From contig NZ_AP025628.1 of NCBI RefSeq assembly GCF_025999835.1, positions 3,224,001 to 3,288,000 on the forward strand: a stretch of DNA of 64,000 nt, in the 5' to 3' direction. This document shows, piece by piece, positions 1-64,000 of this stretch. The stretch is from Caldinitratiruptor microaerophilus (GTDB taxonomy: Bacteria > Bacillota > Sulfobacillia > Symbiobacteriales > ZC4RG38). The notes below the pieces were generated by a model. It worked only from the letters and a program-made list of their open reading frames with translations. It made no database searches and was not told the origin of the DNA. The position numbers and the translations under genes are program-made. Each line of letters starts with the position of its first letter. Within the stretch, counting starts at the first letter, position 1.

Positions 1-1
1 G

Positions 2-307
2 GCCTTCGTGACCCAGCACCTGTACCACTTCCGCTTCCAGAAGCTCCTCGGGGCGTGGGGGGCGGACGTCAAGTACCCGACCTTCGATATCGTGGCCCGG
101 GGCCTGGCCAATCCGCTGATGCGGGTCTGGTACGCCATCGGGGTCGTGGCCGCGGCGTACCACCTGGCGAACGGCCTGTACACGTTCCTCATCACCTGGG
201 GCATCACGGTGGGGCCCCGGAGCCAGCGCGTCTCGAACTGGGTATCGAACGCGGCCTTCGTCGTCATCGCCGCCCTGGGTCTGGCGGCCCTGCGCGCGTT
301 CCGCTGA
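2..307 (+). CDS. sdhC: Succinate dehydrogenase cytochrome b558 subunit (3' part)
   Basis: Membrane anchor of succinate:menaquinone reductase, carrying haem b and the quinone site. The gene runs in from before the window, so only about the last 101 residues are visible and no start is claimed. What is seen: a QHLYHFRF segment, then two hydrophobic stretches (VWYAIGVVAAAYHLANGLYTF, here only described, and a final AAFVVIAALGLAALRAF) separated by a loop with GPRSQRVSNW. This matches the C-terminal half of the five-helix b558 family of Firmicutes, in which histidines in such helices bind haem. It lies 60 bp before the flavoprotein gene and so heads the visible sdhCAB operon. Family assignment is confident; the missing N-terminus cannot be assessed. 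Confidence 0.85.
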   Translation, partial: AFVTQHLYHFRFQKLLGAWGADVKYPTFDIVARGLANPLMRVWYAIGVVAAAYHLANGLYTFLITWGITVGPRSQRVSNWVSNAAFVVIAALGLAALRAFR

Positions 308-367
308 TCGCCGGCCGGCCGCCGGTTCCCAAGCGGCGGCACTCGCTAAGGAGGGATCGCATCCCAG

Positions 368-2149
368 ATGGCAGAACCCCGCATCGTCGTGGTCGGGGGC
401 GGGCTCGCGGGCCTCATGACCACCATCAAGATCGCTGAGGCCGGCCTGAACGTCGACCTCCTCTCGCTGGTTCCCGTCAAGCGTTCCCACTCCGTGTGCG
501 CCCAGGGCGGCATCAACGGAGCGGTCAACACGAAGGGCGAGGGGGACTCCCCCTGGGAGCACTTCGACGACACGATCTACGGCGGCGACTTCCTCGCCGA
601 CCAGCCCCCCGTGAAGGGCATGTGTGAGGCGGCGCCCGCCATCATCTACCTCTTCGACCGCATGGGCGTGCCCTTCAACCGCACGCCGGAAGGCCTCATC
701 GACTTCCGCCGGTTCGGCGGCACCAAGCACCACCGCACCGCGTTCGCCGGCGCCACCACGGGCCAGCAGCTCCTCTATGCGCTCGACGAGCAGGTCCGCC
801 GCTGGGAGGTGGCGGGCAAGGTCACGAAGTACGAGGGCTGGGACTTCGTCGGCATCGTCCTGCACGAGGGCCGCACCGTGGGCGCCGTGGCGCAGAACCT
901 CCACACGATGGAGTTCCGCGCGTTCCCGGCAGACGTGGTCGTGATGGCGACCGGCGGCATCGGCGCCATTTTCGGCAAGTCGACCAACTCCGTGATCAAC
1001 ACGGGTGCGGCCGCCGCAGCCGTCTACAAGCAGGGCGCCATCTACGCCAACGGCGAGTTCATCCAGGTCCACCCCACGGCCATCCCGGGCGAGGACAAGC
1101 TGCGGCTCATGTCCGAGTCGATCCGGGGCGAGGGCGGCCGGGTCTGGACCTACAAGGACGGGAAGCCCTGGTACTTCCTGGAGGAGTGGTATCCGGAGTA
1201 CGGCAACCTGGTGCCGCGTGACATCGCGACCCGGGCCATCTTCAAGGTCGTCGTCGAGATGGGCCTCGGCGTCGACGGCAAGAACCAGGTCTACCTCGAC
1301 ATCTCCCACATCCCGCCCGAGGTCGCCCGCCGCAAGCTGGGCGGGGTTCTCGAGATCTACGAGAAGTTCATCGGCGACGACCCCACGAAGGTGCCGATGC
1401 GCATCTTCCCCGGCATGCACTACACGATGGGCGGGCTGTGGATCGACTACGACCACTGGACCAACATCCCGGGCCTCATGGCGGTGGGTGAGGCGGACTT
1501 CGCCTACCACGGCGCCAACCGCCTGGGCGCCAACTCGCTGCTGTCCTGCGTCTACGGCGGCATGGTGGCCGGGCCGAACGCGGTGAAGTACGTGAAGGGC
1601 CTGCCGCGCCTGGCCTCGGAGCTGCCGTCCTCGGTGTTCGAGCCCGAGGTCCGGCGCCACCAAGAGGCATACGAGTCCATCCTGCGCATGGACGGGCCGG
1701 AGAACCCGTACCGCCTGCACGAGGAACTGGGCAAGTGGATGACCGACAACGTGACGGTCGTGCGGTACAACGACCGCCTCGAGAAGACCCTGCAGAAGAT
1801 CAAGGAACTCCAGGAGCGGTGGCACAGGATCGGGGTCCCGGACACGGGTGGCTACGCCAACCAGCCGGCCGTCTTCACCCGGTGGCTCTCCGGCATGCTC
1901 ACGCTGGCGGAGGTCATCACCCTGGGGGCGCTCCTGCGCAACGAGAGCCGCGGGGCCCACTACAAGCCCGAGTTCCCCGACCGCGACGACGAGAACTGGC
2001 TCAAGACCACCATGGCCACGTGGACTCCGGACGGGCCCAAGATCACCTACAAGCCGGTGGACACTTCGCTCATCAAGCCCCGCCCGCGGCGCTACGACGT
2101 GGCCAAGACGGCGACCATGCAGGAAGCGCAAGCGAAGAAGGGGGCCTGA
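368..2149 (+). CDS. sdhA: Succinate dehydrogenase flavoprotein subunit
   Basis: Catalytic subunit that oxidises succinate to fumarate and passes electrons to the iron-sulfur subunit (citric acid cycle, complex II, cytoplasmic face of the membrane). The 593-residue length is usual. An FAD Rossmann motif (VVGGGLAGL) lies at residues 8-16. HSVCAQGGINGA follows, with His41 at the place of the covalently flavinylated histidine. The substrate-site segment NESRGAHYKPEFP lies near the C-terminus. The ATG is preceded by AAGGAGG at about 349, with good spacing. It follows the cytochrome b gene and is followed after 4 bp by the iron-sulfur subunit, so translation is probably coupled. Fumarate reductase is the alternative name for the same fold; the b558-type anchor favours succinate oxidation. 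Confidence 0.97.
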   Translation: MAEPRIVVVGGGLAGLMTTIKIAEAGLNVDLLSLVPVKRSHSVCAQGGINGAVNTKGEGDSPWEHFDDTIYGGDFLADQPPVKGMCEAAPAIIYLFDRMGVPFNRTPEGLIDFRRFGGTKHHRTAFAGATTGQQLLYALDEQVRRWEVAGKVTKYEGWDFVGIVLHEGRTVGAVAQNLHTMEFRAFPADVVVMATGGIGAIFGKSTNSVINTGAAAAAVYKQGAIYANGEFIQVHPTAIPGEDKLRLMSESIRGEGGRVWTYKDGKPWYFLEEWYPEYGNLVPRDIATRAIFKVVVEMGLGVDGKNQVYLDISHIPPEVARRKLGGVLEIYEKFIGDDPTKVPMRIFPGMHYTMGGLWIDYDHWTNIPGLMAVGEADFAYHGANRLGANSLLSCVYGGMVAGPNAVKYVKGLPRLASELPSSVFEPEVRRHQEAYESILRMDGPENPYRLHEELGKWMTDNVTVVRYNDRLEKTLQKIKELQERWHRIGVPDTGGYANQPAVFTRWLSGMLTLAEVITLGALLRNESRGAHYKPEFPDRDDENWLKTTMATWTPDGPKITYKPVDTSLIKPRPRRYDVAKTATMQEAQAKKGA

Positions 2150-2153
2150 GGTC

Positions 2154-2912
2154 TTGGCGACGAACGGCAGCACGGTCCGGCTGAAGATAAAGCGGCAGGA
2201 CGGGCCCGACAAGGAGTCGTACTGGGAGGAGTTCGAGGTTCCCTACTCGCCGGGGATGAACGTGATCTCCGCCCTCATGGAGATCCAGAAGAACCCCGTG
2301 AACGCCCGTGGCGAGAAGACCACCCCCGTGGTGTGGGAGAGCAACTGCCTCGAGGAAGTCTGCGGCGCCTGCACGATGGTCATCAACGGCAAGACCCGCC
2401 AGGCGTGCAGCGCTCTCATCGACAAGCTCCCCCAGCCCATCAGCCTGGAGCCCATGAGGGCGTTCCCCGTCAAGCGGGATCTCATGGTCGACCGCTCCCG
2501 CATGTTCGAGACCCTGAAGAAGATCCGCGCCTGGATCGACATCGACGGGACCTACGACCTGGGTCCCGGGCCGCGTTACAGCCCTGCCGAGCAGGAGTGG
2601 CGGTACGAGCTGTCCAAGTGCATGACCTGCGGCGTATGCCTGGACGTGTGCCCGAACTACGGTCCGCAGAGCGAGTTCATGGGGCCCTTCGCCTTCGGCC
2701 AGGTGGCGCTCTTCAACTCCCACCCGTCCGGCAAGCTCCACGCGGACGAGCGGCTGGCTGCCTTCATGGGGCCCGACGGCCTCACGGGTTGCGGCAACGC
2801 GCAGAACTGCGTCAAGGCGTGCCCGAAGGGGATCCCGCTCACCGAGGCCATCGCCGAGATCAACCGGCAGGCCACGCTGTTCAGCCTGCGCCGGTTCTTC
2901 CGCGGCCGGTGA
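2154..2912 (+). CDS. sdhB: Succinate dehydrogenase iron-sulfur subunit
   Basis: Carries electrons from the flavin to the quinone site through three Fe-S clusters. The 252-residue product shows a plant-type [2Fe-2S] motif (CLEEVCGAC with a later Cys at RQAC), then CMTCGVCLDVCPN from residue 156 and CGNAQNCVKACPKG for the [4Fe-4S] and [3Fe-4S] clusters. I chose the TTG at 2154 because an AAGGGGG ribosome site in the end of sdhA sits just upstream and the N-terminus then starts right before the ferredoxin-like fold. Upstream codons in this frame are only the shadow of sdhA. A hairpin terminator follows. The three visible genes form a standard sdhCAB operon. Confidence 0.96.
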   Translation: MATNGSTVRLKIKRQDGPDKESYWEEFEVPYSPGMNVISALMEIQKNPVNARGEKTTPVVWESNCLEEVCGACTMVINGKTRQACSALIDKLPQPISLEPMRAFPVKRDLMVDRSRMFETLKKIRAWIDIDGTYDLGPGPRYSPAEQEWRYELSKCMTCGVCLDVCPNYGPQSEFMGPFAFGQVALFNSHPSGKLHADERLAAFMGPDGLTGCGNAQNCVKACPKGIPLTEAIAEINRQATLFSLRRFFRGR

Positions 2913-2940
2913 CCTCGTGCGAATCCCGTCCGAAACCCGG

Positions 2941-2971
2941 CGGCCCCCCTCAGGAACCCTGAGGGGGGCCG
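2941..2971 (+). terminator. Hairpin terminator after sdhB
   Basis: A perfect 14-bp inverted repeat (CGGCCCCCCTCAGG, loop AAC, matching right arm) starts 28 bp after the sdhB stop. No clear T-tract follows, so termination strength is uncertain, but position and stability fit the end of the sdh operon. Confidence 0.7.
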
Positions 2972-3023
2972 TCCGTCCGGCGAAGGGCCGCCGGGGGTCG
3001 CCGGCTGCCGTGGCGGGCCGGTT

Positions 3024-3314
3024 CTATCCCAACCGCATGAAAGAAGACAGGATATCGTCCGCCGCCTTGTCCCCCGTGCCGCCGGCGCGGATCTCGGCGG
3101 CCATGGTCTGGCCCAGCTGGCACCCCAGGAGCTTCAGGCCCACCCGTGCGATCGCCGCCTTCATCGCGGCGAGCTGCACGAGGATGCTGCCGGGGTCGGC
3201 CCCCTTCTGGAGCATGCGCTGGATGCCCCGGGCCTGCCCCTCGATGCGGCGAAGGCGGCGCTGGAGGTCTTCCAGCACCTCGGGCGCCAGCTCGCGGCTG
3301 CTGAGTCCTGCCAC
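3024..3314 (-). CDS. CsoR/RcnR-family repressor with non-canonical sensor residues
   Basis: All-helical DNA-binding repressor of the DUF156 family (CsoR, RcnR, FrmR, CstR), 96 residues. Family landmarks are RLRRIEGQARGIQRML (residues 20-35) and the second helix LAAMKAAIARVGLKLL. Copper-type CsoR needs Cys-x24-His-x3-Cys and persulfide-type CstR needs two cysteines. Here the first Cys position is Pro/Gly (about residues 41-42), the His/Cys positions are Gln66 and Thr70, and the only cysteine is Cys65, shifted by one. The effector therefore cannot be read from sequence. GTG start with a GAGGAGGG site upstream. The gene is divergent from an osmC-like gene, and both promoters carry ATACC-N6-GGTAT/C operators. 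It probably represses itself and its neighbour; the role in thiol or persulfide stress is inference. Confidence 0.85.
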   Translation of the reverse strand: MAGLSSRELAPEVLEDLQRRLRRIEGQARGIQRMLQKGADPGSILVQLAAMKAAIARVGLKLLGCQLGQTMAAEIRAGGTGDKAADDILSSFMRLG

Positions 3315-3355
3315 GGCCGTGGGTGGCCCTCCTCTCCGAAGTGGACCCTCCGGGC

Positions 3356-3384
3356 TATATACCCTACCCGGTATCTGAGGACAA
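3356..3384 (-). promoter_or_regulatory. Promoter and operator of the CsoR-like repressor gene
   Basis: On the minus strand TTGTCC (3379-3384) and TATATA (3356-3361) are 17 bp apart. The spacer and -10 contain ATACCCTACCCGGTAT (3359-3374), a perfect ATACC-N6-GGTAT inverted repeat like operators of the CsoR/CstR family. Autoregulation is the simplest reading. Confidence 0.75.
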
Positions 3385-3418
3385 CATCGCGCCGAGTTCT
3401 CATTTTGTCAATAGCAGT

Positions 3419-3441
3419 GGGTATAATACCCAGAGGGGTAC
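3419..3441 (+). promoter_or_regulatory. -10 box and operator upstream of the OsmC gene
   Basis: TATAAT (3422-3427) lies inside the near-perfect palindrome GGGTATAATACCC (3419-3431). This overlaps ATACCCAGAGGGGTAC (3426-3441), again ATACC-N6-GGTAY. No good -35 is seen at 17 bp; TTCTCA at 3397-3402 (19 bp) is the best candidate. An operator covering the -10 fits repression by the divergent CsoR-like protein. Confidence 0.65.
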
Positions 3442-3520
3442 TTACGGCGCCGGGGTCGGAGCGCGACGATGGACGATGGCGGAGCATCCCTCACGACAAC
3501 CCGACGGGAGGTTTGGCGCG

Positions 3521-3991
3521 GTGAAGCAGGCAACGGTCACGTGGGAAGGGGACATGTTGTTCAAGGCGACCACCGGCACCGGGCATGCGGTCCTGATGGA
3601 CGCGGCGGAGAGCGCCGGCGGGAAGAACACGGCTGCCCGGCCGGCGGACCTGGTGCTCGTGGCGCTCGGCGGGTGCACGGGGATGGACGTGGTGTCCATC
3701 CTCCGAAAGATGCGGATCCCCTTCGACCGGTTCGAGGTCGCCCTGGAGAGCGACAACGCGGAGGAGCACCCGAAGGTGTTCAGGGCCATCCGCGTCGTGT
3801 ACCGGCTCTGGGGCGAGGGTGTGCCCGTCGACCGGTACCTGCGCGCGATCGAGCTGTCCTGGACGCGTTACTGCAGCGTGAGCAACACCCTGAAGCACGC
3901 CGCCCATCTCACCTATCGGGCAGAGCTCAACGGCCAGGAAGTCGGCCGCGGCGAGCACCCCGCGCCGGCCCTGTCCGGAGAGCGCGCGTAA
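3521..3991 (+). CDS. OsmC/Ohr-family thiol peroxidase
   Basis: Cytoplasmic peroxiredoxin-like enzyme of the OsmC/Ohr superfamily, which reduces organic hydroperoxides and, in some members, persulfides. With the chosen start the product has 156 residues, normal for the family. Both catalytic cysteines are present: one in ALGGCTGMDV and one in WTRYCSVSNTL. I chose GTG 3521 because GGGAGG lies 9 bp upstream and the protein then begins at the first strand (VKQATVTWEGDMLF). An ATG at 3476 is in frame but lacks a good ribosome site. The gene is divergent from the CsoR-like repressor and has a matching operator over its -10 box, so induction by the repressor's ligand is likely. The substrate is not predictable from sequence. 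Confidence 0.9.
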   Translation: MKQATVTWEGDMLFKATTGTGHAVLMDAAESAGGKNTAARPADLVLVALGGCTGMDVVSILRKMRIPFDRFEVALESDNAEEHPKVFRAIRVVYRLWGEGVPVDRYLRAIELSWTRYCSVSNTLKHAAHLTYRAELNGQEVGRGEHPAPALSGERA

Positions 3992-4046
3992 GCGGGCAGA
4001 CTATGGGCAAGAAGGTGCGCCATCACGGGTGGGGGAGGATTCCCGG

Positions 4047-4898
4047 GTGCGACGCTTTCTTGCCCTCTTGCTTGTGAGCCTGACGCTGGCGGGGGGCTGC
4101 CTCTCGCGGGTCCTGCCGCGGCGGGGTCAGCCCCCGGCTGCCCCTCAGGCGCCGCCACCCTCGCCCGCCCCCGGGCCGCAGGCGACGGACGCCACGCCGG
4201 AGCTCGAGGGCGGTCCGGAAGACGGCGGCCGCCCCCACGAGGATCCCGCGAAACCCCCGCCCGGGGTGTTCCTGAGCGGGGACAAGCGGTACCGGCTCGC
4301 CGCACTGACCTTTGACGACGGGCCGGACCGGACGTTCACGCCCCGGATCCTCGACGTCCTGCGGGCGCAGCGGGTGCCCGCGACGTTCTTCCTGGTCGGC
4401 ACCCGGGCCCGGGCGAACCCCGACGTGGTCCGGCGGATCGTCCGCGAGGGGCACGAGGTCGGCAGCCACAGCTACCAGCACGTGAACCTGGCCCGCGTCA
4501 CGCCGGCCGCGGTCGACTGGCAGCTGCGCCAGGGCGACCGCGTGCTGCGGGGCATCTCGGGCCGGCCGGTCCGGGTGTTCCGCCCGCCGTACGGCGAGGT
4601 GACGCCGGACGTCACCCGCACCGCCCGGGCGCTGGGGTACAAGGTGGTGCTGTGGAACGTCGACTCGCTCGACTGGAAGCGCGGCACCACGGCCGAGATG
4701 GTGGTGGCGAACGTGGCACCCCGTGCCCGCCCGGGGGCGATCATCCTCCACCACTCCGCCGGCGGCAAGGGGGAGGACCTGACGAACACGGTGCAGGCCC
4801 TGCCTGTCATCGTCAGTTCGCTGCGGCGGCAGGGGTACCGCTTCGTCACCGTCTCGCAGATGCTCGCCACCGGCCGCCCGGTGCCGGGGCAGTGGTGA
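4047..4898 (+). CDS. Polysaccharide deacetylase lipoprotein (CE4 family)
   Basis: Secreted, membrane-anchored NodB-type deacetylase acting on N- or O-acetylated sugars of peptidoglycan or other polysaccharide. The N-terminus is a lipoprotein signal (RRFLALLLVSLTLAGGC) with lipobox LAGGC, followed by a Pro/Ala/Glu-rich linker. The catalytic domain has the CE4 motifs in order: TFDDGP near residue 88, HSYQH (metal His pair), RPPYGE, NVDSLDW and ILHHSAGG. The metal-binding Asp and both His are present, so it looks active. GTG 4047 was chosen for GGGGAGG 9 bp upstream and an immediate signal peptide; an in-frame start at 4029 would add six residues. The target polymer is unknown. Confidence 0.92.
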   Translation: MRRFLALLLVSLTLAGGCLSRVLPRRGQPPAAPQAPPPSPAPGPQATDATPELEGGPEDGGRPHEDPAKPPPGVFLSGDKRYRLAALTFDDGPDRTFTPRILDVLRAQRVPATFFLVGTRARANPDVVRRIVREGHEVGSHSYQHVNLARVTPAAVDWQLRQGDRVLRGISGRPVRVFRPPYGEVTPDVTRTARALGYKVVLWNVDSLDWKRGTTAEMVVANVAPRARPGAIILHHSAGGKGEDLTNTVQALPVIVSSLRRQGYRFVTVSQMLATGRPVPGQW

Positions 4899-4961
4899 GG
4901 GGGGAGGACGTAGGAATCCGGTCCGCCCGCGTCAAATTCCCACTCCCACCGACCGCGGGGG

Positions 4962-5402
4962 GTGCGGGCCGTGCGACACGGGCGGACCGGGCCCGGGGAA
5001 GGCGGCTCCGGTCCCGGGCCGGCCCCGGAGCCGGGGGACCTGTGGCCCGGGGCGGGCGGCGACTGGGAGCTGTGGGCGGAAGACGACTTCGACACGCCGG
5101 AGGAGGTCGAGGCGGTCTTCCGGGCGCAGCGCCGCCTCAGCTTCCTGTACGGCACGCTTTTCTTCCTCGTCACGCTGACGCTGCCGGTCCTTCACTCCAC
5201 GTGGGACTACTGGGTCAAGGCCACGGTGTGGGGAGGCTTCACCCTCGCCTACCTCGCCGTGACCCTGCTGTACCCGCTCTTCTACATCCTCCTCGCCGTC
5301 GCCTACACGATCCAGGCCAACCGGCTCGAGGAGGCGCTCCTGGGCCGTCCGGAGGGCGGCCGGGCCGGGGCGGGCGTCGGCGGGCGGGCGCGGGGGGATT
5401 GA
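4962..5402 (+). CDS. Small membrane partner of a sodium:solute symporter (DUF485-like)
   Basis: A 146-residue protein with a Pro/Gly-rich N-terminal tail (to about residue 50), an acidic patch (FDTPEEVEAVFRAQRR) and two transmembrane helices (LYGTLFFLVTLTLPVL and the AYLAVTLLYPLFYILLAVAYTI region). This is the layout of the DUF485 proteins that precede acetate/solute permeases of the SSS family. Here it ends 1 bp before such a permease, implying one transcript and probably one complex. GTG 4962 is preceded by a G-rich site; an in-frame GTG at 4971 is also possible. DUF485 membership is judged from layout and context rather than strong motifs. Confidence 0.7.
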   Translation: MRAVRHGRTGPGEGGSGPGPAPEPGDLWPGAGGDWELWAEDDFDTPEEVEAVFRAQRRLSFLYGTLFFLVTLTLPVLHSTWDYWVKATVWGGFTLAYLAVTLLYPLFYILLAVAYTIQANRLEEALLGRPEGGRAGAGVGGRARGD

Positions 5403-5403
5403 G

Positions 5404-7245
5404 GTGTACCCCGGGGCTCTTGCCATCACCCTCGCGGTGATGGCCGCCACGGTGGCCATCTCCTGGTACGCGCGCCGTTACTCGGGCACCACGGTCGAGT
5501 TCTACCTGGCCGGGCGGACCGTGAACGTGTTCATGAACGCCTCCGCCATCTGCGGGGACTACTTCAGCGCGGCCTCCTTCCTCGGGGTGGCGGGGGCGGT
5601 CTACGCTTCCGGGATGGACGGGCTCTGGTTCGGCATCGGCTTCGCGGCCGGGTTTGTGCCGGTCCTCCTCTTCCTGGCCTCGCCGCTGCGCCGCTTCGGC
5701 GAGTACACCCTGCCCGACTTCCTCGCCGCCCGCTTCCGCTCGGACGCCGCCCGGCTGGCCGGGGTGGCCATGGTCCAGATCATCGCCCTCTTCTACCTGG
5801 CCCCGCAGATGGTGGGGGCGGGCACGGTCTGGGAGCTCCTGGTCGGCCGGGGGCTGCCCGGCCTGAGCCCGTACGCGACCGGAGTCATCGTCACGGCGCT
5901 GGTGATGATCGTCTACACGGCCGTGGGCGGGATGCGCGGCACCACGTGGAACCAGGCCCTGCAGTTCTGGATCATGGTCTGGGCCGTCGTGGTCCTGCTC
6001 GCCCTGGGGATCGTCACGGGATTCAGCTACAGCCGGGCCCTGGCCGACCTGTCCCTCGGGCCCCTGGTCAGCGCCGAGCGGTGGCGGGTCGCCGACCTGC
6101 TGCGCCCGGACCCGGCGACCGGCAAGACCCCCGCGGACCAGGCCCGCGAGGTGATGAGCGAGGCGTACTGGCGGGCACGCATCGAACCCCGGCTGGCCGA
6201 CCCGGACGCCGAGGTCACCGTGCTGATGCCGCAGAAGAGCCGGGTGCGACCCGGCGAGCCGGCGGTCTTCAACCGCCCCGGCCACCTCTACGGCCCCCTC
6301 GACCAGATCTCCCTGGTCCTGACCCTGACGCTGGGCACGGCCGGTCTTCCGCACGTGATCATGCGCTACTACACGAACCCGAGCGGCCCGGTCGCCCGCT
6401 GGACCACCGTGTATGTGCTCGTTTTCACGAGTGGGTTCTACCTGCTGGCCAGCACGGTCGGGGTGATGGGACGGGCCCTGGCGCCGGCGCTCGCCGCCAA
6501 GGGGCGGGTGGGCCTGGCGATCCAGGTCGTGGACGGCGTGCTGGCCTACCCCGATCAGGTCATGCCGTTCCTGGCCCAGAGCCTGGGGGGCGACGTGGTG
6601 CTGGGCCACGTGGCGGCCGGGGCCTTCGCGGCGATGTTCTCCACCATCGGAGGGCTGCTCATGGCCTCCGCCGCCTCGTGGGGGCACGACCTCTACGAGC
6701 AGTACATCAAGCCGGACGCTCCGGAGTGGCTGCGGGTCGCCGTGGGCAAGGCGGCGCTCGTCGCCATGGCGCTGGTGGCGCTGGGGCTCGGCCTGGCGGT
6801 GCCCCGGTTCGAGCTCACCCGGGCCTTCCCTGCCGTCATCGCCCTCATGGTGACGTGGGCGTTCTCGGTTGCGGCCAGCGGTTTCGTCCCGGTGCTCGTG
6901 ACGGCGATCTGGTGGCGCGGCACCACCCTGCGGGGCGCGCTCGCCGGGATGGCGGTGGGCGGAGGCGGGGCGGTGCTGTTCGTGGTCATGAACCTGCTCC
7001 GGATCCGCGGCGCGCTGCCGGACCATCCCCTGACGGCGCTGGGGAAGCACCTCACGTTCCCGACGCTGGTGACGGTCCCGCTGGCACTCCTCACCATCGT
7101 CCTGGTGTCGCTGTGGGACCGGCGCAGCGTCCCCGAGAACATCGACGAGGTCTGGATCCGGGTGCACGGCACGGCCCGCGAGCGGCAGGAGCGCCTCCTG
7201 GCCCGCGTGGGGCTGCGGGCGCGCACCGGCCGCCCCGGCGCGTGA
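5404..7245 (+). CDS. Sodium:solute symporter (ActP-like, SSS family)
   Basis: Inner-membrane transporter of 613 residues, probably with 13 helices, which couples uptake of a small monocarboxylate such as acetate or pyruvate to Na+ or H+. Family landmarks are DYFSAASFLGVAGAVY (residues 48-63), YTLPDFLAARF, VYTAVGGMRGTTWNQALQFW, LGTAGLPHVIMRYYT and FSTIGGLLMASAASWGHDLY. A hydrophilic insert of about 90 residues (roughly 215-300) before the GTAGLPH helix is typical of the ActP branch. It follows the DUF485-like gene without a gap. A convergent LytTR response-regulator gene starts 4 bp beyond its stop. Substrate is inferred from family and from the downstream acetyl-CoA synthetases. Confidence 0.92.
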   Translation: MYPGALAITLAVMAATVAISWYARRYSGTTVEFYLAGRTVNVFMNASAICGDYFSAASFLGVAGAVYASGMDGLWFGIGFAAGFVPVLLFLASPLRRFGEYTLPDFLAARFRSDAARLAGVAMVQIIALFYLAPQMVGAGTVWELLVGRGLPGLSPYATGVIVTALVMIVYTAVGGMRGTTWNQALQFWIMVWAVVVLLALGIVTGFSYSRALADLSLGPLVSAERWRVADLLRPDPATGKTPADQAREVMSEAYWRARIEPRLADPDAEVTVLMPQKSRVRPGEPAVFNRPGHLYGPLDQISLVLTLTLGTAGLPHVIMRYYTNPSGPVARWTTVYVLVFTSGFYLLASTVGVMGRALAPALAAKGRVGLAIQVVDGVLAYPDQVMPFLAQSLGGDVVLGHVAAGAFAAMFSTIGGLLMASAASWGHDLYEQYIKPDAPEWLRVAVGKAALVAMALVALGLGLAVPRFELTRAFPAVIALMVTWAFSVAASGFVPVLVTAIWWRGTTLRGALAGMAVGGGGAVLFVVMNLLRIRGALPDHPLTALGKHLTFPTLVTVPLALLTIVLVSLWDRRSVPENIDEVWIRVHGTARERQERLLARVGLRARTGRPGA

Positions 7246-7248
7246 CCG

Positions 7249-8049
7249 CTATTCCTCCCGCAGCCCGAGGCGCCGGCGCACGAGCGGGGTCAGGCCCCGG
7301 CTCACGGGGATCTCGGTGCGCTCGGCGTCCGCCACCACCAGACCGATGCTCCCCTTGAAGTAGGGCACGACCTCCCGCACCTTCTCCAGGTTGACCAGGA
7401 AGCGCCGGTGCACCCGCAGGAAGCCGTAGGGGGCGAGACGCGCGTCCAGCTGGCGGAGGGTGAAGCGGCACGGCAGCCGCTCGCTGTGAAGCTTGACGTA
7501 GACCTGTTCCTCCTGGGCGTAGATGAAGGCGATCTCCGACGGGTGGACGAGGAGGGTCTTGCCCGCCTTCTCCACCGGGATCCGGGGGGGCGTCCGGGAG
7601 GCGGGCGCGTCGGACGGCGCGCGGGCACCGGGCTCTCGCCGGGGGCCAGCCGGGGCCGGCCCGCCCGCTTCCCGCGCCGGCAGGGCGCCCCGCGGGCCCG
7701 CGATGCGGTCCAGGAGCTCCCCCAGGCGCTCCTCGTCGAAGGGCTTGAGCAGATAGCCCACTGCCCCGACCTGGAAGGCTTCGAGCGCGTACTGGGGGTA
7801 AGCGGTGGTGAAGACAACACGGGGACCGCTCGGGCCCCGGGAAATGCGCCGGGCCAGGTCCATCCCGCTCATGCCCGGCATCTCGATGTCCAGGAACACG
7901 ACGTCGTAGTTGAGGGCGGCGATGAGCTCGTACGCCTCCTCGGCGCTGGCGGCCTCGCCCACCACCTGCACGTCCGGGAACCGGGCCAGCTGGGCGCGCA
8001 GCTCGCGCCGGGCGGGGTACTCGTCGTCGACGATCAGGACACGCATCAC
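7249..8049 (-). CDS. LytTR-family response regulator
   Basis: Cytoplasmic transcription factor of 266 residues. The N-terminal receiver domain (residues 3-120) has DDE at 8-10, the phosphoacceptor Asp54 in FLDIEMPG, and the conserved Lys in LLKPF. A low-complexity linker follows, then a C-terminal LytTR DNA-binding domain (about 155-262; LRVHRRFLVNLEKV is diagnostic). The kinase gene starts 35 bp upstream in the same direction, so this is one operon. GTG 8049 and ATG 8046 are adjacent; GGAGG precedes them. By analogy with BtsSR and YpdAB of enterobacteria, LytTR systems beside carboxylate permeases sense pyruvate or acetate; that role here is inference, supported by the CGTTCACC boxes at 9461-9595. 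Confidence 0.93.
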   Translation of the reverse strand: MMRVLIVDDEYPARRELRAQLARFPDVQVVGEAASAEEAYELIAALNYDVVFLDIEMPGMSGMDLARRISRGPSGPRVVFTTAYPQYALEAFQVGAVGYLLKPFDEERLGELLDRIAGPRGALPAREAGGPAPAGPRREPGARAPSDAPASRTPPRIPVEKAGKTLLVHPSEIAFIYAQEEQVYVKLHSERLPCRFTLRQLDARLAPYGFLRVHRRFLVNLEKVREVVPYFKGSIGLVVADAERTEIPVSRGLTPLVRRRLGLREE

Positions 8050-8083
8050 GCGGGTTCACCTCCCTCGGCCGGGTGCCCGCCGC

Positions 8084-9370
8084 TCACCGCATGGGCACCC
8101 GCAGGTGCACCGTGGTGCCCCGGCCCGGGGCGCTCTCGATCTCGAGGCTGTACGCGTCCCCGTACAGGCGCCGCAGCCGTTCGTTGATGTTGCTGAGGCC
8201 CACCCCGCCTCCGGCGGCCCGGCCCGGGCGGTTGCGATCCCCCCCGGCGGGCCGCGTGCCCGGGCGGGGGCGCAGGAGCTCCGGGATCCGCTCCGGGGGC
8301 ATCCCGACGCCGTCGTCCCGCACGGTGATCTGCACCCGCAGGAGCAGGAAGTCGAGGCGGGCCCGCACTTCCACGGTGCCGGGGGCCCCCTTCGGGGCGA
8401 TCCCGTGACGCACCGCGTTCTCCACCAGGGGCTGCACGGAGAGAGCCGGAACCCCCACCTTCAGCACCTGCGGGTCGATGTCGTACACGACCCGCAACCG
8501 GTCACGGAAGCGCGCCTGCTCGATGAACAGGTAGTCGCGCACGTGCTGGTACTCCTCGGCGAACGGGATGATCTGGCCCTGGAGGTGCATCGTGATCCGG
8601 AAGAGGTCGGCCAGGCGGAGGAGGAGGCGGCGCGCCATCTCCGGGTCGTCCCGGCTGTAGCTGATGATCGTGTTGAGCGTGTTGAAGAAGAAGTGCGGGT
8701 TGATCTGGGCCCGCAGGGCGCTCAGCTCGGCCTCCGCGGCCAGACGGGCCTGCCGGTCCAGCTGGCCGAGCTCGATCTGCATGGAGAGCAGGCGGGCGAA
8801 GACCTCGGCCGAACGGGACACGTCGGCCACCACGCCGGGCCGGGACTCGGCGACCAGTGCCAGCGCGCCCACCACCTCCCGCTGGCACTGGAGCGGAACC
8901 GCCACCGCCGTGGCGGCGGGCCGGCCCTCGCGCGCCGGCAGGCGAGCCAGCCGGGTGCCGCCACGAGCCTGGGCGCGCGCCACGGCGCGCCGGACCCGCT
9001 CGAGGGCGTCGGGGTCCTCCAGACACCGGCCCGAGACGGCCAGGACCTCCTGGCGGCCGGCCACGAGCACGCCGTGGACGCTGTCGAGCTGGGCCAGGAT
9101 CTCCGCGGTCTTCGCCGCCGTCTCCCGGTTCAGTCCCTGTCGCAGGAAGGGCAGGGTGTCCTGCACGATCCGGAGCGCGCCCTCTCTCTGTCCGGCCCCG
9201 CCGACCGCGATGCCGCCGACGGCGAAGTAGCCCACCACGGCTGCCAGCGCGAGGTTGAACAGGCCGAGGGTCAGGCCCAGCTGAACGGGGTCGATGCGGA
9301 CCAGCGGGTACAGCACGACCCCTTCGACCAGCGTGATCAGCGCGGCGGCCGCACCGGCGATGCGCAGCAC
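8084..9370 (-). CDS. LytS-type sensor histidine kinase
   Basis: Membrane sensor kinase, partner of the LytTR regulator downstream. The N-terminus has about two transmembrane segments (AAAALITLVEGVVLY, FNLALAAVVGYFAVG). A GAF-like cytoplasmic domain follows (about residues 85-225). The LytS-type phosphoacceptor block AQINPHFFFNTLNTI comes next, and then an ATPase with VENAVRHG, DDGVGM and GVGLSNINERL. GTG 9370 was chosen because AAGGGGGG lies 7 bp upstream and the protein then starts directly with the first helix. An ATG at 9403 adds 11 residues but has its AAGG touching the start codon. There is no large 5TM-5TMR sensor domain, so the signal is more likely read by the GAF domain or through the adjacent permease. 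Confidence 0.9.
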   Translation of the reverse strand: MLRIAGAAAALITLVEGVVLYPLVRIDPVQLGLTLGLFNLALAAVVGYFAVGGIAVGGAGQREGALRIVQDTLPFLRQGLNRETAAKTAEILAQLDSVHGVLVAGRQEVLAVSGRCLEDPDALERVRRAVARAQARGGTRLARLPAREGRPAATAVAVPLQCQREVVGALALVAESRPGVVADVSRSAEVFARLLSMQIELGQLDRQARLAAEAELSALRAQINPHFFFNTLNTIISYSRDDPEMARRLLLRLADLFRITMHLQGQIIPFAEEYQHVRDYLFIEQARFRDRLRVVYDIDPQVLKVGVPALSVQPLVENAVRHGIAPKGAPGTVEVRARLDFLLLRVQITVRDDGVGMPPERIPELLRPRPGTRPAGGDRNRPGRAAGGGVGLSNINERLRRLYGDAYSLEIESAPGRGTTVHLRVPMR

Positions 9371-9460
9371 CTGCGGCCCCCCTTCGAGCCGAAAGGTGCA
9401 CATCCTTCACAAATGCATCGATTTCGCCCACTCACGGAGCAAACCCTTCTGCTCGCCGCG

Positions 9461-9595
9461 CCGTTCACCCGGCGATTCCCGCCGTTCACCGGCCAGTTCA
9501 CCCCTTCTGCCTGGCCGTTCACCCGGGCTCCGGCGCGGCCGTCCCGTTCAACCCCGTCCGAACACGTCTTACCCTGGCCTCGTGCCCCGTTCACC
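9461..9595. promoter_or_regulatory. Cluster of six CCGTTCACC boxes (putative LytTR sites)
   Basis: The 395-bp gap between the kinase and the next small symporter subunit holds six copies of CCGTTCACC or one-base variants: 9461-9469, 9482-9490, 9494-9502 (CAGTTCACC), 9515-9523, 9544-9552 (CCGTTCAAC) and 9587-9595. All are in the same orientation. The first four start-to-start spacings are 21, 12 and 21 bp, close to whole helical turns. The core CGTT-N-A matches the consensus half-site of LytTR regulators (roughly WMCGTTNRK). Likely binding sites for the neighbouring response regulator controlling the downstream operon and perhaps its own. Confidence 0.6.
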
Positions 9596-9765
9596 GGCGA
9601 ACATTGGCCGGCCCCTCACGCCCCCCGTTACAATTGGTGACACCAGACACGGTGGAAATTTGCATCAAAGGGGGCAAAAGTGACAGGGGGAACAAGTGGT
9701 GGAACCGAACCCGTGGTGCAGTCATGGTACGCATGCGAGGTCAAGGAAAGGGAGGGGAAGGCTCG

Positions 9766-10029
9766 GTGACGGACAACGAGCGGGAGCGCCTCGAAGCGCA
9801 TTTCCGCGAGAACGCGCGGACCGTGTTCTGGATCCTCGTGGTGTGGGCTCTGGTGTCCTACGGGGCGGCCATCATCGTGAAGTTCCTCAACCAGTTCAAG
9901 ATCCTCACGGGGTTCCCCCTCGGGTACTACATGGGTTCCCAGGGCTCGCTCATCGTCTTCGTGCTCCTGATCTTCTACTACGCCTGGCGGATGGACCAGA
10001 TCGACCGGAAGTACGGGGTTGAGGAATAG
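9766..10029 (+). CDS. Sodium:solute symporter small subunit (DUF4212)
   Basis: An 87-residue protein with two transmembrane helices (TVFWILVVWALVSYGAAIIV and SLIVFVLLIFYYAW) joined by a loop ending LGYYMGSQGS, then RMDQIDRKYGVEE. This is the pattern of the DUF4212 family, which is always paired with a large SSS-type symporter, as here 12 bp downstream. GTG 9766 was chosen for AAAGGGAGGGG upstream and because family members start with about 15 residues before the first helix; in-frame starts further up (e.g. 9724) lack a ribosome site. Together with the large subunit it likely forms a carboxylate permease, perhaps under control of the LytTR boxes upstream. Confidence 0.88.
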   Translation: MTDNERERLEAHFRENARTVFWILVVWALVSYGAAIIVKFLNQFKILTGFPLGYYMGSQGSLIVFVLLIFYYAWRMDQIDRKYGVEE

Positions 10030-10041
10030 GGGGGCAGGGGC

Positions 10042-11790
10042 GTGCGCATCGACCGTCTCGGGCGCATCTGGGGGATGTACACGCTCGCCTTCGCGGGCGT
10101 CGTCCTCCTCGTGTGGGCGCTGGAGTCCGCCGGCATCCTGGGCTCCAGGGGGATCGGTTACATCTTCATGGGGCTCACGATCGCGATCTACGCCCTGATC
10201 GGCATCGTCTCGCGGACCAACAAGCTCGACGAGTACTACGTGGCCGGCCGGCAGATCCCCGGCATCTTCAACGGGATGGCCACGGGTTCCGACTGGATGT
10301 CGGCCGCCTCGTTCATCTCCATGGCCGGGCTCGTCTATGCCCTGGGGTACGAAGGGCTCGGCTACATCATGGGGTGGACGGGCGGCTACGTCCTGCTGGC
10401 GGTGTTCCTGGCACCCTACATTCGCAAGTTCGGCCACTACACGATCCCGGACTTCGTGGCGGCCCGGTACGGTGACGGCTTCCCGCGGGTGGTGGCCGTG
10501 CTGGCGGCGATCCTCGTGAGCTCGACGTACCTCATCGCCCAGGTCACCGGCGTCGGCGTGGTCATGAGCCGCTTCCTCGGGATCCCGTACAACATCGGCG
10601 TCTTCGTCGGCCTGCTGGGCGTGCTGGTGTGCTCGTTCCTCGGCGGCATGCGGGCGGTCACGTGGACGCAGGTGGCCCAGTACATCATCCTCATCATCGC
10701 CTACCTGGTACCCGTGATCGCCATCTCCACCAAGTTCACCGGCGTGCCGATCCCGCAACTCATGTACGGGAAGGCGCTGACCGCCATCACCGAGCTGGAG
10801 GCCAAGTACGGGATCACGAAGGCGTACGTCCAGCCCTTCAACGACTGGAGCCCGGTCATGTTCCTGGCCTTTACCCTGAGCCTGATGGCCGGCACGGCGG
10901 GGCTGCCGCACATCCTCGTCCGCTTCTACACGGTACCCTCGGTCCGGGAATCCCGCTACAGCGTGGGTTGGGCCCTGTTCTTCATCTTCCTGCTGTACTT
11001 CACGGCCCCCGCCTACGCCGCCTTCGCCCGCTGGGAGATCCTCCAGAACATCGTGGGCCAGCCCATCGCCAGCCTGCCGGCGTGGGCCGCCGCCTGGACG
11101 AAGACGGGCCTCCTGACGATCAAGGACGCCAACGGGGACGGGATCCTGCAGTTCGCCGAGCTGGGCATCAACAACGACATCATCGTCCTGGCCACGCCGG
11201 AGATCGCCGGCCTGCCGTACGTCGTGGCGGGCCTGGTAGCGGCCGGCGGCCTGGCGGCGGCGCTCTCGACGGCGGACGGGCTGCTCATGGTCGTCGCGAC
11301 CGCCATCTCCCATGACATCTATTACAAGCTCATCAACCCGAAGGCCAGCGACAAGGCCCGCCTCTTCCTGTCCAAGGTCCTCCTCATCGTCGTGGCGATC
11401 ATCGCCGCGTGGATCGCGACCTTCCGCCTGCAGTTCATCGCCAACATCGTGGCCTGGGCCTTCTCGCTGGCGGCCGCGTCCTTCTTCCCGATCCTGGTGC
11501 TCGGGATCTGGTGGAAGCGGGCGAACCGGTACGGTGCCATCACCGGGATGATCGTGGGCCTGCTCATCACCTTCGCCTACATCATCCTGAACCGGCACCC
11601 GGCCGTGAAGCTGGAGCTGTTCGGGATCAAGGACACGGCGGCCGGGATCTTCGGCATGCCCATCAACTTCCTGATCACGTACGTCGTCTCGCTGCTCACG
11701 CCGGCCCCCGACCCGAAGGTCCAGGACCTGGTCACCGAGGTTCGCTACCCGAAGCGGCTCCTCCGGACGGTCGAGGGTCCGGCGGACTGA
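10042..11790 (+). CDS. Sodium:solute symporter large subunit (VC_2705-type)
   Basis: A 582-residue multi-spanning permease of the SSS family, subfamily paired with DUF4212 proteins. Diagnostic stretches are EYYVAGRQIPGIFNGMATG, SDWMSAASFISMAGL, GHYTIPDFVAARYGD, MAGTAGLPHILVRFYT and AAALSTADGLLMVVATAISHD. It carries a mid-protein loop with NDIIVLATPEIAGLP that is also typical. GTG start behind AGGGGGGCAGGGGC. It is followed 93 bp later by a CBS/DUF294 protein, a combination seen repeatedly for this subfamily, and then by acetyl-CoA synthetases. This suggests uptake of acetate or a similar short acid. The substrate is inferred, not shown. Confidence 0.92.
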   Translation: MRIDRLGRIWGMYTLAFAGVVLLVWALESAGILGSRGIGYIFMGLTIAIYALIGIVSRTNKLDEYYVAGRQIPGIFNGMATGSDWMSAASFISMAGLVYALGYEGLGYIMGWTGGYVLLAVFLAPYIRKFGHYTIPDFVAARYGDGFPRVVAVLAAILVSSTYLIAQVTGVGVVMSRFLGIPYNIGVFVGLLGVLVCSFLGGMRAVTWTQVAQYIILIIAYLVPVIAISTKFTGVPIPQLMYGKALTAITELEAKYGITKAYVQPFNDWSPVMFLAFTLSLMAGTAGLPHILVRFYTVPSVRESRYSVGWALFFIFLLYFTAPAYAAFARWEILQNIVGQPIASLPAWAAAWTKTGLLTIKDANGDGILQFAELGINNDIIVLATPEIAGLPYVVAGLVAAGGLAAALSTADGLLMVVATAISHDIYYKLINPKASDKARLFLSKVLLIVVAIIAAWIATFRLQFIANIVAWAFSLAAASFFPILVLGIWWKRANRYGAITGMIVGLLITFAYIILNRHPAVKLELFGIKDTAAGIFGMPINFLITYVVSLLTPAPDPKVQDLVTEVRYPKRLLRTVEGPAD

Positions 11791-11883
11791 ACGATCACGC
11801 CGGCCGGGCGCGGGGCGGTGCAGGCGGTCCCGACCTGCCTGCACCGGCCCGCCGCCCGTTCGGTGGCCCGGGAGGTGAAAGGG

Positions 11884-13347
11884 GTGGAGCCGCCGGCGCC
11901 GGACGTGTTGGACCCGCGACCCTTCCGCCGGCGCGTGCAGGACCTCATGTCCCGTCCCGTACGCTCGTGCGGTCCGGACATCCCCGTCGCCGAGGCGGCC
12001 CGGCAGATGGCCGCCCTCGGCATCTCCTCGATGGTGGTCGTCGGGCCCGACGGGCAGCCTGTCGGGATCGTCACGGAACGGGACCTGGTGGTGAAGGTGC
12101 TGGCGGTGGGCGGTTCGCCGGCGCAGCCCGTGAGCCGGGTGATGACCCGGCCGGTGATCACCTGCCGGACCACCGACTTTCACGCGACGGCGCTCCTCAC
12201 CATGCTGCGCCACGGCGTCAAGCACCTGCCGGTTCTGGACGAGGCCGGCCGGCTGGTGGGGATGGTCACCCTGGGCGACCTCTCCCGCCAGCGCGACCTG
12301 GGGGCTGCCGCCCTGGCGGACGCCATCGAGCGGGCCCGGGACGTGCAGGCCCTGGTGCGGGCCCGGGAGCGGGCAGACGACATCCTCCGGACGCTGGTGC
12401 GCGACCGGGCGGCGCCTGACGAGGTCCTGGCCGTGGCCACCGAGTTCAACGATCGCCTCACCCGCCGGGTGGTCGCGCTGGCGGAGGGCGCGCTGGGGCC
12501 GCCACCGGCGGCCTACGCGTTCCTCGTGATGGGCAGCGCCGGGAGGGGCGAGCAATACGTCCGCAGCGACCAGGACAACGCCCTCGTCTGGGCCGACCCG
12601 CCGCCGGGGCGGGAGGAGGAGGCCGAGCGCTACTTCGCCCTGCTCGGGGAGCGCGCCGTCACGCTGCTGGAGAAGTGCGGCTTCGCCCCGTGCCCCGGCG
12701 GGGTGATGGCGAGCCGCCCGGACTGGCGGCGCCCCATGTCCGCCTGGCTGGAGGAGGTCGCCCGGTGGGCCACCGCCCCGACGGGCGAGCGGATCCGGGC
12801 CGCGACCATCTTCTTCGACTTCCGCGCCGTGGCCGGCGACCGGCGGCTGGGCCAGGAACTCCGCCGGCGGGCGGTGGCGCTCGCCCGGGCGAGCGGCCTG
12901 CTGCTGCACCATCTGGCGGCGGACGACCTCCAGCACCGGGTGCCGATCGGGCCCTTCGGGATCCTCCTGCTCCGCGGGCCCCGGCGCGGGCTGCTGGACC
13001 TCAAGACCGACGCCGGGGTCCACCTGGTCGACGGGCTCCGGGTGCTGGCGCTGCGCCGTGGCAGCCTGGCCACCGGGACCCTCCAGCGGCTGCGGGATCT
13101 CCTCGCAGAGCAGGAGATCGACCCCGTCCTTGGAGAATCGCTAGAATCAGCGTTTGAAACCCTCATGCGATTGCGGATCCGGCGGGCTCTTCTGCCGGAG
13201 ACGTGTCCGTCCCCGCCTCCCCTCTCCGGACACACCCGCCTCAGGCCCGAAGAGCTCTCCCCGCGGGAGGCGCGGGAGCTCCGCGAGGCGCTTGCGGCCA
13301 TATCGAAGCTTCAGGACCACCTCGGTCTGGTCTTTCACGCCGGTTAG
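11884..13347 (+). CDS. CBS-domain protein with DUF294 nucleotidyltransferase-like region
   Basis: Cytoplasmic regulatory protein of 487 residues. Residues about 20-135 hold two CBS repeats ([10 protein letters not shown]...IVTERDLV and VMTRPVITC...MVTLGDLS), which bind adenosyl ligands. From about 175 comes a GlnD-like nucleotidyltransferase fold with [19 protein letters not shown], whose GS and D-x-D positions are intact. A helical DUF294 C-terminal part (LRIRRALL...[14 protein letters not shown]) follows. The start is GTG 11884 with GGAGG 8 bp upstream. Such proteins accompany DUF4212/SSS permeases and are thought to tune them to the cell's energy state; the actual nucleotidyl transfer target is unknown. 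No cyclic-nucleotide-binding domain is seen. Confidence 0.88.
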
Positions 13348-13402
13348 GTCTGCCGCCCCCGGAGGGGGCCGGTGCCGGATTACACGAACTGGAGGGGAGC
13401 TC

Positions 13403-15376
<1,974 letters not shown>

Positions 15377-15487
15377 CGCCGCCCGGGCCGGCGGCAGGGC
15401 TGGGGCCCCGGACCGCCGGCCCCCGCCGGCCCGCGTGCGTCGCGCACTTCGCACCTGCCACGCAACCGCAGACGGGGAGGGAGACGG

Positions 15488-17401
15488 ATGGAGGTCCTGA
15501 ACCCGATCGTCCGGCGCTGGCGCGAGGACGCCGAGAGGGACTGGGAAGGGTTCTGGGGCCGGGCAGCGGAGCAGCTGCCGTGGTTCCGCAAGTGGGACCG
15601 GGTCTTCGAGTGGGACCCGCCCGGCTTCAAGTGGTACACGGGCGCGCAGACGAACCTGAGTTACAACTGCCTCGACCGCCACGTGGCGGCCGGGCGCGCC
15701 GGCCACGCGGCGCTCATCGGCATCACCGAGCGTGGCGAGCAGCGGGTGTTCACGTACGCGCAGCTCCTCAGCGGCACGAAGCGGGTCGCCGCCGCGCTCC
15801 GGGGCCTCGGGGTCCGGCGGGGCGACCGGGTGGCCATCTACATGCCCACCGGCCCCGAGGCCATCATGGCCATGCTGGCCTGCACCCGGATCGGCGCCAT
15901 CCACATCGTGGTGTTCGCCGGCTTCGGCGCCAGCGCCCTGGCGGAGCGCATCCGCCTGGCGGGTGCGCGGGTGCTCCTGACCGCCGACGTGACCTATCGC
16001 AAGGGGAACGCCGTGCGCCTCTGGGGCATCGTGAAGGATGCCCTCTCGGCTCCCGACTCGCCGGTGGAGAAGGTCGTGGTGCTCCGCCGTACCGACACGC
16101 CAATCGACCTGCGGCCGGGCCGGGACATGACGTGGGACGAGTTCCTGGCCCAGGGCGAGGGCCAGCCGGCGGACCACGAGGTCATGGAGGCCAACGAGCC
16201 GGCCTTCATCCTGGCGACCTCGGGCACGACGGCCAAGCCGAAGCTCGCCGTCCACGTGCACGGCGGGTACCAGGTGGGCATCTACAGCACGGCGGCGTGG
16301 TGCTTCGGCATGAAGCCGGAGGACGTCTGGTGGTCGACCTCCGACATCGGCTGGATCGTGGGGCACAGCTACATCGTCTACGCCCCGCTGCTCTTCGGCA
16401 CCACGACCATCGCCTACGAGGGCGCCCTCGACCACCCGGGGCCGGAGACCTTCTACCGCATCGTCCAGGAGCACCACGTGACCGGCATCTTCACCGCCCC
16501 CACGGCCGTCCGCATGCTCATGCGCTACGGGACGGCGGTATCCGAGAGGTTCGACCTCTCCTCGGTGGAGCGGGTGGTGTGCGCGGGCGAGGTGCTCAAC
16601 GTACCGGCCTGGCAGTGGCTGCAGAAGGAGGTCTTCAGGGACCGGATCCCCGTGATCGACCACATGTGGCAGACCGAGACGGGCGGTCCGGTCTTCGGCA
16701 ACCCGTACGGGCTGGCCATGCTGCCGATCAAGCCCGGGTCGGCCGGCATCCCCCTGCCGGGCTACTTCGCCGAGGTCCGCAGCATGGAGGGCGAGAAGCT
16801 TCCGCCCGGCGAGAAGGGCATCGTGGTCTTCACCCGGCCGTTCCCGAGCCTGACCCCGACCATCTGGGGCGATCCCGACCGCTACAACTGGGAGTACTGG
16901 CAGCGCATCCCCGGCGTGTACTTCACCGGCGACGCCGCCTACGTGGACGAGGACGGCTACTTCTGGTTCAGCGGCCGGGCCGACGAGGTGATCAAGATCG
17001 CCGGTCACCGCATCGGCACCATCGAGGTGGAGACCGCCCTCCTCACCCACCCCGCGGTGGCGGAAGCGGGTGTCACCGGTCGCCCGGACGAGCTGCGGGG
17101 CGAGGTGATCTCCGCCTTCGTCGTGCTGAAGGCGGGCTACTCGGCCAGCGAGGAGCTCCGGCGGGAGCTGTTCGACACGGTGCGCCGGGAGCTCGGCCCC
17201 GTGGCGGTGGTCGGTGAGATCCACTTCGTCAACGTCCTCCCCAAGACCCGGAGCGGGAAGATCATGCGGCGGGTGTTCAAGGCCGTCATCCTCGACCGCG
17301 ACCCGGGCGACATCTCGACGATCGAGGACGAGGGTTCCGTCGAGGAGGCTCGCCAGGCCTGGCGGGAGATGCGGGCGCAGATCCGGGGCGCGGCGGACTG
17401 A
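15488..17401 (+). CDS. Acetyl-CoA synthetase paralogue (acyl-CoA synthetase)
   Basis: Second adenylate-forming enzyme, 637 residues, clearly homologous to the preceding AcsA but diverged. The P-loop reads ATSGTTAKPKL (not [11 protein letters not shown]), the substrate block is DHMWQTETGG, and the catalytic tail [13 protein letters not shown] is intact. It retains the ACS N-terminal block (WFRKWDRVFEWDPPGFKWY). I expect an AMP-forming acyl-CoA synthetase using acetate, propionate or a related short acid. ATG 15488 lies just after a GGGAGGGAG site. Placement directly behind acsA suggests co-expression and a substrate distinct from acetate, but the sequence alone does not decide this. Confidence 0.88.
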   Translation: MEVLNPIVRRWREDAERDWEGFWGRAAEQLPWFRKWDRVFEWDPPGFKWYTGAQTNLSYNCLDRHVAAGRAGHAALIGITERGEQRVFTYAQLLSGTKRVAAALRGLGVRRGDRVAIYMPTGPEAIMAMLACTRIGAIHIVVFAGFGASALAERIRLAGARVLLTADVTYRKGNAVRLWGIVKDALSAPDSPVEKVVVLRRTDTPIDLRPGRDMTWDEFLAQGEGQPADHEVMEANEPAFILATSGTTAKPKLAVHVHGGYQVGIYSTAAWCFGMKPEDVWWSTSDIGWIVGHSYIVYAPLLFGTTTIAYEGALDHPGPETFYRIVQEHHVTGIFTAPTAVRMLMRYGTAVSERFDLSSVERVVCAGEVLNVPAWQWLQKEVFRDRIPVIDHMWQTETGGPVFGNPYGLAMLPIKPGSAGIPLPGYFAEVRSMEGEKLPPGEKGIVVFTRPFPSLTPTIWGDPDRYNWEYWQRIPGVYFTGDAAYVDEDGYFWFSGRADEVIKIAGHRIGTIEVETALLTHPAVAEAGVTGRPDELRGEVISAFVVLKAGYSASEELRRELFDTVRRELGPVAVVGEIHFVNVLPKTRSGKIMRRVFKAVILDRDPGDISTIEDEGSVEEARQAWREMRAQIRGAAD

Positions 17402-17497
17402 GGCGGGACGCCACCGGCTGCAACGCCTTGCTGGGCCGTACCGCCCCGGACCGATGGGTCCGACCGGATCCCGGCCTGGTGCGACCCGGCGCCCCCG

Positions 17498-18556
17498 TCA
17501 CGGCCGCAGGGGTGCCGGGGAGACATCCCCCGGCTCTCCCCGCGTGGCCTTCCGGACGTAGGCCTTGCTGACCTTGTCCAGGTACCCGACGACCGGGTCC
17601 TCCTTCCGCAGCTCGCGCAGCGGGAGGAGGCCCTTCAGTTTCTCCGCCAGCCGTTCGAAAGTGAGGTCTTCGGGGTGCACCACCACCAGGTGGACGCCGT
17701 ATTGCCTGGCCAGGGCGTCCTTGACCAGGTCGCGCAGGCGCTGCTGGCGGGCCTCCCCGGGGTCGGGAAAGGCGCCGGTCGGCCCGTAGTGCTGGCGGCC
17801 GTTGAACTCCAGCGCCACGCCTGCCAGGTAGTAACGGTCGAGCTCCAGGCGCTCCCCCGTGAGCGGGTTCACCAGGAACCCTGGCCGGGCGTTGTCCTGG
17901 AACCGGTTGTCAGCGACCCGGACGTTCAGCAGTTCCTTCATCACGGCTTCGCCCTTGAAGGCTTCCCGTCCCAGCCGGAGCTTCACCCGTTCCAGTTCGG
18001 CCTCTCGGGCTGCCCGGTGGGGGTCGAGGAGTTCGTAGGTGGAGCCACTCGCCCCCGGGTTCCGGTGAACCTGCAACCAACCTGCCTGCTGCAGGCGTTC
18101 GAGCTGGCCGCGCAGGGTGTTGTCGCTGCCCAGGCCCGACCAGCGGAGCACCTCCAGCTGGCGCGCGGCACATTTCCGGGTCCCCGGCTCGCGGCGGGCG
18201 AGCAGGGCAGCGTACAGGCACTTCGCGCCCGGGGAGAGCGGAGGCAGCGTGATGAGGCTGGCCGGCACCGCCACCGTGAGCTCTGCAGACACCGGGCCGT
18301 GCGGCGTATGCAGCGCATACAGGGTGGGCCGGTGGCTGCGTGCCTTCTTGATGGAGAGCCATCCTTCCCGTTCCAGTCGGGCCAGGTGGCTTCGCACGGT
18401 GTTCGTGCTGCCGAACCCGGTGTGCACGAGGAGGTCGGGGAGGGAGAGCCGGCACTGCCAGACACCCGGACTGCAGTGGCGCAGGAGCACCATGTAAAGG
18501 TAGCGGGCTTCCGGTCGGAGGCGCCGGTCGCCCACGATACTCACCGGTACCCGCAC
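17498..18556 (-). CDS. Tandem winged-helix protein fused to a Vsr/EDxHD-like nuclease domain
   Basis: I do not recognise a named family. The 352 residues divide into two similar winged-helix units (about 1-80 with TGFGSTNTVRSHLARLEREGWL, and 100-177 with SGLGSDNTLRGQLERLQQAGWL), a charged linker, and a nuclease-like domain (about 200-320). The latter reads LELDRYY (Asp240), ALEFNGRQHY (Glu250, His256), then RDLVKDALARQYGVHLVVV, the layout of Vsr/EDxHD and related restriction-endonuclease-like folds. The internal duplication of the DNA-binding unit suggests recognition of a two-part site. GTG 18556 has only a weak ribosome site. Immediately upstream lies a ~270-bp element with two palindromes that recurs at 43.4 kb. 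It could be a repeat-mobilising, homing or defence nuclease; function is open. Confidence 0.75.
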   Translation of the reverse strand: MRVPVSIVGDRRLRPEARYLYMVLLRHCSPGVWQCRLSLPDLLVHTGFGSTNTVRSHLARLEREGWLSIKKARSHRPTLYALHTPHGPVSAELTVAVPASLITLPPLSPGAKCLYAALLARREPGTRKCAARQLEVLRWSGLGSDNTLRGQLERLQQAGWLQVHRNPGASGSTYELLDPHRAAREAELERVKLRLGREAFKGEAVMKELLNVRVADNRFQDNARPGFLVNPLTGERLELDRYYLAGVALEFNGRQHYGPTGAFPDPGEARQQRLRDLVKDALARQYGVHLVVVHPEDLTFERLAEKLKGLLPLRELRKEDPVVGYLDKVSKAYVRKATRGEPGDVSPAPLRP

Positions 18557-18649
18557 GGTCCACCAGAGGGTGTGTTCCAGGGCGGCGCGCTCCAGGGCAG
18601 ACCACCTCTGCTTGGCTGATGATCAGAGTCATAGATTGGATGAGCTGGC

Positions 18650-18925
18650 TCTACTTTCCTCCCAAACGCAGAACCTGACAGGTAAGTCGAGCCTTTGCCT
18701 GTCAAAGTTTGCGTTTTGGTCCGTCGTCTGCGCCGCTATTGTCGACATAACATCCACTTTCGGTAACATTGAACGCCGCGGCCCCCCCTGAACCGGCCTT
18801 CTTCCGTCCCCACACCGGTCACGGGACGCAAAACTTGAGAGGCGAGGCCACCCCTCGCCTGTCAGACTCTGCGTTTCGTTCCGCTGGGAGTGACGTCACT
18901 CCGCAAGGTGGAACACGCGCAGAGG
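18650..18925 (+). repeat. Structured two-palindrome element, copy 1
   Basis: Two imperfect palindromes 160 bp apart. The first is 18664-18716 (arms AAACGCAGAACCTGACAGG and CCTGTCAAAGTTTGCGTTT). The second is 18826-18876 (arms ACGCAAAACTTGAGAGGCG and CGCCTGTCAGACTCTGCGT). Between them is TGTCGACATAA (18740-18750). Beyond the second is the perfect palindrome GGAGTGACGTCACTCC (18887-18902). The whole unit matches, in reverse orientation, 43378-43655. No protein is encoded in it. It occupies most of the gap between the nuclease gene and the ECF operon. Confidence 0.8.
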
Positions 18926-19074
18926 TGCCCACCGCCGGTGCCATGCTGAAGGTGAGCCCGGCGTCCAGATCGGGGCTGGAACCCAGTGGCCGGCCTGGCC
19001 CACCGCAGCCGCGCGGCCCACAGCGGCCGCCTGGCCCCCCTGTCAGATGGCAGACCGGCTGTGCTATACTCAAG

Positions 19075-19950
19075 TTGCCATCTCGCGGGACAAGCCATCG
19101 CGGCTGCCGGGGGGCGGAGGCCCTGATCGAGGTCCGGGACGCCGGCGTGGTCTACGGCGCCGGCGGGGAGGCGCCGATCCAGGCGCTAAACCGTGTAAAC
19201 ATGACACTGAATCCGGGGGAGTTCGTCGCCCTGGTGGGGCCCAACGGCTCGGGGAAGTCCACCCTGGGCCTTCTCCTGTGCGGCCTTCTCCTGCCGACCT
19301 CCGGAGAGGTGCGGGTCGACGGGCACGCCACCACCGACCCCGCCGGCCGGGCCGCCGTGCGCCGGCTGACCGGCATCGTCTTCCAGAATCCGGATAACCA
19401 GCTGTTCGCCAGCACGGTGGAGGACGAGGTCGCCTTTGGCCCTGAGAACCTCGGCCTGCCACCGGAGGAAACCGTGGCCCGGGTGGAGGAGGCCCTCGGC
19501 CGGCTGGGCCTGCGGGAGCTGCGGCACGCGCCGCCCCACCGGCTGGCGGCGGGCCAGAAGCAGCGGGTTGCGCTGGCGGCGGCGCTGGCGCTGCGCCCGC
19601 GCTACCTCGTCCTGGACGAGCCCACGGCGCTCCTGGACCCTGCTGGCCGGGAGGAGGTCCGGGCGGCGATCGCCGGGCTGCGCGGGGAGGGCATCGGCCT
19701 GGTGCTGGTCACCCACGCCATGGAGGAAGCCGTGCTGGCCGACCGGGTCGTGGTGCTGGCCGGGGGCCAGGTCGCTCTCGAGGGGTCGCCCCGGGAGGTC
19801 TTCGCCCGGACGGCGGAGCTGCGCGGCGTCCGCCTCGAGCCGCCGCTGGCGGCCCGCCTGGCGGACGCCTTGCGGGCGCGCGGCGTGTCCGTCCCCTCCG
19901 GAGTGCTGGACCTGAAGGAGCTGACCGCGCACCTATGCCGATCCAGGTAG
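19075..19950 (+). CDS. ecfA1: ECF transporter ATPase EcfA1
   Basis: First ATP-binding subunit of an energy-coupling-factor transporter. Motifs: Walker A GPNGSGKST, Q-loop FQNPDNQLFAS (the EcfA-type extended Q-loop), signature LAAGQKQRVALA, Walker B LVLDEPTALLD, and switch His in LVTHAMEE. The signature has A in place of the first S of LSGGQ, which is tolerated in this family. The start is unclear: TTG 19075 lies close to the expected transcript start of a TATACT box (19065-19070) and lacks a ribosome site, while CTG 19123 follows GGGGGCGGAGG and would begin exactly at the family's usual N-terminus (IEVRDAGVVYG). GTG 19147 would cut into the fold. The gene overlaps ecfA2 by 16 bp. Confidence 0.92.
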   Translation: MPSRGTSHRGCRGAEALIEVRDAGVVYGAGGEAPIQALNRVNMTLNPGEFVALVGPNGSGKSTLGLLLCGLLLPTSGEVRVDGHATTDPAGRAAVRRLTGIVFQNPDNQLFASTVEDEVAFGPENLGLPPEETVARVEEALGRLGLRELRHAPPHRLAAGQKQRVALAAALALRPRYLVLDEPTALLDPAGREEVRAAIAGLRGEGIGLVLVTHAMEEAVLADRVVVLAGGQVALEGSPREVFARTAELRGVRLEPPLAARLADALRARGVSVPSGVLDLKELTAHLCRSR

Positions 19951-20873
19951 AGGGCCTGCGGCACACGCTGGCACCCGGCACGCCCTTCGCCCGGCCCGTG
20001 CTCCGCGGCGTCGACCTGGAGGTGCGGGACGGGGAGATCCTGGGGGTGACGGGGCCGGGCCAGGCCGGCAAGTCCACCCTGGCGCAGTTCCTGAACGCGC
20101 TCCTCGTGCCCCGTCCCGGCGAGGGCCGGGTGGTGGTGGGCGGCGTCGACACCCGTGCCGGGCGGGATCTCCGGATCCGGGTGCGCCGGCAGGTCGGGCT
20201 CGTGTTCCAGGCGCCCGAGGACCAGGTCTTCGAGCGGACGGCGCTGGAGGACGTGGCCCTGGGTCCCCGGGCTCAGGGCGTTCCGCCGGAGGAGGCGCTG
20301 CGGCGCGCCCGGGTCGCCCTCGACCGGGCAGGGCTCCCGTGGCAGACCTTCGGGCACCGGGCGCCGCACACCCTGAGCGGCGGGGAGAAGCGGCGGCTGG
20401 CGGTCGCCGGGGTGCTGGCCATGGAGCCCGCCGTCCTGGTGCTGGACGAGCCCACGGTCGGGCTCGACCCCGCCGGACGGGAGGAGCTTGCCGGGATGGT
20501 CCGCTCCCTCCGGGACGGGGCCGGCGTGAGCGTCGTGCTGATCTCGAGCGACCTCGAGCTGATCGCGGCCCTGGCGGACCGGGTCGCCGTGCTGGCGGGC
20601 GGCCGGGTGGCGCTGTGCGGCACGCCGCGGGAGGTGTTCGGCCGGCCCGACCATCTCCGGGAGCTGGGCCTCACGCCGCTGGGGGTCACGACGTTCCTGG
20701 AAGGGCTCCGGAACTGCGGCCTGCCGGTCCGGCTCGACTGCCTCACCGAGGCCGAGGCCGCCGAGGAGGTGGCGCGCGTCCTCGCCCGGCTCCGTGCGGA
20801 CACCCGGGTCGGGACCGGCGTGGCCGGAGAGGACGGGGCCGGCGAGGGCGGAATCGGGGGCGGACCGGCATGA
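19935..20873 (+). CDS. ecfA2: ECF transporter ATPase EcfA2
   Basis: Second ATP-binding subunit, 312 residues. Walker A is GPGQAGKST, the Q-loop is FQAPEDQVFERTALEDVALGP, the signature is LSGGEKRRLAVA, and Walker B is LVLDEPTVGLD. The usual switch histidine appears as Ser (VLISSDLELIA), so one of the two composite ATP sites may be inactive or slow. The C-terminal tail (about 260-312) extends beyond the usual length and ends in low-complexity Gly/Glu. It overlaps ecfA1 at the start and ecfT at the end (ATGA), so translation is tightly coupled. Together A1, A2 and T form the energising module. Confidence 0.93.
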   Translation: MPIQVEGLRHTLAPGTPFARPVLRGVDLEVRDGEILGVTGPGQAGKSTLAQFLNALLVPRPGEGRVVVGGVDTRAGRDLRIRVRRQVGLVFQAPEDQVFERTALEDVALGPRAQGVPPEEALRRARVALDRAGLPWQTFGHRAPHTLSGGEKRRLAVAGVLAMEPAVLVLDEPTVGLDPAGREELAGMVRSLRDGAGVSVVLISSDLELIAALADRVAVLAGGRVALCGTPREVFGRPDHLRELGLTPLGVTTFLEGLRNCGLPVRLDCLTEAEAAEEVARVLARLRADTRVGTGVAGEDGAGEGGIGGGPA

Positions 20874-21664
20874 CGGCACCGGTCTTCGGCGCTTACGTGC
20901 CGGCGTCCTCGCCCGTGCACCGGCTCGACCCGCGGAGCAAGCTGCTGGCGGCAGCGATTCTCATCGCCGTGGCCCTGGTCGTGCGCTCGTGGTACGGGCT
21001 GGGCCTCCTGGCGCTCGCCACCGCCGCGGCCGCCGCCGTGGGCCGGCTTCCCCCCGGCTACCTGCTGCGGGGTCTGCGGCCGGTCCTCGTCTTCGCAGCC
21101 TTCACGTTCGCCTTCCAGCTCGTGTTAACGACCGGCGGGGCCGAACTGGCCCGCCTGGGGCCGGTGCGGGTCACGGGAGACGGGGTCGCGGAGGGGCTGC
21201 GCATGACCCTGCGCCTGCTCCTGGTGGTGGTGACGGTCTTGCTGGTCACCCTCACCACCCGGGCGGACGAGCTCGCCGAGGGGGTGGAGCGCCTCCTGGC
21301 TCCCCTCCGGCTCGTCGGGGCCAACCCGTACGAGGTGGCCATCGTCACCACCGGCGCCCTGCGCTTCGTGCCCACCCTGCTCGAGCAGGCGGAGAAGGTC
21401 CGCCGGGCCCAGATGGCCCGGGGGGTGGACTTCGAGACGGGGACGCTCGTCGCCCGCGTGCGGCGTCTCTTCCCCCTTCTGGTGCCCCTCGTGATCTCGA
21501 GCCTGCGGCGCGCGGAGGAGCTGGGCCTGGCCATGGAAGCCCGGGGGTACCGCGGCGGCGCCGGGAGGGTCCCGCGCCGGCGAAGCCGCATGGGACCCGC
21601 CGACCTCGTGGCCCTGGCCGCGACGCTCCTCGCCGCCGCCCTTGCCCTCCTGGCGGGGCCCTGA
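20870..21664 (+). CDS. ecfT: ECF transporter transmembrane subunit EcfT
   Basis: Membrane scaffold joining the ATPases to the substrate-binding S component; 264 residues. Hydrophobic segments at about 25-60, 65-85, 105-130 and the extreme C-terminus fit the EcfT fold. Two Ala-Arg-Gly coupling motifs that contact the ATPases are visible: AQMARGVDFETG and AMEARGYRGG. FGAYVPASSPVHRLDPRSKL at the N-terminus is the characteristic EcfT opening. The ATG at 20870 overlaps the ecfA2 stop by 4 bp; the longer frame upstream is only the shadow of ecfA2. A separate S component follows 80 bp later. Confidence 0.93.
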   Translation: MTAPVFGAYVPASSPVHRLDPRSKLLAAAILIAVALVVRSWYGLGLLALATAAAAAVGRLPPGYLLRGLRPVLVFAAFTFAFQLVLTTGGAELARLGPVRVTGDGVAEGLRMTLRLLLVVVTVLLVTLTTRADELAEGVERLLAPLRLVGANPYEVAIVTTGALRFVPTLLEQAEKVRRAQMARGVDFETGTLVARVRRLFPLLVPLVISSLRRAEELGLAMEARGYRGGAGRVPRRRSRMGPADLVALAATLLAAALALLAGP

Positions 21665-21744
21665 CCCCGCCGGACCGCCGTTTCCCCCGGCCCGGTCACG
21701 GCCCGGCAGCCGCGGACATTCGATTGCTGAAAGGAGCCGATCCC

Positions 21745-22239
21745 ATGAAACCTCGGGACGTGGGTCTGGCCATCCTCCTGACGGCCCTGGCCCTGGTGAT
21801 TCCCCTGGCCTTCACGTTCCTGCGGGTCGTGATCCCGCCCTTCACGGCCACCCTGGCCTCCCACGTGCCGAGCATGCTGGCCGTGTTCATCAGCCCGGCG
21901 GTGGCCGTGCTCGTGGGGGTCGGGTCGACCCTCGGCTTCCTCGTGGCCACCGGACCCGTGGTCGCCGCCCGGGCCGCCACCCACATCGTCTGGGGGTACA
22001 TGAGCGCGGTCCTCTACCGCCGCGGCTGGCCCGCCTGGGCGGCCCTCCTCGCGGCGGTGGTTCCGCACGCGCTGGGCGAGGCGCTCGTCGTGGTCCCGTT
22101 CGGATACGACCTGTACCGCGCGGGCGTGGTCGTGGGAGTGGGGACCCTGCTCCACCACCTCGTCGACATGGGGATCACGCTCGCGGTCGTGGCCCTGCTG
22201 CGGCAGGCGCGGATCCCGCTCACGGACGGCCGCCCGTAG
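21745..22239 (+). CDS. Putative ECF transporter S component
   Basis: A 164-residue integral membrane protein with about five hydrophobic helices (VGLAILLTALALVIPLAF, LASHVPSMLAVFISPAVAVLVG, GFLVATGPVVAARAATHIVWGY, AALLAAVVPHALGEALVVVPFG and TLLHHLVDMGITLAVVALL). Size, topology and position right after ecfT fit a dedicated substrate-binding subunit. Conserved-looking polar residues in helices (His, Glu and Asp near the C-terminus) could bind substrate, but I cannot assign one. ATG 21745 has AAAGGAG 7 bp upstream. No riboswitch is recognisable before the operon, so vitamin identity cannot be taken from regulation. Confidence 0.7.
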   Translation: MKPRDVGLAILLTALALVIPLAFTFLRVVIPPFTATLASHVPSMLAVFISPAVAVLVGVGSTLGFLVATGPVVAARAATHIVWGYMSAVLYRRGWPAWAALLAAVVPHALGEALVVVPFGYDLYRAGVVVGVGTLLHHLVDMGITLAVVALLRQARIPLTDGRP

Positions 22240-22246
22240 GCGGGCC

Positions 22247-23164
22247 CTACCGGGCCGGGTCCGCCGGGCCCGATCGCCGCAGGCGCAGCACCGCCTCCCG
22301 GAGGGCGTAGATGGTCTCCCCGGGTACCCACGCCCCCGAGGGGTCGTGCCTGGGCAGGCCGTGCTCCTGGCACCAGGCGGCCAGCGCACCCCGGGTGTTG
22401 TACGTGAGCTCGCCGCTCACCGCCCCGTCGAAGACGCCGACCTCGCGCAGGAGCGACTGCAGCACCTGGATCTTCTCGGGGCTGTCGAGGAGCCAGCGCT
22501 CCGGCGGGGTCGGCGTCAGGAAGGTCTGGCGGCTCAGCTCGAGGAGGCGGCGCAGTTCGGCGATCGGCTGGGGGTGGTCGTCGACCCGGAGGTCGACGAG
22601 CCGGTCGCCGCCCAGGTAGCCGCCGTTCTCGCGCACCACCAGGAGGGCCGCCGCCTGCATCCCGCGGCTGTCGCCGCCGGCCGCCTGACCTGCCTCCAGG
22701 GCGGCCAGCAGGCGGTCGGCGAGGTGGCCGCCTGCCGACTCGAACGCGCGGGCCATCGCCGGCACGACGTCCGGTCCGGCGAGGATGTTGCCCTGGCAGG
22801 CGTAGCTGTCGCCGACGTGGTGTCCCGCCCAGGGCAGGCACCCGGGCCCTGTCCAGGCGGCGGCCGTGCCCCGGGCGTCGACGATTGCCACCTGCCGGTG
22901 GTCCCGCTCGGGGTCGGCCTGGATGAGCCGGTTCAGGACCTCGGCGGCGGCAAGCCCCTGGGCGAGGAGACCGAGCCCCTCCGGGCCGAAGCGGACGTTC
23001 GCCCGGGCCTGGGTGGCGACGGCTCCCACCCCGGCGCGGGCCCAGGGCACGACGGCGCCGACGGCGAGGAACCGGGACTGGACCGCGACACCGAGCTCGC
23101 CGGTCGCCGGGTCGCGGGCGACGATCGAGAAGGTTCCGATCAAGGGCTGAGGCCTTGACAACAC
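22247..23164 (-). CDS. DUF1028-family protein with C-terminal peptidoglycan-binding-like domain
   Basis: A 305-residue protein. The N-terminal 200 residues match the DUF1028 pattern: GTFSIVARDPATGELGVAVQSRFLAVG, a Pro/Trp segment GAVVPWARAGVGAVATQARAN, and NILAGPDVVPAMARAFE. The fold is related to Ntn hydrolases, and many members are annotated as putative hydrolases of unknown substrate. Residues about 225-290 resemble a peptidoglycan-binding repeat (IQVLQSLLREVGVFDGAVSGELTYNTRGAL, described not listed in full). No signal peptide is visible, so it may act in the cytoplasm. GTG 23164 was preferred: CGGAGG lies 5 bp upstream. Starts at 23185 or 23194 have no ribosome site. Confidence 0.8.
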   Translation of the reverse strand: MLSRPQPLIGTFSIVARDPATGELGVAVQSRFLAVGAVVPWARAGVGAVATQARANVRFGPEGLGLLAQGLAAAEVLNRLIQADPERDHRQVAIVDARGTAAAWTGPGCLPWAGHHVGDSYACQGNILAGPDVVPAMARAFESAGGHLADRLLAALEAGQAAGGDSRGMQAAALLVVRENGGYLGGDRLVDLRVDDHPQPIAELRRLLELSRQTFLTPTPPERWLLDSPEKIQVLQSLLREVGVFDGAVSGELTYNTRGALAAWCQEHGLPRHDPSGAWVPGETIYALREAVLRLRRSGPADPAR

Positions 23165-23279
23165 CTGGCCCTCCGTTCCGGACATGCTCGCCACAAGATT
23201 CGAGGCCGGCCGGCACTTTCCCTCTGCAGACGGCGTTTCCCCGTGGTGCTACAATGAAGGGCCCGAGGGGGGTGAGTGC

Positions 23280-24350
23280 GTGCTGCCCGCGGAGCTGGTC
23301 ATCGGGCGGCTGCGGATCGAGCCGCCGATCGCCCTGGCGCCCATGGCGGGGGTGACGTCCTGGCCGTTCCGGCTGCTGTGCAAGGAGCAGGGTTGCGGCG
23401 TGGTGGTGACCGAGTTCGTCAACGACAACGCCATCCTCCACGGCAACCCCCGCACCCTGGAGATGCTGACCCTTGTGGACGAGGAGCGGCCAGCCGGGGT
23501 CCAGATCTTCGGCCACGACCCGGAGACCATGGCCCGGGCCGCCGTGCGGGCCGCCGAGTACGCCCGTCCGGACTTCATCGACATCAACATGGGCTGCCCG
23601 GCCCCCAAGATCACCCGCGGACGCGGCGGATCCTCCCTCCTGCGGGAGCCGGACACGGCCGAGGCCATCGTCCGGGCCGTCGTGCGGGCGGTCTCGCCTC
23701 TCCCCGTCACCGTGAAGATGCGGATCGGCTGGGACCGTCAGAGCATCGTCGCGGTCGACCTCGCCCGGCGCCTGGAGGACGCCGGTGCGGCGGCCATCAC
23801 GGTGCACGGTCGCACCCGGGAGCAGCAGTACAGCGGCCGGGCCGACTGGGACGTGATCGCCGCCGTCGCCCGGTCGGTGCGGATCCCGGTCATCGGCAAC
23901 GGCGACATCTCGACGCCCCAGGAGGCGGCGGCCCGCCTTCGCGACGCCGGCGTGGCCGGCGTGGCGATCGGCCGCGGGGCGCTCGGCAATCCCTGGATCT
24001 TCCGCCGCACGGCCCATTACCTGCGCACCGGCGAGCTCCTGCCCGAGCCGACCCCGGAGGAGCGGATCCGCATGGCCCTCCGGCACCTCGAGCTCATGGT
24101 GGCGTACAAGGGCGAGTACCTGGGGGTGCGGGAGATGCGCAAGCACGGCGCCTGGTACCTGCATGGCCTGCCCGGCGCCGCCGCGGCCCGGGCGGCCGTC
24201 GTGCGGGCGGAGACGGCGGGGGAGATGCGGGCCGTGCTGCTGGGCGTGCTGGAACGCGCCCCGGCAGGGGCGCCGGCCGGCGCGATGCCGCCGGCCGGCG
24301 AGCCGGTTGGCCGTCACGGACTCCCTGCGGCCGGGTGCCGGATCGGCTAG
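23280..24350 (+). CDS. dusB: tRNA-dihydrouridine synthase
   Basis: FMN enzyme that reduces specific uridines in tRNA D-loops using NADPH; 356 residues. Landmarks are APMAGVTSWPFR near the N-terminus, QIFGHDPE, NMGCPAPKITRGRGG with the catalytic Cys, VKMRIGW, VHGRTREQQYSG and GNGDI. The spacing fits the DusB subfamily of Firmicutes. GTG 23280 was selected because GAGGGGGG precedes it by 8 bp and the protein then starts just before the TIM barrel; the ORF continuing upstream to 23184 is unsupported. A TACAAT box at about 23250 could be its -10. The C-terminal 30 residues are Ala/Pro-rich and probably disordered. Confidence 0.94.
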   Translation: MLPAELVIGRLRIEPPIALAPMAGVTSWPFRLLCKEQGCGVVVTEFVNDNAILHGNPRTLEMLTLVDEERPAGVQIFGHDPETMARAAVRAAEYARPDFIDINMGCPAPKITRGRGGSSLLREPDTAEAIVRAVVRAVSPLPVTVKMRIGWDRQSIVAVDLARRLEDAGAAAITVHGRTREQQYSGRADWDVIAAVARSVRIPVIGNGDISTPQEAAARLRDAGVAGVAIGRGALGNPWIFRRTAHYLRTGELLPEPTPEERIRMALRHLELMVAYKGEYLGVREMRKHGAWYLHGLPGAAAARAAVVRAETAGEMRAVLLGVLERAPAGAPAGAMPPAGEPVGRHGLPAAGCRIG

Positions 24351-24408
24351 CCTGCACGGGCCCGCGCACCCCACATGATACCTGAGCCGGGATGTGTCAC
24401 AGCCCGGC

Positions 24409-24466
24409 TTGATTTTCTCTGCCACCCGGTGCTAGCATGACTTCGTGGGTGCACAAACTTGTGCAC
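24409..24466 (+). promoter_or_regulatory. Promoter with downstream palindromic operator
   Basis: TTGATT (24409-24414) and TAGCAT (24433-24438) are 18 bp apart. About 10 bp after the -10 is GTGCACAAACTTGTGCAC (24449-24466), an 8-bp inverted repeat with a 2-bp centre that would cover the first transcribed bases. The first gene encodes a helix-turn-helix protein, so autoregulation through this site is likely. Confidence 0.7.
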
Positions 24467-24482
24467 AGCAGGGGGCGGCGCC

Positions 24483-25028
24483 GTGGATCACGACCTGGTA
24501 CGGATCGGCGACAAGCTGGTCAGCCGGCGCCGGATTGCCCGGCAGGTCGACCGCATCCTGGAGATGCGGGCCAAGGGCATGTCGCAGCAGGACGTCGCCG
24601 CGCGGCTCGACCTCGACCGCACCTTCATCTCCCGCCTGGAGGCGCTGGGGGAGGTCCACAAGGGCCGGCGGATCGCGGTCGTCGGCTTCCCCCTGGCCAA
24701 CAAGGACGAGCTGGAGGCCGTCTGCGAGGAGGAGGGCGTCGAGTTCACCCTCCTCATGACGGAGGCGGAGCGGCAGGAGTTCGTGCGGCGGCAAAGCGGC
24801 GCCGAGCTGGTCAACACCGTCATGGAGCTGGCGGCCCGGGCCCGGGAGTTCGACACGGTCGTGGTGCTCGGGTCGGACTACCGCGGCTCGGTGATCGAGG
24901 CGCTGGTCGGCAAGGACTGCATCCTGGTCGAGATCGGCAAGTCTCCGCTGGTGGCGGACGTGTACTACGACCCGGCCCAGCTGCGGGCGCTGCTGCGGGA
25001 TATCCGTGGGAAGGGTGGCGCCGCGTGA
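24483..25028 (+). CDS. HTH protein with Rossmann-like C-terminal domain (unknown function)
   Basis: A 181-residue protein. Residues about 10-55 form a helix-turn-helix (RILEMRAKGMSQQDVAARLDLDRTFISRLEALG region; only part quoted) typical of XRE-like regulators. The rest (about 58-180) is an alpha/beta domain beginning RRIAVVGFPLANKDEL and containing TVVVLGSDYRGSVIEAL and ILVEIGKSPLVADVYYD, which could bind a nucleotide or small ligand. The GTG start follows GGGGGCGGCG. It heads a three-gene operon (4-bp overlap with the next gene) whose other members look like dehydrogenases. I expect it to repress the operon from the palindrome at 24449-24466 in response to a metabolite; the ligand is unknown. 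Confidence 0.75.
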   Translation: MDHDLVRIGDKLVSRRRIARQVDRILEMRAKGMSQQDVAARLDLDRTFISRLEALGEVHKGRRIAVVGFPLANKDELEAVCEEEGVEFTLLMTEAERQEFVRRQSGAELVNTVMELAARAREFDTVVVLGSDYRGSVIEALVGKDCILVEIGKSPLVADVYYDPAQLRALLRDIRGKGGAA

Positions 25029-25999
25029 AGCGCATCGTCAGCGTGTCGCTGGGCTCCTCGGCCCGCAACCACCGGGTGCAGGTGGAGATGCTGGGCGAGA
25101 CCCTGGTCATCGAGCGGATCGGCACCGACGGCAGCAAGGAGAAGGCAATCGAGCTGATCCGCTCCCTGGACGGGCAGGTCGACGCCTTCGGCATGGGCGG
25201 CATTGACCTCTACGTCTGGGCGGGCAGGAAGCGGCTGGTGCTGCGCGATGCCCTGCCGATCGCCCGCGCTCCCAAGAAGACCCCCATCGTCGACGGCTCC
25301 GGGCTCAAGAACACGCTCGAGCGCCGGGTGGTCGAGTACCTGGCCCGGGAAGGGATCCTGCCCTTGCGGGGGATGCGGACGCTCCTGGTGTCGGGGGTCG
25401 ACCGCTTCGGCATGGCCGAAGCCCTGGAGGCGGCCGGGGCGCGGGTGCTGTACGGCGACTTCTACTTCGTGCTGGGGATTCCCGTGCCGCTGCGGTCGTG
25501 GAAGCAGGTCGAGCGGGTGGGCGCGGTCCTCGGGCCGATCATCGTCCTGCTTCCCTTCGAATGGCTGTACCCGACCGGGGAGAAGCAGCACGAGACCACG
25601 CCGCGGTTCGAGCGCCTCTTCCGCGAGCACGAACTGATCGCCGGGGACTTCCACTTCATCCGCCGGTACATGCCCGCCGACCTCACGGGCAAGGTCATCC
25701 TCACGAACACGGTCACGGCACAGGACGTGGAGGACCTGCGCCGGCGGGGCGTGCGGATGCTCGTCACCACCACGCCGGAGCTGGGCGGGCGGTCCTTCGG
25801 CACCAATGTGATGGAGGCCGCCCTGGTGGCCCTTTCCGGGCGGCGGCCGGAGGACCTGCGGCCCGAGGATTACGAGGTGCTCCTCGACCGCCTCCAGCTG
25901 AGACCCCGCGTCGAGTATCTCGACCGGGGGGAGAGCGGTGAGCAAGGGGGGAACGGGCTTGGAACGCGGGCTGTACGCGTTCACGGTGCACCCGTTTGA
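25025..25999 (+). CDS. Conserved protein resembling so-called quinate/shikimate dehydrogenase-like proteins
   Basis: A 324-residue soluble protein whose start codon overlaps the stop of the HTH gene (GTGA). It begins RIVSVSLGSSARNHRVQVEM and has an early glycine-rich turn (FGMGGIDLYVW), then LVSGVDRFGMAEALEAAGARVLYGD, which looks like a nucleotide-binding or sugar-kinase-like turn. Near the C-terminus are ILTNTVTAQDVEDLRRRGV and TTTPELGGRSFGTNVMEAAL. Relatives are, from memory, often labelled quinate 5-dehydrogenase, without biochemical support that I know of. No signal peptide or membrane segment is seen. Function should be taken as unknown; it likely acts with the downstream NAD(P)-binding protein. 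Confidence 0.65.
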   Translation: MKRIVSVSLGSSARNHRVQVEMLGETLVIERIGTDGSKEKAIELIRSLDGQVDAFGMGGIDLYVWAGRKRLVLRDALPIARAPKKTPIVDGSGLKNTLERRVVEYLAREGILPLRGMRTLLVSGVDRFGMAEALEAAGARVLYGDFYFVLGIPVPLRSWKQVERVGAVLGPIIVLLPFEWLYPTGEKQHETTPRFERLFREHELIAGDFHFIRRYMPADLTGKVILTNTVTAQDVEDLRRRGVRMLVTTTPELGGRSFGTNVMEAALVALSGRRPEDLRPEDYEVLLDRLQLRPRVEYLDRGESGEQGGNGLGTRAVRVHGAPV

Positions 26000-27053
26000 C
26001 GTATCCCGCATCCGCCGGAAGTGGCCGGGGCTCGGGCTGCTTCCCGAGCGGGCCGTGGAGGCGGTGATGCGCTGGGTACCGCCGTTTCCGTACCACGCGA
26101 TCCCGCCGGTACAGACGCCACACGGTTCCGCCCAGGGCTGGCTGATCGGCATCCCCCTGACCGCCCGGCAGTGGAAGGAGCTGCCGGACGGGCTGCTGGT
26201 CGACCGGGTCGTCCGGGCCGCCCGCGTGGCGGCCCGCCTGGGGGCGAGGGTCATGGGGCTGGGCGCTTACTCGGCCCTCCCCGGCGGCGCCGGGGTGGAG
26301 GTGGCGCGGCGGTCTCCGATCGCCATCACCACGGGCAACAGCCTCACCGTGTGGGCCGCCCTGCAGGGCGCCCGGGAGGGGGCCCGGCTCATGGGGCACG
26401 ACCTCGACCGCGCCGAGGTGGCCGTGGTCGGCGCCGGCGGGGCGATCGGCGCTGCGTGCGCGCGCATCCTGGCCCGGGAGGTGCGGCACCTGACCCTGAT
26501 CGGTCCGCAGGTCGAGCGGCTCGAGCGCGTGGCGGAGCAGATCCGCCGCGAGACCGGGCTGGTGCCGGCGGTGTCCGACCAGGTCGAGCGGGCCCTGCCC
26601 CGCATGGACGTGGTCATCGCCGTTTCCAGCAGCGGCGGGGGCATCATCCGGCCGGAGATGCTGCGAGCGGGCGCCGTGGTCTGCGACGTGGCGATGCCCC
26701 GCGACGTCGACGAGCAGGTGGCCGCCGTGCGGGACGACGTCCTGGTGGTCGACGGCGGGCTCGTGCAGGTCCCTGTTCGCACCGGGCTGGAGGCGGACGG
26801 CTTCCCGCCCGGCACGGCGCCGGCCTGCCTGGCCGAGACGATGCTCCTGGCCCTCGAGGGCCGGTACGAGAATTTCACCCTGGGGCGCGACCTCACCGTG
26901 GAGCAGGTGGACGAGATGGCGCGGCTCGCCCAGCGCCACGGGTTCCGCCTGGCCGGCATCCGCAGCTTTCACCGGGCCGTGGACCCCGGTCAGGTCCGCC
27001 GCATCCGCGAGCGGGCGCAGGCCCGGCGCCGGCAGGAGGCCCTCCCCGTGTGA
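25938..27053 (+). CDS. Acyl-ACP-reductase-like NAD(P)-binding protein lacking the catalytic Cys
   Basis: A 371-residue protein overlapping the previous gene by 62 bp. The N-terminal half has LGARVMGLGAYSAL and PIAITTGNSLTVWAAL. A Rossmann motif AVVGAGGAIGAACARIL follows at about 157-173. The C-terminal block is ACLAETMLLALEGRYENF and then RHGFRLAGI. Order and wording match cyanobacterial long-chain acyl-ACP reductase. That enzyme has its acyl-accepting Cys in a GGVVEHC segment; here the segment reads GGLVQVPV and has no Cys. It is therefore probably not an aldehyde-forming reductase but a relative acting as a dehydrogenase or binding protein. The start is GTG 25938 after GGGGGGAGAG. A terminator follows. 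Confidence 0.75.
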   Translation: MSKGGTGLERGLYAFTVHPFDVSRIRRKWPGLGLLPERAVEAVMRWVPPFPYHAIPPVQTPHGSAQGWLIGIPLTARQWKELPDGLLVDRVVRAARVAARLGARVMGLGAYSALPGGAGVEVARRSPIAITTGNSLTVWAALQGAREGARLMGHDLDRAEVAVVGAGGAIGAACARILAREVRHLTLIGPQVERLERVAEQIRRETGLVPAVSDQVERALPRMDVVIAVSSSGGGIIRPEMLRAGAVVCDVAMPRDVDEQVAAVRDDVLVVDGGLVQVPVRTGLEADGFPPGTAPACLAETMLLALEGRYENFTLGRDLTVEQVDEMARLAQRHGFRLAGIRSFHRAVDPGQVRRIRERAQARRRQEALPV

Positions 27054-27098
27054 CGTCGGGGACATGGTCAATCGCGGCGAAGCGCCACATACATTGGG

Positions 27099-27128
27099 AC
27101 CACCCCGAGAGCGGTCGGGGTGGTTTTG
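27099..27128 (+). terminator. Rho-independent terminator
   Basis: ACCACCCCGA (27099-27108) pairs perfectly with TCGGGGTGGT (27115-27124), loop GAGCGG, followed by TTTTG. It ends the three-gene operon. Confidence 0.85.
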
Positions 27129-27312
27129 TGTGGGGCACGCCGGCGAGGCCGCTTGCGGGGCGGGCCCCACCGATCAGGCAGGGATTGCCGGCCCGACGGC
27201 GAAATCGTCTAGCCGATACCATTTCACGCAACGCAGGACGGCGGGGGGTCGCGGTTCGAAGCGGGTGCCCCGGCTCCGGGCCAGGGGCCCACACGAAGGG
27301 GCGGATCGTCCG

Positions 27313-27786
27313 GTGGCAGAGAAAGAGGTCTACCTTTCCCGGGACGGGCTGAAGAAGCTGGAGCAGGAACTCGAGTACTTGAAGACGGTGCGCCGGCGCG
27401 AGATCGCCGAGCGGATCCGGCAGGCCCGGGAATACGGGGACATCGCCGAGAACTCCGAATACGAGGACGCCAAGAACGAGCAGGCGTTCATCGAGGGCCG
27501 CATCCTCCAGCTGGAGAAGACCCTGCGCAACGCCCGGATCCTCACCGAGAACGGTTCTCCCAGCGGGCGGGTCGGGCTCGGCAGCCGGGTGCGCATCCGG
27601 AACCTCGACCTCGGCGAGGAGGAGGAGTACCTCATCGTCGGCACCCTCGAGGCGAACCCGGCAGAGAACCGGATCTCGGACGAGTCCCCCGTCGGCCGGG
27701 CGATCATGGGGCAGAAGGTCGGCGCCATCGTGGAGGTCGACGCGCCCGCCGGGGCGATGCGGGTGCAGATCCTGGAGATCCACTGA
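27313..27786 (+). CDS. greA: Transcription elongation factor GreA
   Basis: Rescues backtracked RNA polymerase by stimulating transcript cleavage. The product is 157 residues, the usual length. The N-terminal coiled-coil domain (YLSRDGLKKLEQELEYLK ... REYGDIAENSEYEDAKNEQ) carries the acidic tip residues D and E of GDIAENSEYEDAK that coordinate Mg2+ in the polymerase active site. The C-terminal FKBP-like domain ends ISDESPVGRAIMGQKVGAIVEV. GTG 27313 gives the family N-terminus; upstream codons in frame belong to the intergenic terminator region. The ribosome site is weak (AAGGGG about 12 bp upstream). It stands alone between a terminator and a tRNA gene. Confidence 0.95.
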   Translation: MAEKEVYLSRDGLKKLEQELEYLKTVRRREIAERIRQAREYGDIAENSEYEDAKNEQAFIEGRILQLEKTLRNARILTENGSPSGRVGLGSRVRIRNLDLGEEEEYLIVGTLEANPAENRISDESPVGRAIMGQKVGAIVEVDAPAGAMRVQILEIH

Positions 27787-27798
27787 GCCGGAGGCGGG

Positions 27799-27827
27799 TT
27801 GACGGGCCTGCGGGTGCGTGGTAGATT
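27799..27827 (+). promoter_or_regulatory. Promoter of the tRNA-Ala gene
   Basis: TTGACG (27799-27804) and TAGATT (27822-27827) are exactly 17 bp apart, about 60 bp before the mature tRNA start. Confidence 0.6.
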
Positions 27828-27893
27828 GGAGCGTGCGCCGGCCGGCAGTCCTGGCGCTTCCGCCTGCGGAGCAGGAGCGGCCGGTACGTTCGT

Positions 27894-27968
<75 letters not shown>

Positions 27969-27991
27969 GGTGAAAGGCAGTGCGCGGGGAA

Positions 27992-28025
27992 AGGCCAGGT
28001 CAGCGATACACCGCTGACCTGGCCT
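27992..28025. terminator. Bidirectional hairpin between tRNA-Ala and the cupredoxin gene
   Basis: A perfect 14-bp stem, AGGCCAGGTCAGCG (27992-28005) with CGCTGACCTGGCCT (28012-28025), loop ATACAC. On the minus strand it is followed by TTCCCC, on the plus strand by CTCGC. It lies between convergent genes and can serve both. Confidence 0.75.
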
Positions 28026-28040
28026 CTCGCGTCCGGTGTG

Positions 28041-28406
28041 CTACTTCGTGACGGTCAGCTTGCCCGTCATGCCCAGGTCCTTGTGGCCGGGCTGGGTGCA
28101 CTCGATGGTGTACTCGCCTTCTTTCGTGATCTCGAACTCTTTCGTTACCGTCTGGTTTGGATTCACCGTAACTTTAACGTTCGCATCAGGAATGACAAAG
28201 TCGTGAATCTGTGTGCCCGTGTTCTGGAGCGTGACCTTAAACTTGCCCACCTTGCCCGTGAAGGTGTTGGGCTCGAACCTCATGTTGTCGGTGAGCTTGA
28301 CGGTGCCCAGATCCGTGACGGAGCTGCTGGAGCCTCCGCCGCCGCAGCCCGCGACCAGGACGGCCACGGCCAGGGTCAGGACCAGGGCGGACAGGAGCCG
28401 CTTCAC
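28041..28406 (-). CDS. Cupredoxin-domain lipoprotein
   Basis: A 121-residue secreted copper protein. The signal peptide KRLLSALVLTLAVAVLVAGC ends in lipobox VAGC, followed by a Gly/Ser linker. The cupredoxin fold carries type-1 copper ligands in order: His in IHDFVIPD, then Cys, His and Met in IECTQPGHKDLGM. This spacing (C-x4-H-x4-M) fits plastocyanin/sulfocyanin-like electron carriers. GTG 28406 follows GAGGGGG; longer in-frame starts up to 28559 would put 50 odd residues before the signal peptide. Standing near the cytochrome bc operon, it may shuttle electrons from the bc complex to an oxidase; that is inference. Confidence 0.88.
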   Translation of the reverse strand: MKRLLSALVLTLAVAVLVAGCGGGGSSSSVTDLGTVKLTDNMRFEPNTFTGKVGKFKVTLQNTGTQIHDFVIPDANVKVTVNPNQTVTKEFEITKEGEYTIECTQPGHKDLGMTGKLTVTK

Positions 28407-28908
28407 TACCCCCTCACTCCTCTGCTGCGCATGGATTTCCGTATCGGTTCGGCGCACCCGGACGCCCCGCCGGCGAGCCCGGAGACCGGCCTGTACGGAA
28501 GAGAGGGCCGGACGCGCCGACCACGCACCAAGGATAGCACGGGGGGTTTCGGAGCGCAAGCATTAAATAAACCGACAGAGTACACATCGGGCGCAGCGAG
28601 GGGGGGCTCGGGCGGCGGGCGGAATGCCGCCCTTTACCCTCGGCGCGCGTCCGGTCGGGGTAGGTCATACGCCCGACTATCACCCGGGAAACAATCGGTG
28701 AGGCGCCCTACCCGAGTAGGGTCTAGCTTCTACTTCTAGTAGGGTCCTATTTCTACTTAGAGAACCGATGGAATAACGAAGTATTGACACTAACATAGAA
28801 GGGAGCCGATACTACAATCACCAGCAAGTTGCCTCGGAGGGGTCACCGTGCGGCGTGCCCGGCAGGCGCCGGACGCCCCATTGCCCGCGAGCCGAGGAGG
28901 CGGACGCG
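28407..28908. other. Low-GC intergenic region with candidate promoter
   Basis: This 500-bp gap is locally AT-richer than the rest of the window. It holds the inverted repeat CCCTAC-CCGA-GTAGGG (28706-28721), repeated CTTCTACTT / TTTCTACTTAG tracts (28726-28760), and TTGACA (28784-28789) 18 bp from GATACT (28808-28813), a plausible promoter for the small gene at 28909. I see no further gene in it. Confidence 0.55.
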
Positions 28909-29055
28909 GTGACGCACCCCTCCCACACCGAAGGCGGCCACGGACCCGTGCCGCGCTGGCTGCTTGTGGTCTACCTCGGCATCCGCACGTTCTTTGTGTA
29001 TTACATCATCACCAACGTCTTCATTCACGGAACCCACCCCACGTACCGCTTCTGA
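28909..29055 (+). CDS. Small single-span membrane protein upstream of cytochrome b
   Basis: A 48-residue protein with one membrane helix (WLLVVYLGIRTFFVYYIITNV), a His-rich N-terminal tail (THPSHTEGGHG) and a short C-terminal tail ending HGTHPTYRF. GTG 28909 has GGAGG 8 bp upstream, strong support for real translation. An in-frame GTG at 28855 would add residues from non-conserved sequence. It lies 190 bp before the cytochrome b gene, which has its own promoter. It might be an accessory subunit of the bc complex or of a haem-copper oxidase. I do not recognise the family. Confidence 0.6.
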   Translation: MTHPSHTEGGHGPVPRWLLVVYLGIRTFFVYYIITNVFIHGTHPTYRF

Positions 29056-29116
29056 AGCCCTTCCATGCCCGTTTTTCCCTGCCCTCCGGGTGGGGGGGGT
29101 TCCATCCCCGGTCGGA

Positions 29117-29145
29117 TTGAATGCCCCTGTCCCTGCGGTTATAAT
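29117..29145 (+). promoter_or_regulatory. Promoter of the cytochrome bc operon
   Basis: TTGAAT (29117-29122) and TATAAT (29140-29145), exactly 17 bp apart, give an expected start near 29152, about 95 nt before the cytochrome b gene. An inverted repeat GTAGG-CCTTT-CCTAC (29161-29175) follows in the leader, with the flanking word CGAGTAGG shared with 28713-28720. Confidence 0.75.
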
Positions 29146-29201
29146 GGGTGCGCGGTTCGAGTAGGCCTTTCCTACTGGTCGGGGTAGACCAAAGGCCCAT
29201 T

Positions 29202-29225
29202 CGGATATCGACTCGGATATCGACC
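29202..29225 (+). repeat. Tandem 12-bp repeat in the cytochrome b leader
   Basis: CGGATATCGACT (29202-29213) is followed directly by CGGATATCGACC (29214-29225). Each unit contains the palindrome GATATC. It lies 10-35 bp before the ribosome site of the cytochrome b gene, so a regulator site or a translational control element is possible. Confidence 0.7.
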
Positions 29226-29247
29226 GGTCACGGGAGGTGGGCGCCTG

Positions 29248-30030
29248 GTGGGATTGTGGTCGAAGTTCAAGCAGACCACCCTCTATAAGTCGATCTATCG
29301 CAACGAGTACCCGGACACGCCGCGGAATCAGGTCCTTGTCATCCTGAACAGCGTGGTCCTGCACCTGCATCCGGTGAAGGTGCCCCGCCGGGCCATACGG
29401 GTGAGCTACACATGGGGGCTCGGCGGCCTGTCGCTTCTCATGTTCCTCATCCTCACGGTAACCGGCGTCTGGCTCATGTTCTACTACGTGCCCGCGGTAC
29501 CGGACGCGTACTTCTCCGTGCAGGCCCTCGAAACCGACGTCATCTTCGGTATGTTTTCCCGCAACCTGCACCGCTGGGCCGCGCACGGCATGGTCCTCGC
29601 CGTGTGGCTGCACATGGCCCGGGTCTTCTACACCGGCGCCTACAAGCCTCCCCGGGACTTCAACTGGGCCATCGGCGTCGTGCTCTTCACCGTGACCGTG
29701 CTCCTCTCGTTCACCGGCTACCTCCTCCCGTGGGACCAGCTTGCCTACTGGGCGATCCAGGTCGGATCGAACATGGCGGGGTCCACGCCCTTCATCGGCA
29801 AGCAGGTCCGGTTCGTGCTCCTGGGTGGCTACGACATCGGCCTGCCCACCCTGGTGCGCTGGTACACGCTCCACGTGCTCCTGCTGCCGCTGGCGGCCAT
29901 CGTCCTCATGGCGGTGCACTTCTGGCGCGTCCGCAAGGACGGCGGCATCTCCACCCCGATCCCCTATGAGGACGAAGAGGAAACCGCACCGGCGCCCGAG
30001 CCCCAGCCTCTGGGCGGCGCCGCCGACTGA
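29248..30030 (+). CDS. qcrB: Menaquinol:cytochrome c reductase cytochrome b subunit (b6-like)
   Basis: Four-helix, di-haem cytochrome b of a b6-type complex, 260 residues. Haem ligands are visible as two pairs: the His residues of LHRWAAHGMVLAVWLH and those of WYTLHVLLLPLAAIVLMAVHFW. The quinol-site region FTGYLLPWDQLAYWAIQVG lies between. GTG/ATG-type start behind GGGAGGTGG. The acidic C-terminal tail (EDEEETAPAPEPQ) is variable. It is followed by the subunit IV-like gene, Rieske protein, a tiny membrane protein and a di-haem cytochrome c, so the complex passes electrons from menaquinol to a c-type cytochrome and pumps protons by the Q cycle. Confidence 0.94.
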   Translation: MGLWSKFKQTTLYKSIYRNEYPDTPRNQVLVILNSVVLHLHPVKVPRRAIRVSYTWGLGGLSLLMFLILTVTGVWLMFYYVPAVPDAYFSVQALETDVIFGMFSRNLHRWAAHGMVLAVWLHMARVFYTGAYKPPRDFNWAIGVVLFTVTVLLSFTGYLLPWDQLAYWAIQVGSNMAGSTPFIGKQVRFVLLGGYDIGLPTLVRWYTLHVLLLPLAAIVLMAVHFWRVRKDGGISTPIPYEDEEETAPAPEPQPLGGAAD

Positions 30031-30070
30031 TCCGGCCGACCGGGCCGACTGAGTCGTAGGAGGAAAGCGG

Positions 30071-30847
30071 ATGGCTCAGCCCACCCCCAAGTACCAGCAG
30101 GCAGGGCCCAAGGTGAAGCCGGCCGAGAAGGAGGAGATGGTTTACACCTGGCCCTACCTGGTGAGCATCGAGGCGATCATGGCGATCGCCATGACCCTCG
30201 CGCTCTCGCTCATGTCGATGTTCGTCAACGCGCCCTTGCTCGCCCTGGCCAACCCGGAGCAGACGCCGAACCCGGCGAAGGCGCCGTGGTACTTCCTGGG
30301 GCTGCAGGAGCTGCTCCTGCACATGCACCCGGCCCTGGCCGGCGTCATCGTGCCCGGCGCCGCCCTTCTCCTCCTGGCGATGATCCCTTACGTCGACCGG
30401 GACCGGCGGGGCACGGGGATCTGGTTCAGCACCCGCAAGGGGATTCCCATCACGATCTTCTCCTGGGTCTACACCTGGATCTGGGAACTGGTGCTCATCC
30501 TGATCGACGAGTTCTGGGTCACCAAGGACGCCGCCGGCCAGGAGATCAAGGGCATCGAGCGCCACCTCACCTTCTGGCTCAACGACCTCTTCCCCGGCAT
30601 GGTGAAGATCGGCGTCGGCTGGGAGTGGCTCGGCAAGATCCTGCTTCCCAGCGGGCTGATGGTGGCGATCCCCTGGATCCTGGCCGAGATCGTCCGCCGG
30701 CGGTGGAAGGCCAACACGCGCGAGGTCATGATCGCGCTGGGGACGTTCTACTTCGCTTCCTTCGTCCTCCTCACCATCATCGGCACCGCCTTCCGAGGGC
30801 ACAGCATGCTCCTCATGTGGCCGTGGGAGGTCACGCCGCCGGAGTGA
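30071..30847 (+). CDS. qcrC: Cytochrome b C-terminal subunit (subunit IV-like)
   Basis: The second half of cytochrome b, 258 residues, here a separate polypeptide as in b6f-type complexes. The quinol-oxidation motif region reads NPAKAPWYFLGLQELLLHMHP: the PEWY/PDWY acidic residue is replaced by the KAPWY variant known from some Gram-positive and anaerobe lineages. Three conserved helices follow. An insertion with a lengthy WIWELVLILIDEFWV region and a fourth helix pair (FYFASFVLLTIIGTAF) make it longer than plant subunit IV (about 160 residues). There is no c-type haem motif, unlike the fused Bacillus QcrC. A TAGGAGGAAAG ribosome site precedes the ATG. Confidence 0.9.
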   Translation: MAQPTPKYQQAGPKVKPAEKEEMVYTWPYLVSIEAIMAIAMTLALSLMSMFVNAPLLALANPEQTPNPAKAPWYFLGLQELLLHMHPALAGVIVPGAALLLLAMIPYVDRDRRGTGIWFSTRKGIPITIFSWVYTWIWELVLILIDEFWVTKDAAGQEIKGIERHLTFWLNDLFPGMVKIGVGWEWLGKILLPSGLMVAIPWILAEIVRRRWKANTREVMIALGTFYFASFVLLTIIGTAFRGHSMLLMWPWEVTPPE

Positions 30848-30908
30848 GCGTGGCCCGGTGAAGCCGGGATCGAAGCTTGGGATAAATCAAGGCCGAGGTG
30901 AAGATGAA

Positions 30909-31448
30909 GTGAGCGTGAAGGAAAGGAAGGAAGCGGCGCCGCCGGCACCGGCGGTACCGGCCCGGGAGGCAGCACGCCCGGAGGTCACCCGCCGGCAGTT
31001 CCTGCGAAGCGGCATGTACGGGACGATCGGCCTGTTCGCTGCCCAGGCGCTGGTGGGAGCCGGGGTCATGCTCTGGCCGGCGAAGGTGTCCGGCTTCGGC
31101 GGGCGGGTGCTCGTTCCCAAGAAGCTCAGCGAACTGAGCCCGGACGACCCGCCGCTCAAGGTCCGGGAAGGGAAGTTCTACCTCTCCCGCCTGCCCGAGG
31201 GCGTCATCGCCCTGTACTGGAAGTGTCCGCACCTGGGCTGCACGGTTCCGTGGAACGAGAGCGAGAACCTGTTCCACTGCCCGTGCCACGGCTCCATCTA
31301 CGAGAAGACCGGGCAGAACGTGGGTGGCCCGGCGCCGCGGCCCATGGACATCATGGCCATCGAGATCGACGGGGACAACATCTGGGTCGACACCGGCAAG
31401 ATCACCCAGCGTCCGCGCCACCTGCCCGAACACGTGACGAAGGTCTAG
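30909..31448 (+). CDS. qcrA: Rieske iron-sulfur protein
   Basis: High-potential [2Fe-2S] subunit of the bc complex, 179 residues, exported folded. The N-terminus has a twin-arginine-like motif TRRQFLRSG followed by the membrane anchor YGTIGLFAAQALVGAGVML. The cluster ligands are CPHLGC (from about residue 106) and CPCHGS (about 124). The Pro loop GGPAPRPM follows. GTG 30909 was preferred since GAGGTGA lies 9 bp upstream; an in-frame start at 30858 lacks a ribosome site. In Bacillus the Rieske gene comes first in the operon; here it follows both cytochrome b parts. Confidence 0.94.
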   Translation: MSVKERKEAAPPAPAVPAREAARPEVTRRQFLRSGMYGTIGLFAAQALVGAGVMLWPAKVSGFGGRVLVPKKLSELSPDDPPLKVREGKFYLSRLPEGVIALYWKCPHLGCTVPWNESENLFHCPCHGSIYEKTGQNVGGPAPRPMDIMAIEIDGDNIWVDTGKITQRPRHLPEHVTKV

Positions 31449-31463
31449 AGGGGAGAAACGGAA

Positions 31464-31583
31464 GTGAGCCCCTGGTTCGGGATCCACGTCAGCGAATCCG
31501 TCGAGCTCCTCATCGTGTTTCTCCTCTTTCTCGGCACCCTGGTGGGTGTCTACTTCCTGCAGCGCTGGATCGGCGACTACTGA
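31464..31583 (+). CDS. 39-residue membrane protein in the bc operon
   Basis: A very short open frame: start GTG 31464, stop TGA 31581-31583. It encodes an N-terminal SPWFGIHVSES, one membrane helix (VELLIVFLLFLGTLVGVYFL) and a short basic/acidic tail QRWIGDY. GAGGGGAG sits about 9 bp upstream of the start. It fits exactly between the Rieske gene (15-bp gap) and the cytochrome c gene. Tiny single-helix subunits such as PetG, PetL and PetN stabilise b6f complexes, so a similar role is plausible. There is no sequence family I can name. Confidence 0.7.
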   Translation: MSPWFGIHVSESVELLIVFLLFLGTLVGVYFLQRWIGDY

Positions 31584-31642
31584 GACGTCCGCGGCTGCAG
31601 GCGGCGGACGCAGGCCAGCGGTAGGGAAAGGGGCACAACGCG

Positions 31643-32587
31643 TTGCGGAACCCGCGCAAGTACTTCGTGATCAGCGTCCTCTCCTTCGTCCTGGTCGCGC
31701 TGTTCATCGTGGCCGCGGTGCGGGAGGCCTGGCGGATGCCGGCCGCGCAGGCGCGCCAGGACCGGGAGTACGTCGAGCTCGGCGCCAAGCTGTACGCCCA
31801 GAACTGCATCCAGTGTCACGGTCCCTGGGGCGAGGGCGTCGTCGGGATGCCCCTGAACAGGAAGGAGAACCAGGGTCACCCGCTCGACCCCGCCTTCAAG
31901 GACCGCTACCAGTACCTCTACGACACCATCGCCAAGGGCCGGCCGGGCACGGTCACCACCCGCTGGGTGAAGGTGGAGGGCAAGCACTGGCTCTCTTACA
32001 GCCAGATGCCGCCGTGGCTCCGTGAGAACGGCGGGCCCATGGACGAGCACATGGTGAAGGCGCTCACGTACTTCATCATGCTCGGCAACATGCCGGTCGA
32101 CCCCGACGACCCGAACAGCCCGGACTACTGGCACAGCATCGGCAGCAACGAGTTCCCTGTCCAGCAGCCCTTCTACGGTCAGAATCCGAAGGAGGACATC
32201 CCGAAGCTCCTGCCCAGGTCCCAGGGCCTGACCGAGGAGGAGATGAAGCAGGTTACCGCCCTGCTCGCCGACCTGCCGAAGAGCATGTGCCTGACCTGCC
32301 ATACGATCGGCTCGGTCGGCGGCAAGGTCGGTCCGGACCTGACCAGGGCGGGCAGCTGGGGCTTCGACGCGGAGTTCCTGCGCCGGTGGATCTCCAACCC
32401 GCAGAAGGTGCCGAACGAGGAGCGCATGCCCATCTACTGGAGCGCGAACCGCCTCGGCACCGGGCCGGAGCCGGAGCTGAAGAACCCCGTCGTCTCCGGG
32501 ATCAACAGCTACATGCCGGCGTTCGAGGGGAAGCTCTCCGATCAGGAGATGGACCTCATCATCCGCTACCTGCTGGGCCTGAAGTAG
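31643..32587 (+). CDS. Membrane-anchored di-haem cytochrome c
   Basis: A 314-residue electron carrier with an uncleaved N-terminal anchor (YFVISVLSFVLVALFIVAAV) and two c-type haem domains outside the membrane. The first has CIQCH at about residue 56. The second has CLTCH at about residue 217, followed by GGKVGPDLT. Likely methionine ligands occur in SQMPPW and YMPAFEG. The start is TTG 31643 behind AAAGGGG. As last gene of the bc operon it is the natural acceptor from the Rieske protein, taking the place of cytochrome f or c1 although unrelated to cytochrome f. Confidence 0.92.
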   Translation: MRNPRKYFVISVLSFVLVALFIVAAVREAWRMPAAQARQDREYVELGAKLYAQNCIQCHGPWGEGVVGMPLNRKENQGHPLDPAFKDRYQYLYDTIAKGRPGTVTTRWVKVEGKHWLSYSQMPPWLRENGGPMDEHMVKALTYFIMLGNMPVDPDDPNSPDYWHSIGSNEFPVQQPFYGQNPKEDIPKLLPRSQGLTEEEMKQVTALLADLPKSMCLTCHTIGSVGGKVGPDLTRAGSWGFDAEFLRRWISNPQKVPNEERMPIYWSANRLGTGPEPELKNPVVSGINSYMPAFEGKLSDQEMDLIIRYLLGLK

Positions 32588-32606
32588 CCTGCGGGGGGCT
32601 GGCGGC

Positions 32607-33251
32607 GTGAGGTGGGGGACGGTCGCGCTGCTGGCCGGCGCGCTCGCTGCCGGCGCCCTGCTCCGGGCGGCCACCGCCGGCGCCACCCCGATGGCGCGGA
32701 TGGCGGCGACGATCGGGCTGTTCGTGCTCGGGCTCGCCGGGAGCATTGTGCTGGCCCGCAGCCAGTTCCACGCCGGGCGCCGGCGGCTGGAGAGGGTCCT
32801 GGTGGGCCTCGGACCCGCCTTCGTGATCACCGACTGGGCCGGAGGGCGTCCGGCGCCGGAAGCGCCCGATTACGTGGTGGTGGGCCCGGCCGGGATCCTG
32901 GCGATCGTCCTCGATGACAGCCCGGCCGGGCGGTGGGCCGCCCGGCGGCTCGGCCGGGCCCGGGAGCGGGCGCAGCACGCGGCGGCGTGGGTCGCCGCCG
33001 TGGCGCGGGGGGAGCTGCCCGAGGGGGCGGTCGTGGAGCCGGTGGTCGCCCTGACCCGGCGGCCCGCCTCGCCTGCCGACCGCCAGGGCGCTGTCACGGT
33101 CCTGGAGCCCGAGGAGGCCGGGGCGTACGTCCGGCGCTTCGAGGAGCCGGAGCGGCTGGCCGCCGATCAGCGGATCCGGGTGACGCGGCGGCTGCGCCGG
33201 AGGGCCTGGGTCGGAACGCCACAGCGGCAGGGGCACGGCCGGCCCCGATGA
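32607..33251 (+). CDS. Membrane protein with NERD-like domain
   Basis: A 214-residue protein. Two N-terminal hydrophobic helices (VALLAGALAAGALLRAATAG and MAATIGLFVLGLAGSIVLA) are followed by a soluble domain. That domain opens with a V-L-V-G-L-GPAFVITDW strand and reads DYVVVGPAGILAIVLDD, resembling nuclease-related NERD domains (a D-x-V-V-V-G-P-x-G-x-x-x-I-E-x-K pattern). The catalytic E-x-K is not preserved (here IVLDD), so nuclease activity is doubtful. The tail is Arg-rich. GTG start close behind the cytochrome c gene. Function unknown; family assignment is tentative. Confidence 0.55.
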   Translation: MRWGTVALLAGALAAGALLRAATAGATPMARMAATIGLFVLGLAGSIVLARSQFHAGRRRLERVLVGLGPAFVITDWAGGRPAPEAPDYVVVGPAGILAIVLDDSPAGRWAARRLGRARERAQHAAAWVAAVARGELPEGAVVEPVVALTRRPASPADRQGAVTVLEPEEAGAYVRRFEEPERLAADQRIRVTRRLRRRAWVGTPQRQGHGRPR

Positions 33252-33298
33252 CGCCGGGCGCGGGAGCGCCGGGAGCTGCGGCAGAGGAGGAGTGCCGA

Positions 33299-33748
33299 GT
33301 GGCCCACTTCATCGACGAAAAGTGCATCGGGTGCACCGCGTGCGTGTCCGTCTGCCCCACGGAAGCGATCACGGGCGAGCGGAACAGCCTGCACGTGATC
33401 GACCCGAGGCTCTGCATCGATTGCAGCGCCTGCGTGCGTGTCTGCCCGGTGCTCGCGATCCAGGACGAGTTCGGCGTCTACAAGCCCCGCATCCCCAAGC
33501 GCGCCGACTGGCCCAAGCCGGTGGTCGACCCGGTGGCCTGCACGGGCTGCAACTTCTGCGTGGAGATCTGCCCGTTCGATTGCCTCGAGCTCTCCGGCGA
33601 GGGCGACTTCGCCGGGATCGCGGTGCTGACCAAGCCGAACGCCTGCGTATCCTGCCGGGAGTGCGAGGAGGTCTGCGCCAAGGGTGCGATCATCGTGATG
33701 CCGAAGGAAGAGAAGCACCCGGCGCTCGTGCTCGAGGGCCGCGCCTGA
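33299..33748 (+). CDS. Polyferredoxin with four [4Fe-4S] motifs
   Basis: A 149-residue cytoplasmic electron carrier. It contains CIGCTACVSVCP, CIDCSACVRVCP, CTGCNFCVEICP and CVSCRECEEVC, each a full CxxCxxCxxxC motif, giving potentially four cubane clusters. The first pair resembles an 8Fe ferredoxin and the second pair a related duplicate. GTG 33299 has GGAGG 10 bp upstream; ATG 33248, overlapping the previous stop as ATGA, would add 17 low-complexity residues and is less likely. A terminator follows directly. The partner enzyme is not evident in the window. Confidence 0.88.
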   Translation: MAHFIDEKCIGCTACVSVCPTEAITGERNSLHVIDPRLCIDCSACVRVCPVLAIQDEFGVYKPRIPKRADWPKPVVDPVACTGCNFCVEICPFDCLELSGEGDFAGIAVLTKPNACVSCRECEEVCAKGAIIVMPKEEKHPALVLEGRA

Positions 33749-33762
33749 ACGTGACGACGGGG

Positions 33763-33797
33763 ACGGGACCGGCGTCGGGCCGGTCCCGTTCGTTCTT
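33763..33797 (+). terminator. Rho-independent terminator
   Basis: ACGGGACCGGC (33763-33773) pairs with GCCGGTCCCGT (33779-33789), followed by TCGTTCTT. It separates the polyferredoxin gene from ppaX. Confidence 0.8.
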
Positions 33798-33803
33798 CCG
33801 GGG

Positions 33804-34490
33804 GTGAGCCGCGTGCCGGCCTACCGCGCCGTGCTGTTCGACCTGGACGGGACCCTCATCGACACGAACGACCTGATCCTGACGACCTTCCGGCACGTGC
33901 TGCGGGAGCAGCTCGGGCTCGAGGTGGAGCCCCGGGACCTGATCCCGTACTTCGGCGAGCCCCTTCGCACCACCGTGGCGCGCTTCGCGCCGCCGGAGCG
34001 GGTCGACGAGGTGGTGGCCGCGTACCGGGCGTACAACCACGCCCACCACGACCGGCTGGCGAGGCCGGTCCCCGGCATGGCCGAGGTGCTGGCCGCCCTG
34101 CGGGCGGCCGGCGTGCGCCTGGCCGTGACCACTTCCAAGCTCTCCGAGGGCGCCCGGCGGGGGCTCCGCCTCTTCGGGCTGGAACCGTTCTTCGAGGCGG
34201 TCGTCGGCCTGGAGGCCACGGCCCGCCACAAGCCCGACCCGGAGCCGGTGCTGCGGACGCTGGAGCGCCTCGGCCTCCCGGCCGGGCCGGACGTCCTCAT
34301 GGTCGGGGACAGCCCGTACGACATCGAGTCCGGCCGGCGCGCCGGCGTCCGGACCGCGGCCGTGGCGTGGAGCCTGCACGACCGGGCCGAGCTACAGGCC
34401 CGGCAGCCGGACTACTGGGTCCGGACACCGGCGGAACTTGTTTCCCTGTGCCTGGGACCGGGAACTTTGTACAGCATGAAACCGTCCTAG
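33804..34490 (+). CDS. ppaX: HAD hydrolase, pyrophosphatase PpaX type
   Basis: A haloacid-dehalogenase-type phosphatase of 228 residues. Motif I is FDLDGTLIDTN (nucleophile Asp near residue 13), motif II is the Thr/Ser of AVTTSKLSE, motif III is the Lys of ARHKPDPEPV, and motif IV is MVGDSPYDIESG. The cap domain (about 20-85) has YFGEPLRTTVARF, matching the pyrophosphatase PpaX of Bacillus, which hydrolyses PPi formed by HPr-Ser-P dephosphorylation. A phosphoglycolate phosphatase is the main alternative. GTG 33804 or GTG 33813 may start it; the first lies near GGGGGTGAG. Confidence 0.85.
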   Translation: MSRVPAYRAVLFDLDGTLIDTNDLILTTFRHVLREQLGLEVEPRDLIPYFGEPLRTTVARFAPPERVDEVVAAYRAYNHAHHDRLARPVPGMAEVLAALRAAGVRLAVTTSKLSEGARRGLRLFGLEPFFEAVVGLEATARHKPDPEPVLRTLERLGLPAGPDVLMVGDSPYDIESGRRAGVRTAAVAWSLHDRAELQARQPDYWVRTPAELVSLCLGPGTLYSMKPS

Positions 34491-34506
34491 CCTTTGGTGG
34501 TGTATC

Positions 34507-36117
34507 ATGCAAACGCTTTACGTGGGCAGGATCTACACGCTGGCGGACGGCGACGTCGCCGGCCCGGTCGAGGCTCTGCTCACGGAGGGCAGCCGGGTGC
34601 GGGCGGCCGGCGCCCGCGCCGCGCTGGAGCCCGCTCTACGGCCGGGCGATCGGGTGGTCGACCTGGGAGGTGCCACCCTGATCCCCGGCTTCGTTGATGC
34701 CCACGTGCACCTGGTGCCCCATGGCTTCCGGCTCACGGACGTCGACCTGAGCGGCGCGCAGAGCCTCGCCGAGGCCGTCCGGCGGATCGCCGCCCGTCAT
34801 GCCCGCCTCGCCCCGGGCCAGGCTCTGCGCGGCGGCGGGTGGAGCGCTGCCGGATGGGAGCGGCCGCCCACCCGGCACGACCTGGACGCGGTCTGCCCGG
34901 GCCGGCCGGTCGCTCTTTTCAGCCGGGACCTGCATACGATCTGGGTGAACTCCTACACGCTCGAGCGGGCAGGCATCACGCGCGACACGCCGGACCCGCC
35001 GGGGGGCCGTATCGAGCGGGACCCCGGGGGAGAGCCCACGGGGCTCCTGCGGGATGGTGCCATCCCCCCGGTGCTGGCGGCGCTGCCCGCGCGGGCCCCT
35101 GCCGAGCTCGAGGAAGCCCTGGCCGCCGCGGTCCGGGACGCGCTGGCCGGGGGCGTGACCGCGGTGGCCGACATGGCGGCGGACATCGCCGTGGACGACG
35201 TGGCCGCGTTCCGGGCCATGCAGTCCCTCGCCCGCCGCGGGGAACTGCCCCTGCGGGTGGTCAAGTACGTCCCGGAGGCGGCGCTCGACCGCCTGGCCGC
35301 CGCGGGCGTGGAGAGCGGGCTCGGCGACGACCGCCTGCGCCTGGGCGGCGTGAAGCTGTTCGCCGACGGCTCGCTCGGCTCCGCCACCGCCTGGATGCTG
35401 GCCGACTACGCGGACCGCCCCGGCTACCGCGGCGTGCCCGTGCACACCCCCGAGGAGCTCGACGATCGGGTGCGGCGGGCCGTGGCGGCCGGGCTGAACC
35501 TGGCCATCCACGCGATCGGCGACGCCGCGAACCGGGCGGTCCTGGATGCGCTGGCCCGCCACCGGCAGGCCTCCAAGGCCCGGGGGCTCCTGCACCGGAT
35601 CGAGCACGCACAGCACCTCGACCCCGCCGACGTCGCCCGCTTCGGCGCGCTCGGGGTTGTGGCCTCCGTCCAGCCGGCCCACCTGCCCGGCGACCGCGAC
35701 CTCGCCCTCCGCCACCTCGGCCCCGAGCGGGCGCGTACCTCCTTCGCCCTGGCCTCGCTGCGCCGGGCCGGGGCGCTCCTCGCCCTCGGTTCCGACGCGC
35801 CGGTGGTGCCCCTGCGTCCCCTCCAGGGCATCCACGCCGCCGTCTACCGCCGCCTGCCCGGCGAGGACCGCGCCTGGTTTCCCGAGGAGGCGCTCACCCC
35901 CCTCGAGGCCCTCCTCGCCGCGACCCTCTGGGCAGCCCGCGCCTGCGGCATCGGCGACCGGGCCGGCAGCCTGGCCCCCGGCAAGCTTGCGGACCTCACG
36001 GTGCTGAGCCGCGACGTCCTGAGCGGCCGTGAGGAGGACATCGTCGAGGCGGAGGTGCTCGCCACGGTGGTCGGCGGCCGCCTCGTCCACGGCGACCTCG
36101 CCTCCCGGCCTGTGTGA
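34507..36117 (+). CDS. Amidohydrolase (YtcJ-like, amidohydrolase 3 family)
   Basis: A metal-dependent hydrolase of 536 residues. The amino-terminal composite domain opens LYVGRIYTLADG, and the TIM barrel starts LIPGFVDAHVHLVPHG (HxH metal ligands). Further ligands are in LAIHAIGDAANR and HRIEHAQHL, and the Asp is in ALGSDAPVVPLRPLQGI. The C-terminal small domain GSLAPGKLADLTVLSRD is complete. Members act on exocyclic amides, but substrates are rarely known. GTG/ATG-type start with GGTGGTG just upstream. It stands alone; the gene before it (ppaX) ends 16 bp earlier, so it may be co-transcribed. Confidence 0.88.
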   Translation: MQTLYVGRIYTLADGDVAGPVEALLTEGSRVRAAGARAALEPALRPGDRVVDLGGATLIPGFVDAHVHLVPHGFRLTDVDLSGAQSLAEAVRRIAARHARLAPGQALRGGGWSAAGWERPPTRHDLDAVCPGRPVALFSRDLHTIWVNSYTLERAGITRDTPDPPGGRIERDPGGEPTGLLRDGAIPPVLAALPARAPAELEEALAAAVRDALAGGVTAVADMAADIAVDDVAAFRAMQSLARRGELPLRVVKYVPEAALDRLAAAGVESGLGDDRLRLGGVKLFADGSLGSATAWMLADYADRPGYRGVPVHTPEELDDRVRRAVAAGLNLAIHAIGDAANRAVLDALARHRQASKARGLLHRIEHAQHLDPADVARFGALGVVASVQPAHLPGDRDLALRHLGPERARTSFALASLRRAGALLALGSDAPVVPLRPLQGIHAAVYRRLPGEDRAWFPEEALTPLEALLAATLWAARACGIGDRAGSLAPGKLADLTVLSRDVLSGREEDIVEAEVLATVVGGRLVHGDLASRPV

Positions 36118-36192
36118 ACCCGTTTCCCCGACCCGTCGCCCGGCCCCCGCTACCCTATGCCGGACCGTGACCGCATCGGAGGCAGCTCGCTC

Positions 36193-37476
36193 ATGCGCAA
36201 GCGGATCGGATCGATAGCCGGCGCGCTCCTGGCGGTGAGCCTCACCGCGGGCGGCGCCGCGCTCCCACTGGGGGCCCCGCGGAGCACGAGCCCCGCCGCG
36301 GCGGCCGCCGGGCTGGCCGTGTCGGTGGCGGAGGCGGCGACCTCCCCGGGCGATCCTGCGGCCCCGCAGGGCGGGGCCGCGACCCAGCCTTCGGGGGCGT
36401 CCCGCTCCCCCCGCCTCCTGCGGGCCACGGTGCGCGGCATCTACCTGACGGGGAGGACGGCGTCCTCGGCGCAGCGGCTCGGCGAGCTCCTGGCCCTGGT
36501 CGACCGGACAGAGCTGAACGGCATGGTCATCGACGTCAAGAGCGACTGGGGGACGCTGACCTACCGTTCCGACGTGCCGCTGGCGATCGAGGCCGGGGCG
36601 GGGAAGGGCCCCATCGCCGACCTGAGGGCGCTGGTCACCCGGCTCAAGGAGCACGACGTGTACGCGATCGGCCGGGTCGTCACCTTCAAGGACAACTACC
36701 TGCCCCGCCATCGCCCCGACCTGGCGGTGCAGCGGGCCGGCGGCGGGCTGTGGCAGGACCGCAAGGGCATGACGTGGCTGAACCCGTACAAGAAGGAGGC
36801 CTGGGAGTACGTCATCAACGTGGCGAAGGAGGTGGCCGCGGCAGGCTTCGACGAGATCCAGTTCGATTACGTCCGCTTCCCCACCGACGGCGACGTCTCG
36901 CAGATCGTGTACCCCGGCCGGGACGGGCGGCGGCGGGAGCAGGTGATCGCCGACTTCCTCACCTACGCCCGGGAGCAGCTGGAGCCCCTCGGGGTCTGGG
37001 TCTCGGCCGACATCTTCGGCATCATGACGATGGCCACGGACGACCAGGGCATCGGTCAGCTGCTGGAAGAGGTCGCCCGCGGCCCGCACATCCTCTCGCC
37101 GATGGTCTACCCCAGCCACTACGGCCCGGGCAACTACGGCTTCGCGAACCCCAACGCCCACCCCTACGAGACGGTGTACCGGGCGCTCCAGGACGCCCAC
37201 CGGCGGCTGGGGGAGAAGTTCCCGGACCTGATCATCCGCCCGTGGCTCCAGGACTTCACGCTCGGCCAGCCGCCCTACGGCGCGCGGGAGGTGCGGGCCC
37301 AGATCCGGGCGACCTACGACAGCGGTATCCAGGAATGGCTGCTCTGGAACGCGGCCAACGTGTACACGGAGGCGGCGCTCGGCCCCGCGGACGAGACGCC
37401 GCCCCTGCCGCCGCCCCGGATCATCGTCTGGGGAACCGCCCGCACCGCCGCCCGGGTCCGCCTGGAGGCGTACTGA
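36193..37476 (+). CDS. Secreted putative glycosidase (DUF4015)
   Basis: A 427-residue exported protein. The signal peptide RKRIGSIAGALLAVSLTAGG is followed by an Ala/Pro-rich linker, and a TIM-barrel domain begins about residue 80 (VRGIYLTGRTASSAQRLGELL). Landmarks of the DUF4015 / glycoside-hydrolase-like family are LNGMVIDVKSDWG, GRVVTFKDNYLPRHRPDL, GMTWLNPYKKEAWEYV, FDEIQFDYVRFPTDG (acidic residues on a strand end), ISADIFG-like VSADIFGIM, and SPMVYPSHYGPGNYG. ATG 36193 has GGAGG 10 bp upstream and gives a clean signal peptide; an in-frame start at 36157 does not. The polysaccharide target is unknown. Confidence 0.88.
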   Translation: MRKRIGSIAGALLAVSLTAGGAALPLGAPRSTSPAAAAAGLAVSVAEAATSPGDPAAPQGGAATQPSGASRSPRLLRATVRGIYLTGRTASSAQRLGELLALVDRTELNGMVIDVKSDWGTLTYRSDVPLAIEAGAGKGPIADLRALVTRLKEHDVYAIGRVVTFKDNYLPRHRPDLAVQRAGGGLWQDRKGMTWLNPYKKEAWEYVINVAKEVAAAGFDEIQFDYVRFPTDGDVSQIVYPGRDGRRREQVIADFLTYAREQLEPLGVWVSADIFGIMTMATDDQGIGQLLEEVARGPHILSPMVYPSHYGPGNYGFANPNAHPYETVYRALQDAHRRLGEKFPDLIIRPWLQDFTLGQPPYGAREVRAQIRATYDSGIQEWLLWNAANVYTEAALGPADETPPLPPPRIIVWGTARTAARVRLEAY

Positions 37477-37736
37477 TGTGGAGACGGTCCCGGTGCCCCC
37501 GGTCGAGTGCCGGGGGTACCTTCATGGCCGGGCCGCATCGGTGCTGGCGTGCCCGCTGGCCCCGGTGAACTGGAACCCTCGCGCTAAAGGAGATTTCCCG
37601 GGCCGGGTCGAAGCAATCCGGACAGCGAGAAGAGTCAGCGGTGCGCCCCGGACGGAGGCGCTTTTCTACCCCCTGCCGGCCGCCGCAGGCCCCGGCACGC
37701 CGAGGCGTACCGCCCCGTGCGAAGGAGGCGTTCCCG

Positions 37737-39821
37737 TTGAGGCGATACCCCGTGGACAGATTGCGCAACCTGGCCCTCGTCGCCCACGGTGGAGCGGGGA
37801 AGACTTCGCTGGCCGAGGCCATGCTGTACGCCGCCGGGGCGATCGAGCGGCTGGGGCGCACCGACGAGGGCAACACCGTGATGGACTGGGAGCCGGAGGA
37901 GATCCGGCGTCGGGTCTCGATCAGCACGAGCGTCGCGCCGGTGGAGTGGCGCGATCATAAGCTGAATCTTCTGGACACACCGGGGTACTTCGACTTCGTC
38001 GGCGAGGTCAAGGCGGCGCTGCGGGTCGTCGAGAGCGCGCTGATCGTGGTGGACGCCGTCGCCGGCGTGGAGGTCGGCACGGAGCTGGTGTGGCGCCACG
38101 CCGCGGAGGCCGGGGTGGCGCGGGCGGTCGTCGTCAGCCGGATGGACCGCGAGAACGCGAACTGGAGCAAGGCGCTGGCCGGCCTGGAGGAAGCCTTCGG
38201 GCGGGCCGTCCTGCCGATCCAGATCCCGATCGGCCAGGAGGCCGGCTTCCGGGGCGTCGTCGACGTGCTCGGGCAGCGGGCCCTGGTCGGCGGCCTGCGC
38301 GACGTGAAGGAGGAGCCGGTCCCGGCCGAGCTGGAGAGCCAGGTGGCGGAGTTGCGGGAGCGGATCGCCGAGGCGGCCGCGGAGGCGGACGACGAGCTGA
38401 CCCTCAAGTACCTGGAGGGCGAGCCGCTCACCGACGAGGAGATCCGCCGCGGCCTGCGGGCGGCGGTGGCGGCGGGGAAGGTCGTGCCGGTGCTGTGCGC
38501 CTCCGGGGTGAAGGGGCCGGGCGTGCGGGCGCTGCTGGACGTGATCGTCGACTTCCTCCCCTCCCCGGCCGACGCCGGCGCCGCCGTGGGCCGGGACCCC
38601 CGCACGGACAGGGAGGTCCGGCGGGAACCCCGGGAGGACGGCCCCCTGGCCGCGCTGGTGTTCAAGACGATCAGCGACCCCTTCGTCGGCCGCATGACCC
38701 TCTTCCGGGTGTACTCCGGCGTGCTGCGCCCCGACTCCCAGGTGTACAACGCGAGCAGGGGCAAGACCGAGCGGGTCGGTTCCGTGTACTCGCTCCGGGG
38801 CAAGCAGCAGGAGGCGGTCAGCGAGGTCGGCCCCGGCGACATCGGCATGGTCGCCAAGCTCCAGTTCACCGGCACCTTCGACACCCTGGCGGACGAGCAG
38901 AACCCCGTCGTGCTGCCCGCGCCGCCCATGCCCGAGCCCGTGTACTCGGTGGCGGTGCACCCCAGAAGCCGGGGCGACGAGGAGAAGATCAGCTCGGGGC
39001 TCCAGCGCCTGGCGGAGGAGGACCCCACCGTCAAGGTGGAGCGCAACCCCGTCACCGCCGAGACCATCGTCTCCGGCATGGGCGAGATGCACGTCGACGT
39101 CATGATGGAGCGCATGAAGCGCAAGTTCGGCGTCGAGGCGACCGTCACCACCCCGAAGGTGGCTTACAAGGAGACCATCCGCGGCACCGCCAGGGCCGAG
39201 CACAAGCACAAGAAGCAGACGGGCGGCCACGGGCAGTACGGCCACGTGATCATCGAGCTGGAGCCCCTTCTGGACGAGGGCAAGGACTACGAGTTCGTGG
39301 ACAAGATCGTCCAGGGCCGCGTGCCGCAGCAGTACCGGCCGGCGGTCGACAAGGGCATCCGCGAGACCATGGCCGAGGGCGTCCTGGCCGGCTACCCGGT
39401 CCAGGGCGTGCGGGTGACCCTCCTCGACGGCTCCTACCACGAGGTCGACTCCTCGGAGATGGCCTTCAAGATCGCCGCCTCACAGGCGTTCAAGAAGGGG
39501 TTCATGTCCGCCCGGCCGATCCTCCTCGAGCCCATCCTCAACGTCGAGGTGTCGGTGCCGGAGAGCTACATGGGGGACATCATCGGTGACCTGAACAAGA
39601 AGCGCGGCCGGATCCTCGGCATGGAGCCCGGCCCGGACGGGACCCAGATCATCCGGGCCCAGGTGCCGCAGGCGGAGATGTTCAAGTACGCCATCGACCT
39701 GCGCTCGATCACCCAGGGCCGCGGCACCTTCAAGGCCGTCTTCGACCACTACGAGGAGGTCCCGGCGCCGATCGCCCAGCCGATCATCGAGGCGGCTCAG
39801 AAGGCCGCCGAGGCGGAGTGA
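37737..39821 (+). CDS. EF-G-like translational GTPase
   Basis: A 694-residue paralogue of elongation factor G. The G1 loop is AHGGAGKTS rather than AHIDAGKTT, G3 is DTPGYFDF, and G4 is SRMD instead of NKMD. Domains II-V are complete, with the EF-G domain IV block GGHGQYGHV and the C-terminal SEMAFKIAASQAFKKGF. These changes mark the EF-G-like branch distinct from canonical FusA, and such paralogues often lack full translocase activity. The role in this organism is unknown. TTG 37737 was chosen for AAGGAGG 8 bp upstream, giving LRRYPVDRLRNLALVAHGG, the family N-terminus. The 260-bp gap upstream has an isolated AAAGGAG at 37594 but no credible gene. Confidence 0.9.
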   Translation: MRRYPVDRLRNLALVAHGGAGKTSLAEAMLYAAGAIERLGRTDEGNTVMDWEPEEIRRRVSISTSVAPVEWRDHKLNLLDTPGYFDFVGEVKAALRVVESALIVVDAVAGVEVGTELVWRHAAEAGVARAVVVSRMDRENANWSKALAGLEEAFGRAVLPIQIPIGQEAGFRGVVDVLGQRALVGGLRDVKEEPVPAELESQVAELRERIAEAAAEADDELTLKYLEGEPLTDEEIRRGLRAAVAAGKVVPVLCASGVKGPGVRALLDVIVDFLPSPADAGAAVGRDPRTDREVRREPREDGPLAALVFKTISDPFVGRMTLFRVYSGVLRPDSQVYNASRGKTERVGSVYSLRGKQQEAVSEVGPGDIGMVAKLQFTGTFDTLADEQNPVVLPAPPMPEPVYSVAVHPRSRGDEEKISSGLQRLAEEDPTVKVERNPVTAETIVSGMGEMHVDVMMERMKRKFGVEATVTTPKVAYKETIRGTARAEHKHKKQTGGHGQYGHVIIELEPLLDEGKDYEFVDKIVQGRVPQQYRPAVDKGIRETMAEGVLAGYPVQGVRVTLLDGSYHEVDSSEMAFKIAASQAFKKGFMSARPILLEPILNVEVSVPESYMGDIIGDLNKKRGRILGMEPGPDGTQIIRAQVPQAEMFKYAIDLRSITQGRGTFKAVFDHYEEVPAPIAQPIIEAAQKAAEAE

Positions 39822-39842
39822 GGGTAAGGCCGGAGGCGCGGA

Positions 39843-39874
39843 GGCCGCCCCCCGGATCCCACCGGGGGGCGGCC
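39843..39874. terminator. Bidirectional hairpin terminator
   Basis: GGCCGCCCCCCGG (39843-39855) pairs perfectly with CCGGGGGGCGGCC (39862-39874), between the convergent EF-G-like and M48 protease genes. T-tracts are weak on both strands. Confidence 0.7.
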
Positions 39875-39901
39875 CGCGTTCCGGCCGGCGGACGGGTCCG
39901 C

Positions 39902-41116
39902 TCACCGGGAGGCGGCGAGGGCCGTCTCGATGCGCTCGAGCACCGGCGGGTGGGTGAACAGCACGGCCACGGTGAACGGGTGCGGGGCGACGTCGGCCAG
40001 GTTGCTGCGGGCAAGGCGCTTCTCCAGCTCGGCCATTCCCGGCCCGTCGCCGGTGAGGGCCAGGGCGAAGCGGTCCGCCTGGCGCTCGAAGGTGCGGCTC
40101 ACGGCGTTCTGCACGGGCAGGGCGGCGAACGACGCCAGGGTGAGGAAGAGCACCAGCACGACCACGTGCGCCGGGTCGCCCGGCCGCCCCGGCGCCCCGG
40201 CCAGGAGGCGCTGGGCGAGCCAGAAGACGCCCGCGCTCCCCGCCGCCCCGAGGGCGATGCCCAGGTAGATGTGGTGCAGCCGCCAGTGCCCGAGCTCGTG
40301 GGCCAGCACGAGCAGGACCTGCCGGCGGTCGTACGATTGCAGCAGCGTGTCGTAGAGCACGATGCGGCGCGTGGCGCCGAAGCCGGTGAAGTAGGCGTTG
40401 ACCCGCCGGGTCCGCCGGCTGGCGTCCATGACGAGGACCTCCCGCACCGGCACCCCGGCCCGGCGGGCGAGCTGCCGCGACTCGGCCGCCAGCTCCGCGT
40501 CGGCGACGGGGGTGAAGCGGTGGAAGAGGGGGTCGATGACCACCGGCCCCAGGAAGCTCGACAGGGCGAGGTACAGGGCGAAGCCGGCGGCCGCGGCCGC
40601 CCACCACCCCGCCGGCCAGCGGCGGATGGCGGCGAAGAGCGCAGCCAGGAGCGCCGAGCTAATCGCCAGCCCGATCAGGAGCGACTTGCCCAGGTCGGCC
40701 AGCCACAGCCCGACCGTCTGGGTGCTGAGGCCATAGCGGTGGTCGAGCACGAAGCGGGCGATCCCCGCCGGTAGCCCGGCGGCCGTGATGCCCACGGAGA
40801 CGATCGCCCCGATCAGCACGGCGGCCAGCACGGGGCGGGGCCCCACGAGGCCGAGGAGCCAGCGCGCCAGCGCCCGGTCCCACCCGCGGGCGATCGTCCA
40901 CACGAGGAGGGCGACCGGCAGGGCCTGGCCGGCGAGGAAGAGGAGGTAGCGGGCGCGGCTGTACGCCTTCGCCCGGACGAGGTACGCCGGGTCGAAGTGG
41001 CGCAGCGCCTCGGCCGGCGGTGCCCACGGAGCCAGGACGCCGATCAGCAGCAGGAGAGCCGTGAAGCCGGCCAGAAGGCCGGCTCCCCAGAGAATCCCGC
41101 GCGACTCGGCGGACAC
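39902..41116 (-). CDS. M48-family membrane metalloprotease (Ste24/CAAX protease-like)
   Basis: A 404-residue integral membrane zinc protease. An N-terminal helix is followed by at least five more membrane segments. The catalytic domain has VLVMDASRRTRRVNAYFTGFG, the zinc motif LAHELGHW (HExxH) and the third ligand Glu in FERQADRFAL. This order and YDTLL match Ste24-type proteases that act on membrane proteins. GTG 41116 was chosen with GGGGGGCGATGCC upstream; the same frame runs on to 42367 only as a shadow of the next gene. It lies 20 bp behind the flavoprotein gene, so it may be the third gene of the thiol-redox operon. Confidence 0.88.
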   Translation of the reverse strand: MSAESRGILWGAGLLAGFTALLLLIGVLAPWAPPAEALRHFDPAYLVRAKAYSRARYLLFLAGQALPVALLVWTIARGWDRALARWLLGLVGPRPVLAAVLIGAIVSVGITAAGLPAGIARFVLDHRYGLSTQTVGLWLADLGKSLLIGLAISSALLAALFAAIRRWPAGWWAAAAAGFALYLALSSFLGPVVIDPLFHRFTPVADAELAAESRQLARRAGVPVREVLVMDASRRTRRVNAYFTGFGATRRIVLYDTLLQSYDRRQVLLVLAHELGHWRLHHIYLGIALGAAGSAGVFWLAQRLLAGAPGRPGDPAHVVVLVLFLTLASFAALPVQNAVSRTFERQADRFALALTGDGPGMAELEKRLARSNLADVAPHPFTVAVLFTHPPVLERIETALAASR

Positions 41117-41136
41117 GGCATCGCCCCCCGGGGCGG

Positions 41137-42504
41137 TCAGTCGCTCCCGCCCAGCTCCTTCACCGCCGCCCGGGCCGCCACCAGCACCGGGTCCCACACC
41201 GGCGCGAAGGGCGGTGCGTAGCTGAGGTCCAGCTCGGCCACCTCTTCCGGCGTCATCCGGGCGTGCAGGGCGGTGGCGAAGATATCGATTCGCTTCGCCA
41301 CCCCCTCCGGTCCTGCCATCTGGGCGCCGAGCAGGCGGCCGCTCTGCCGGTCGGCGATCACCTTCACGGTGATTCGCCCGCCGCCCGGGTAGTAGTGTGC
41401 CCGGGACCCGTGGCGGACCACGGCGGAGACCGGGTCGAACCCGGCCTGCCGGGCCTCGTCGGTGCTCAGGCCGGTGCGGGCGAGCTCCAGTCCGAACGCC
41501 TTCAGCACCGCCGTCCCGACCACCCCCGGGAAGGTGGCGTCGCCGCCGGCGGCGTTCTCCCCGGCCACCCGGCCCTGCTTGTTGGCGGTCGACCCCAGCG
41601 GGATGTAGGCCGGCCGGTCGCTGAGGAGGTGGTGCACCTCGGCAACGTCGCCCGCCGCGTAGATGCCGGGGACGTTCGTCTCCATGCGGGCCGTGACCTG
41701 CACGGCGCCGGTCGGCCCCAGGGCGATGCCGGCGTCCCGGGCCAGGGTCGCGGCCGGCCGGACGCCGCCGGCGAACAGGACGAGGTCGGCGTCCAGCGTG
41801 CGGGACGGGGTGACGACCCGGCGGACGCGCACGTCGCCCTCCAGGGCCTGGAGCGGCTCCCCGAAGTAGAGCGCCACCCCGTTTCGCTCCATCTCGGCCC
41901 GGGCGAGCTCGCTGAGGTCGGGATCGAAGTTGCTGAGCGGCCGCGGCAGCATCTCGACCACGGCCACCTCCAGGCCGATCGTCCGGAACGCCTCGGCCAT
42001 CTCCACCCCGATGTACCCGGCCCCGACAATAACCGCCCGGCGGGGGGCGTGACCGCGGAGGTACTCGAGCAGGGCGATCCCGTCGTCCAGCGTGCGGAGG
42101 GTGAAGACGCCCGTGAGGTCGGCGCCCGGCACCGGGGGACGGGACGCCCGGCCGCCCGTGGAGAGCACGAGCACGTCGTACTCCGTCTTGAAGGTCGATC
42201 CGGACGGGTCGCGGACCGTGACGGTCCGCCCCCAGGGGTCGATGGCCAGCACCTCGTGCCGGGTGAGCGCCAGGATGTTCCGCTCCGACTTGAACCGCTC
42301 CGGGGTGACCACGACCAGGTCCTCCGGCCGGCGCACCTGCCCGCTGATCAGGTAGGGCAGGCCGCACGAGCCGTACGACACGTGGCTGGATGCCTCGTAG
42401 GCGACGATCTCCAGGTCCGGATCGCGCCGCCGCGCGCGGGAAGCGGCGCTCATGCCGGCCGCCACCCCGCCCACGACCACCAGGCGCCGCCTCCTGTCCG
42501 CCAC
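41137..42504 (-). CDS. CoA-disulfide reductase / NADH oxidase-like flavoprotein
   Basis: A 455-residue pyridine nucleotide-disulfide oxidoreductase of the CoADR/Nox group. It has an FAD motif VVVGGVAAGMSAASRARRR, the single redox Cys in SYGSCGLPY (about residue 47), an NAD(P) motif AVIVGAGYIGVEMAE and the C-terminal FAD contact YAAGDVAEV. Members reduce CoA disulfide or persulfides, or oxidise NADH. It starts 14 bp after the selenocysteine-type disulfide oxidoreductase gene, so the two share a transcript. It may supply electrons to that protein in place of a thioredoxin reductase (inference). No rhodanese domain is fused. Confidence 0.92.
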   Translation of the reverse strand: MADRRRRLVVVGGVAAGMSAASRARRRDPDLEIVAYEASSHVSYGSCGLPYLISGQVRRPEDLVVVTPERFKSERNILALTRHEVLAIDPWGRTVTVRDPSGSTFKTEYDVLVLSTGGRASRPPVPGADLTGVFTLRTLDDGIALLEYLRGHAPRRAVIVGAGYIGVEMAEAFRTIGLEVAVVEMLPRPLSNFDPDLSELARAEMERNGVALYFGEPLQALEGDVRVRRVVTPSRTLDADLVLFAGGVRPAATLARDAGIALGPTGAVQVTARMETNVPGIYAAGDVAEVHHLLSDRPAYIPLGSTANKQGRVAGENAAGGDATFPGVVGTAVLKAFGLELARTGLSTDEARQAGFDPVSAVVRHGSRAHYYPGGGRITVKVIADRQSGRLLGAQMAGPEGVAKRIDIFATALHARMTPEEVAELDLSYAPPFAPVWDPVLVAARAAVKELGGSD

Positions 42505-42518
42505 GGGCGGACCCCCCT

Positions 42519-43217
42519 TTACTTGTCGTCCCCGCCGCTGAGGGCCTCGAGGACCTTCTGCAGGAACTGCCGCTCCGGCAGGGCGCCCACGAACATGACC
42601 TTGCCGTCGTTGACCACGGTGTGGGGGACGCTCATGACCCCGAAGCGCTCGGAGAGCTCCGGGAACTCGTTGGCCTCCACCATGTCCGCCACCACCTGGT
42701 CGGACTCCAGCGCGAACTGATGAGCCGTGCGGACCGCACGGGGGCAGTACGGTCAGGTAGGGGTGACGAACACCTGGATGTGGACCTTCTCCTTGATGGC
42801 CGCCAGCTGCTGCTTGATGGCGTCGGGCAGGCGGGTCTTGCCCTTCGAGACGTCGATGATCGTGTCGATCATCGCCCCGAACTCGTACCCGGCGGGGATG
42901 CCGAACCAGCGGGCGCCGTGCACGACCTCGTTGGCCACCAGGATCGCCGGCGCCTTGTCGATCCCGTACTGCCGGGCCCTGTCGGGTTCGGCCTCGATGT
43001 CGATGACCTCCGCGCGGAGGAGCGGCGAGAGCTCCGCCACCTCCTGCACGAGCTGGACGGTCTCCTTGCAGTACTGGCAGGGCTCCCGCCCCGGCAGGAT
43101 CAGCTTGCTGTCAGGCTTCGTGAAGACCAAGAGCCGGACGGGCTGGACGAGTTCCTTCTGGAACTCCTGTTCCAGCGTCTTCCGGTCCGCCTCCCTCAAC
43201 AGGCCCATGCAGGCCAC
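42519..43217 (-). CDS. Protein disulfide oxidoreductase with in-frame UGA (probable selenoprotein)
   Basis: Glutaredoxin-like protein disulfide oxidoreductase with two thioredoxin folds, 232 residues if UGA is read as selenocysteine. The first fold has CQYC at residues 47-50. The second begins IQVFVTPT, then UGA (42753-42755, residue 155), then PYCPRAV, where the family has CPYC. Reading continues in frame for 77 further codons with full family character (FGVMSVPHTVVNDGKVMFVGA) to TAA at 42519-42521. A SECIS-like hairpin sits at the exact bacterial spacing. The UGA replaces precisely the attacking cysteine, which argues against a random nonsense mutation. The promoter has ATACC-N6-GGTAT operators. 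The flavoprotein gene follows after 14 bp. Confidence 0.85.
42725..42755 (-). promoter_or_regulatory. Bacterial SECIS-like element following the UGA codon
   Basis: On the minus strand the UGA (42753-42755) is followed by 11 nt and then CCGUGCGGUCCGCACGG (42725-42741). This is a 17-nt hairpin with a 7-bp perfect stem as drawn, and GGUC at its apex. The E. coli fdhF SECIS has the same 11-nt offset, 17-nt size and GGUC apex, which SelB recognises. The stem lacks the bulged U of fdhF. Confidence 0.8.
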
Positions 43218-43224
43218 ACCCCCA

Positions 43225-43282
43225 GGGTATACCCCCTATGGTATTTCGATCCCATCTTAGGATACCCCTAGGGGCGTGTCAA
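43225..43282 (-). promoter_or_regulatory. Promoter and two operators of the disulfide oxidoreductase operon
   Basis: On the minus strand TTGACA (43277-43282) and TAAGAT (43254-43259) are 17 bp apart, a near-consensus promoter. One operator, ATACC-CCCTAT-GGTAT (43229-43244), lies just downstream of the expected start. A weaker one, ATACC-CCTAGG-GGCGT (43262-43277), fills the spacer. The 5-6-5 layout is identical to the sites beside the CsoR-like gene at 3359 and 3426. Confidence 0.75.
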
Positions 43283-43377
43283 GATCACCCCGCGCCGGGC
43301 GGACCCGGCGGGGTATGGCGACGTCGTGGCGCTGTGGCCGGGCTCGGCCTGACCGTTTGGCTCGATGGGCCTGCGAC

Positions 43378-43655
43378 GACCCCGACGGCGTCTCACTGTG
43401 CAGAACGCCGTCAGCGCCGGCGGGACGAAACGCAGAAGGTGACAGGCGAGGCGCCGCTCTGGGTGTCAGGTTCTGCGTCTGGGTGCCCGCACCTCGCCCG
43501 GACGTGGGCACGAAGAGGCCGCTCGACCGCATGGGGTTTACTGGTATTCGATCTTATGTCGACAGGAAGCGCTGGCCGGAGGACCGGAAACGCAAAGGTT
43601 GACAGGCAACGGCCTGTCTCGCCGCGCAACGTTTGCGTTTTCGATCCAGATACTC
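43378..43655 (-). repeat. Structured two-palindrome element, copy 2 (inverted)
   Basis: Two palindromes 160 bp apart: 43428-43481 (AAACGCAGAAGGTGACAGGC ... GTGTCAGGTTCTGCGT) and 43588-43641 (AAACGCAAAGGTTGACAGGC ... GCGCAACGTTTGCGTTT). TTATGTCGACA lies between them at 43554-43564. Read on the minus strand, this follows 18650-18925 base by base through both palindromes, the linker word and about 40 bp beyond. No gene is seen between 43283 and 43861. Confidence 0.8.
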
Positions 43656-43861
43656 CCGGTCCACCGGGCGCCCGGCGTCATGAACAGCGCGACGGCCGGT
43701 GCGGGCGGCGGCCTGAGCGGCCCCCGGGCAGACGCGGTGCCGGCGCGGGCCTCGCCGCGCCAGCCCCGGGACGGTTTCGGATTTCCGGCATCCAGCCGAG
43801 CACGCGCTCCCTCCCGGGAAGTGAGGGCCGAGGTTATACTCCATGGGGGGAGGCCTGACGG

Positions 43862-45040
43862 ATGGCCAGCGTTCACCTCCTGCCCGGCCGGCAGCGGCGC
43901 CTGGCGGACGGGCACCCGTGGGTGTACAGGACGGAGATCGCCGACGTGCAGGGCTCTCCGGAGCCGGGCGCGGTGGTGGATGTCGTCGACAGCCGGGGCC
44001 GGTTCGTCGCGCGGGGGCTCTACAACCCGCAGTCGATGATCGCCGTGCGCATCGTGACGCGGGACCCGGACGAGGCGGTCGACGAGCAGCTCATCCGCCG
44101 GCGGCTGGAGGAAGCGTGGTCCTACCGGCGCCGGGTCGTCCCCGAGCACCTGGGGGCCTGCCGGGTCGTGTCCGGCGAGGCGGATGGTCTTCCGGGCCTC
44201 TTCGTCGACCGGTATGACCGCGTCCTGGTCGTCCAGGTGGTCTCGCTGGGCATGGAGCGGCTCCTGCACGCCGTTCTCCCGGCGCTTCGGGACCTCCTCG
44301 ACCCCACGTCGATCTACCTGCGCAACGACGTGCCGGTCCGCCAGCTCGAGGGTCTCCCCCTGGACAGCGGCTGGGCGTATCACACGGGCCCGGACCGCGT
44401 GTGGGTCCAGGAGCACGGGGTGCCCTTCGTGGTCGACGTCGTCGCCGGGCAGAAGACCGGCCACTACCTCGATCAGCGGGACAACCGGCCGCTGGTGCGC
44501 CCCCTGGCTGCCGGGGCCCGGGTACTCGACGCCTTCTGCCATACCGGCGGCTTCGCCCTGAACGCCGCCCTGGGCCAGGCCGAGAGCGTGGTGGCGGTCG
44601 ACTCCTCGGCGGCCGCGCTGGCCACGCTGCAGGAGAACGCCGCCCGGGCGGGGCTCGGGGGCCGGATCGAGACGGTGGAGGCGAATGCCTTCGACCTGCT
44701 GCGTGCCCACGACCGGGAGGGCCGGCGCTACGACGTCATCATCCTCGACCCGCCGCCCTTCGCCCGGAACCGGGCCTCGCTCCCGGGCGCCCGCCGGGGC
44801 TACAAGGAGATCAACCTGCGCGCGCTCCGCCTCCTGACCCCCGGGGGGTTCCTGGTGACCTGCTCCTGCTCGTTCCACATGACCCCGGACCTCTTCCGCG
44901 AGGTCGTGGCGGAAGCCGCCCGGGACGCCGGGCGCCGGCTGCGCCTGGCCGCCGAGCGCGCCCAGGGCCCCGACCACCCGATCGTGCCGGGGTACCCCGA
45001 GAGCCATTATCTGAAGTGCCTGATCTACGAAGTCCGATGA
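43862..45040 (+). CDS. rlmI: Class I rRNA methyltransferase, RlmI type
   Basis: SAM-dependent methyltransferase for cytosine in 23S rRNA; 392 residues. An N-terminal PUA domain (residues 1-70: LLPGRQRRLADGHPWVYRTEI) is followed by the EEHEE-like domain with VVSGEADGLPGLFVDRY. The Rossmann catalytic domain has VLDAFCHTGGFALNAA (SAM motif I), VDSSAAALATLQENA, DVIILDPPPFAR (target-base motif IV) and LVTCSCSFHM with the motif VI cysteine. ATG 43862 has GGGGAGG 9 bp upstream. E. coli RlmI methylates C1962; orthology is likely but the exact target is inferred. Confidence 0.9.
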   Translation: MASVHLLPGRQRRLADGHPWVYRTEIADVQGSPEPGAVVDVVDSRGRFVARGLYNPQSMIAVRIVTRDPDEAVDEQLIRRRLEEAWSYRRRVVPEHLGACRVVSGEADGLPGLFVDRYDRVLVVQVVSLGMERLLHAVLPALRDLLDPTSIYLRNDVPVRQLEGLPLDSGWAYHTGPDRVWVQEHGVPFVVDVVAGQKTGHYLDQRDNRPLVRPLAAGARVLDAFCHTGGFALNAALGQAESVVAVDSSAAALATLQENAARAGLGGRIETVEANAFDLLRAHDREGRRYDVIILDPPPFARNRASLPGARRGYKEINLRALRLLTPGGFLVTCSCSFHMTPDLFREVVAEAARDAGRRLRLAAERAQGPDHPIVPGYPESHYLKCLIYEVR

Positions 45041-45069
45041 CCCGGCTGGTCCGGTCCGCGCGGTGGGAT

Positions 45070-45126
45070 TTGCCAGACTGCGCGGCGCGCGCTATAATAG
45101 CACCGGAATGGTCAAAGAAAGACAAA
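45070..45126 (+). promoter_or_regulatory. ctsR promoter with CtsR operator
   Basis: TTGCCA (45070-45075) and TATAAT (45093-45098), 17 bp apart. Downstream is GGTCAAAGAAAGACAAA (45110-45126), the CtsR heptad direct repeat (RGTCAAA-NNN-RGTCAAA) with one mismatch. It overlaps the transcript start region, as in other CtsR-controlled operons. Confidence 0.9.
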
Positions 45127-45150
45127 GTCGACCGGAAAGGGGGCCGGGGG

Positions 45151-45603
45151 ATGGCCAACCTCGCCGATCTCATCGAAGACTTCCTGAAGGAGCAACTCCG
45201 CCAGCAGCGTAGTATCGAAGTGCGGCGGGCCAGCCTGGCCGAGCGATTCGGCTGTGCGCCGTCCCAGATCAACTACGTGCTGGCAACCCGCTTCACCCCC
45301 GCCCGCGGCTACGTCGTGGAAAGCCGGCGGGGTGGCGGAGGCTACATCCGGATCGTGCGGCTCGAGCTCGGCCCGGAGGACCTCCGCTCGCTGGTGCTGG
45401 AGCGGATCGGGGACGAGCTCTCGCAGGACGAGGCCGTGGACATCATCCGGGGCCTGCGGGAGAACGGGCTCGTCACCGACCGGGAGGCGGCGGTGATGGA
45501 GGCTGCCGTCAGCCGGGAGACCCTGGGGCTGGGGCTGCCGCTCCGGGACATCGTGCGGGCCCGGCTCGTCAAGGCTATGGTGCTGGCGGCCCTGCGGGCG
45601 TGA
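45151..45603 (+). CDS. ctsR: Transcriptional repressor CtsR
   Basis: Heat-shock class III repressor, 150 residues. The winged-helix N-terminus IEVRRASLAERFGCAPSQINYVLATRF and the tetraglycine wing RRGGGGYIRI (heat-sensing loop) are intact. The C-terminal dimerisation domain contains RENGLVTDREAAVMEAAVS. It binds the heptad repeat upstream of its own gene and is relieved on heat or thiol stress, then degraded by ClpCP. ATG 45151 follows AAAGGGGG. It leads the standard ctsR-mcsA-mcsB-clpC operon. Confidence 0.96.
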   Translation: MANLADLIEDFLKEQLRQQRSIEVRRASLAERFGCAPSQINYVLATRFTPARGYVVESRRGGGGYIRIVRLELGPEDLRSLVLERIGDELSQDEAVDIIRGLRENGLVTDREAAVMEAAVSRETLGLGLPLRDIVRARLVKAMVLAALRA

Positions 45604-45629
45604 CCCGCCCGGGCGGAGGGGGAAGGACC

Positions 45630-46169
45630 GTGCTGTGCCAGAACTGCGGCCAGCGGCCGGCGACGGTGCACATCGTCAAGCAGGTCAACAACCACAAGGA
45701 GGAATACCATCTCTGCGAGACCTGCGCCCGGGAGCAGGGCCAGTTCTCCATGGAGTTGCCGAACTTCTCGCTGCAGCAGCTGCTCGCCAGCATGCTGGAG
45801 GAAGGGCCGTGGGGGCCCATGCCGGGGTCCCTCCAGGCGCCGGCGGAAACCCGCTGCCCTTCCTGCGGGCTGACGTTCCGCCAGTTCAAGGAGCGGGGGT
45901 TCTTCGGCTGCGGCCAGTGCTACACCACGTTCGAGGGCGAGCTCCTGCCCCTCCTGCGGAGGATGCAGGGTTCCGACCGTCACGTCGGAAAGGCGCCGCG
46001 GCGGACGGGCGGGCGCTTGCGGGTGCGCCGGGACCTGGAGCAGCTGCGGCAGCAGCTGCAGCGGGCGATCGCCGCCGAGGAGTACGAGAAGGCGGCCGAG
46101 CTGCGGGACCGCATTCGGGTCCTGGAGCAGCGGCTGGAGGCAGGGGGTGAGGGTGGTGCCGTGGAATAA
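45630..46169 (+). CDS. mcsA: McsA, zinc-binding activator of McsB
   Basis: A 179-residue partner and activator of the arginine kinase McsB. Four CxxC motifs are seen: CQNC near the start, CETC, CPSC and CGQC, enough for two zinc sites. The C-terminus is a UVR-type helical hairpin (LRQQLQRAIAAEEYEKAAELRDRI) that contacts ClpC. GTG 45630 was chosen because GGAGGGGGAAGG precedes it and the first CxxC then lies at residue 3, as in the family; a start at 45600 overlaps ctsR without a ribosome site. Oxidation of the zinc cysteines could link the operon to thiol stress. Confidence 0.93.
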   Translation: MLCQNCGQRPATVHIVKQVNNHKEEYHLCETCAREQGQFSMELPNFSLQQLLASMLEEGPWGPMPGSLQAPAETRCPSCGLTFRQFKERGFFGCGQCYTTFEGELLPLLRRMQGSDRHVGKAPRRTGGRLRVRRDLEQLRQQLQRAIAAEEYEKAAELRDRIRVLEQRLEAGGEGGAVE

Positions 46170-47226
46170 GGTGGTCGACCGGGCCATGAGCCACTGGATG
46201 GAAGCCACCGGCCCGCACTCCGACGTGGTGCTCTCCACCCGCATCCGGCTGGCCCGCAACCTCGAGGGCTTCCCCTTCCCGCACATGCTCAGCGAGGGCC
46301 AGGCCGCCGAGGTGATCCGCAAGGTCGAGGCCGGGGTGCGGGAGATCGACAAGATCCAGGTCCCCGGCGTGGTCTCGCCGGTGGAGCTGTACCGCCTGGC
46401 GGAGATCCCGCCCCTCGCCCGGCAGGTGCTGGTGGAGAAGCACCTCATCAGCCCGCCGCTGGCGCAGGACGCCCGGGGCCGGGCGGTGGCGATCTCCGCG
46501 AACGAGGCCGTGAGCATCATGGTGAACGAGGAGGACCACATCCGCATCCAGGTGCTCAGCTCGGGCCTCGACCTGGAGAACACGTGGACCCTGGCCTCCC
46601 GGGTGGACGATGCGCTGGAGGAGAAGCTCACCTACGCCTTCCACAACGTGCGGGGCTACCTCACGGCCTGCCCCACCAACCTGGGGACGGGTCTGCGGGC
46701 GTCGGTGATGGTCCACCTGCCGGCGCTCGTCATCACCGGCCAGGCCGGGCGCCTCTTCAACACGCTGGGCCAGTTCGGCCTGGCCGTGCGCGGGTACTTC
46801 GGCGAGGGTACGGACGCGCAGGGGAACATCTATCAGATCAGCAACCAGGTCACGCTGGGCCGGTCCGAGGAGGACATCATCTCCAACCTGAACGGCGTGG
46901 CCCAGCAGGTCATCGAACACGAACGCAAGGCCCGGGATCACCTGAAGCGGCAGATGCGGGCACAGATCGAGGACCGGGTGGGCCGGGCGTACGGCATCCT
47001 CACCGGTGCGCACATCCTCTCCTCCGAGGAAGCGATGCGGCTCCTGTCGGACGTGCGGCTCGGGGTCGACCTGGGGCTCATCCCCCGGGTGCCGGTGAAG
47101 GTGCTGAACGAGCTGCTGGTGGCCATCCGGCCGGCCTTCCTGCAGAAGACGGCGGGGAAGGACCTCGGGCCCTTCGAGCGGGACGTACGCCGGGCGAGCC
47201 TGGTGCGCCAGCGGCTTGCCGCCTGA
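46147..47226 (+). CDS. mcsB: Protein arginine kinase McsB
   Basis: Phosphorylates arginines on proteins, marking them for ClpCP degradation, and inactivates CtsR. The 359 residues resemble guanidino kinases: [20 protein letters not shown] near the N-terminus, NEEDHIRIQ in the substrate region, [21 protein letters not shown] (catalytic Cys and phosphate-binding) and the Arg-rich ATP contact RGYFGEGT. The GTG at 46147 overlaps the end of mcsA by 23 bp with GGAGG 7 bp upstream; GTG 46156 is an alternative. The N-terminal creatine-kinase-like domain is reduced, as usual for McsB. Confidence 0.95.
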
Positions 47227-47312
47227 AGGGCCTGAAGGGAAGGAAGGGGTCCGGGGATGCCCGCCCCACGGCGGGAGCAAGCTGGAGCGGGGACACCAAA
47301 GGAGGCGAGGCC

Positions 47313-49778
<2,466 letters not shown>

Positions 49779-49846
49779 GACGGGGGCCCCGGCCGTGGGG
49801 CGGTCGGGGCCCGGAGCGCGGGCACGGCGGGACGGAGGCGCGAGCG

Positions 49847-49874
49847 GGGCCGGAACCCGGTGGGGTTCCGGCCC
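49847..49874. terminator. Hairpin terminator between clpC and doxX
   Basis: GGGCCGGAACCC (49847-49858) pairs perfectly with GGGTTCCGGCCC (49863-49874), loop GGTG. A second, GC-rich imperfect hairpin (GGGCCCCGGCCG...) lies at about 49785-49812. The genes converge here, so it may act in both directions. Confidence 0.7.
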
Positions 49875-49897
49875 TGCGCAGGTGGTGCTGGCCTTGT

Positions 49898-50416
49898 TCA
49901 GTGACCGCTGGCGTGGGTGGCGACGGCGGCCTTGCCGGTCAGGCGGTCCATCCAGCTCCGCCAGATCGGGCGGAACCAGTAGTCGACACCCAGGTAGCCG
50001 GCGTACGGGCCGCCGATCAGGATGAAGATGCCGAGGGTGAACAGGATCGGGTTCGTGCTGGTGCTGCCGGCGAGCATGAAGTTGAGGTTCATGAACACTC
50101 CCATGAAGGCGGCGAACAGGGTCGCGAAGCCGGCGATCAGCGCCAGGCCCACCAGGAACTCGCCCCACGGAATGAGGAAGTTGAAGAGCCCGACGTTCGG
50201 CAGGGCGAATCCCTTCAGGAAGGCGGCGTACCAGGGCTGGACGGCCGGGTGCTCGCCCGTCGCCTTGGCGATGGCGCCCTTCAGGAAGCCCGAGGCGTCG
50301 AAGGGCTTGGGGCCGGTGAGCTTCTCCCAGCCCGCCTCCAGCCACTGGTACCCCACGTACAGGCGGAGGACGAGCCAGATCCAGGAGGCCTGCTTGCTCT
50401 TCAGGTAGGCTTTCAT
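49898..50416 (-). CDS. DoxX-family membrane protein
   Basis: A 172-residue protein with four membrane helices: WIWLVLRLYVGYQWLEAG, FLIPWGEFLVGLALIAG, LFAAFMGVFMNLNFMLAG and ILFTLGIFILIGGPYAGYL. LRLYVGYQWLEAGWEKL and WGEFLVGLALIAGFATLFAAF match DoxX/DoxD proteins, which act as thiosulfate:quinone oxidoreductase subunits in some archaea and as redox-linked membrane proteins in bacteria. The ATG is preceded by GGAGGAGG. It is a single gene, convergent to clpC and divergent from radA. A sulfur-oxidation role is not supported by neighbours; a link to thiol redox is possible. Confidence 0.85.
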   Translation of the reverse strand: MKAYLKSKQASWIWLVLRLYVGYQWLEAGWEKLTGPKPFDASGFLKGAIAKATGEHPAVQPWYAAFLKGFALPNVGLFNFLIPWGEFLVGLALIAGFATLFAAFMGVFMNLNFMLAGSTSTNPILFTLGIFILIGGPYAGYLGVDYWFRPIWRSWMDRLTGKAAVATHASGH

Positions 50417-50626
50417 CCTTGTGGTCCCTCCTCCCTGTGCTTTGCAGCTTCATCATAGCCACACCTGGATACGACTCACTAGAACACGAATGTACACACG
50501 TTCACATGGTCCGATGGAAGCGCCGGGTGGTCCGAAAGGACCATCCTACCCGGCGGAGGCAGGGCACGGGCGGGGAGAAGGGATCGGGCGCGCACCCGGC
50601 GAAGCTACCGGGCCGGGGGGAGCGGG

Positions 50627-52042
50627 ATGGCGAGGGAACGCACGGTCTTCGTGTGCCAGGAGTGCGGGCAGGAGGCCCTGCGCTGGCAGGGCCGCTGCCC
50701 GGGGTGCGGGGCGTGGGGGACCATGGTCGAGGAGCGGGTGCCCGCCCCCTCCGGGCGCGGTGCCGCGGGCCGTGCCCGGGCCGGCGCCGGCCCCGGGGCG
50801 GTGGGGCACCTTCCCGTCCCCATCGCCGAGGTGGACCCCGGGGAGGCGCCCCGGGTGGTCACGGGGATCGGCGAACTGGACCGGGTCCTGGGCGGCGGGC
50901 TGGTCCCCGGGTCGATGGTCCTCGTGGGCGGCGACCCGGGCATCGGCAAGTCGACTCTGCTCCTCCAGGCCGCCCACCGGCTGGCCCTGCAGGGCGTGGG
51001 GGTGCTGTACGTCTCCGGGGAGGAATCCGCCCGGCAGGTGCGCCTGCGGGCGGACCGCCTCGGGGCCCTCGCCCCGGGGCTCTACGTGGCCTCCGAGACC
51101 GACATGGACCAGATCGAGGAGAACGTCCGGGTCCTGTCCCCGGGCGTCCTGGTCGTGGACTCCATCCAGACGGTGTTCCGCCCGGACCTCTCCAGCGCCC
51201 CGGGCAGCGTCACCCAGGTGCGTGAGGCGGCGTCCGATCTTCTGCGCCTCGCCAAGTCGACCGGGGTCACGGTGCTGGTGGTGGGCCACGTCACCAAGGA
51301 GGGCGCCATCGCCGGGCCCCGGGTGCTCGAGCACATCGTCGACACGGTCCTCTACTTCGAGGGCGAGCGCCAGGGCCAGCTGCGGGTGCTGCGGGCGGTA
51401 AAGAACCGGTTCGGGTCGACCGGGGAGATCGGGCTCTTCGAGATGCGGGACGGCGGCCTCGCCGAGGTGCCCGGCGCTTCCCAGGTGCTCCTGGCCGAGC
51501 GCCCCGCCGGCGCGGCCGGGTCCGTGGTGGTGCCGTGCGTGGAGGGCACCCGCCCCCTCCTCGTCGAGGTGCAGGCCCTGGTCAGCGCCACCCCCTACCC
51601 GAACCCGCGCCGGACCGCCACCGGGGTCGACCTGACCCGGGTCCAGCTCATCCTGGCCGTGCTCGAGAAGCGCGTGGGGCTCCACCTGGGCGGGCACGAC
51701 GCCTACATCAAGGTGGCGGGCGGGGTGCGGGTCGACGAGCCGGCGGTCGACCTCGGCCTGGCCGTGGCGCTCGCCTCCAGCTTCCGGGAGGTGCCGGCCG
51801 ACCCCCATACGGTCGTGCTCGGCGAGGTGGGCCTGGCCGGCGAGGTCCGGGCGGTGAGCCGGCTCGCCGAGCGTCTCTACGAGGCAGAGAAGCTGGGCTT
51901 CCGCCGGGCGGTGATCCCGGCCGGCAACCTGCGGGCCGAGGGCCGGCGCGGGGACATCGAGTGGGTCGGCGTGCGGACGGTGGCGGAGGGCCTGGAGGCC
52001 GCTCTGGGCGGGTCCCGTGAGGAGGTCGGGCAAGGGTGGTAG
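50627..52042 (+). CDS. radA: DNA repair protein RadA
   Basis: RecA-like branch-migration helicase, 471 residues. Zinc finger CQECGQEALRWQGRCPGC (about residues 9-26), Walker A GDPGIGKSTLL, Walker B LVVDSIQT, the RadA-specific KNRFGST motif, and a Lon-protease-like C-terminal domain (KVAGGVRVDEPAVDLGLAVAL ... VGLAGEVRAV) lacking a proteolytic Ser-Lys pair. ATG 50627 is preceded by GGGGGGAG. Its 3' end overlaps disA by 7 bp, the classical Firmicute radA-disA pair in which RadA modulates DisA. Confidence 0.96.
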   Translation: MARERTVFVCQECGQEALRWQGRCPGCGAWGTMVEERVPAPSGRGAAGRARAGAGPGAVGHLPVPIAEVDPGEAPRVVTGIGELDRVLGGGLVPGSMVLVGGDPGIGKSTLLLQAAHRLALQGVGVLYVSGEESARQVRLRADRLGALAPGLYVASETDMDQIEENVRVLSPGVLVVDSIQTVFRPDLSSAPGSVTQVREAASDLLRLAKSTGVTVLVVGHVTKEGAIAGPRVLEHIVDTVLYFEGERQGQLRVLRAVKNRFGSTGEIGLFEMRDGGLAEVPGASQVLLAERPAGAAGSVVVPCVEGTRPLLVEVQALVSATPYPNPRRTATGVDLTRVQLILAVLEKRVGLHLGGHDAYIKVAGGVRVDEPAVDLGLAVALASSFREVPADPHTVVLGEVGLAGEVRAVSRLAERLYEAEKLGFRRAVIPAGNLRAEGRRGDIEWVGVRTVAEGLEAALGGSREEVGQGW

Positions 52043-53097
52043 ACGAGCGGGACGAGCGCCTGGGGCGCGTGCTCCGCATCGTCGCCCCGGGCACCCCTCT
52101 GCGGGAGGGGCTGGAAAACATCCTGCGGGCGCGCACGGGCGCGCTGATCGTGGTGGGGGACACCCCGCAGGTGCTGGCGCTCCTGGACGGGGGGTTCCGC
52201 ATCGACACCGAGTTCCAGCCCCAGTACCTGTACGAGCTCGCCAAGATGGACGGGGCGATCGTCCTCAGCCACGACGCCCGTCGCATCCTCTACGCCAACG
52301 CCGGACTCGTGCCGGACCCGGCGATCCCCTCGACGGAGACCGGCATGCGCCACCGCACCGCCGAGCGGGTGGCCCGCCAGACGGGCGAGCTGACCATCGC
52401 CGTGTCGCAGCGCCGGAGCATCATCTCGCTCTACATGGGCAGCCTGCGCTACGTGCTGCGGGACATGAGCATCCTGCTCACGAAGGCGAACCAGGCGTTG
52501 CAGACACTGGAGCGCTACCGGGCCGTCCTCACCCAGGCCCTGGTCAACCTGAGCGCCCTCGAGCTGGAAGACCTGGCCACGGCCACCGACGTCGTGAAGG
52601 TCCTGCAGCGGTTCGCCTCGGTGCTGCGCATCGTGCGGGAGATCGAACGGTACGTGGCCGAGCTCGGGGCGGAGGGGCGCCTGGTGGGGATGCAGCTCGA
52701 GGAGCTCGTGGCCGGGCTGCAGGAGGAGGGGCAGCTCCTCCTCCGCGACTACGCCCGCGGCGAGGACGGCCGTCCCCCGGAGGGGCTGGCGGAGCAGCTG
52801 GCCGGCGGGGCGATCGACCTGACCGATCCGGTCGCCATCGGCCGCGCCCTGGGGCTCGGGCCCACCCTCGAGGTGCCGATCACCCCGCGGGGCTACCGGC
52901 TCCTGCGAAAGATCCCCCGCCTGCCGATGCCGGTGATCGAGAACCTGGTCCGCCACTTCGGCGACCTGCCACGGATCCTGCGGGCCAGCACGGACGAGCT
53001 CGACGAGGTCGACGGGATCGGCGAGGCCCGCGCCCGGGCCATCCGCGACGGCCTGCGCCGGCTGAGGGAGCAGACGATGCTCGAGCGGGACCTGTGA
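52036..53097 (+). CDS. disA: DNA integrity scanning diadenylate cyclase DisA
   Basis: Makes c-di-AMP from two ATP and scans DNA for lesions; 353 residues. The DAC domain has the catalytic DGA at residues 72-74 and RHR at 105-107 (GMRHRTAERV). A helical spine follows (about 150-280), and the C-terminal HhH domain (VDGIGEARARAIRDGL) binds branched DNA. GTG 52036 overlaps radA. In this window it is the only c-di-AMP synthase seen. The neighbour on the other side is a conserved gene read from the opposite strand. Confidence 0.96.
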   Translation: MVDERDERLGRVLRIVAPGTPLREGLENILRARTGALIVVGDTPQVLALLDGGFRIDTEFQPQYLYELAKMDGAIVLSHDARRILYANAGLVPDPAIPSTETGMRHRTAERVARQTGELTIAVSQRRSIISLYMGSLRYVLRDMSILLTKANQALQTLERYRAVLTQALVNLSALELEDLATATDVVKVLQRFASVLRIVREIERYVAELGAEGRLVGMQLEELVAGLQEEGQLLLRDYARGEDGRPPEGLAEQLAGGAIDLTDPVAIGRALGLGPTLEVPITPRGYRLLRKIPRLPMPVIENLVRHFGDLPRILRASTDELDEVDGIGEARARAIRDGLRRLREQTMLERDL

Positions 53098-53166
53098 GCC
53101 TGTGAGAACGAACAGCGCCGGGGGTGACCCCCGGCGTCGATTTCGTGCGGCGGCGGCTGGGCGCGC

Positions 53167-53562
53167 TCAGGCGAAGTTGAACACCCCCAGCGCGACGAGC
53201 TTCTTGTGCTCCTTCAGGAGGATGTCGTAGAGGTTCAGGTCGAACTGGTTGCAGAGGGCTGCCAGGTAGAAGAGGCTGTTGCCGATCTCCGCCTCCAGGA
53301 TCTCCCGATCATGTTCACAGAGTTGGCCGCTCAGGTGGGTGTGCATGTGGTTGCGCATCTCGTGCAGCGACACGTCCGCGGGAACCTGCTGCTTCACCGC
53401 CTCGATCCGGATGCAGCCGCACTGGGTGACCGACTTGGTGATGGCCCGGTTGATCCTCGCGTTGGCCTCCTGAAGCTTGGCCAGCACGTCCAGGATGCTG
53501 CGATGGCGGATGAGGTACTCGCCCACCGCCTCTTGAAACTGGTCGCACAGCAGATCCTTCAC
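53167..53562 (-). CDS. Conserved Firmicute protein of unknown function, MazG-like C-terminus
   Basis: A 131-residue helical protein. It begins KDLLCDQFQEAVGEYLIRHRS and contains ILDVLAKLQEANARINRAI, then TQCGCIRI, then a charged segment with CEHDREILEAEIGNSLFYLAAL, ending in NLYDILLKEHKKL and LGVFNFA. The EIGNSLFYLAALCNQFDL segment resembles the E-x-x-D metal helix of MazG-type pyrophosphohydrolases, although an N stands in the D position. Homologues occur, from memory, in many clostridial genomes near disA under DUF names (DUF1573 in some databases; I am unsure). GTG 53562 was chosen with AAGGGG about 12 bp upstream. Function is unknown. Confidence 0.7.
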   Translation of the reverse strand: MKDLLCDQFQEAVGEYLIRHRSILDVLAKLQEANARINRAITKSVTQCGCIRIEAVKQQVPADVSLHEMRNHMHTHLSGQLCEHDREILEAEIGNSLFYLAALCNQFDLNLYDILLKEHKKLVALGVFNFA

Positions 53563-53676
53563 GAACCGACCCACCCCTTCGCGCTGCCTCACCGCAGGCC
53601 GAACACCTTGTATTTTAGCAGAGCCCGGAACCCGGGACAAATGGCCGCCGGGCGGTCGCGCGGCGGGCGGGCCCCG

Positions 53677-54036
53677 TTGACAGGTCGGGCCGGGGCGTGC
53701 TAGTGTTGATGCCAACCACACACGCTGCCAGCGTGATCCACCTGGCAAAGGCCATGACGGGGCAAAGTAGTCCGGAGAGCGGCCCGCACAGGGAGGGACG
53801 CCGCGACTGAAAGCGTCCCCGGGAAGCGCCGGGCGAAGTTCGCCCCTGAGCCGCCCGCTGAAGCGCCTGCCGCCCCGGCAGGCGTGGGTAGGCGGGGCCG
53901 GCCGCCCGCCGTTATCCGGGCAGGGTGTCGGAGCCGCCGCTCCCGCACCCGGCGAGCGGCCGCCTCCGGGCGGCAAGAAGGGTGGTACCGCGGGACACAT
54001 CGATCCCGCCCCTTGCAAGGGGCGGGATTCTGTTTT
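53677..54036 (+). promoter_or_regulatory. T-box leader (likely aromatic amino acid, specifier UUC)
   Basis: Promoter TTGACA (53677-53682) with TAGTGT at 18 bp. The leader contains an AGTA stem I element (53767-53770), GAAG-TTC (53835-53841; TTC is a plausible Phe specifier), GTTATC (53911-53916), the T-box AAGGGTGGTACCGCGGG (53978-53994) and a terminator ATCCCGCCCCT/AGGGGCGGGAT with TCTGTTTT (54003-54036). Uncharged tRNA pairing would allow expression of the downstream chorismate mutase gene. The specifier call is tentative. Confidence 0.85.
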
Positions 54037-54053
54037 CGGGGGAGGAAGGCTAC

Positions 54054-55142
54054 ATGGGTGAGGCCGTGGCGCTCCGCGTGCGCGAGGGAGCGGGCACCCG
54101 GAAGCGGATCGAGGTGGGCCCCGGGCTGTGGGTCGGCGGTGAGCGGCCGGCGGTGCTGGTCGCCACCCCGGTGGACGGGGAGGTGCCGGGCGCCGGCGGA
54201 AGGGCGGCCGCCGGCGGGGTGACGCGGCGGGTCCGCCTGCTTGCCGCCGCGGGATTCCCGCTGGTGGAGCTGCGGCCGGGCTCCTCTCCCTACGGCCCCG
54301 CCCCGGACCCCCTCGACCTCGTCCGGGCGGCACGGGAGGGGGCGGACGTGGCCCTCGCGTTCCCCGTCACCGACCCGGCAGCGCTGACCAGCCTCGAGGG
54401 GCACGTCGACGCGTACCGCGTCCCACCGGCCCACATGCAGAACTTCCGGCTCCTGCGCGCCCTGGGCGCCGTCCGGACCCCCGTGCTCCTCTCGCGGGGC
54501 CCGGCGGCCACCATCGAGGAGTGGCTCCTGGCAGCCGAGTACGTCCTGGCCGGCGGCAACGACCGGGTGATCCTGTGCGAGACCGGCGTGCTCACGGCCG
54601 GCGGGGGCCCGCTCCCGGTTCCCGACCTGGCCGCCGCGCTGGAGGCCGCGCGGCAGACGGCCCTGCCGGTACTGCTGGACGTGAGCTACGTGCCCCACCC
54701 GCCCGGGCCGCTCGTCCGGGCGGCGCTGGCCGCCGGGATCGGCGGCGCCGTGCTGCGAGTCGAGCGCGACGCCGACCCGGACTTGCTCGCCCCGCTTCTG
54801 GCGGGCGCCGAGCTGGGGCGGGGGGCCAGCCTCCCTGCCGTGCGGCGGGCCATCGACGCCACGGACCGGGTTCTCCTCGCGGCCCTGGCGGACCGGATGC
54901 GCCTGGCTGCCCGGGCCGGGACCGTCAAGGCCCGTCTCGGGCTCACCGTCTACCAGCCCGAGCGGGAGCAGCAGCTCGTCGAGGCCCTGGTCGGCGACGC
55001 CCGGGAGCCCCTCGGCGCCCGGGCGGTGCGGGCGATCTGGCGGGAGATCCTGCGGGCTTCCCGGGAGGTCCAGCAGCCGGTCGGGCCGGCCGGCAGCGAG
55101 CGGCACAGGCCGGCTCCGGCCTCCCAGGCGGCGGCCGACTGA
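54054..55142 (+). CDS. Degenerate DAHP synthase-like domain fused to chorismate mutase
   Basis: A 362-residue protein. Residues about 15-260 have the order of a class I DAHP synthase barrel: PAHMQNFRLLRALG (normally RNMQNFELL), LLSRGPAATIEEWLLAAEYVLAGGN and VILCETG are clear. The catalytic landmarks are replaced, however: GPCS becomes VATPVDG, KPRTSPY becomes RPGSSPY, and DPSHATG becomes DVSYVPH, so metal-binding Cys and His are lost. The C-terminal 90 residues are an AroQ chorismate mutase with key residues intact (ATDRVLLAALADRMRLA, VKARLG, QPEREQQL). Domain order is opposite to the Bacillus fusion. T-box control indicates a role in phenylalanine or tyrosine synthesis. The barrel may be regulatory. 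Confidence 0.85.
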   Translation: MGEAVALRVREGAGTRKRIEVGPGLWVGGERPAVLVATPVDGEVPGAGGRAAAGGVTRRVRLLAAAGFPLVELRPGSSPYGPAPDPLDLVRAAREGADVALAFPVTDPAALTSLEGHVDAYRVPPAHMQNFRLLRALGAVRTPVLLSRGPAATIEEWLLAAEYVLAGGNDRVILCETGVLTAGGGPLPVPDLAAALEAARQTALPVLLDVSYVPHPPGPLVRAALAAGIGGAVLRVERDADPDLLAPLLAGAELGRGASLPAVRRAIDATDRVLLAALADRMRLAARAGTVKARLGLTVYQPEREQQLVEALVGDAREPLGARAVRAIWREILRASREVQQPVGPAGSERHRPAPASQAAAD

Positions 55143-55396
55143 GCGCCGGGAACGCGGCGGCAGCGGCCCCCGGCCCTGCCGGACGCACCTTGCGATGATG
55201 CGCAGCGGCGGTATGCTGGAGGTGGCGGTCGTGGTGGAGCACCTCGCGGAGCGGGCCCGGAAGCGCGGACTGTCCGGCGGCGAGAGGCGCATGACGGCGG
55301 GGTCCCGGGGCCGGCGGGTGGCCGGCCCCGGGGTGCGGCCGGTGCACCGAACGCTCCGGCGAGACCGCACGTCTTTATCTTCAGGGGGGTGGTCGG

Positions 55397-56527
55397 GTGT
55401 TCCGGAGAAACCTGCGCCTGATCCTCACCATCGCGGGGATCGTGGGCGGGCTGGTGCTGACGGCGTTCAACCTCGAACCCATCCGGGAGATCTGGCCGGC
55501 GGCCGGCGGGACCCTCGGGGTCTGGGGCACGGTGCTGACCCTGACCTCCGGAAGCCTTCTCGGTGGACTCATCGGTTTCTTCCTCTTTCCCGCCGTGACC
55601 TGGATGGAGAGCCGGCTCACCCGGACGCCGGTCCACGATCTGCTGTTCGGCGCCGGAGGGCTCATCATGGGCCTTCTGATCGCCACGCTCCTCAGCTTCA
55701 CGGTCGCCAGCATCCCGTGGTTCGGGAGCATCGTGGGGGTGCTGGCCGCCCTGGTGTTCGGCTACCTGGGCATGACCCTGGCGACCCGCAAGCGGGACGA
55801 GCTCGCCGGGCTGTTCGCCAACTGGAATCCTCCCGGCAAGCGAAAGGGGGAGACGGACACCCGGCGGGAGCGCGACGGGACCCCGAAAGGTCCTGTACCC
55901 AAGATCCTGGACACCTCGGTGATCATCGACGGGCGCATCGCCGACATCGTCCAGACGGGTTTCCTGGAGGGCCCGCTGGTGATCCCGTCCTTCGTCCTCG
56001 AGGAGCTGCGGCACATCGCCGACAGCTCCGACGTGCTCCGGCGGAACCGAGGCCGGCGGGGGCTCGACATCCTGAACCGCATCCAGAAGGAGCTGGCCGT
56101 CCCCGTCGAGGTGTACGAACGCGACCTCGGCGAGGGCGAGGTCGACTCGAAGCTTCTCAAGCTCGCCCGGCTGCTCGGGGGGAAGATCCTCACCAACGAC
56201 TTCAACCTGAACAAGGTCGCCGAGCTGCAGGGGGTCAAGGTCCTCAACGTCAACGAGCTGGCCAACGCCGTCAAGCCGGCGGTCCTCCCGGGCGAGGAGA
56301 TGTCGGTGACGATTATTAAGGAAGGAAAGGAGCCGGGCCAGGGCGTCGCCTACCTGGACGACGGCACCATGATCGTGGTCGACGGCGGCCGGCGCCACAT
56401 CGGCGACACCGTCACGGTGCTCGTGACGAGCGTCCTGCAGACGGCGGCGGGGCGCATGATCTTCGCCCGGCCACGGGAGCCGCAACGGGGCGGCGGGGAG
56501 CGAGACCGGGAGCGGGTCGCCCCGTGA
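55397..56527 (+). CDS. PIN/TRAM-domain membrane protein (YacL-like)
   Basis: A 376-residue protein. Four N-terminal membrane helices (about 8-28, 35-60, 75-100 and 105-125) lead into a PIN nuclease domain that opens [15 protein letters not shown] and contains the further acidic residues of [21 protein letters not shown] and [15 protein letters not shown]-terminal TRAM domain ([23 protein letters not shown]) follows. It matches YacL of Bacillus, probably an RNase tethered to the membrane. GTG 55397 with GGGGGG upstream; TTGCGA (55190) and TATGCT (55212) may be its promoter. The Bacillus neighbour carD is absent; the gene overlaps ispD. Confidence 0.9.
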
Positions 56528-57276
56528 CCATCCCTCTGGGTCCGGCCGGACTGGCGGTCGGAGTGACGGCGATCGTGGCGGCCGGCGGTCGGGGGACCCG
56601 GGTCGGAGGGCCCGTCCCCAAGCAGTTCCTGGACCTGGCCGGCCGGCCCGTGCTGGTCCGCAGTCTGGAGGTGCTGGCCGCCGACCCCCGGGTGGACGAG
56701 CTGGTGGTGGCCGCCCCGCCGGGGTGGGTCGACCGGGTGTGGGAGCTCGCCCGGCAGTACGGCATCCCCAAGCTCACCCGGGTGGTGGAGGGCGGGGAGA
56801 CGCGGCAGGAGTCGGTCGGGCGGGCGTTCGGGGCGGTCTCCTCCCGCCCCCGGGTGGTGGCGATCCACGACGCCGCCCGCCCGCTCCTGCCGCCGGCACT
56901 CCTGGCGGGCCTCCTGGAGGCGGCGGGCCGTTACCCGGCGGTGATCGCCGCGGTGCCGGTGCGCGACACGGTGAAGGAGGCCGCCCCCGGCGATCCGCCG
57001 CGGGTGGCCCGGACCCTGGCCCGCGAGCGCCTGTGGGCCGCCCAGACCCCGCAGGTGTTCCACGCGCACGTCCTGGAGGCGGCGCTGGCCCGGGCCCGGG
57101 AAGACGGCTTCACCGGCACCGACGAGGCGGCCCTGGTCGAGCGCCTGGGCGAGCCCGTCGTGCTGTACCCGGGCTCGGCGGAGAACCTCAAGCTCACGAC
57201 GCCCGAGGACTTCGCCCTGGCCGGGGCGCTCCTGGCCCGCCGGCACGCGGCGGCCGCGCCGCCGGCGCCGGCATGA
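56524..57276 (+). CDS. ispD: 2-C-methyl-D-erythritol 4-phosphate cytidylyltransferase
   Basis: Third step of the MEP isoprenoid pathway: forms CDP-methylerythritol from MEP and CTP. 250 residues; nucleotide-binding [24 protein letters not shown] (Gly-rich loop and the Lys of PKQF), [19 protein letters not shown] (metal Asp) and VKEAAPGDP-type loop with the conserved Thr/Lys region RDTVKE are present. The start GTG overlaps the PIN/TRAM stop (GTGA). ispF follows 25 bp later, so both MEP genes are co-transcribed, the usual Firmicute arrangement. Confidence 0.95.
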
Positions 57277-57301
57277 GCCCCGTCGCCGGTTCTGCGGGAG
57301 G

Positions 57302-57793
57302 ATGAGGCGGTCCGTGCGGATCGGGATCGGTTACGACATCCACCGGCTGGTGCCCGGGCGGCGGCTCGTGCTGGGCGGTGTGGAGATCCCCTGGCGGCTG
57401 GGCCTGGAGGGCCATTCGGACGCCGACGCCCTCACCCACGCGGTGATCGACGCGGTCCTGGGCGCGGCCGGGCTGGGGGACATCGGCCAGCTGTTTCCGG
57501 ACACCGACCCGGCCTTCGCCGGGGCAGACAGCGTGGCGCTCCTGGAGCGGGTGGTCGCGCTCGTCCGGGAGCGGGGGTGGCGGGTCGGCAACGTGGACGC
57601 CACGGTCCTGTGCGAGCGCCCGCGCATCGCCCCGCACCGCGAGGCGATGCGCCGGCGCCTGGCCGCCGCCCTGGGGGTTGCGCCGGAGGACGTCGGCATC
57701 AAGGCCACCACCAACGAGGGCCTGGGGGCGATCGGGGCAGGGGAGGGCATCGCCTGCTACGCCGTGGCCCTGCTCGTTCGAGATTCTCCTTGA
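57302..57793 (+). CDS. ispF: 2-C-methyl-D-erythritol 2,4-cyclodiphosphate synthase
   Basis: Fifth step of the MEP pathway: closes CDP-ME-2-phosphate to the cyclic diphosphate with loss of CMP; zinc-dependent trimer. 163 residues. Metal ligands are in GYDIHRL (Asp12, His14) and [14 protein letters not shown] (His47). FPDTDP and the CMP-site motif [18 protein letters not shown] are intact. ATG 57302 lies just after GGGAGG; GTG 57314 ([10 protein letters not shown]) is a possible shorter start. The promoter of the next T-box operon begins inside its last codons. Confidence 0.96.
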
Positions 57794-58208
57794 CGCCCTG
57801 GTTCCCAGGCCCTATAATCAGGGCATCCAAACCGAGAATGGTTCTCAAAGGCGAGGAACGGGAGGAGTACCCGCCCGCCGCCGCACAGAGAGCCGCCGCC
57901 GGAGCGCCACCGGGGCGCCGGGCTGCAAGCGGCGGCCGGAGAAGCCTGCCGGCGGGTCCGGCAGGCAGGGCGGACGGGGAAGATGCACCCGGGAGCCGGG
58001 GTCCGAACGTCCGGCGCATGCCGGCCAAGTAGGCGCCCACGGGGGCCTCCGTTACGGGGCCGGGGGATCGGCCGCAAGGCCCGTCCCTGCCGAGATGGGC
58101 GCGGAGTCCGGAGCCACCGCCTGCCGCGGGGCGCCGGGCCGGCCCAAGCAGAGTGGAACCGCGGATCGGCCGTCCGCCTCTGCGCACCGCAGAGGCGGAC
58201 GCTCTTAT
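57790..58208 (+). promoter_or_regulatory. T-box leader of the cysE-cysS operon (specifier UGC)
   Basis: Promoter TTGACG (57790-57795) and TATAAT (57813-57818), 17 bp apart. A leader of nearly 400 nt carries GAAGA-TGC (57980-57987; Cys codon as specifier), GTTAC-type sequence (58052), the T-box AGAGTGGAACCGCGG (58150-58164) and the terminator GTCCGCCTCTGCG/CGCAGAGGCGGAC (58172-58200) followed by GCTCTTATAT. It should raise cysteine synthesis and charging when tRNA-Cys is uncharged. Confidence 0.88.
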
Positions 58209-58250
58209 ATCCCCATAGACCGCTCGGAAAAACGTTCGCAGTGAAGGAGG

Positions 58251-58967
58251 ATGGCGATGCTCGCCCGCCTGAAGCGCGACATCCAGGCCGTGCTCGACCG
58301 GGACCCGGCGGCCCGCTCCGTGCTGGAAGTCATCCTCTGCTATCCGGGCCTGCACGCGCTGTGGCTGCACCGCATCGCGCACTGGCTCTGGACGCACAAC
58401 CTGAAGCTCCTGGCCCGCATGGTGTCGAACCTCTCCCGGTGGCTCACCCTGATCGAGATCCACCCGGGCGCCAGGATCGGCGAGGGGTTCTTCATCGACC
58501 ACGGGGCCGGGGTGGTCATCGGCGAGACCGCGGAGATCGGCGACAACGTGACCCTCTACCAGGGCGTCACCCTGGGCGGCACCGGCAAGGAGAAGGGAAA
58601 GCGGCACCCGACGATCGGCAATAACGTGGTGATAGGGACCGGCGCGCGCATCCTGGGCGCCATCACCATCGGCGACAACTGCAAGATCGGGGCCGGCGCC
58701 GTGGTGCTGCGCGACGTGCCGCCCGACTGCACGGTGGTCGGGAACCCGGGCCGCATCGTCCGCCGCAGCGGGCAGAAGGTCGACCTGCTGGACCACGTCA
58801 ACCTGCCCGACCCGGTGGCCGCCGCGCTCGACCAGCTCACAAAGGAAGTGCACCGGCTCCAGGCGAAAGTGAAGAACCTGGAGGCGGAACTCGCCCTCAT
58901 GAGGGCGCGGGGCGAGTCGCCCGAGGAGAGGGAGGATATCCCGCGTGCCCGTACGGCTGCTCAATGA
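58251..58967 (+). CDS. cysE: Serine O-acetyltransferase
   Basis: Makes O-acetylserine from serine and acetyl-CoA, the entry to cysteine synthesis. 238 residues: an N-terminal helical part (residues 1-65), then a left-handed beta-helix of hexapeptide repeats, with [29 protein letters not shown] containing the catalytic His/Asp pair and [15 protein letters not shown] for CoA. The C-terminal 50 residues extend as a charged helix, longer than many SATs. ATG 58251 (or ATG 58257) follows AAGGAGG. It overlaps cysS by 23 bp. Confidence 0.95.
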
Positions 58968-60366
58968 CCTCACCCGGCAGGAAGAGGAGCTGGTCCCGCA
59001 AGAGCCGGGCCGCGTGACCTTCTACAACTGCGGCCCGACGGTCTACAACCTGTTCCACATCGGCAACGCCCGGACGTTCCTCGTCTTCGACGCCCTGCGG
59101 CGGTACCTCCGCTACCGGGGCTACACGGTGACGTACGTCCAGAACTTCACGGACGTCGACGACAAGATCATCCGCCGGGCGGCGGAGCTCGGCGTGCCGG
59201 AGCGGGAGCTCGCCGACCAGATGATCCAGGAGTACTTCCGCGACGCGGACGCCCTGGGCATCGAGCGGGCGGACTTCCATCCCCGGGTCACGGACCACAT
59301 CCCGGAGATCGTCGAGCACATCGCCGCCCTCGTGGAGAAGGGCTACGCGTACGAGATCCCCGGCGACGGGGTGTACTACCGGGTCACCCGCAAGCCGGAC
59401 TACGGCAAGCTCTCCCACCGCTCCCTGGACGAGCTGCAGGCCGGGGCCCGGGTGGAGGTCGACCCCCGGAAGGAGCACCCGATGGACTTCGCCCTCTGGA
59501 AGGCGCAGAAGGAGGGCGAGATCGCCTGGGACTCGCCCTGGGGAAAGGGCCGGCCCGGCTGGCACATCGAGTGCTCGGTCATGGCCCGCCACTACCTGGG
59601 GGACACGCTCGACATCCACTCCGGCGGGGAGGACCTCATCTTCCCCCACCACGAGAACGAGATCGCGCAGTCGGAGCCGGTGACGGGCAAGCCCTTCGCC
59701 CGGATCTGGCTCCACACCGCGTTCCTGAACATCGGCGGCGAGAAGATGTCCAAGTCCAGGGGGAACTTCTTCTGGGTCCGGGACGTGCTCCGGCAGTACG
59801 ACGGGGAAGCCGTCCGCTTCTTCCTGCTCTCCGCGCACTACCGCAACCCCCTGGACTGGCGCGATGACCTGGTCGAGGCCGCCAGGGCCGGCCTCGAGCG
59901 GCTCTACAACGCCGCCCGGGCCCTGCGCCACCTGGCCCAGGCGGCCAGCCGGGAGGAGCTCACCGACGCCGAGCGGACCCTCCTGGCCGATCTCCGCCGT
60001 CACCGCGACCGGTTCGTCGAGGCGCTCGACGCCGACTTCAACACGGCCGTGGCGCAGGCCGTGCTCTTCGACCTGGCGCGGGACACGAACACCCGGGTGC
60101 AGCCGGGTGCCAGCCGGGCGCTGGCGCGGGGGGCACTCGACCTGCTGCTCGAGCTGGGCGGCGTGCTCGGGCTCTTCGGCCGCTTCCGCCAGGAGGCAGC
60201 GGAGGACGGCGGGCTCGACGCCGAGATCGAGCGCCTCATCGCCCTCCGCCAGGAGGCCCGCAAGGCCCGTAACTTCGCCGAGGCCGACCGGATCCGGGAC
60301 GAGCTCCGGGCCCGCGGCATCCTCCTCGAGGACACCCCGGCCGGGGTCCGGTGGCGCCGCGCATGA
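58945..60366 (+). CDS. cysS: Cysteinyl-tRNA synthetase
   Basis: Charges tRNA-Cys. 473 residues, class I: Cys29 zinc ligand in [13 protein letters not shown] at 38-41 (HIGH motif), further zinc ligands Cys in WHIECSVMA and His/Glu in HHENEIAQ, and KMSKS near residue 267. The C-terminal anticodon-binding helical domain includes [25 protein letters not shown] 58945 lies inside the end of cysE. Co-expression with cysE behind a Cys T-box ties charging to synthesis of the amino acid. mrnC follows with a 4-bp overlap. Confidence 0.97.
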
Positions 60367-60767
60367 CGGCGACCCGGCCCGAGCTGCTACCTGCCCTCAC
60401 ACTGGCCTACGTGGGCGACGCCGTCCACGACCTGTATGTCCGGGAGTGGCTGGTGCGGCAGGGCGGCGCGCAGCCGGCGGGGCGGCTGCACCGCGCCGCC
60501 ACGGCCTACGTGCGGGCCGGGGCCCAGGCCGCCGCCCTGCGGGCGCTCCTGCCGGAGCTGAGCCCCGTCGAGGCCGACATCGTGCGGCGGGGCCGCAACG
60601 CCCGGCCCGCCCACGCCCCGCGCGGGGCGGACGCCGCGGAGTACCAGGCGGCCACGGCCTTCGAGGCCCTTGTGGGGTACCTGTACCTGAGCGGGCAGCG
60701 TGAGCGGCTGCGGGCCGTGCTCGCCCGGGCCGTCGCGCACGCCGGCGAGGGCCAGCCGGCCCGGTGA
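60363..60767 (+). CDS. mrnC: Mini-ribonuclease III
   Basis: RNase III-like endonuclease without a dsRNA-binding domain, used in 23S rRNA maturation in Bacillus. 134 residues. LTLAYVGDAVHDLYVREWLV contains the catalytic GDA; RGRNARPAHAPRGADAAEYQAATAFEALVGYLYL carries the second acidic cluster (EALVGYLYL) at the active site. The ATG overlaps the cysS stop (ATGA); GTG 60351 is in frame but lies within cysS. Gene order cysS-mrnC-(thyX-like)-rlmB matches Bacillus apart from the inserted gene. Confidence 0.94.
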   Translation: MTATRPELLPALTLAYVGDAVHDLYVREWLVRQGGAQPAGRLHRAATAYVRAGAQAAALRALLPELSPVEADIVRRGRNARPAHAPRGADAAEYQAATAFEALVGYLYLSGQRERLRAVLARAVAHAGEGQPAR

Positions 60768-60781
60768 GGAGGGGGCGGAGC

Positions 60782-62392
60782 TTGTCCCGCTACAGCCCGG
60801 AGGAAGCGGCGCTGCTGTCGCGATACGTCAGCAACCTCGACCGGAACGTTTACGCCATCTGGGGGCTGCCCGAAGAGGTCATCGCCGTGGTGTTCGCCCG
60901 GGTGAGCCGGTCGCCGGCGAGCTTCCGCGACAACCTCCTCTCCCTCATCCGGGACCGGGAACTGGCGCTGGCGTCGCCGGACGGGGAAGGCCCGCCCCCG
61001 GAGGCCCGCTTCGACCTCGAGAAGGCCCGCCGGTTCCACGAGCGGGTGGTGATCGGCTACGGGCATTCGAGCGTGGCCGAACTGGCGGTGGCCCACGTGG
61101 GCATCGAGCGGATCTCCCGCCTGGCGTCGGCGCGCCTGGAACTGGCCAACCCGTTCCTTTCCTTCGTTGAATACTCACAGCGCTACCAGCGCCCCGCACG
61201 CGGGGGGTACGTGGTGCCGCCCGAGCTCGAGGAGCGGCCCGACCTGCGCGGTGCCTTCGAGCAGCTGCAGGACGAGACGTACCGCGCGTACGAGGAGCTG
61301 CAGGCGGGGCTGGTCGACTACCTGCGCGGGGTGATCGGGCCGCGGGAAGGGGAGGGCGAGAAGGCCTGGCGGTCCCGCCTCGAGAAGATCGCCTTCGAGG
61401 ACGCCCGCTACGCCCTCACCCTCGCCGTCCACACGAACCTGGGGCTCACCGGCAACGGGCGGGCCCTCAGGGACGCCATCGTCCGGCTCCTCTCGGACCC
61501 CTACCCGGAGTGCCGCCGCCTGGCCGCCGCCATGCGGGAGGAGGTGTCCGCCGTCCTCCCGGTTCTCCTGCGCCACGCCGAGGAGAGCCCGTACCAGACG
61601 CAGACCCGGCTGGCGTTCGAGGCGGAGCTGGGCGACCTGGGCTCCTGGGCGCCGCGGGGTGCGGAGGCGACCCGCTCCTCCGCCTCCGGGGCGGCCGGCC
61701 CGCGGGCGGCGGTCCTGCTCGACTGGACGGGCCGGGACGGCACGGCGCCGGAGGCCGGACCGGCCCGCGACGCCGCACCCGCCGGGGACTCCATCCCGCC
61801 GGACGAGGTGCGGGCCCTCCGGACCCTCCTCGAGGGCGCTCTCACCACCCACAGCCGGCTGGGCGGCGAGGCGCTGCGCCGCCACGTCGCCGATCTCCCC
61901 GCAGACCGCCTCGTCCGCCTCGCCCGCGTGCTCGTCGACCGCCTGGGCCCCCACGACCACCCGCACGATGCCTTCCACCGCGTCGCCTACGAGGTGGAGT
62001 TCTGCGTCTCCGAAGCGTGCTGGCACCAGCTCCTGCGCCACAGCCGGAAGGTCGACTTCGCCCCGGCGGAGCCGCGCCCGGACGACGGGTGGGTGGTGCC
62101 CCCGAACGTCCGCGCCGCAGGGCTCGAGGGGGTGCTGGCCCGGGCGGTGGAGGCCAGCGAGGCGCTGTACCGGCGCCTCCTCGCCGACGCCCCCCTCGCC
62201 GCGCCCTACGTCCTCACGGGCGCGCACCGCCGGCGCGCCCGGGCGCGGTTCGACCTCTGGGAGCTGTACCACCTCGTCAACCTGCGCGGCGGCCCGGAGG
62301 CGCAGTGGGAGATCCGGGAGGCCATCCTCGACCTGAACGAGCAGGTCCGGCGCGTGCACCCGCACCTCGCACCGACCCGGCGGCGGGCGTAG
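60782..62392 (+). CDS. Tandem ThyX-like protein
   Basis: A 536-residue protein made of two regions related to flavin-dependent thymidylate synthase ThyX. Region 1 (about 15-240) has VIGYGHSSVAELAVAHVGIERISRLASARLE and FVEYSQRYQRP, the NEYSQRY half of the ThyX signature without its RHR part. Region 2 (about 330-530) has VSEACWHQLLRHSRKVDFAP, the QLLRHR half without NExSxRY. Each region thus keeps a complementary part of the active-site motif. An Ala/Gly-rich linker joins them. Homologues are annotated alternative thymidylate synthase in Firmicutes; activity is unproven. TTG 60782 has GGAGGGGG upstream; GTG 60764 overlapping mrnC is the alternative. Confidence 0.8.
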   Translation: MSRYSPEEAALLSRYVSNLDRNVYAIWGLPEEVIAVVFARVSRSPASFRDNLLSLIRDRELALASPDGEGPPPEARFDLEKARRFHERVVIGYGHSSVAELAVAHVGIERISRLASARLELANPFLSFVEYSQRYQRPARGGYVVPPELEERPDLRGAFEQLQDETYRAYEELQAGLVDYLRGVIGPREGEGEKAWRSRLEKIAFEDARYALTLAVHTNLGLTGNGRALRDAIVRLLSDPYPECRRLAAAMREEVSAVLPVLLRHAEESPYQTQTRLAFEAELGDLGSWAPRGAEATRSSASGAAGPRAAVLLDWTGRDGTAPEAGPARDAAPAGDSIPPDEVRALRTLLEGALTTHSRLGGEALRRHVADLPADRLVRLARVLVDRLGPHDHPHDAFHRVAYEVEFCVSEACWHQLLRHSRKVDFAPAEPRPDDGWVVPPNVRAAGLEGVLARAVEASEALYRRLLADAPLAAPYVLTGAHRRRARARFDLWELYHLVNLRGGPEAQWEIREAILDLNEQVRRVHPHLAPTRRRA

Positions 62393-62453
62393 GCGCCCCG
62401 CATGGCCGCCTGCCCCGGCGCGCATGCTGAAGTCACCGTAAGGAGAATGGATC

Positions 62454-63200
62454 GTGGCGGAGGAGCACATCGCCGGCCGCAACCCGGTCCTGGAGGCGCT
62501 GCGGGCCGGGCGGCCGATCCACCGGCTGCTGGTCGCCCGGGGCGCCGTGGAGGGATCCATCCGCCAGATCCGGGCACTGGCCCGGGAGCGGGGCGTGCCG
62601 GTCCAGGAGGTCGACCGGGCGCGGCTCGACGCCCTCGCCGGCGGGGTCCGCCACCAGGGCGTGGTGGCGGTGGCGGCGGTCCGGGAGTACGCCTCGCTGG
62701 AGGACATCCTCTCCCGCGCCCGGGCGGCCGCGGAGGATCCGCTCTTGCTCGTCCTCGACGGCATCGAGGACCCGCAGAACCTGGGCTCGCTCCTCCGCAC
62801 CGCCGACGCCGTGGGGGTCCACGGGGTGGTGATCCCCGGGCGGCGGGCCGCCGGCCTCACCCCGGCGGTGGCGAAGGTGGCCGCCGGCGCCGTGGAGCAC
62901 GTCCCCGTGGCCCGGGTGACCAACCTGCCCAGGGCGATCGCCGAGCTCAAGGAGGCGGGGCTCTGGGTCTGCGGGGCCGCACCCGGCGCCCCGACCGTCT
63001 ACCACGAGGCGCGGCTCACCGGGCCGCTGGCGGTGGTGATCGGCGGGGAGGACCGGGGGCTCAGCCGGCTGGTCGCCGAGGCGTGTGACTTCACCGTGCG
63101 GATTCCCATGCGCGGACACCTGAACTCGCTGAACGCGGCGGTCGCCGGTGCCATTCTCCTCTACGAGGTGCGGAGGCAGCGGGACAAGGGGGCGTCCTGA
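62454..63200 (+). CDS. rlmB: 23S rRNA 2'-O-methyltransferase RlmB
   Basis: SPOUT-class methyltransferase that methylates the ribose of G2251 in 23S rRNA (E. coli numbering). 248 residues. The N-terminal substrate-binding domain (AGRNPVLEALRAGRPIHRLLVARGA) leads into the knotted catalytic domain with LDGIEDPQNLGSLLRTADAVG, VVIGGEDRGLSRLV and IPMRGHLNSLNAAVAGAILLYE, the three SPOUT motifs. GTG 62454 follows TAAGGAG. Its place after cysS and mrnC matches Bacillus yacO. Confidence 0.95.
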   Translation: MAEEHIAGRNPVLEALRAGRPIHRLLVARGAVEGSIRQIRALARERGVPVQEVDRARLDALAGGVRHQGVVAVAAVREYASLEDILSRARAAAEDPLLLVLDGIEDPQNLGSLLRTADAVGVHGVVIPGRRAAGLTPAVAKVAAGAVEHVPVARVTNLPRAIAELKEAGLWVCGAAPGAPTVYHEARLTGPLAVVIGGEDRGLSRLVAEACDFTVRIPMRGHLNSLNAAVAGAILLYEVRRQRDKGAS

Positions 63201-63260
63201 TCCGCCCCGGCCCACGGGCCTCCGCACGGCGCCCAGATCGGCCCGGGGGAGGGAGGCCCG

Positions 63261-64000
63261 GTGGACGGGAGGACCCGGGTCCGTTCCCGGCGACGGCACG
63301 TGGCGCTCGGGGCGGCGATCGCGCTCCTCGCCGCCGTGGCGGGCAGCGCGGTGGCGGCGCGCGCCCTGTCCGGCCGGTGGCCGGCGGGGCGGTGGCCCGG
63401 CCACCCCGGTCGCGGCCGGGGCGGCTGGCTCTTGCTGGTGCCGTACGGCGCCGGAGGACGGTCGGGGGGCCTGCCCGGGAGGCCGCCGGGGGACGTGCCG
63501 GGGACCCCGCCTGACCCCTCGACGGGCGGGGCCGCGGCGCCGGGGCCGCAGGCTCCGGGCGTCGGGGAGGCCGGGGGCAGTTCCGCCCCCGATCTGGCCC
63601 GGCTGCGGCTCCTCGCCCGCTTCGAGACGCCGGTGGTATCGGCCCAGGCAGGGCGGGTGGCGAACATCCGGCTGGCGGCGGCGAAGATCGACGGCCACGT
63701 GGTCCCGCCCGGCGGCGAGTTCTCGTTCAACCGGGTGGTCGGGCCCCGCGACCCGCAATTCGGCTGGCAGGCGGCGCCGGAGCTGTACAGCGGCGAGTTC
63801 GTGGTCGGCTACGGTGGCGGGGTCTGCCAGGTGTCGTCGACCCTCTTCAACAGCGTGCTCCTCGCCGGCCTTCCGGTCACCGAGCGGCACCACCATTCCC
63901 GGCCCCTCACCTACGTCGACCTCGGCCGCGACGCGACGGTGGCCTGGGACGGCCTGGACTTCCGCTTCCGCAACACGACCGCCGGACCCGTCCAGATCCG
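63261..64000 (+). CDS. VanW-family protein (5' part)
   Basis: Start of a secreted or membrane-anchored protein cut by the window end; 246 codons are visible without a stop. A basic start (RTRVRSRRH) and a hydrophobic segment (ALGAAIALLAAVAGSAVAA) act as anchor or signal. A Gly/Pro-rich linker of about 60 residues follows, then the VanW domain: FNRVVGPRDPQFGWQAAP, GGGVCQVSSTLFNSVLLAGL (hallmark Cys), ERHHHSRPLTYVDLGRDAT and WDGLDFRFRNTTAGPV. GTG 63261 has GGGAGGGAGG upstream. VanW domains occur in cell-wall-associated proteins of Firmicutes; activity is unknown. Confidence 0.9.
   Translation, partial: MDGRTRVRSRRRHVALGAAIALLAAVAGSAVAARALSGRWPAGRWPGHPGRGRGGWLLLVPYGAGGRSGGLPGRPPGDVPGTPPDPSTGGAAAPGPQAPGVGEAGGSSAPDLARLRLLARFETPVVSAQAGRVANIRLAAAKIDGHVVPPGGEFSFNRVVGPRDPQFGWQAAPELYSGEFVVGYGGGVCQVSSTLFNSVLLAGLPVTERHHHSRPLTYVDLGRDATVAWDGLDFRFRNTTAGPVQI

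Follow-up and report, generated by a model that had tools for sequence, protein, structure and literature searches.

Selenocysteine (Sec) has been on record in a family of thioredoxin-like proteins since Zhang et al. (2006; PMC1794560) described the selenoprotein family 'Homolog of AhpF, amino-terminal domain' from two members, in Symbiobacterium thermophilum and Carboxydothermus hydrogenoformans. Reviews of 2022 (PMC9312934) and 2026 (PMC13188914) mapped this family to TIGR02187 with a UxxC motif, and Asgard archaeal members were reported in 2024 (PMC11227280); in the papers cited here, the family still has the status of a prediction. Among the protein disulfide oxidoreductases (PDOs), the Sulfolobus protein depends on NADPH and thioredoxin reductase for its recharging and owes most of its thiol-transferase activity to the C-terminal site (PMC7465337), and the Thermococcus PDO reduces the sulfur-oxidised regulator SurR (PMC7278568).

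The locus described here lies in a stretch of 64,000 nucleotides (the window) of the Caldinitratiruptor microaerophilus genome, a single contig (G000:C1) of 3,599,694 bases, and very probably encodes a bacterial selenoprotein of the PDO family TIGR02187, with two fused thioredoxin folds (Table 1). Because the Sec family has been known since 2006, the gene is a further member and not a discovery. The initial annotation was correct in calling it a selenoprotein and wrong in holding that no Sec-containing two-fold PDO had been described, a statement refuted by the papers cited above (PMC1794560, PMC13188914) and by the NCBI name of the TIGR02187 model, PDO_seleno_TRX, which already includes 'seleno'.

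It is the minus strand that carries the gene, a point left unstated in the initial annotation, and translation of 42519-43217 with TGA as U yields an uninterrupted protein of 232 residues. In this translation, the UGA (42755-42753) falls, as had been claimed, exactly at the first Cys of the second CPYC, and the normal CQYC described for the N-terminal fold is found. The assignment as a PDO with UxxC in its second fold likewise holds, since the protein matches TIGR02187 over the whole model with 263.6 bits (curated cut-off 185) and aligns across the UGA with two PDOs of solved structure, 1j08 and 1a8l (193 bits); as this alignment begins at ATG 43208, translation more probably starts there than at GTG 43217. 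Homology to 1a8l predicts two thioredoxin folds; in each of them, a CxxC or UxxC motif is followed by a cis-Pro position (AP/VP). In the C-terminal CPYC, Sec would take the nucleophilic position, with the N-terminal CQYC retained, and the C-terminal motif would correspond to the main thiol-transferase site of the Sulfolobus PDO; the unusual reactivity that had been proposed to arise from such a Sec/Cys redox pair is plausible.

Table 1. Features of the PDO locus in window coordinates
Feature	Position	Strand	Remarks
Putative selenoprotein PDO gene	42519..43208	-	ATG start 43208, TAA end; 229 aa, Sec152 (Sec155 if GTG)
Possible alternative PDO start GTG	43217	-	gives 232 residues
CQYC, active site of first thioredoxin fold	43068..43079	-	residues 47-50 of the 232-residue reading
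UPYC, predicted active site of second thioredoxin fold	42744..42755	-	residues 155-158 of the 232-residue reading
UGA codon, predicted to be read as Sec	42753..42755	-	same codon in 28/28 UGA-bearing relatives
SECIS-like hairpin, 7 bp, GUC loop, 11 nt past UGA	42725..42741	-	position, comparison, covariation
CoA-disulfide-reductase-like FAD/NAD(P)H oxidoreductase	41137..42504	-	starts about 15 nt past the PDO stop
Two overlapping ATACC...GG(G)TA-type sites, possible CsoR/CstR-type operators	43216..43244	-	such sites precede 8/56 family genes
CCCCTAGGGG palindrome, possible CsoR-type operator	43265..43274	-	upstream of PDO gene

Gene neighbourhood and candidate electron donor

The product of the flavoprotein gene next to the PDO gene matches TIGR03385 along the full model with 430.7 bits, below the cut-off of 578.8, and is therefore named only CoA-disulfide-reductase-like (CoADR-like); it carries the single-Cys motif SYGSCGLP, and its homologues adjoin PDO genes in L060-L062 (Sec) and L079 (Cys). 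The most likely activity of the Sec-PDO would be the reduction of disulfides or sulfane sulfur, with an NAD(P)H flavoprotein recharging it, and the electron donor is probably this CoADR-like protein. Farther downstream, a gene for an M48/Ste24-like membrane peptidase (39902-41140, minus strand) is probably unrelated to the redox pair. The large minus-strand ORF 39902-42367 overlaps the reductase in another frame; its portion below about 41.1 kb reads by eye as the M48-type peptidase and was rejected as a part of the redox unit.

Upstream of the PDO gene, the sites listed in Table 1 may serve a repressor of the CsoR family, whose members bind G/C-tract pseudo-palindromes and include the CstR sensors of reactive sulfur species (PMC10318464). 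Sites of the form TACCC-N-GGGTA precede 8/56 family genes, one of which is the window gene, and occur in 2.8% of background windows (p 1.7e-4), and CsoR-family genes adjoin PDO genes in L069, L077, L080 and L098. PDO expression would probably be induced through derepression by a CsoR/CstR-type sensor. Within the window, no csoR gene stands beside the PDO gene; at 3051-3272 (minus strand; G000:C1:3227051-3227272), there is a CsoR-family gene without the first conserved Cys, one of six CsoR-family genes in the genome. A genome scan with the strict operator pattern ATACCCCNNNGGGGTAT (2 mismatches) returned barely more sites than the control did, failed to pick up those of the window, and so yielded no regulon list. 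In L098 (1408-2346), which belongs to a genome from the same family, a CsoR-family gene comes directly after a Sec PDO, and a CsoR-type site lies upstream. In L077 (5016-6823), a PDO without the N-terminal CxxC precedes a thioredoxin-reductase gene, a second, two-motif PDO lying behind a csoR-type gene some 5 kb from the first.

It is quite conceivable, at somewhat less than an even chance, that the selenoprotein is genuine but is recharged by thioredoxin reductase and serves general redox homeostasis, the CoADR-like neighbour and the CsoR-type sites being incidental. Thioredoxin-reductase genes adjoin the PDO gene in five family members (L047, L052, L076, L077 and L087), and the Sulfolobus PDO uses that enzyme, whereas the tight neighbour in the window is CoADR-like and the same pairing recurs in other families. 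We infer the substrate and, from gene context, the partner and the regulation; a Sec-PDO fed by a CoADR-like donor under CsoR/CstR-type regulation is put forward as the likeliest but tentative reading, approaching but not exceeding even odds.

Predicted selenocysteine decoding and the candidate SECIS hairpin

The initial annotation had named selA, selB, selD and tRNA-Sec(UCA) as the genes on which its reading would depend, and the genome has them all, selD in two copies (L013 and L014), each with a UGA of its own as the codon of the canonical catalytic residue (KAGUGCKIG and GSGUACKIG). With the tRNA, selA, selB and Sec-type selD genes present, UGA decoding is to be expected in C. microaerophilus. 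By eye, a strong hairpin lies near the UGA of each selD gene (AGATCGGC/GCCGATCT arms). In the PDO gene, SelB and Sec-tRNA-Sec would decode the UGA under the guidance of the downstream hairpin.

That hairpin, reported at the outset as a 17-nt element exactly 11 nt past the UGA with an fdhF-type SECIS geometry, finds support in pairing and covariation. Its arms, CCGUGCG and CGCACGG, form 7 bp around the 3-nt loop, with a G opening the apical loop, and its length and spacing are those of the E. coli fdhF minimal element. The isolated 17-mer folds at -10.4 kcal/mol, but the region folded with the UGA has an energy unremarkable against shuffles (z -1.17), with the 5' arm pairing with UGA-proximal bases, and stability alone is therefore no proof of the hairpin. 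Sec and Cys genes could not be told apart by RNA energy alone, whereas pairing at fixed geometry did distinguish them: 14/28 UGA genes have a perfect 7/7, as against 0/26 Cys genes (Fisher p 1.5e-5), although Fisher and binomial p-values are guides only, because the sequences are related and kinship is ignored. Synonymous recoding of the window peptide gave 7/7 pairs in 0.5% of trials (P = 0.005), both-sided changes affect 6/7 of the hairpin pairs, which exceeds all 500 shuffles, and the covariation score of 0.343 compares with 0.165 in shuffles and exceeds that of every slid register, the highest of which reaches 0.269. The UGA members L063, L064-L066, L073 and L074 are outside this register and would need another hairpin, and a scan of the gene region with Rfam found no known RNA element, with hits at chance level only. 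What makes the predicted SECIS hairpin credible is thus its position and the comparison among relatives, rather than its stability.

A sequencing error, by which the true codon would be TGC or TGT and the product an ordinary Cys PDO, is very improbable. The exact lineage of the window gene was found in one genome only, so that the case against a base error at the UGA is only indirect, and its nearest relatives in the tree are Cys proteins; an error, however, would have to have struck the single Sec-prone codon, in a Sec-decoding genome, ahead of a 7/7 hairpin at +11 that is absent from 26 Cys relatives. The protein, the UGA, the Sec machinery and the hairpin are all supported by sequence, and we infer that decoding takes place in vivo.

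Relatives and closest known systems

Members were collected from 399 genomes of the phylum, from a search of the order and from one genome-contig scan, and 54 of them were usable. As the initial annotation had anticipated for true homologues, the position holds either UGA or Cys: all 28 UGA-bearing members have it at the codon of the second motif's first Cys, and the remaining 26 have TGC or TGT. Random nonsense codons elsewhere had been named as evidence to the contrary; other U letters in the member table are at or past gene ends. In the order search, seven matches, the window gene and its paralogue among them, have exactly one TGA each, as does an eighth (L103). A plasmid tblastn returned distant relatives and AhpF proteins only. 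That the gene is a pseudogene, or that the UGA, a normal stop in such bacteria, truly ends a protein of 151 residues (first fold and linker), is even less probable than an error, given the 77 codons of family sequence that follow it to the TAA, as first reported and now confirmed by the translation and the TIGR02187, 1j08 and 1a8l matches, with the cis-Pro motif kept and no further stop, and given the UGA at the identical codon in 27 relatives.

The maximum-likelihood tree implies eight changes of Sec/Cys label, at least four of them forced by well-supported branches. The window PDO branches alone, among PDOs most of which retain both motifs, and its nearest rows by path are Cys proteins; across the family, the N-terminal CxxC is kept in 13/28 Sec and 22/26 Cys members. 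The genome has a second Sec PDO (L056, G000:C1:1784614-1785240, minus strand), with UPHC and the N-terminal CxxC lost, which groups with Sec proteins of other Symbiobacteriales, genome G349 among them, in a clade that has lost that motif. A third, divergent paralogue (L057, G000:C1:1129531-1129935, minus strand) has Cys (CPRC) and also lacks the N-terminal CxxC. Within the family, the window gene forms a Sec lineage of its own, apart from the Symbiobacteriales Sec clade of its paralogue, and its Cys-to-Sec conversion possibly arose independently. That such an independent conversion, among PDOs with two active sites, gave a protein which forms with the CoADR-like neighbour a Sec-dependent module for CoA-disulfide or persulfide reduction under a CsoR/CstR-type repressor is a more speculative and rather unlikely proposal.

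The case suggests that a single UGA and its hairpin are enough for a true selenoprotein to be recognised in raw sequence. With its 28 Sec and 26 Cys members and at least four switches between the two states, the set assembled here is a good test bed for the contribution of Sec to a two-site PDO, and the recurrent neighbours (CoADR-like, thioredoxin reductase and CsoR-type) hint at a role in the reduction of disulfides or sulfane sulfur that can be tested.

With the Sec family of AhpF amino-terminal-domain homologues, or Grx-like domain proteins (Zhang et al. 2006), the window PDO shares TIGR02187 and the predicted Sec in UxxC; from the Symbiobacteriales Sec clade (L056, L058, L097, L099 and L100), it differs in keeping the N-terminal CxxC and in its separate branch. 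The archaeal PDOs (1a8l, 1j08) share the two thioredoxin folds, a full-length alignment and the CQYC of the first fold, but have Cys in the second motif where the window PDO would have Sec. More distant are the bacterial glutaredoxin-like proteins 2ywm/2ayt, which have the same two-fold architecture and a near full-length match of 119 bits, and which are not known to be selenoproteins. The AhpF N-terminal domain also has tandem thioredoxin folds and matches weakly (24-29 bits); unlike AhpF, which carries its own flavoprotein reductase domain, the window PDO has its probable reductase encoded by a separate gene.
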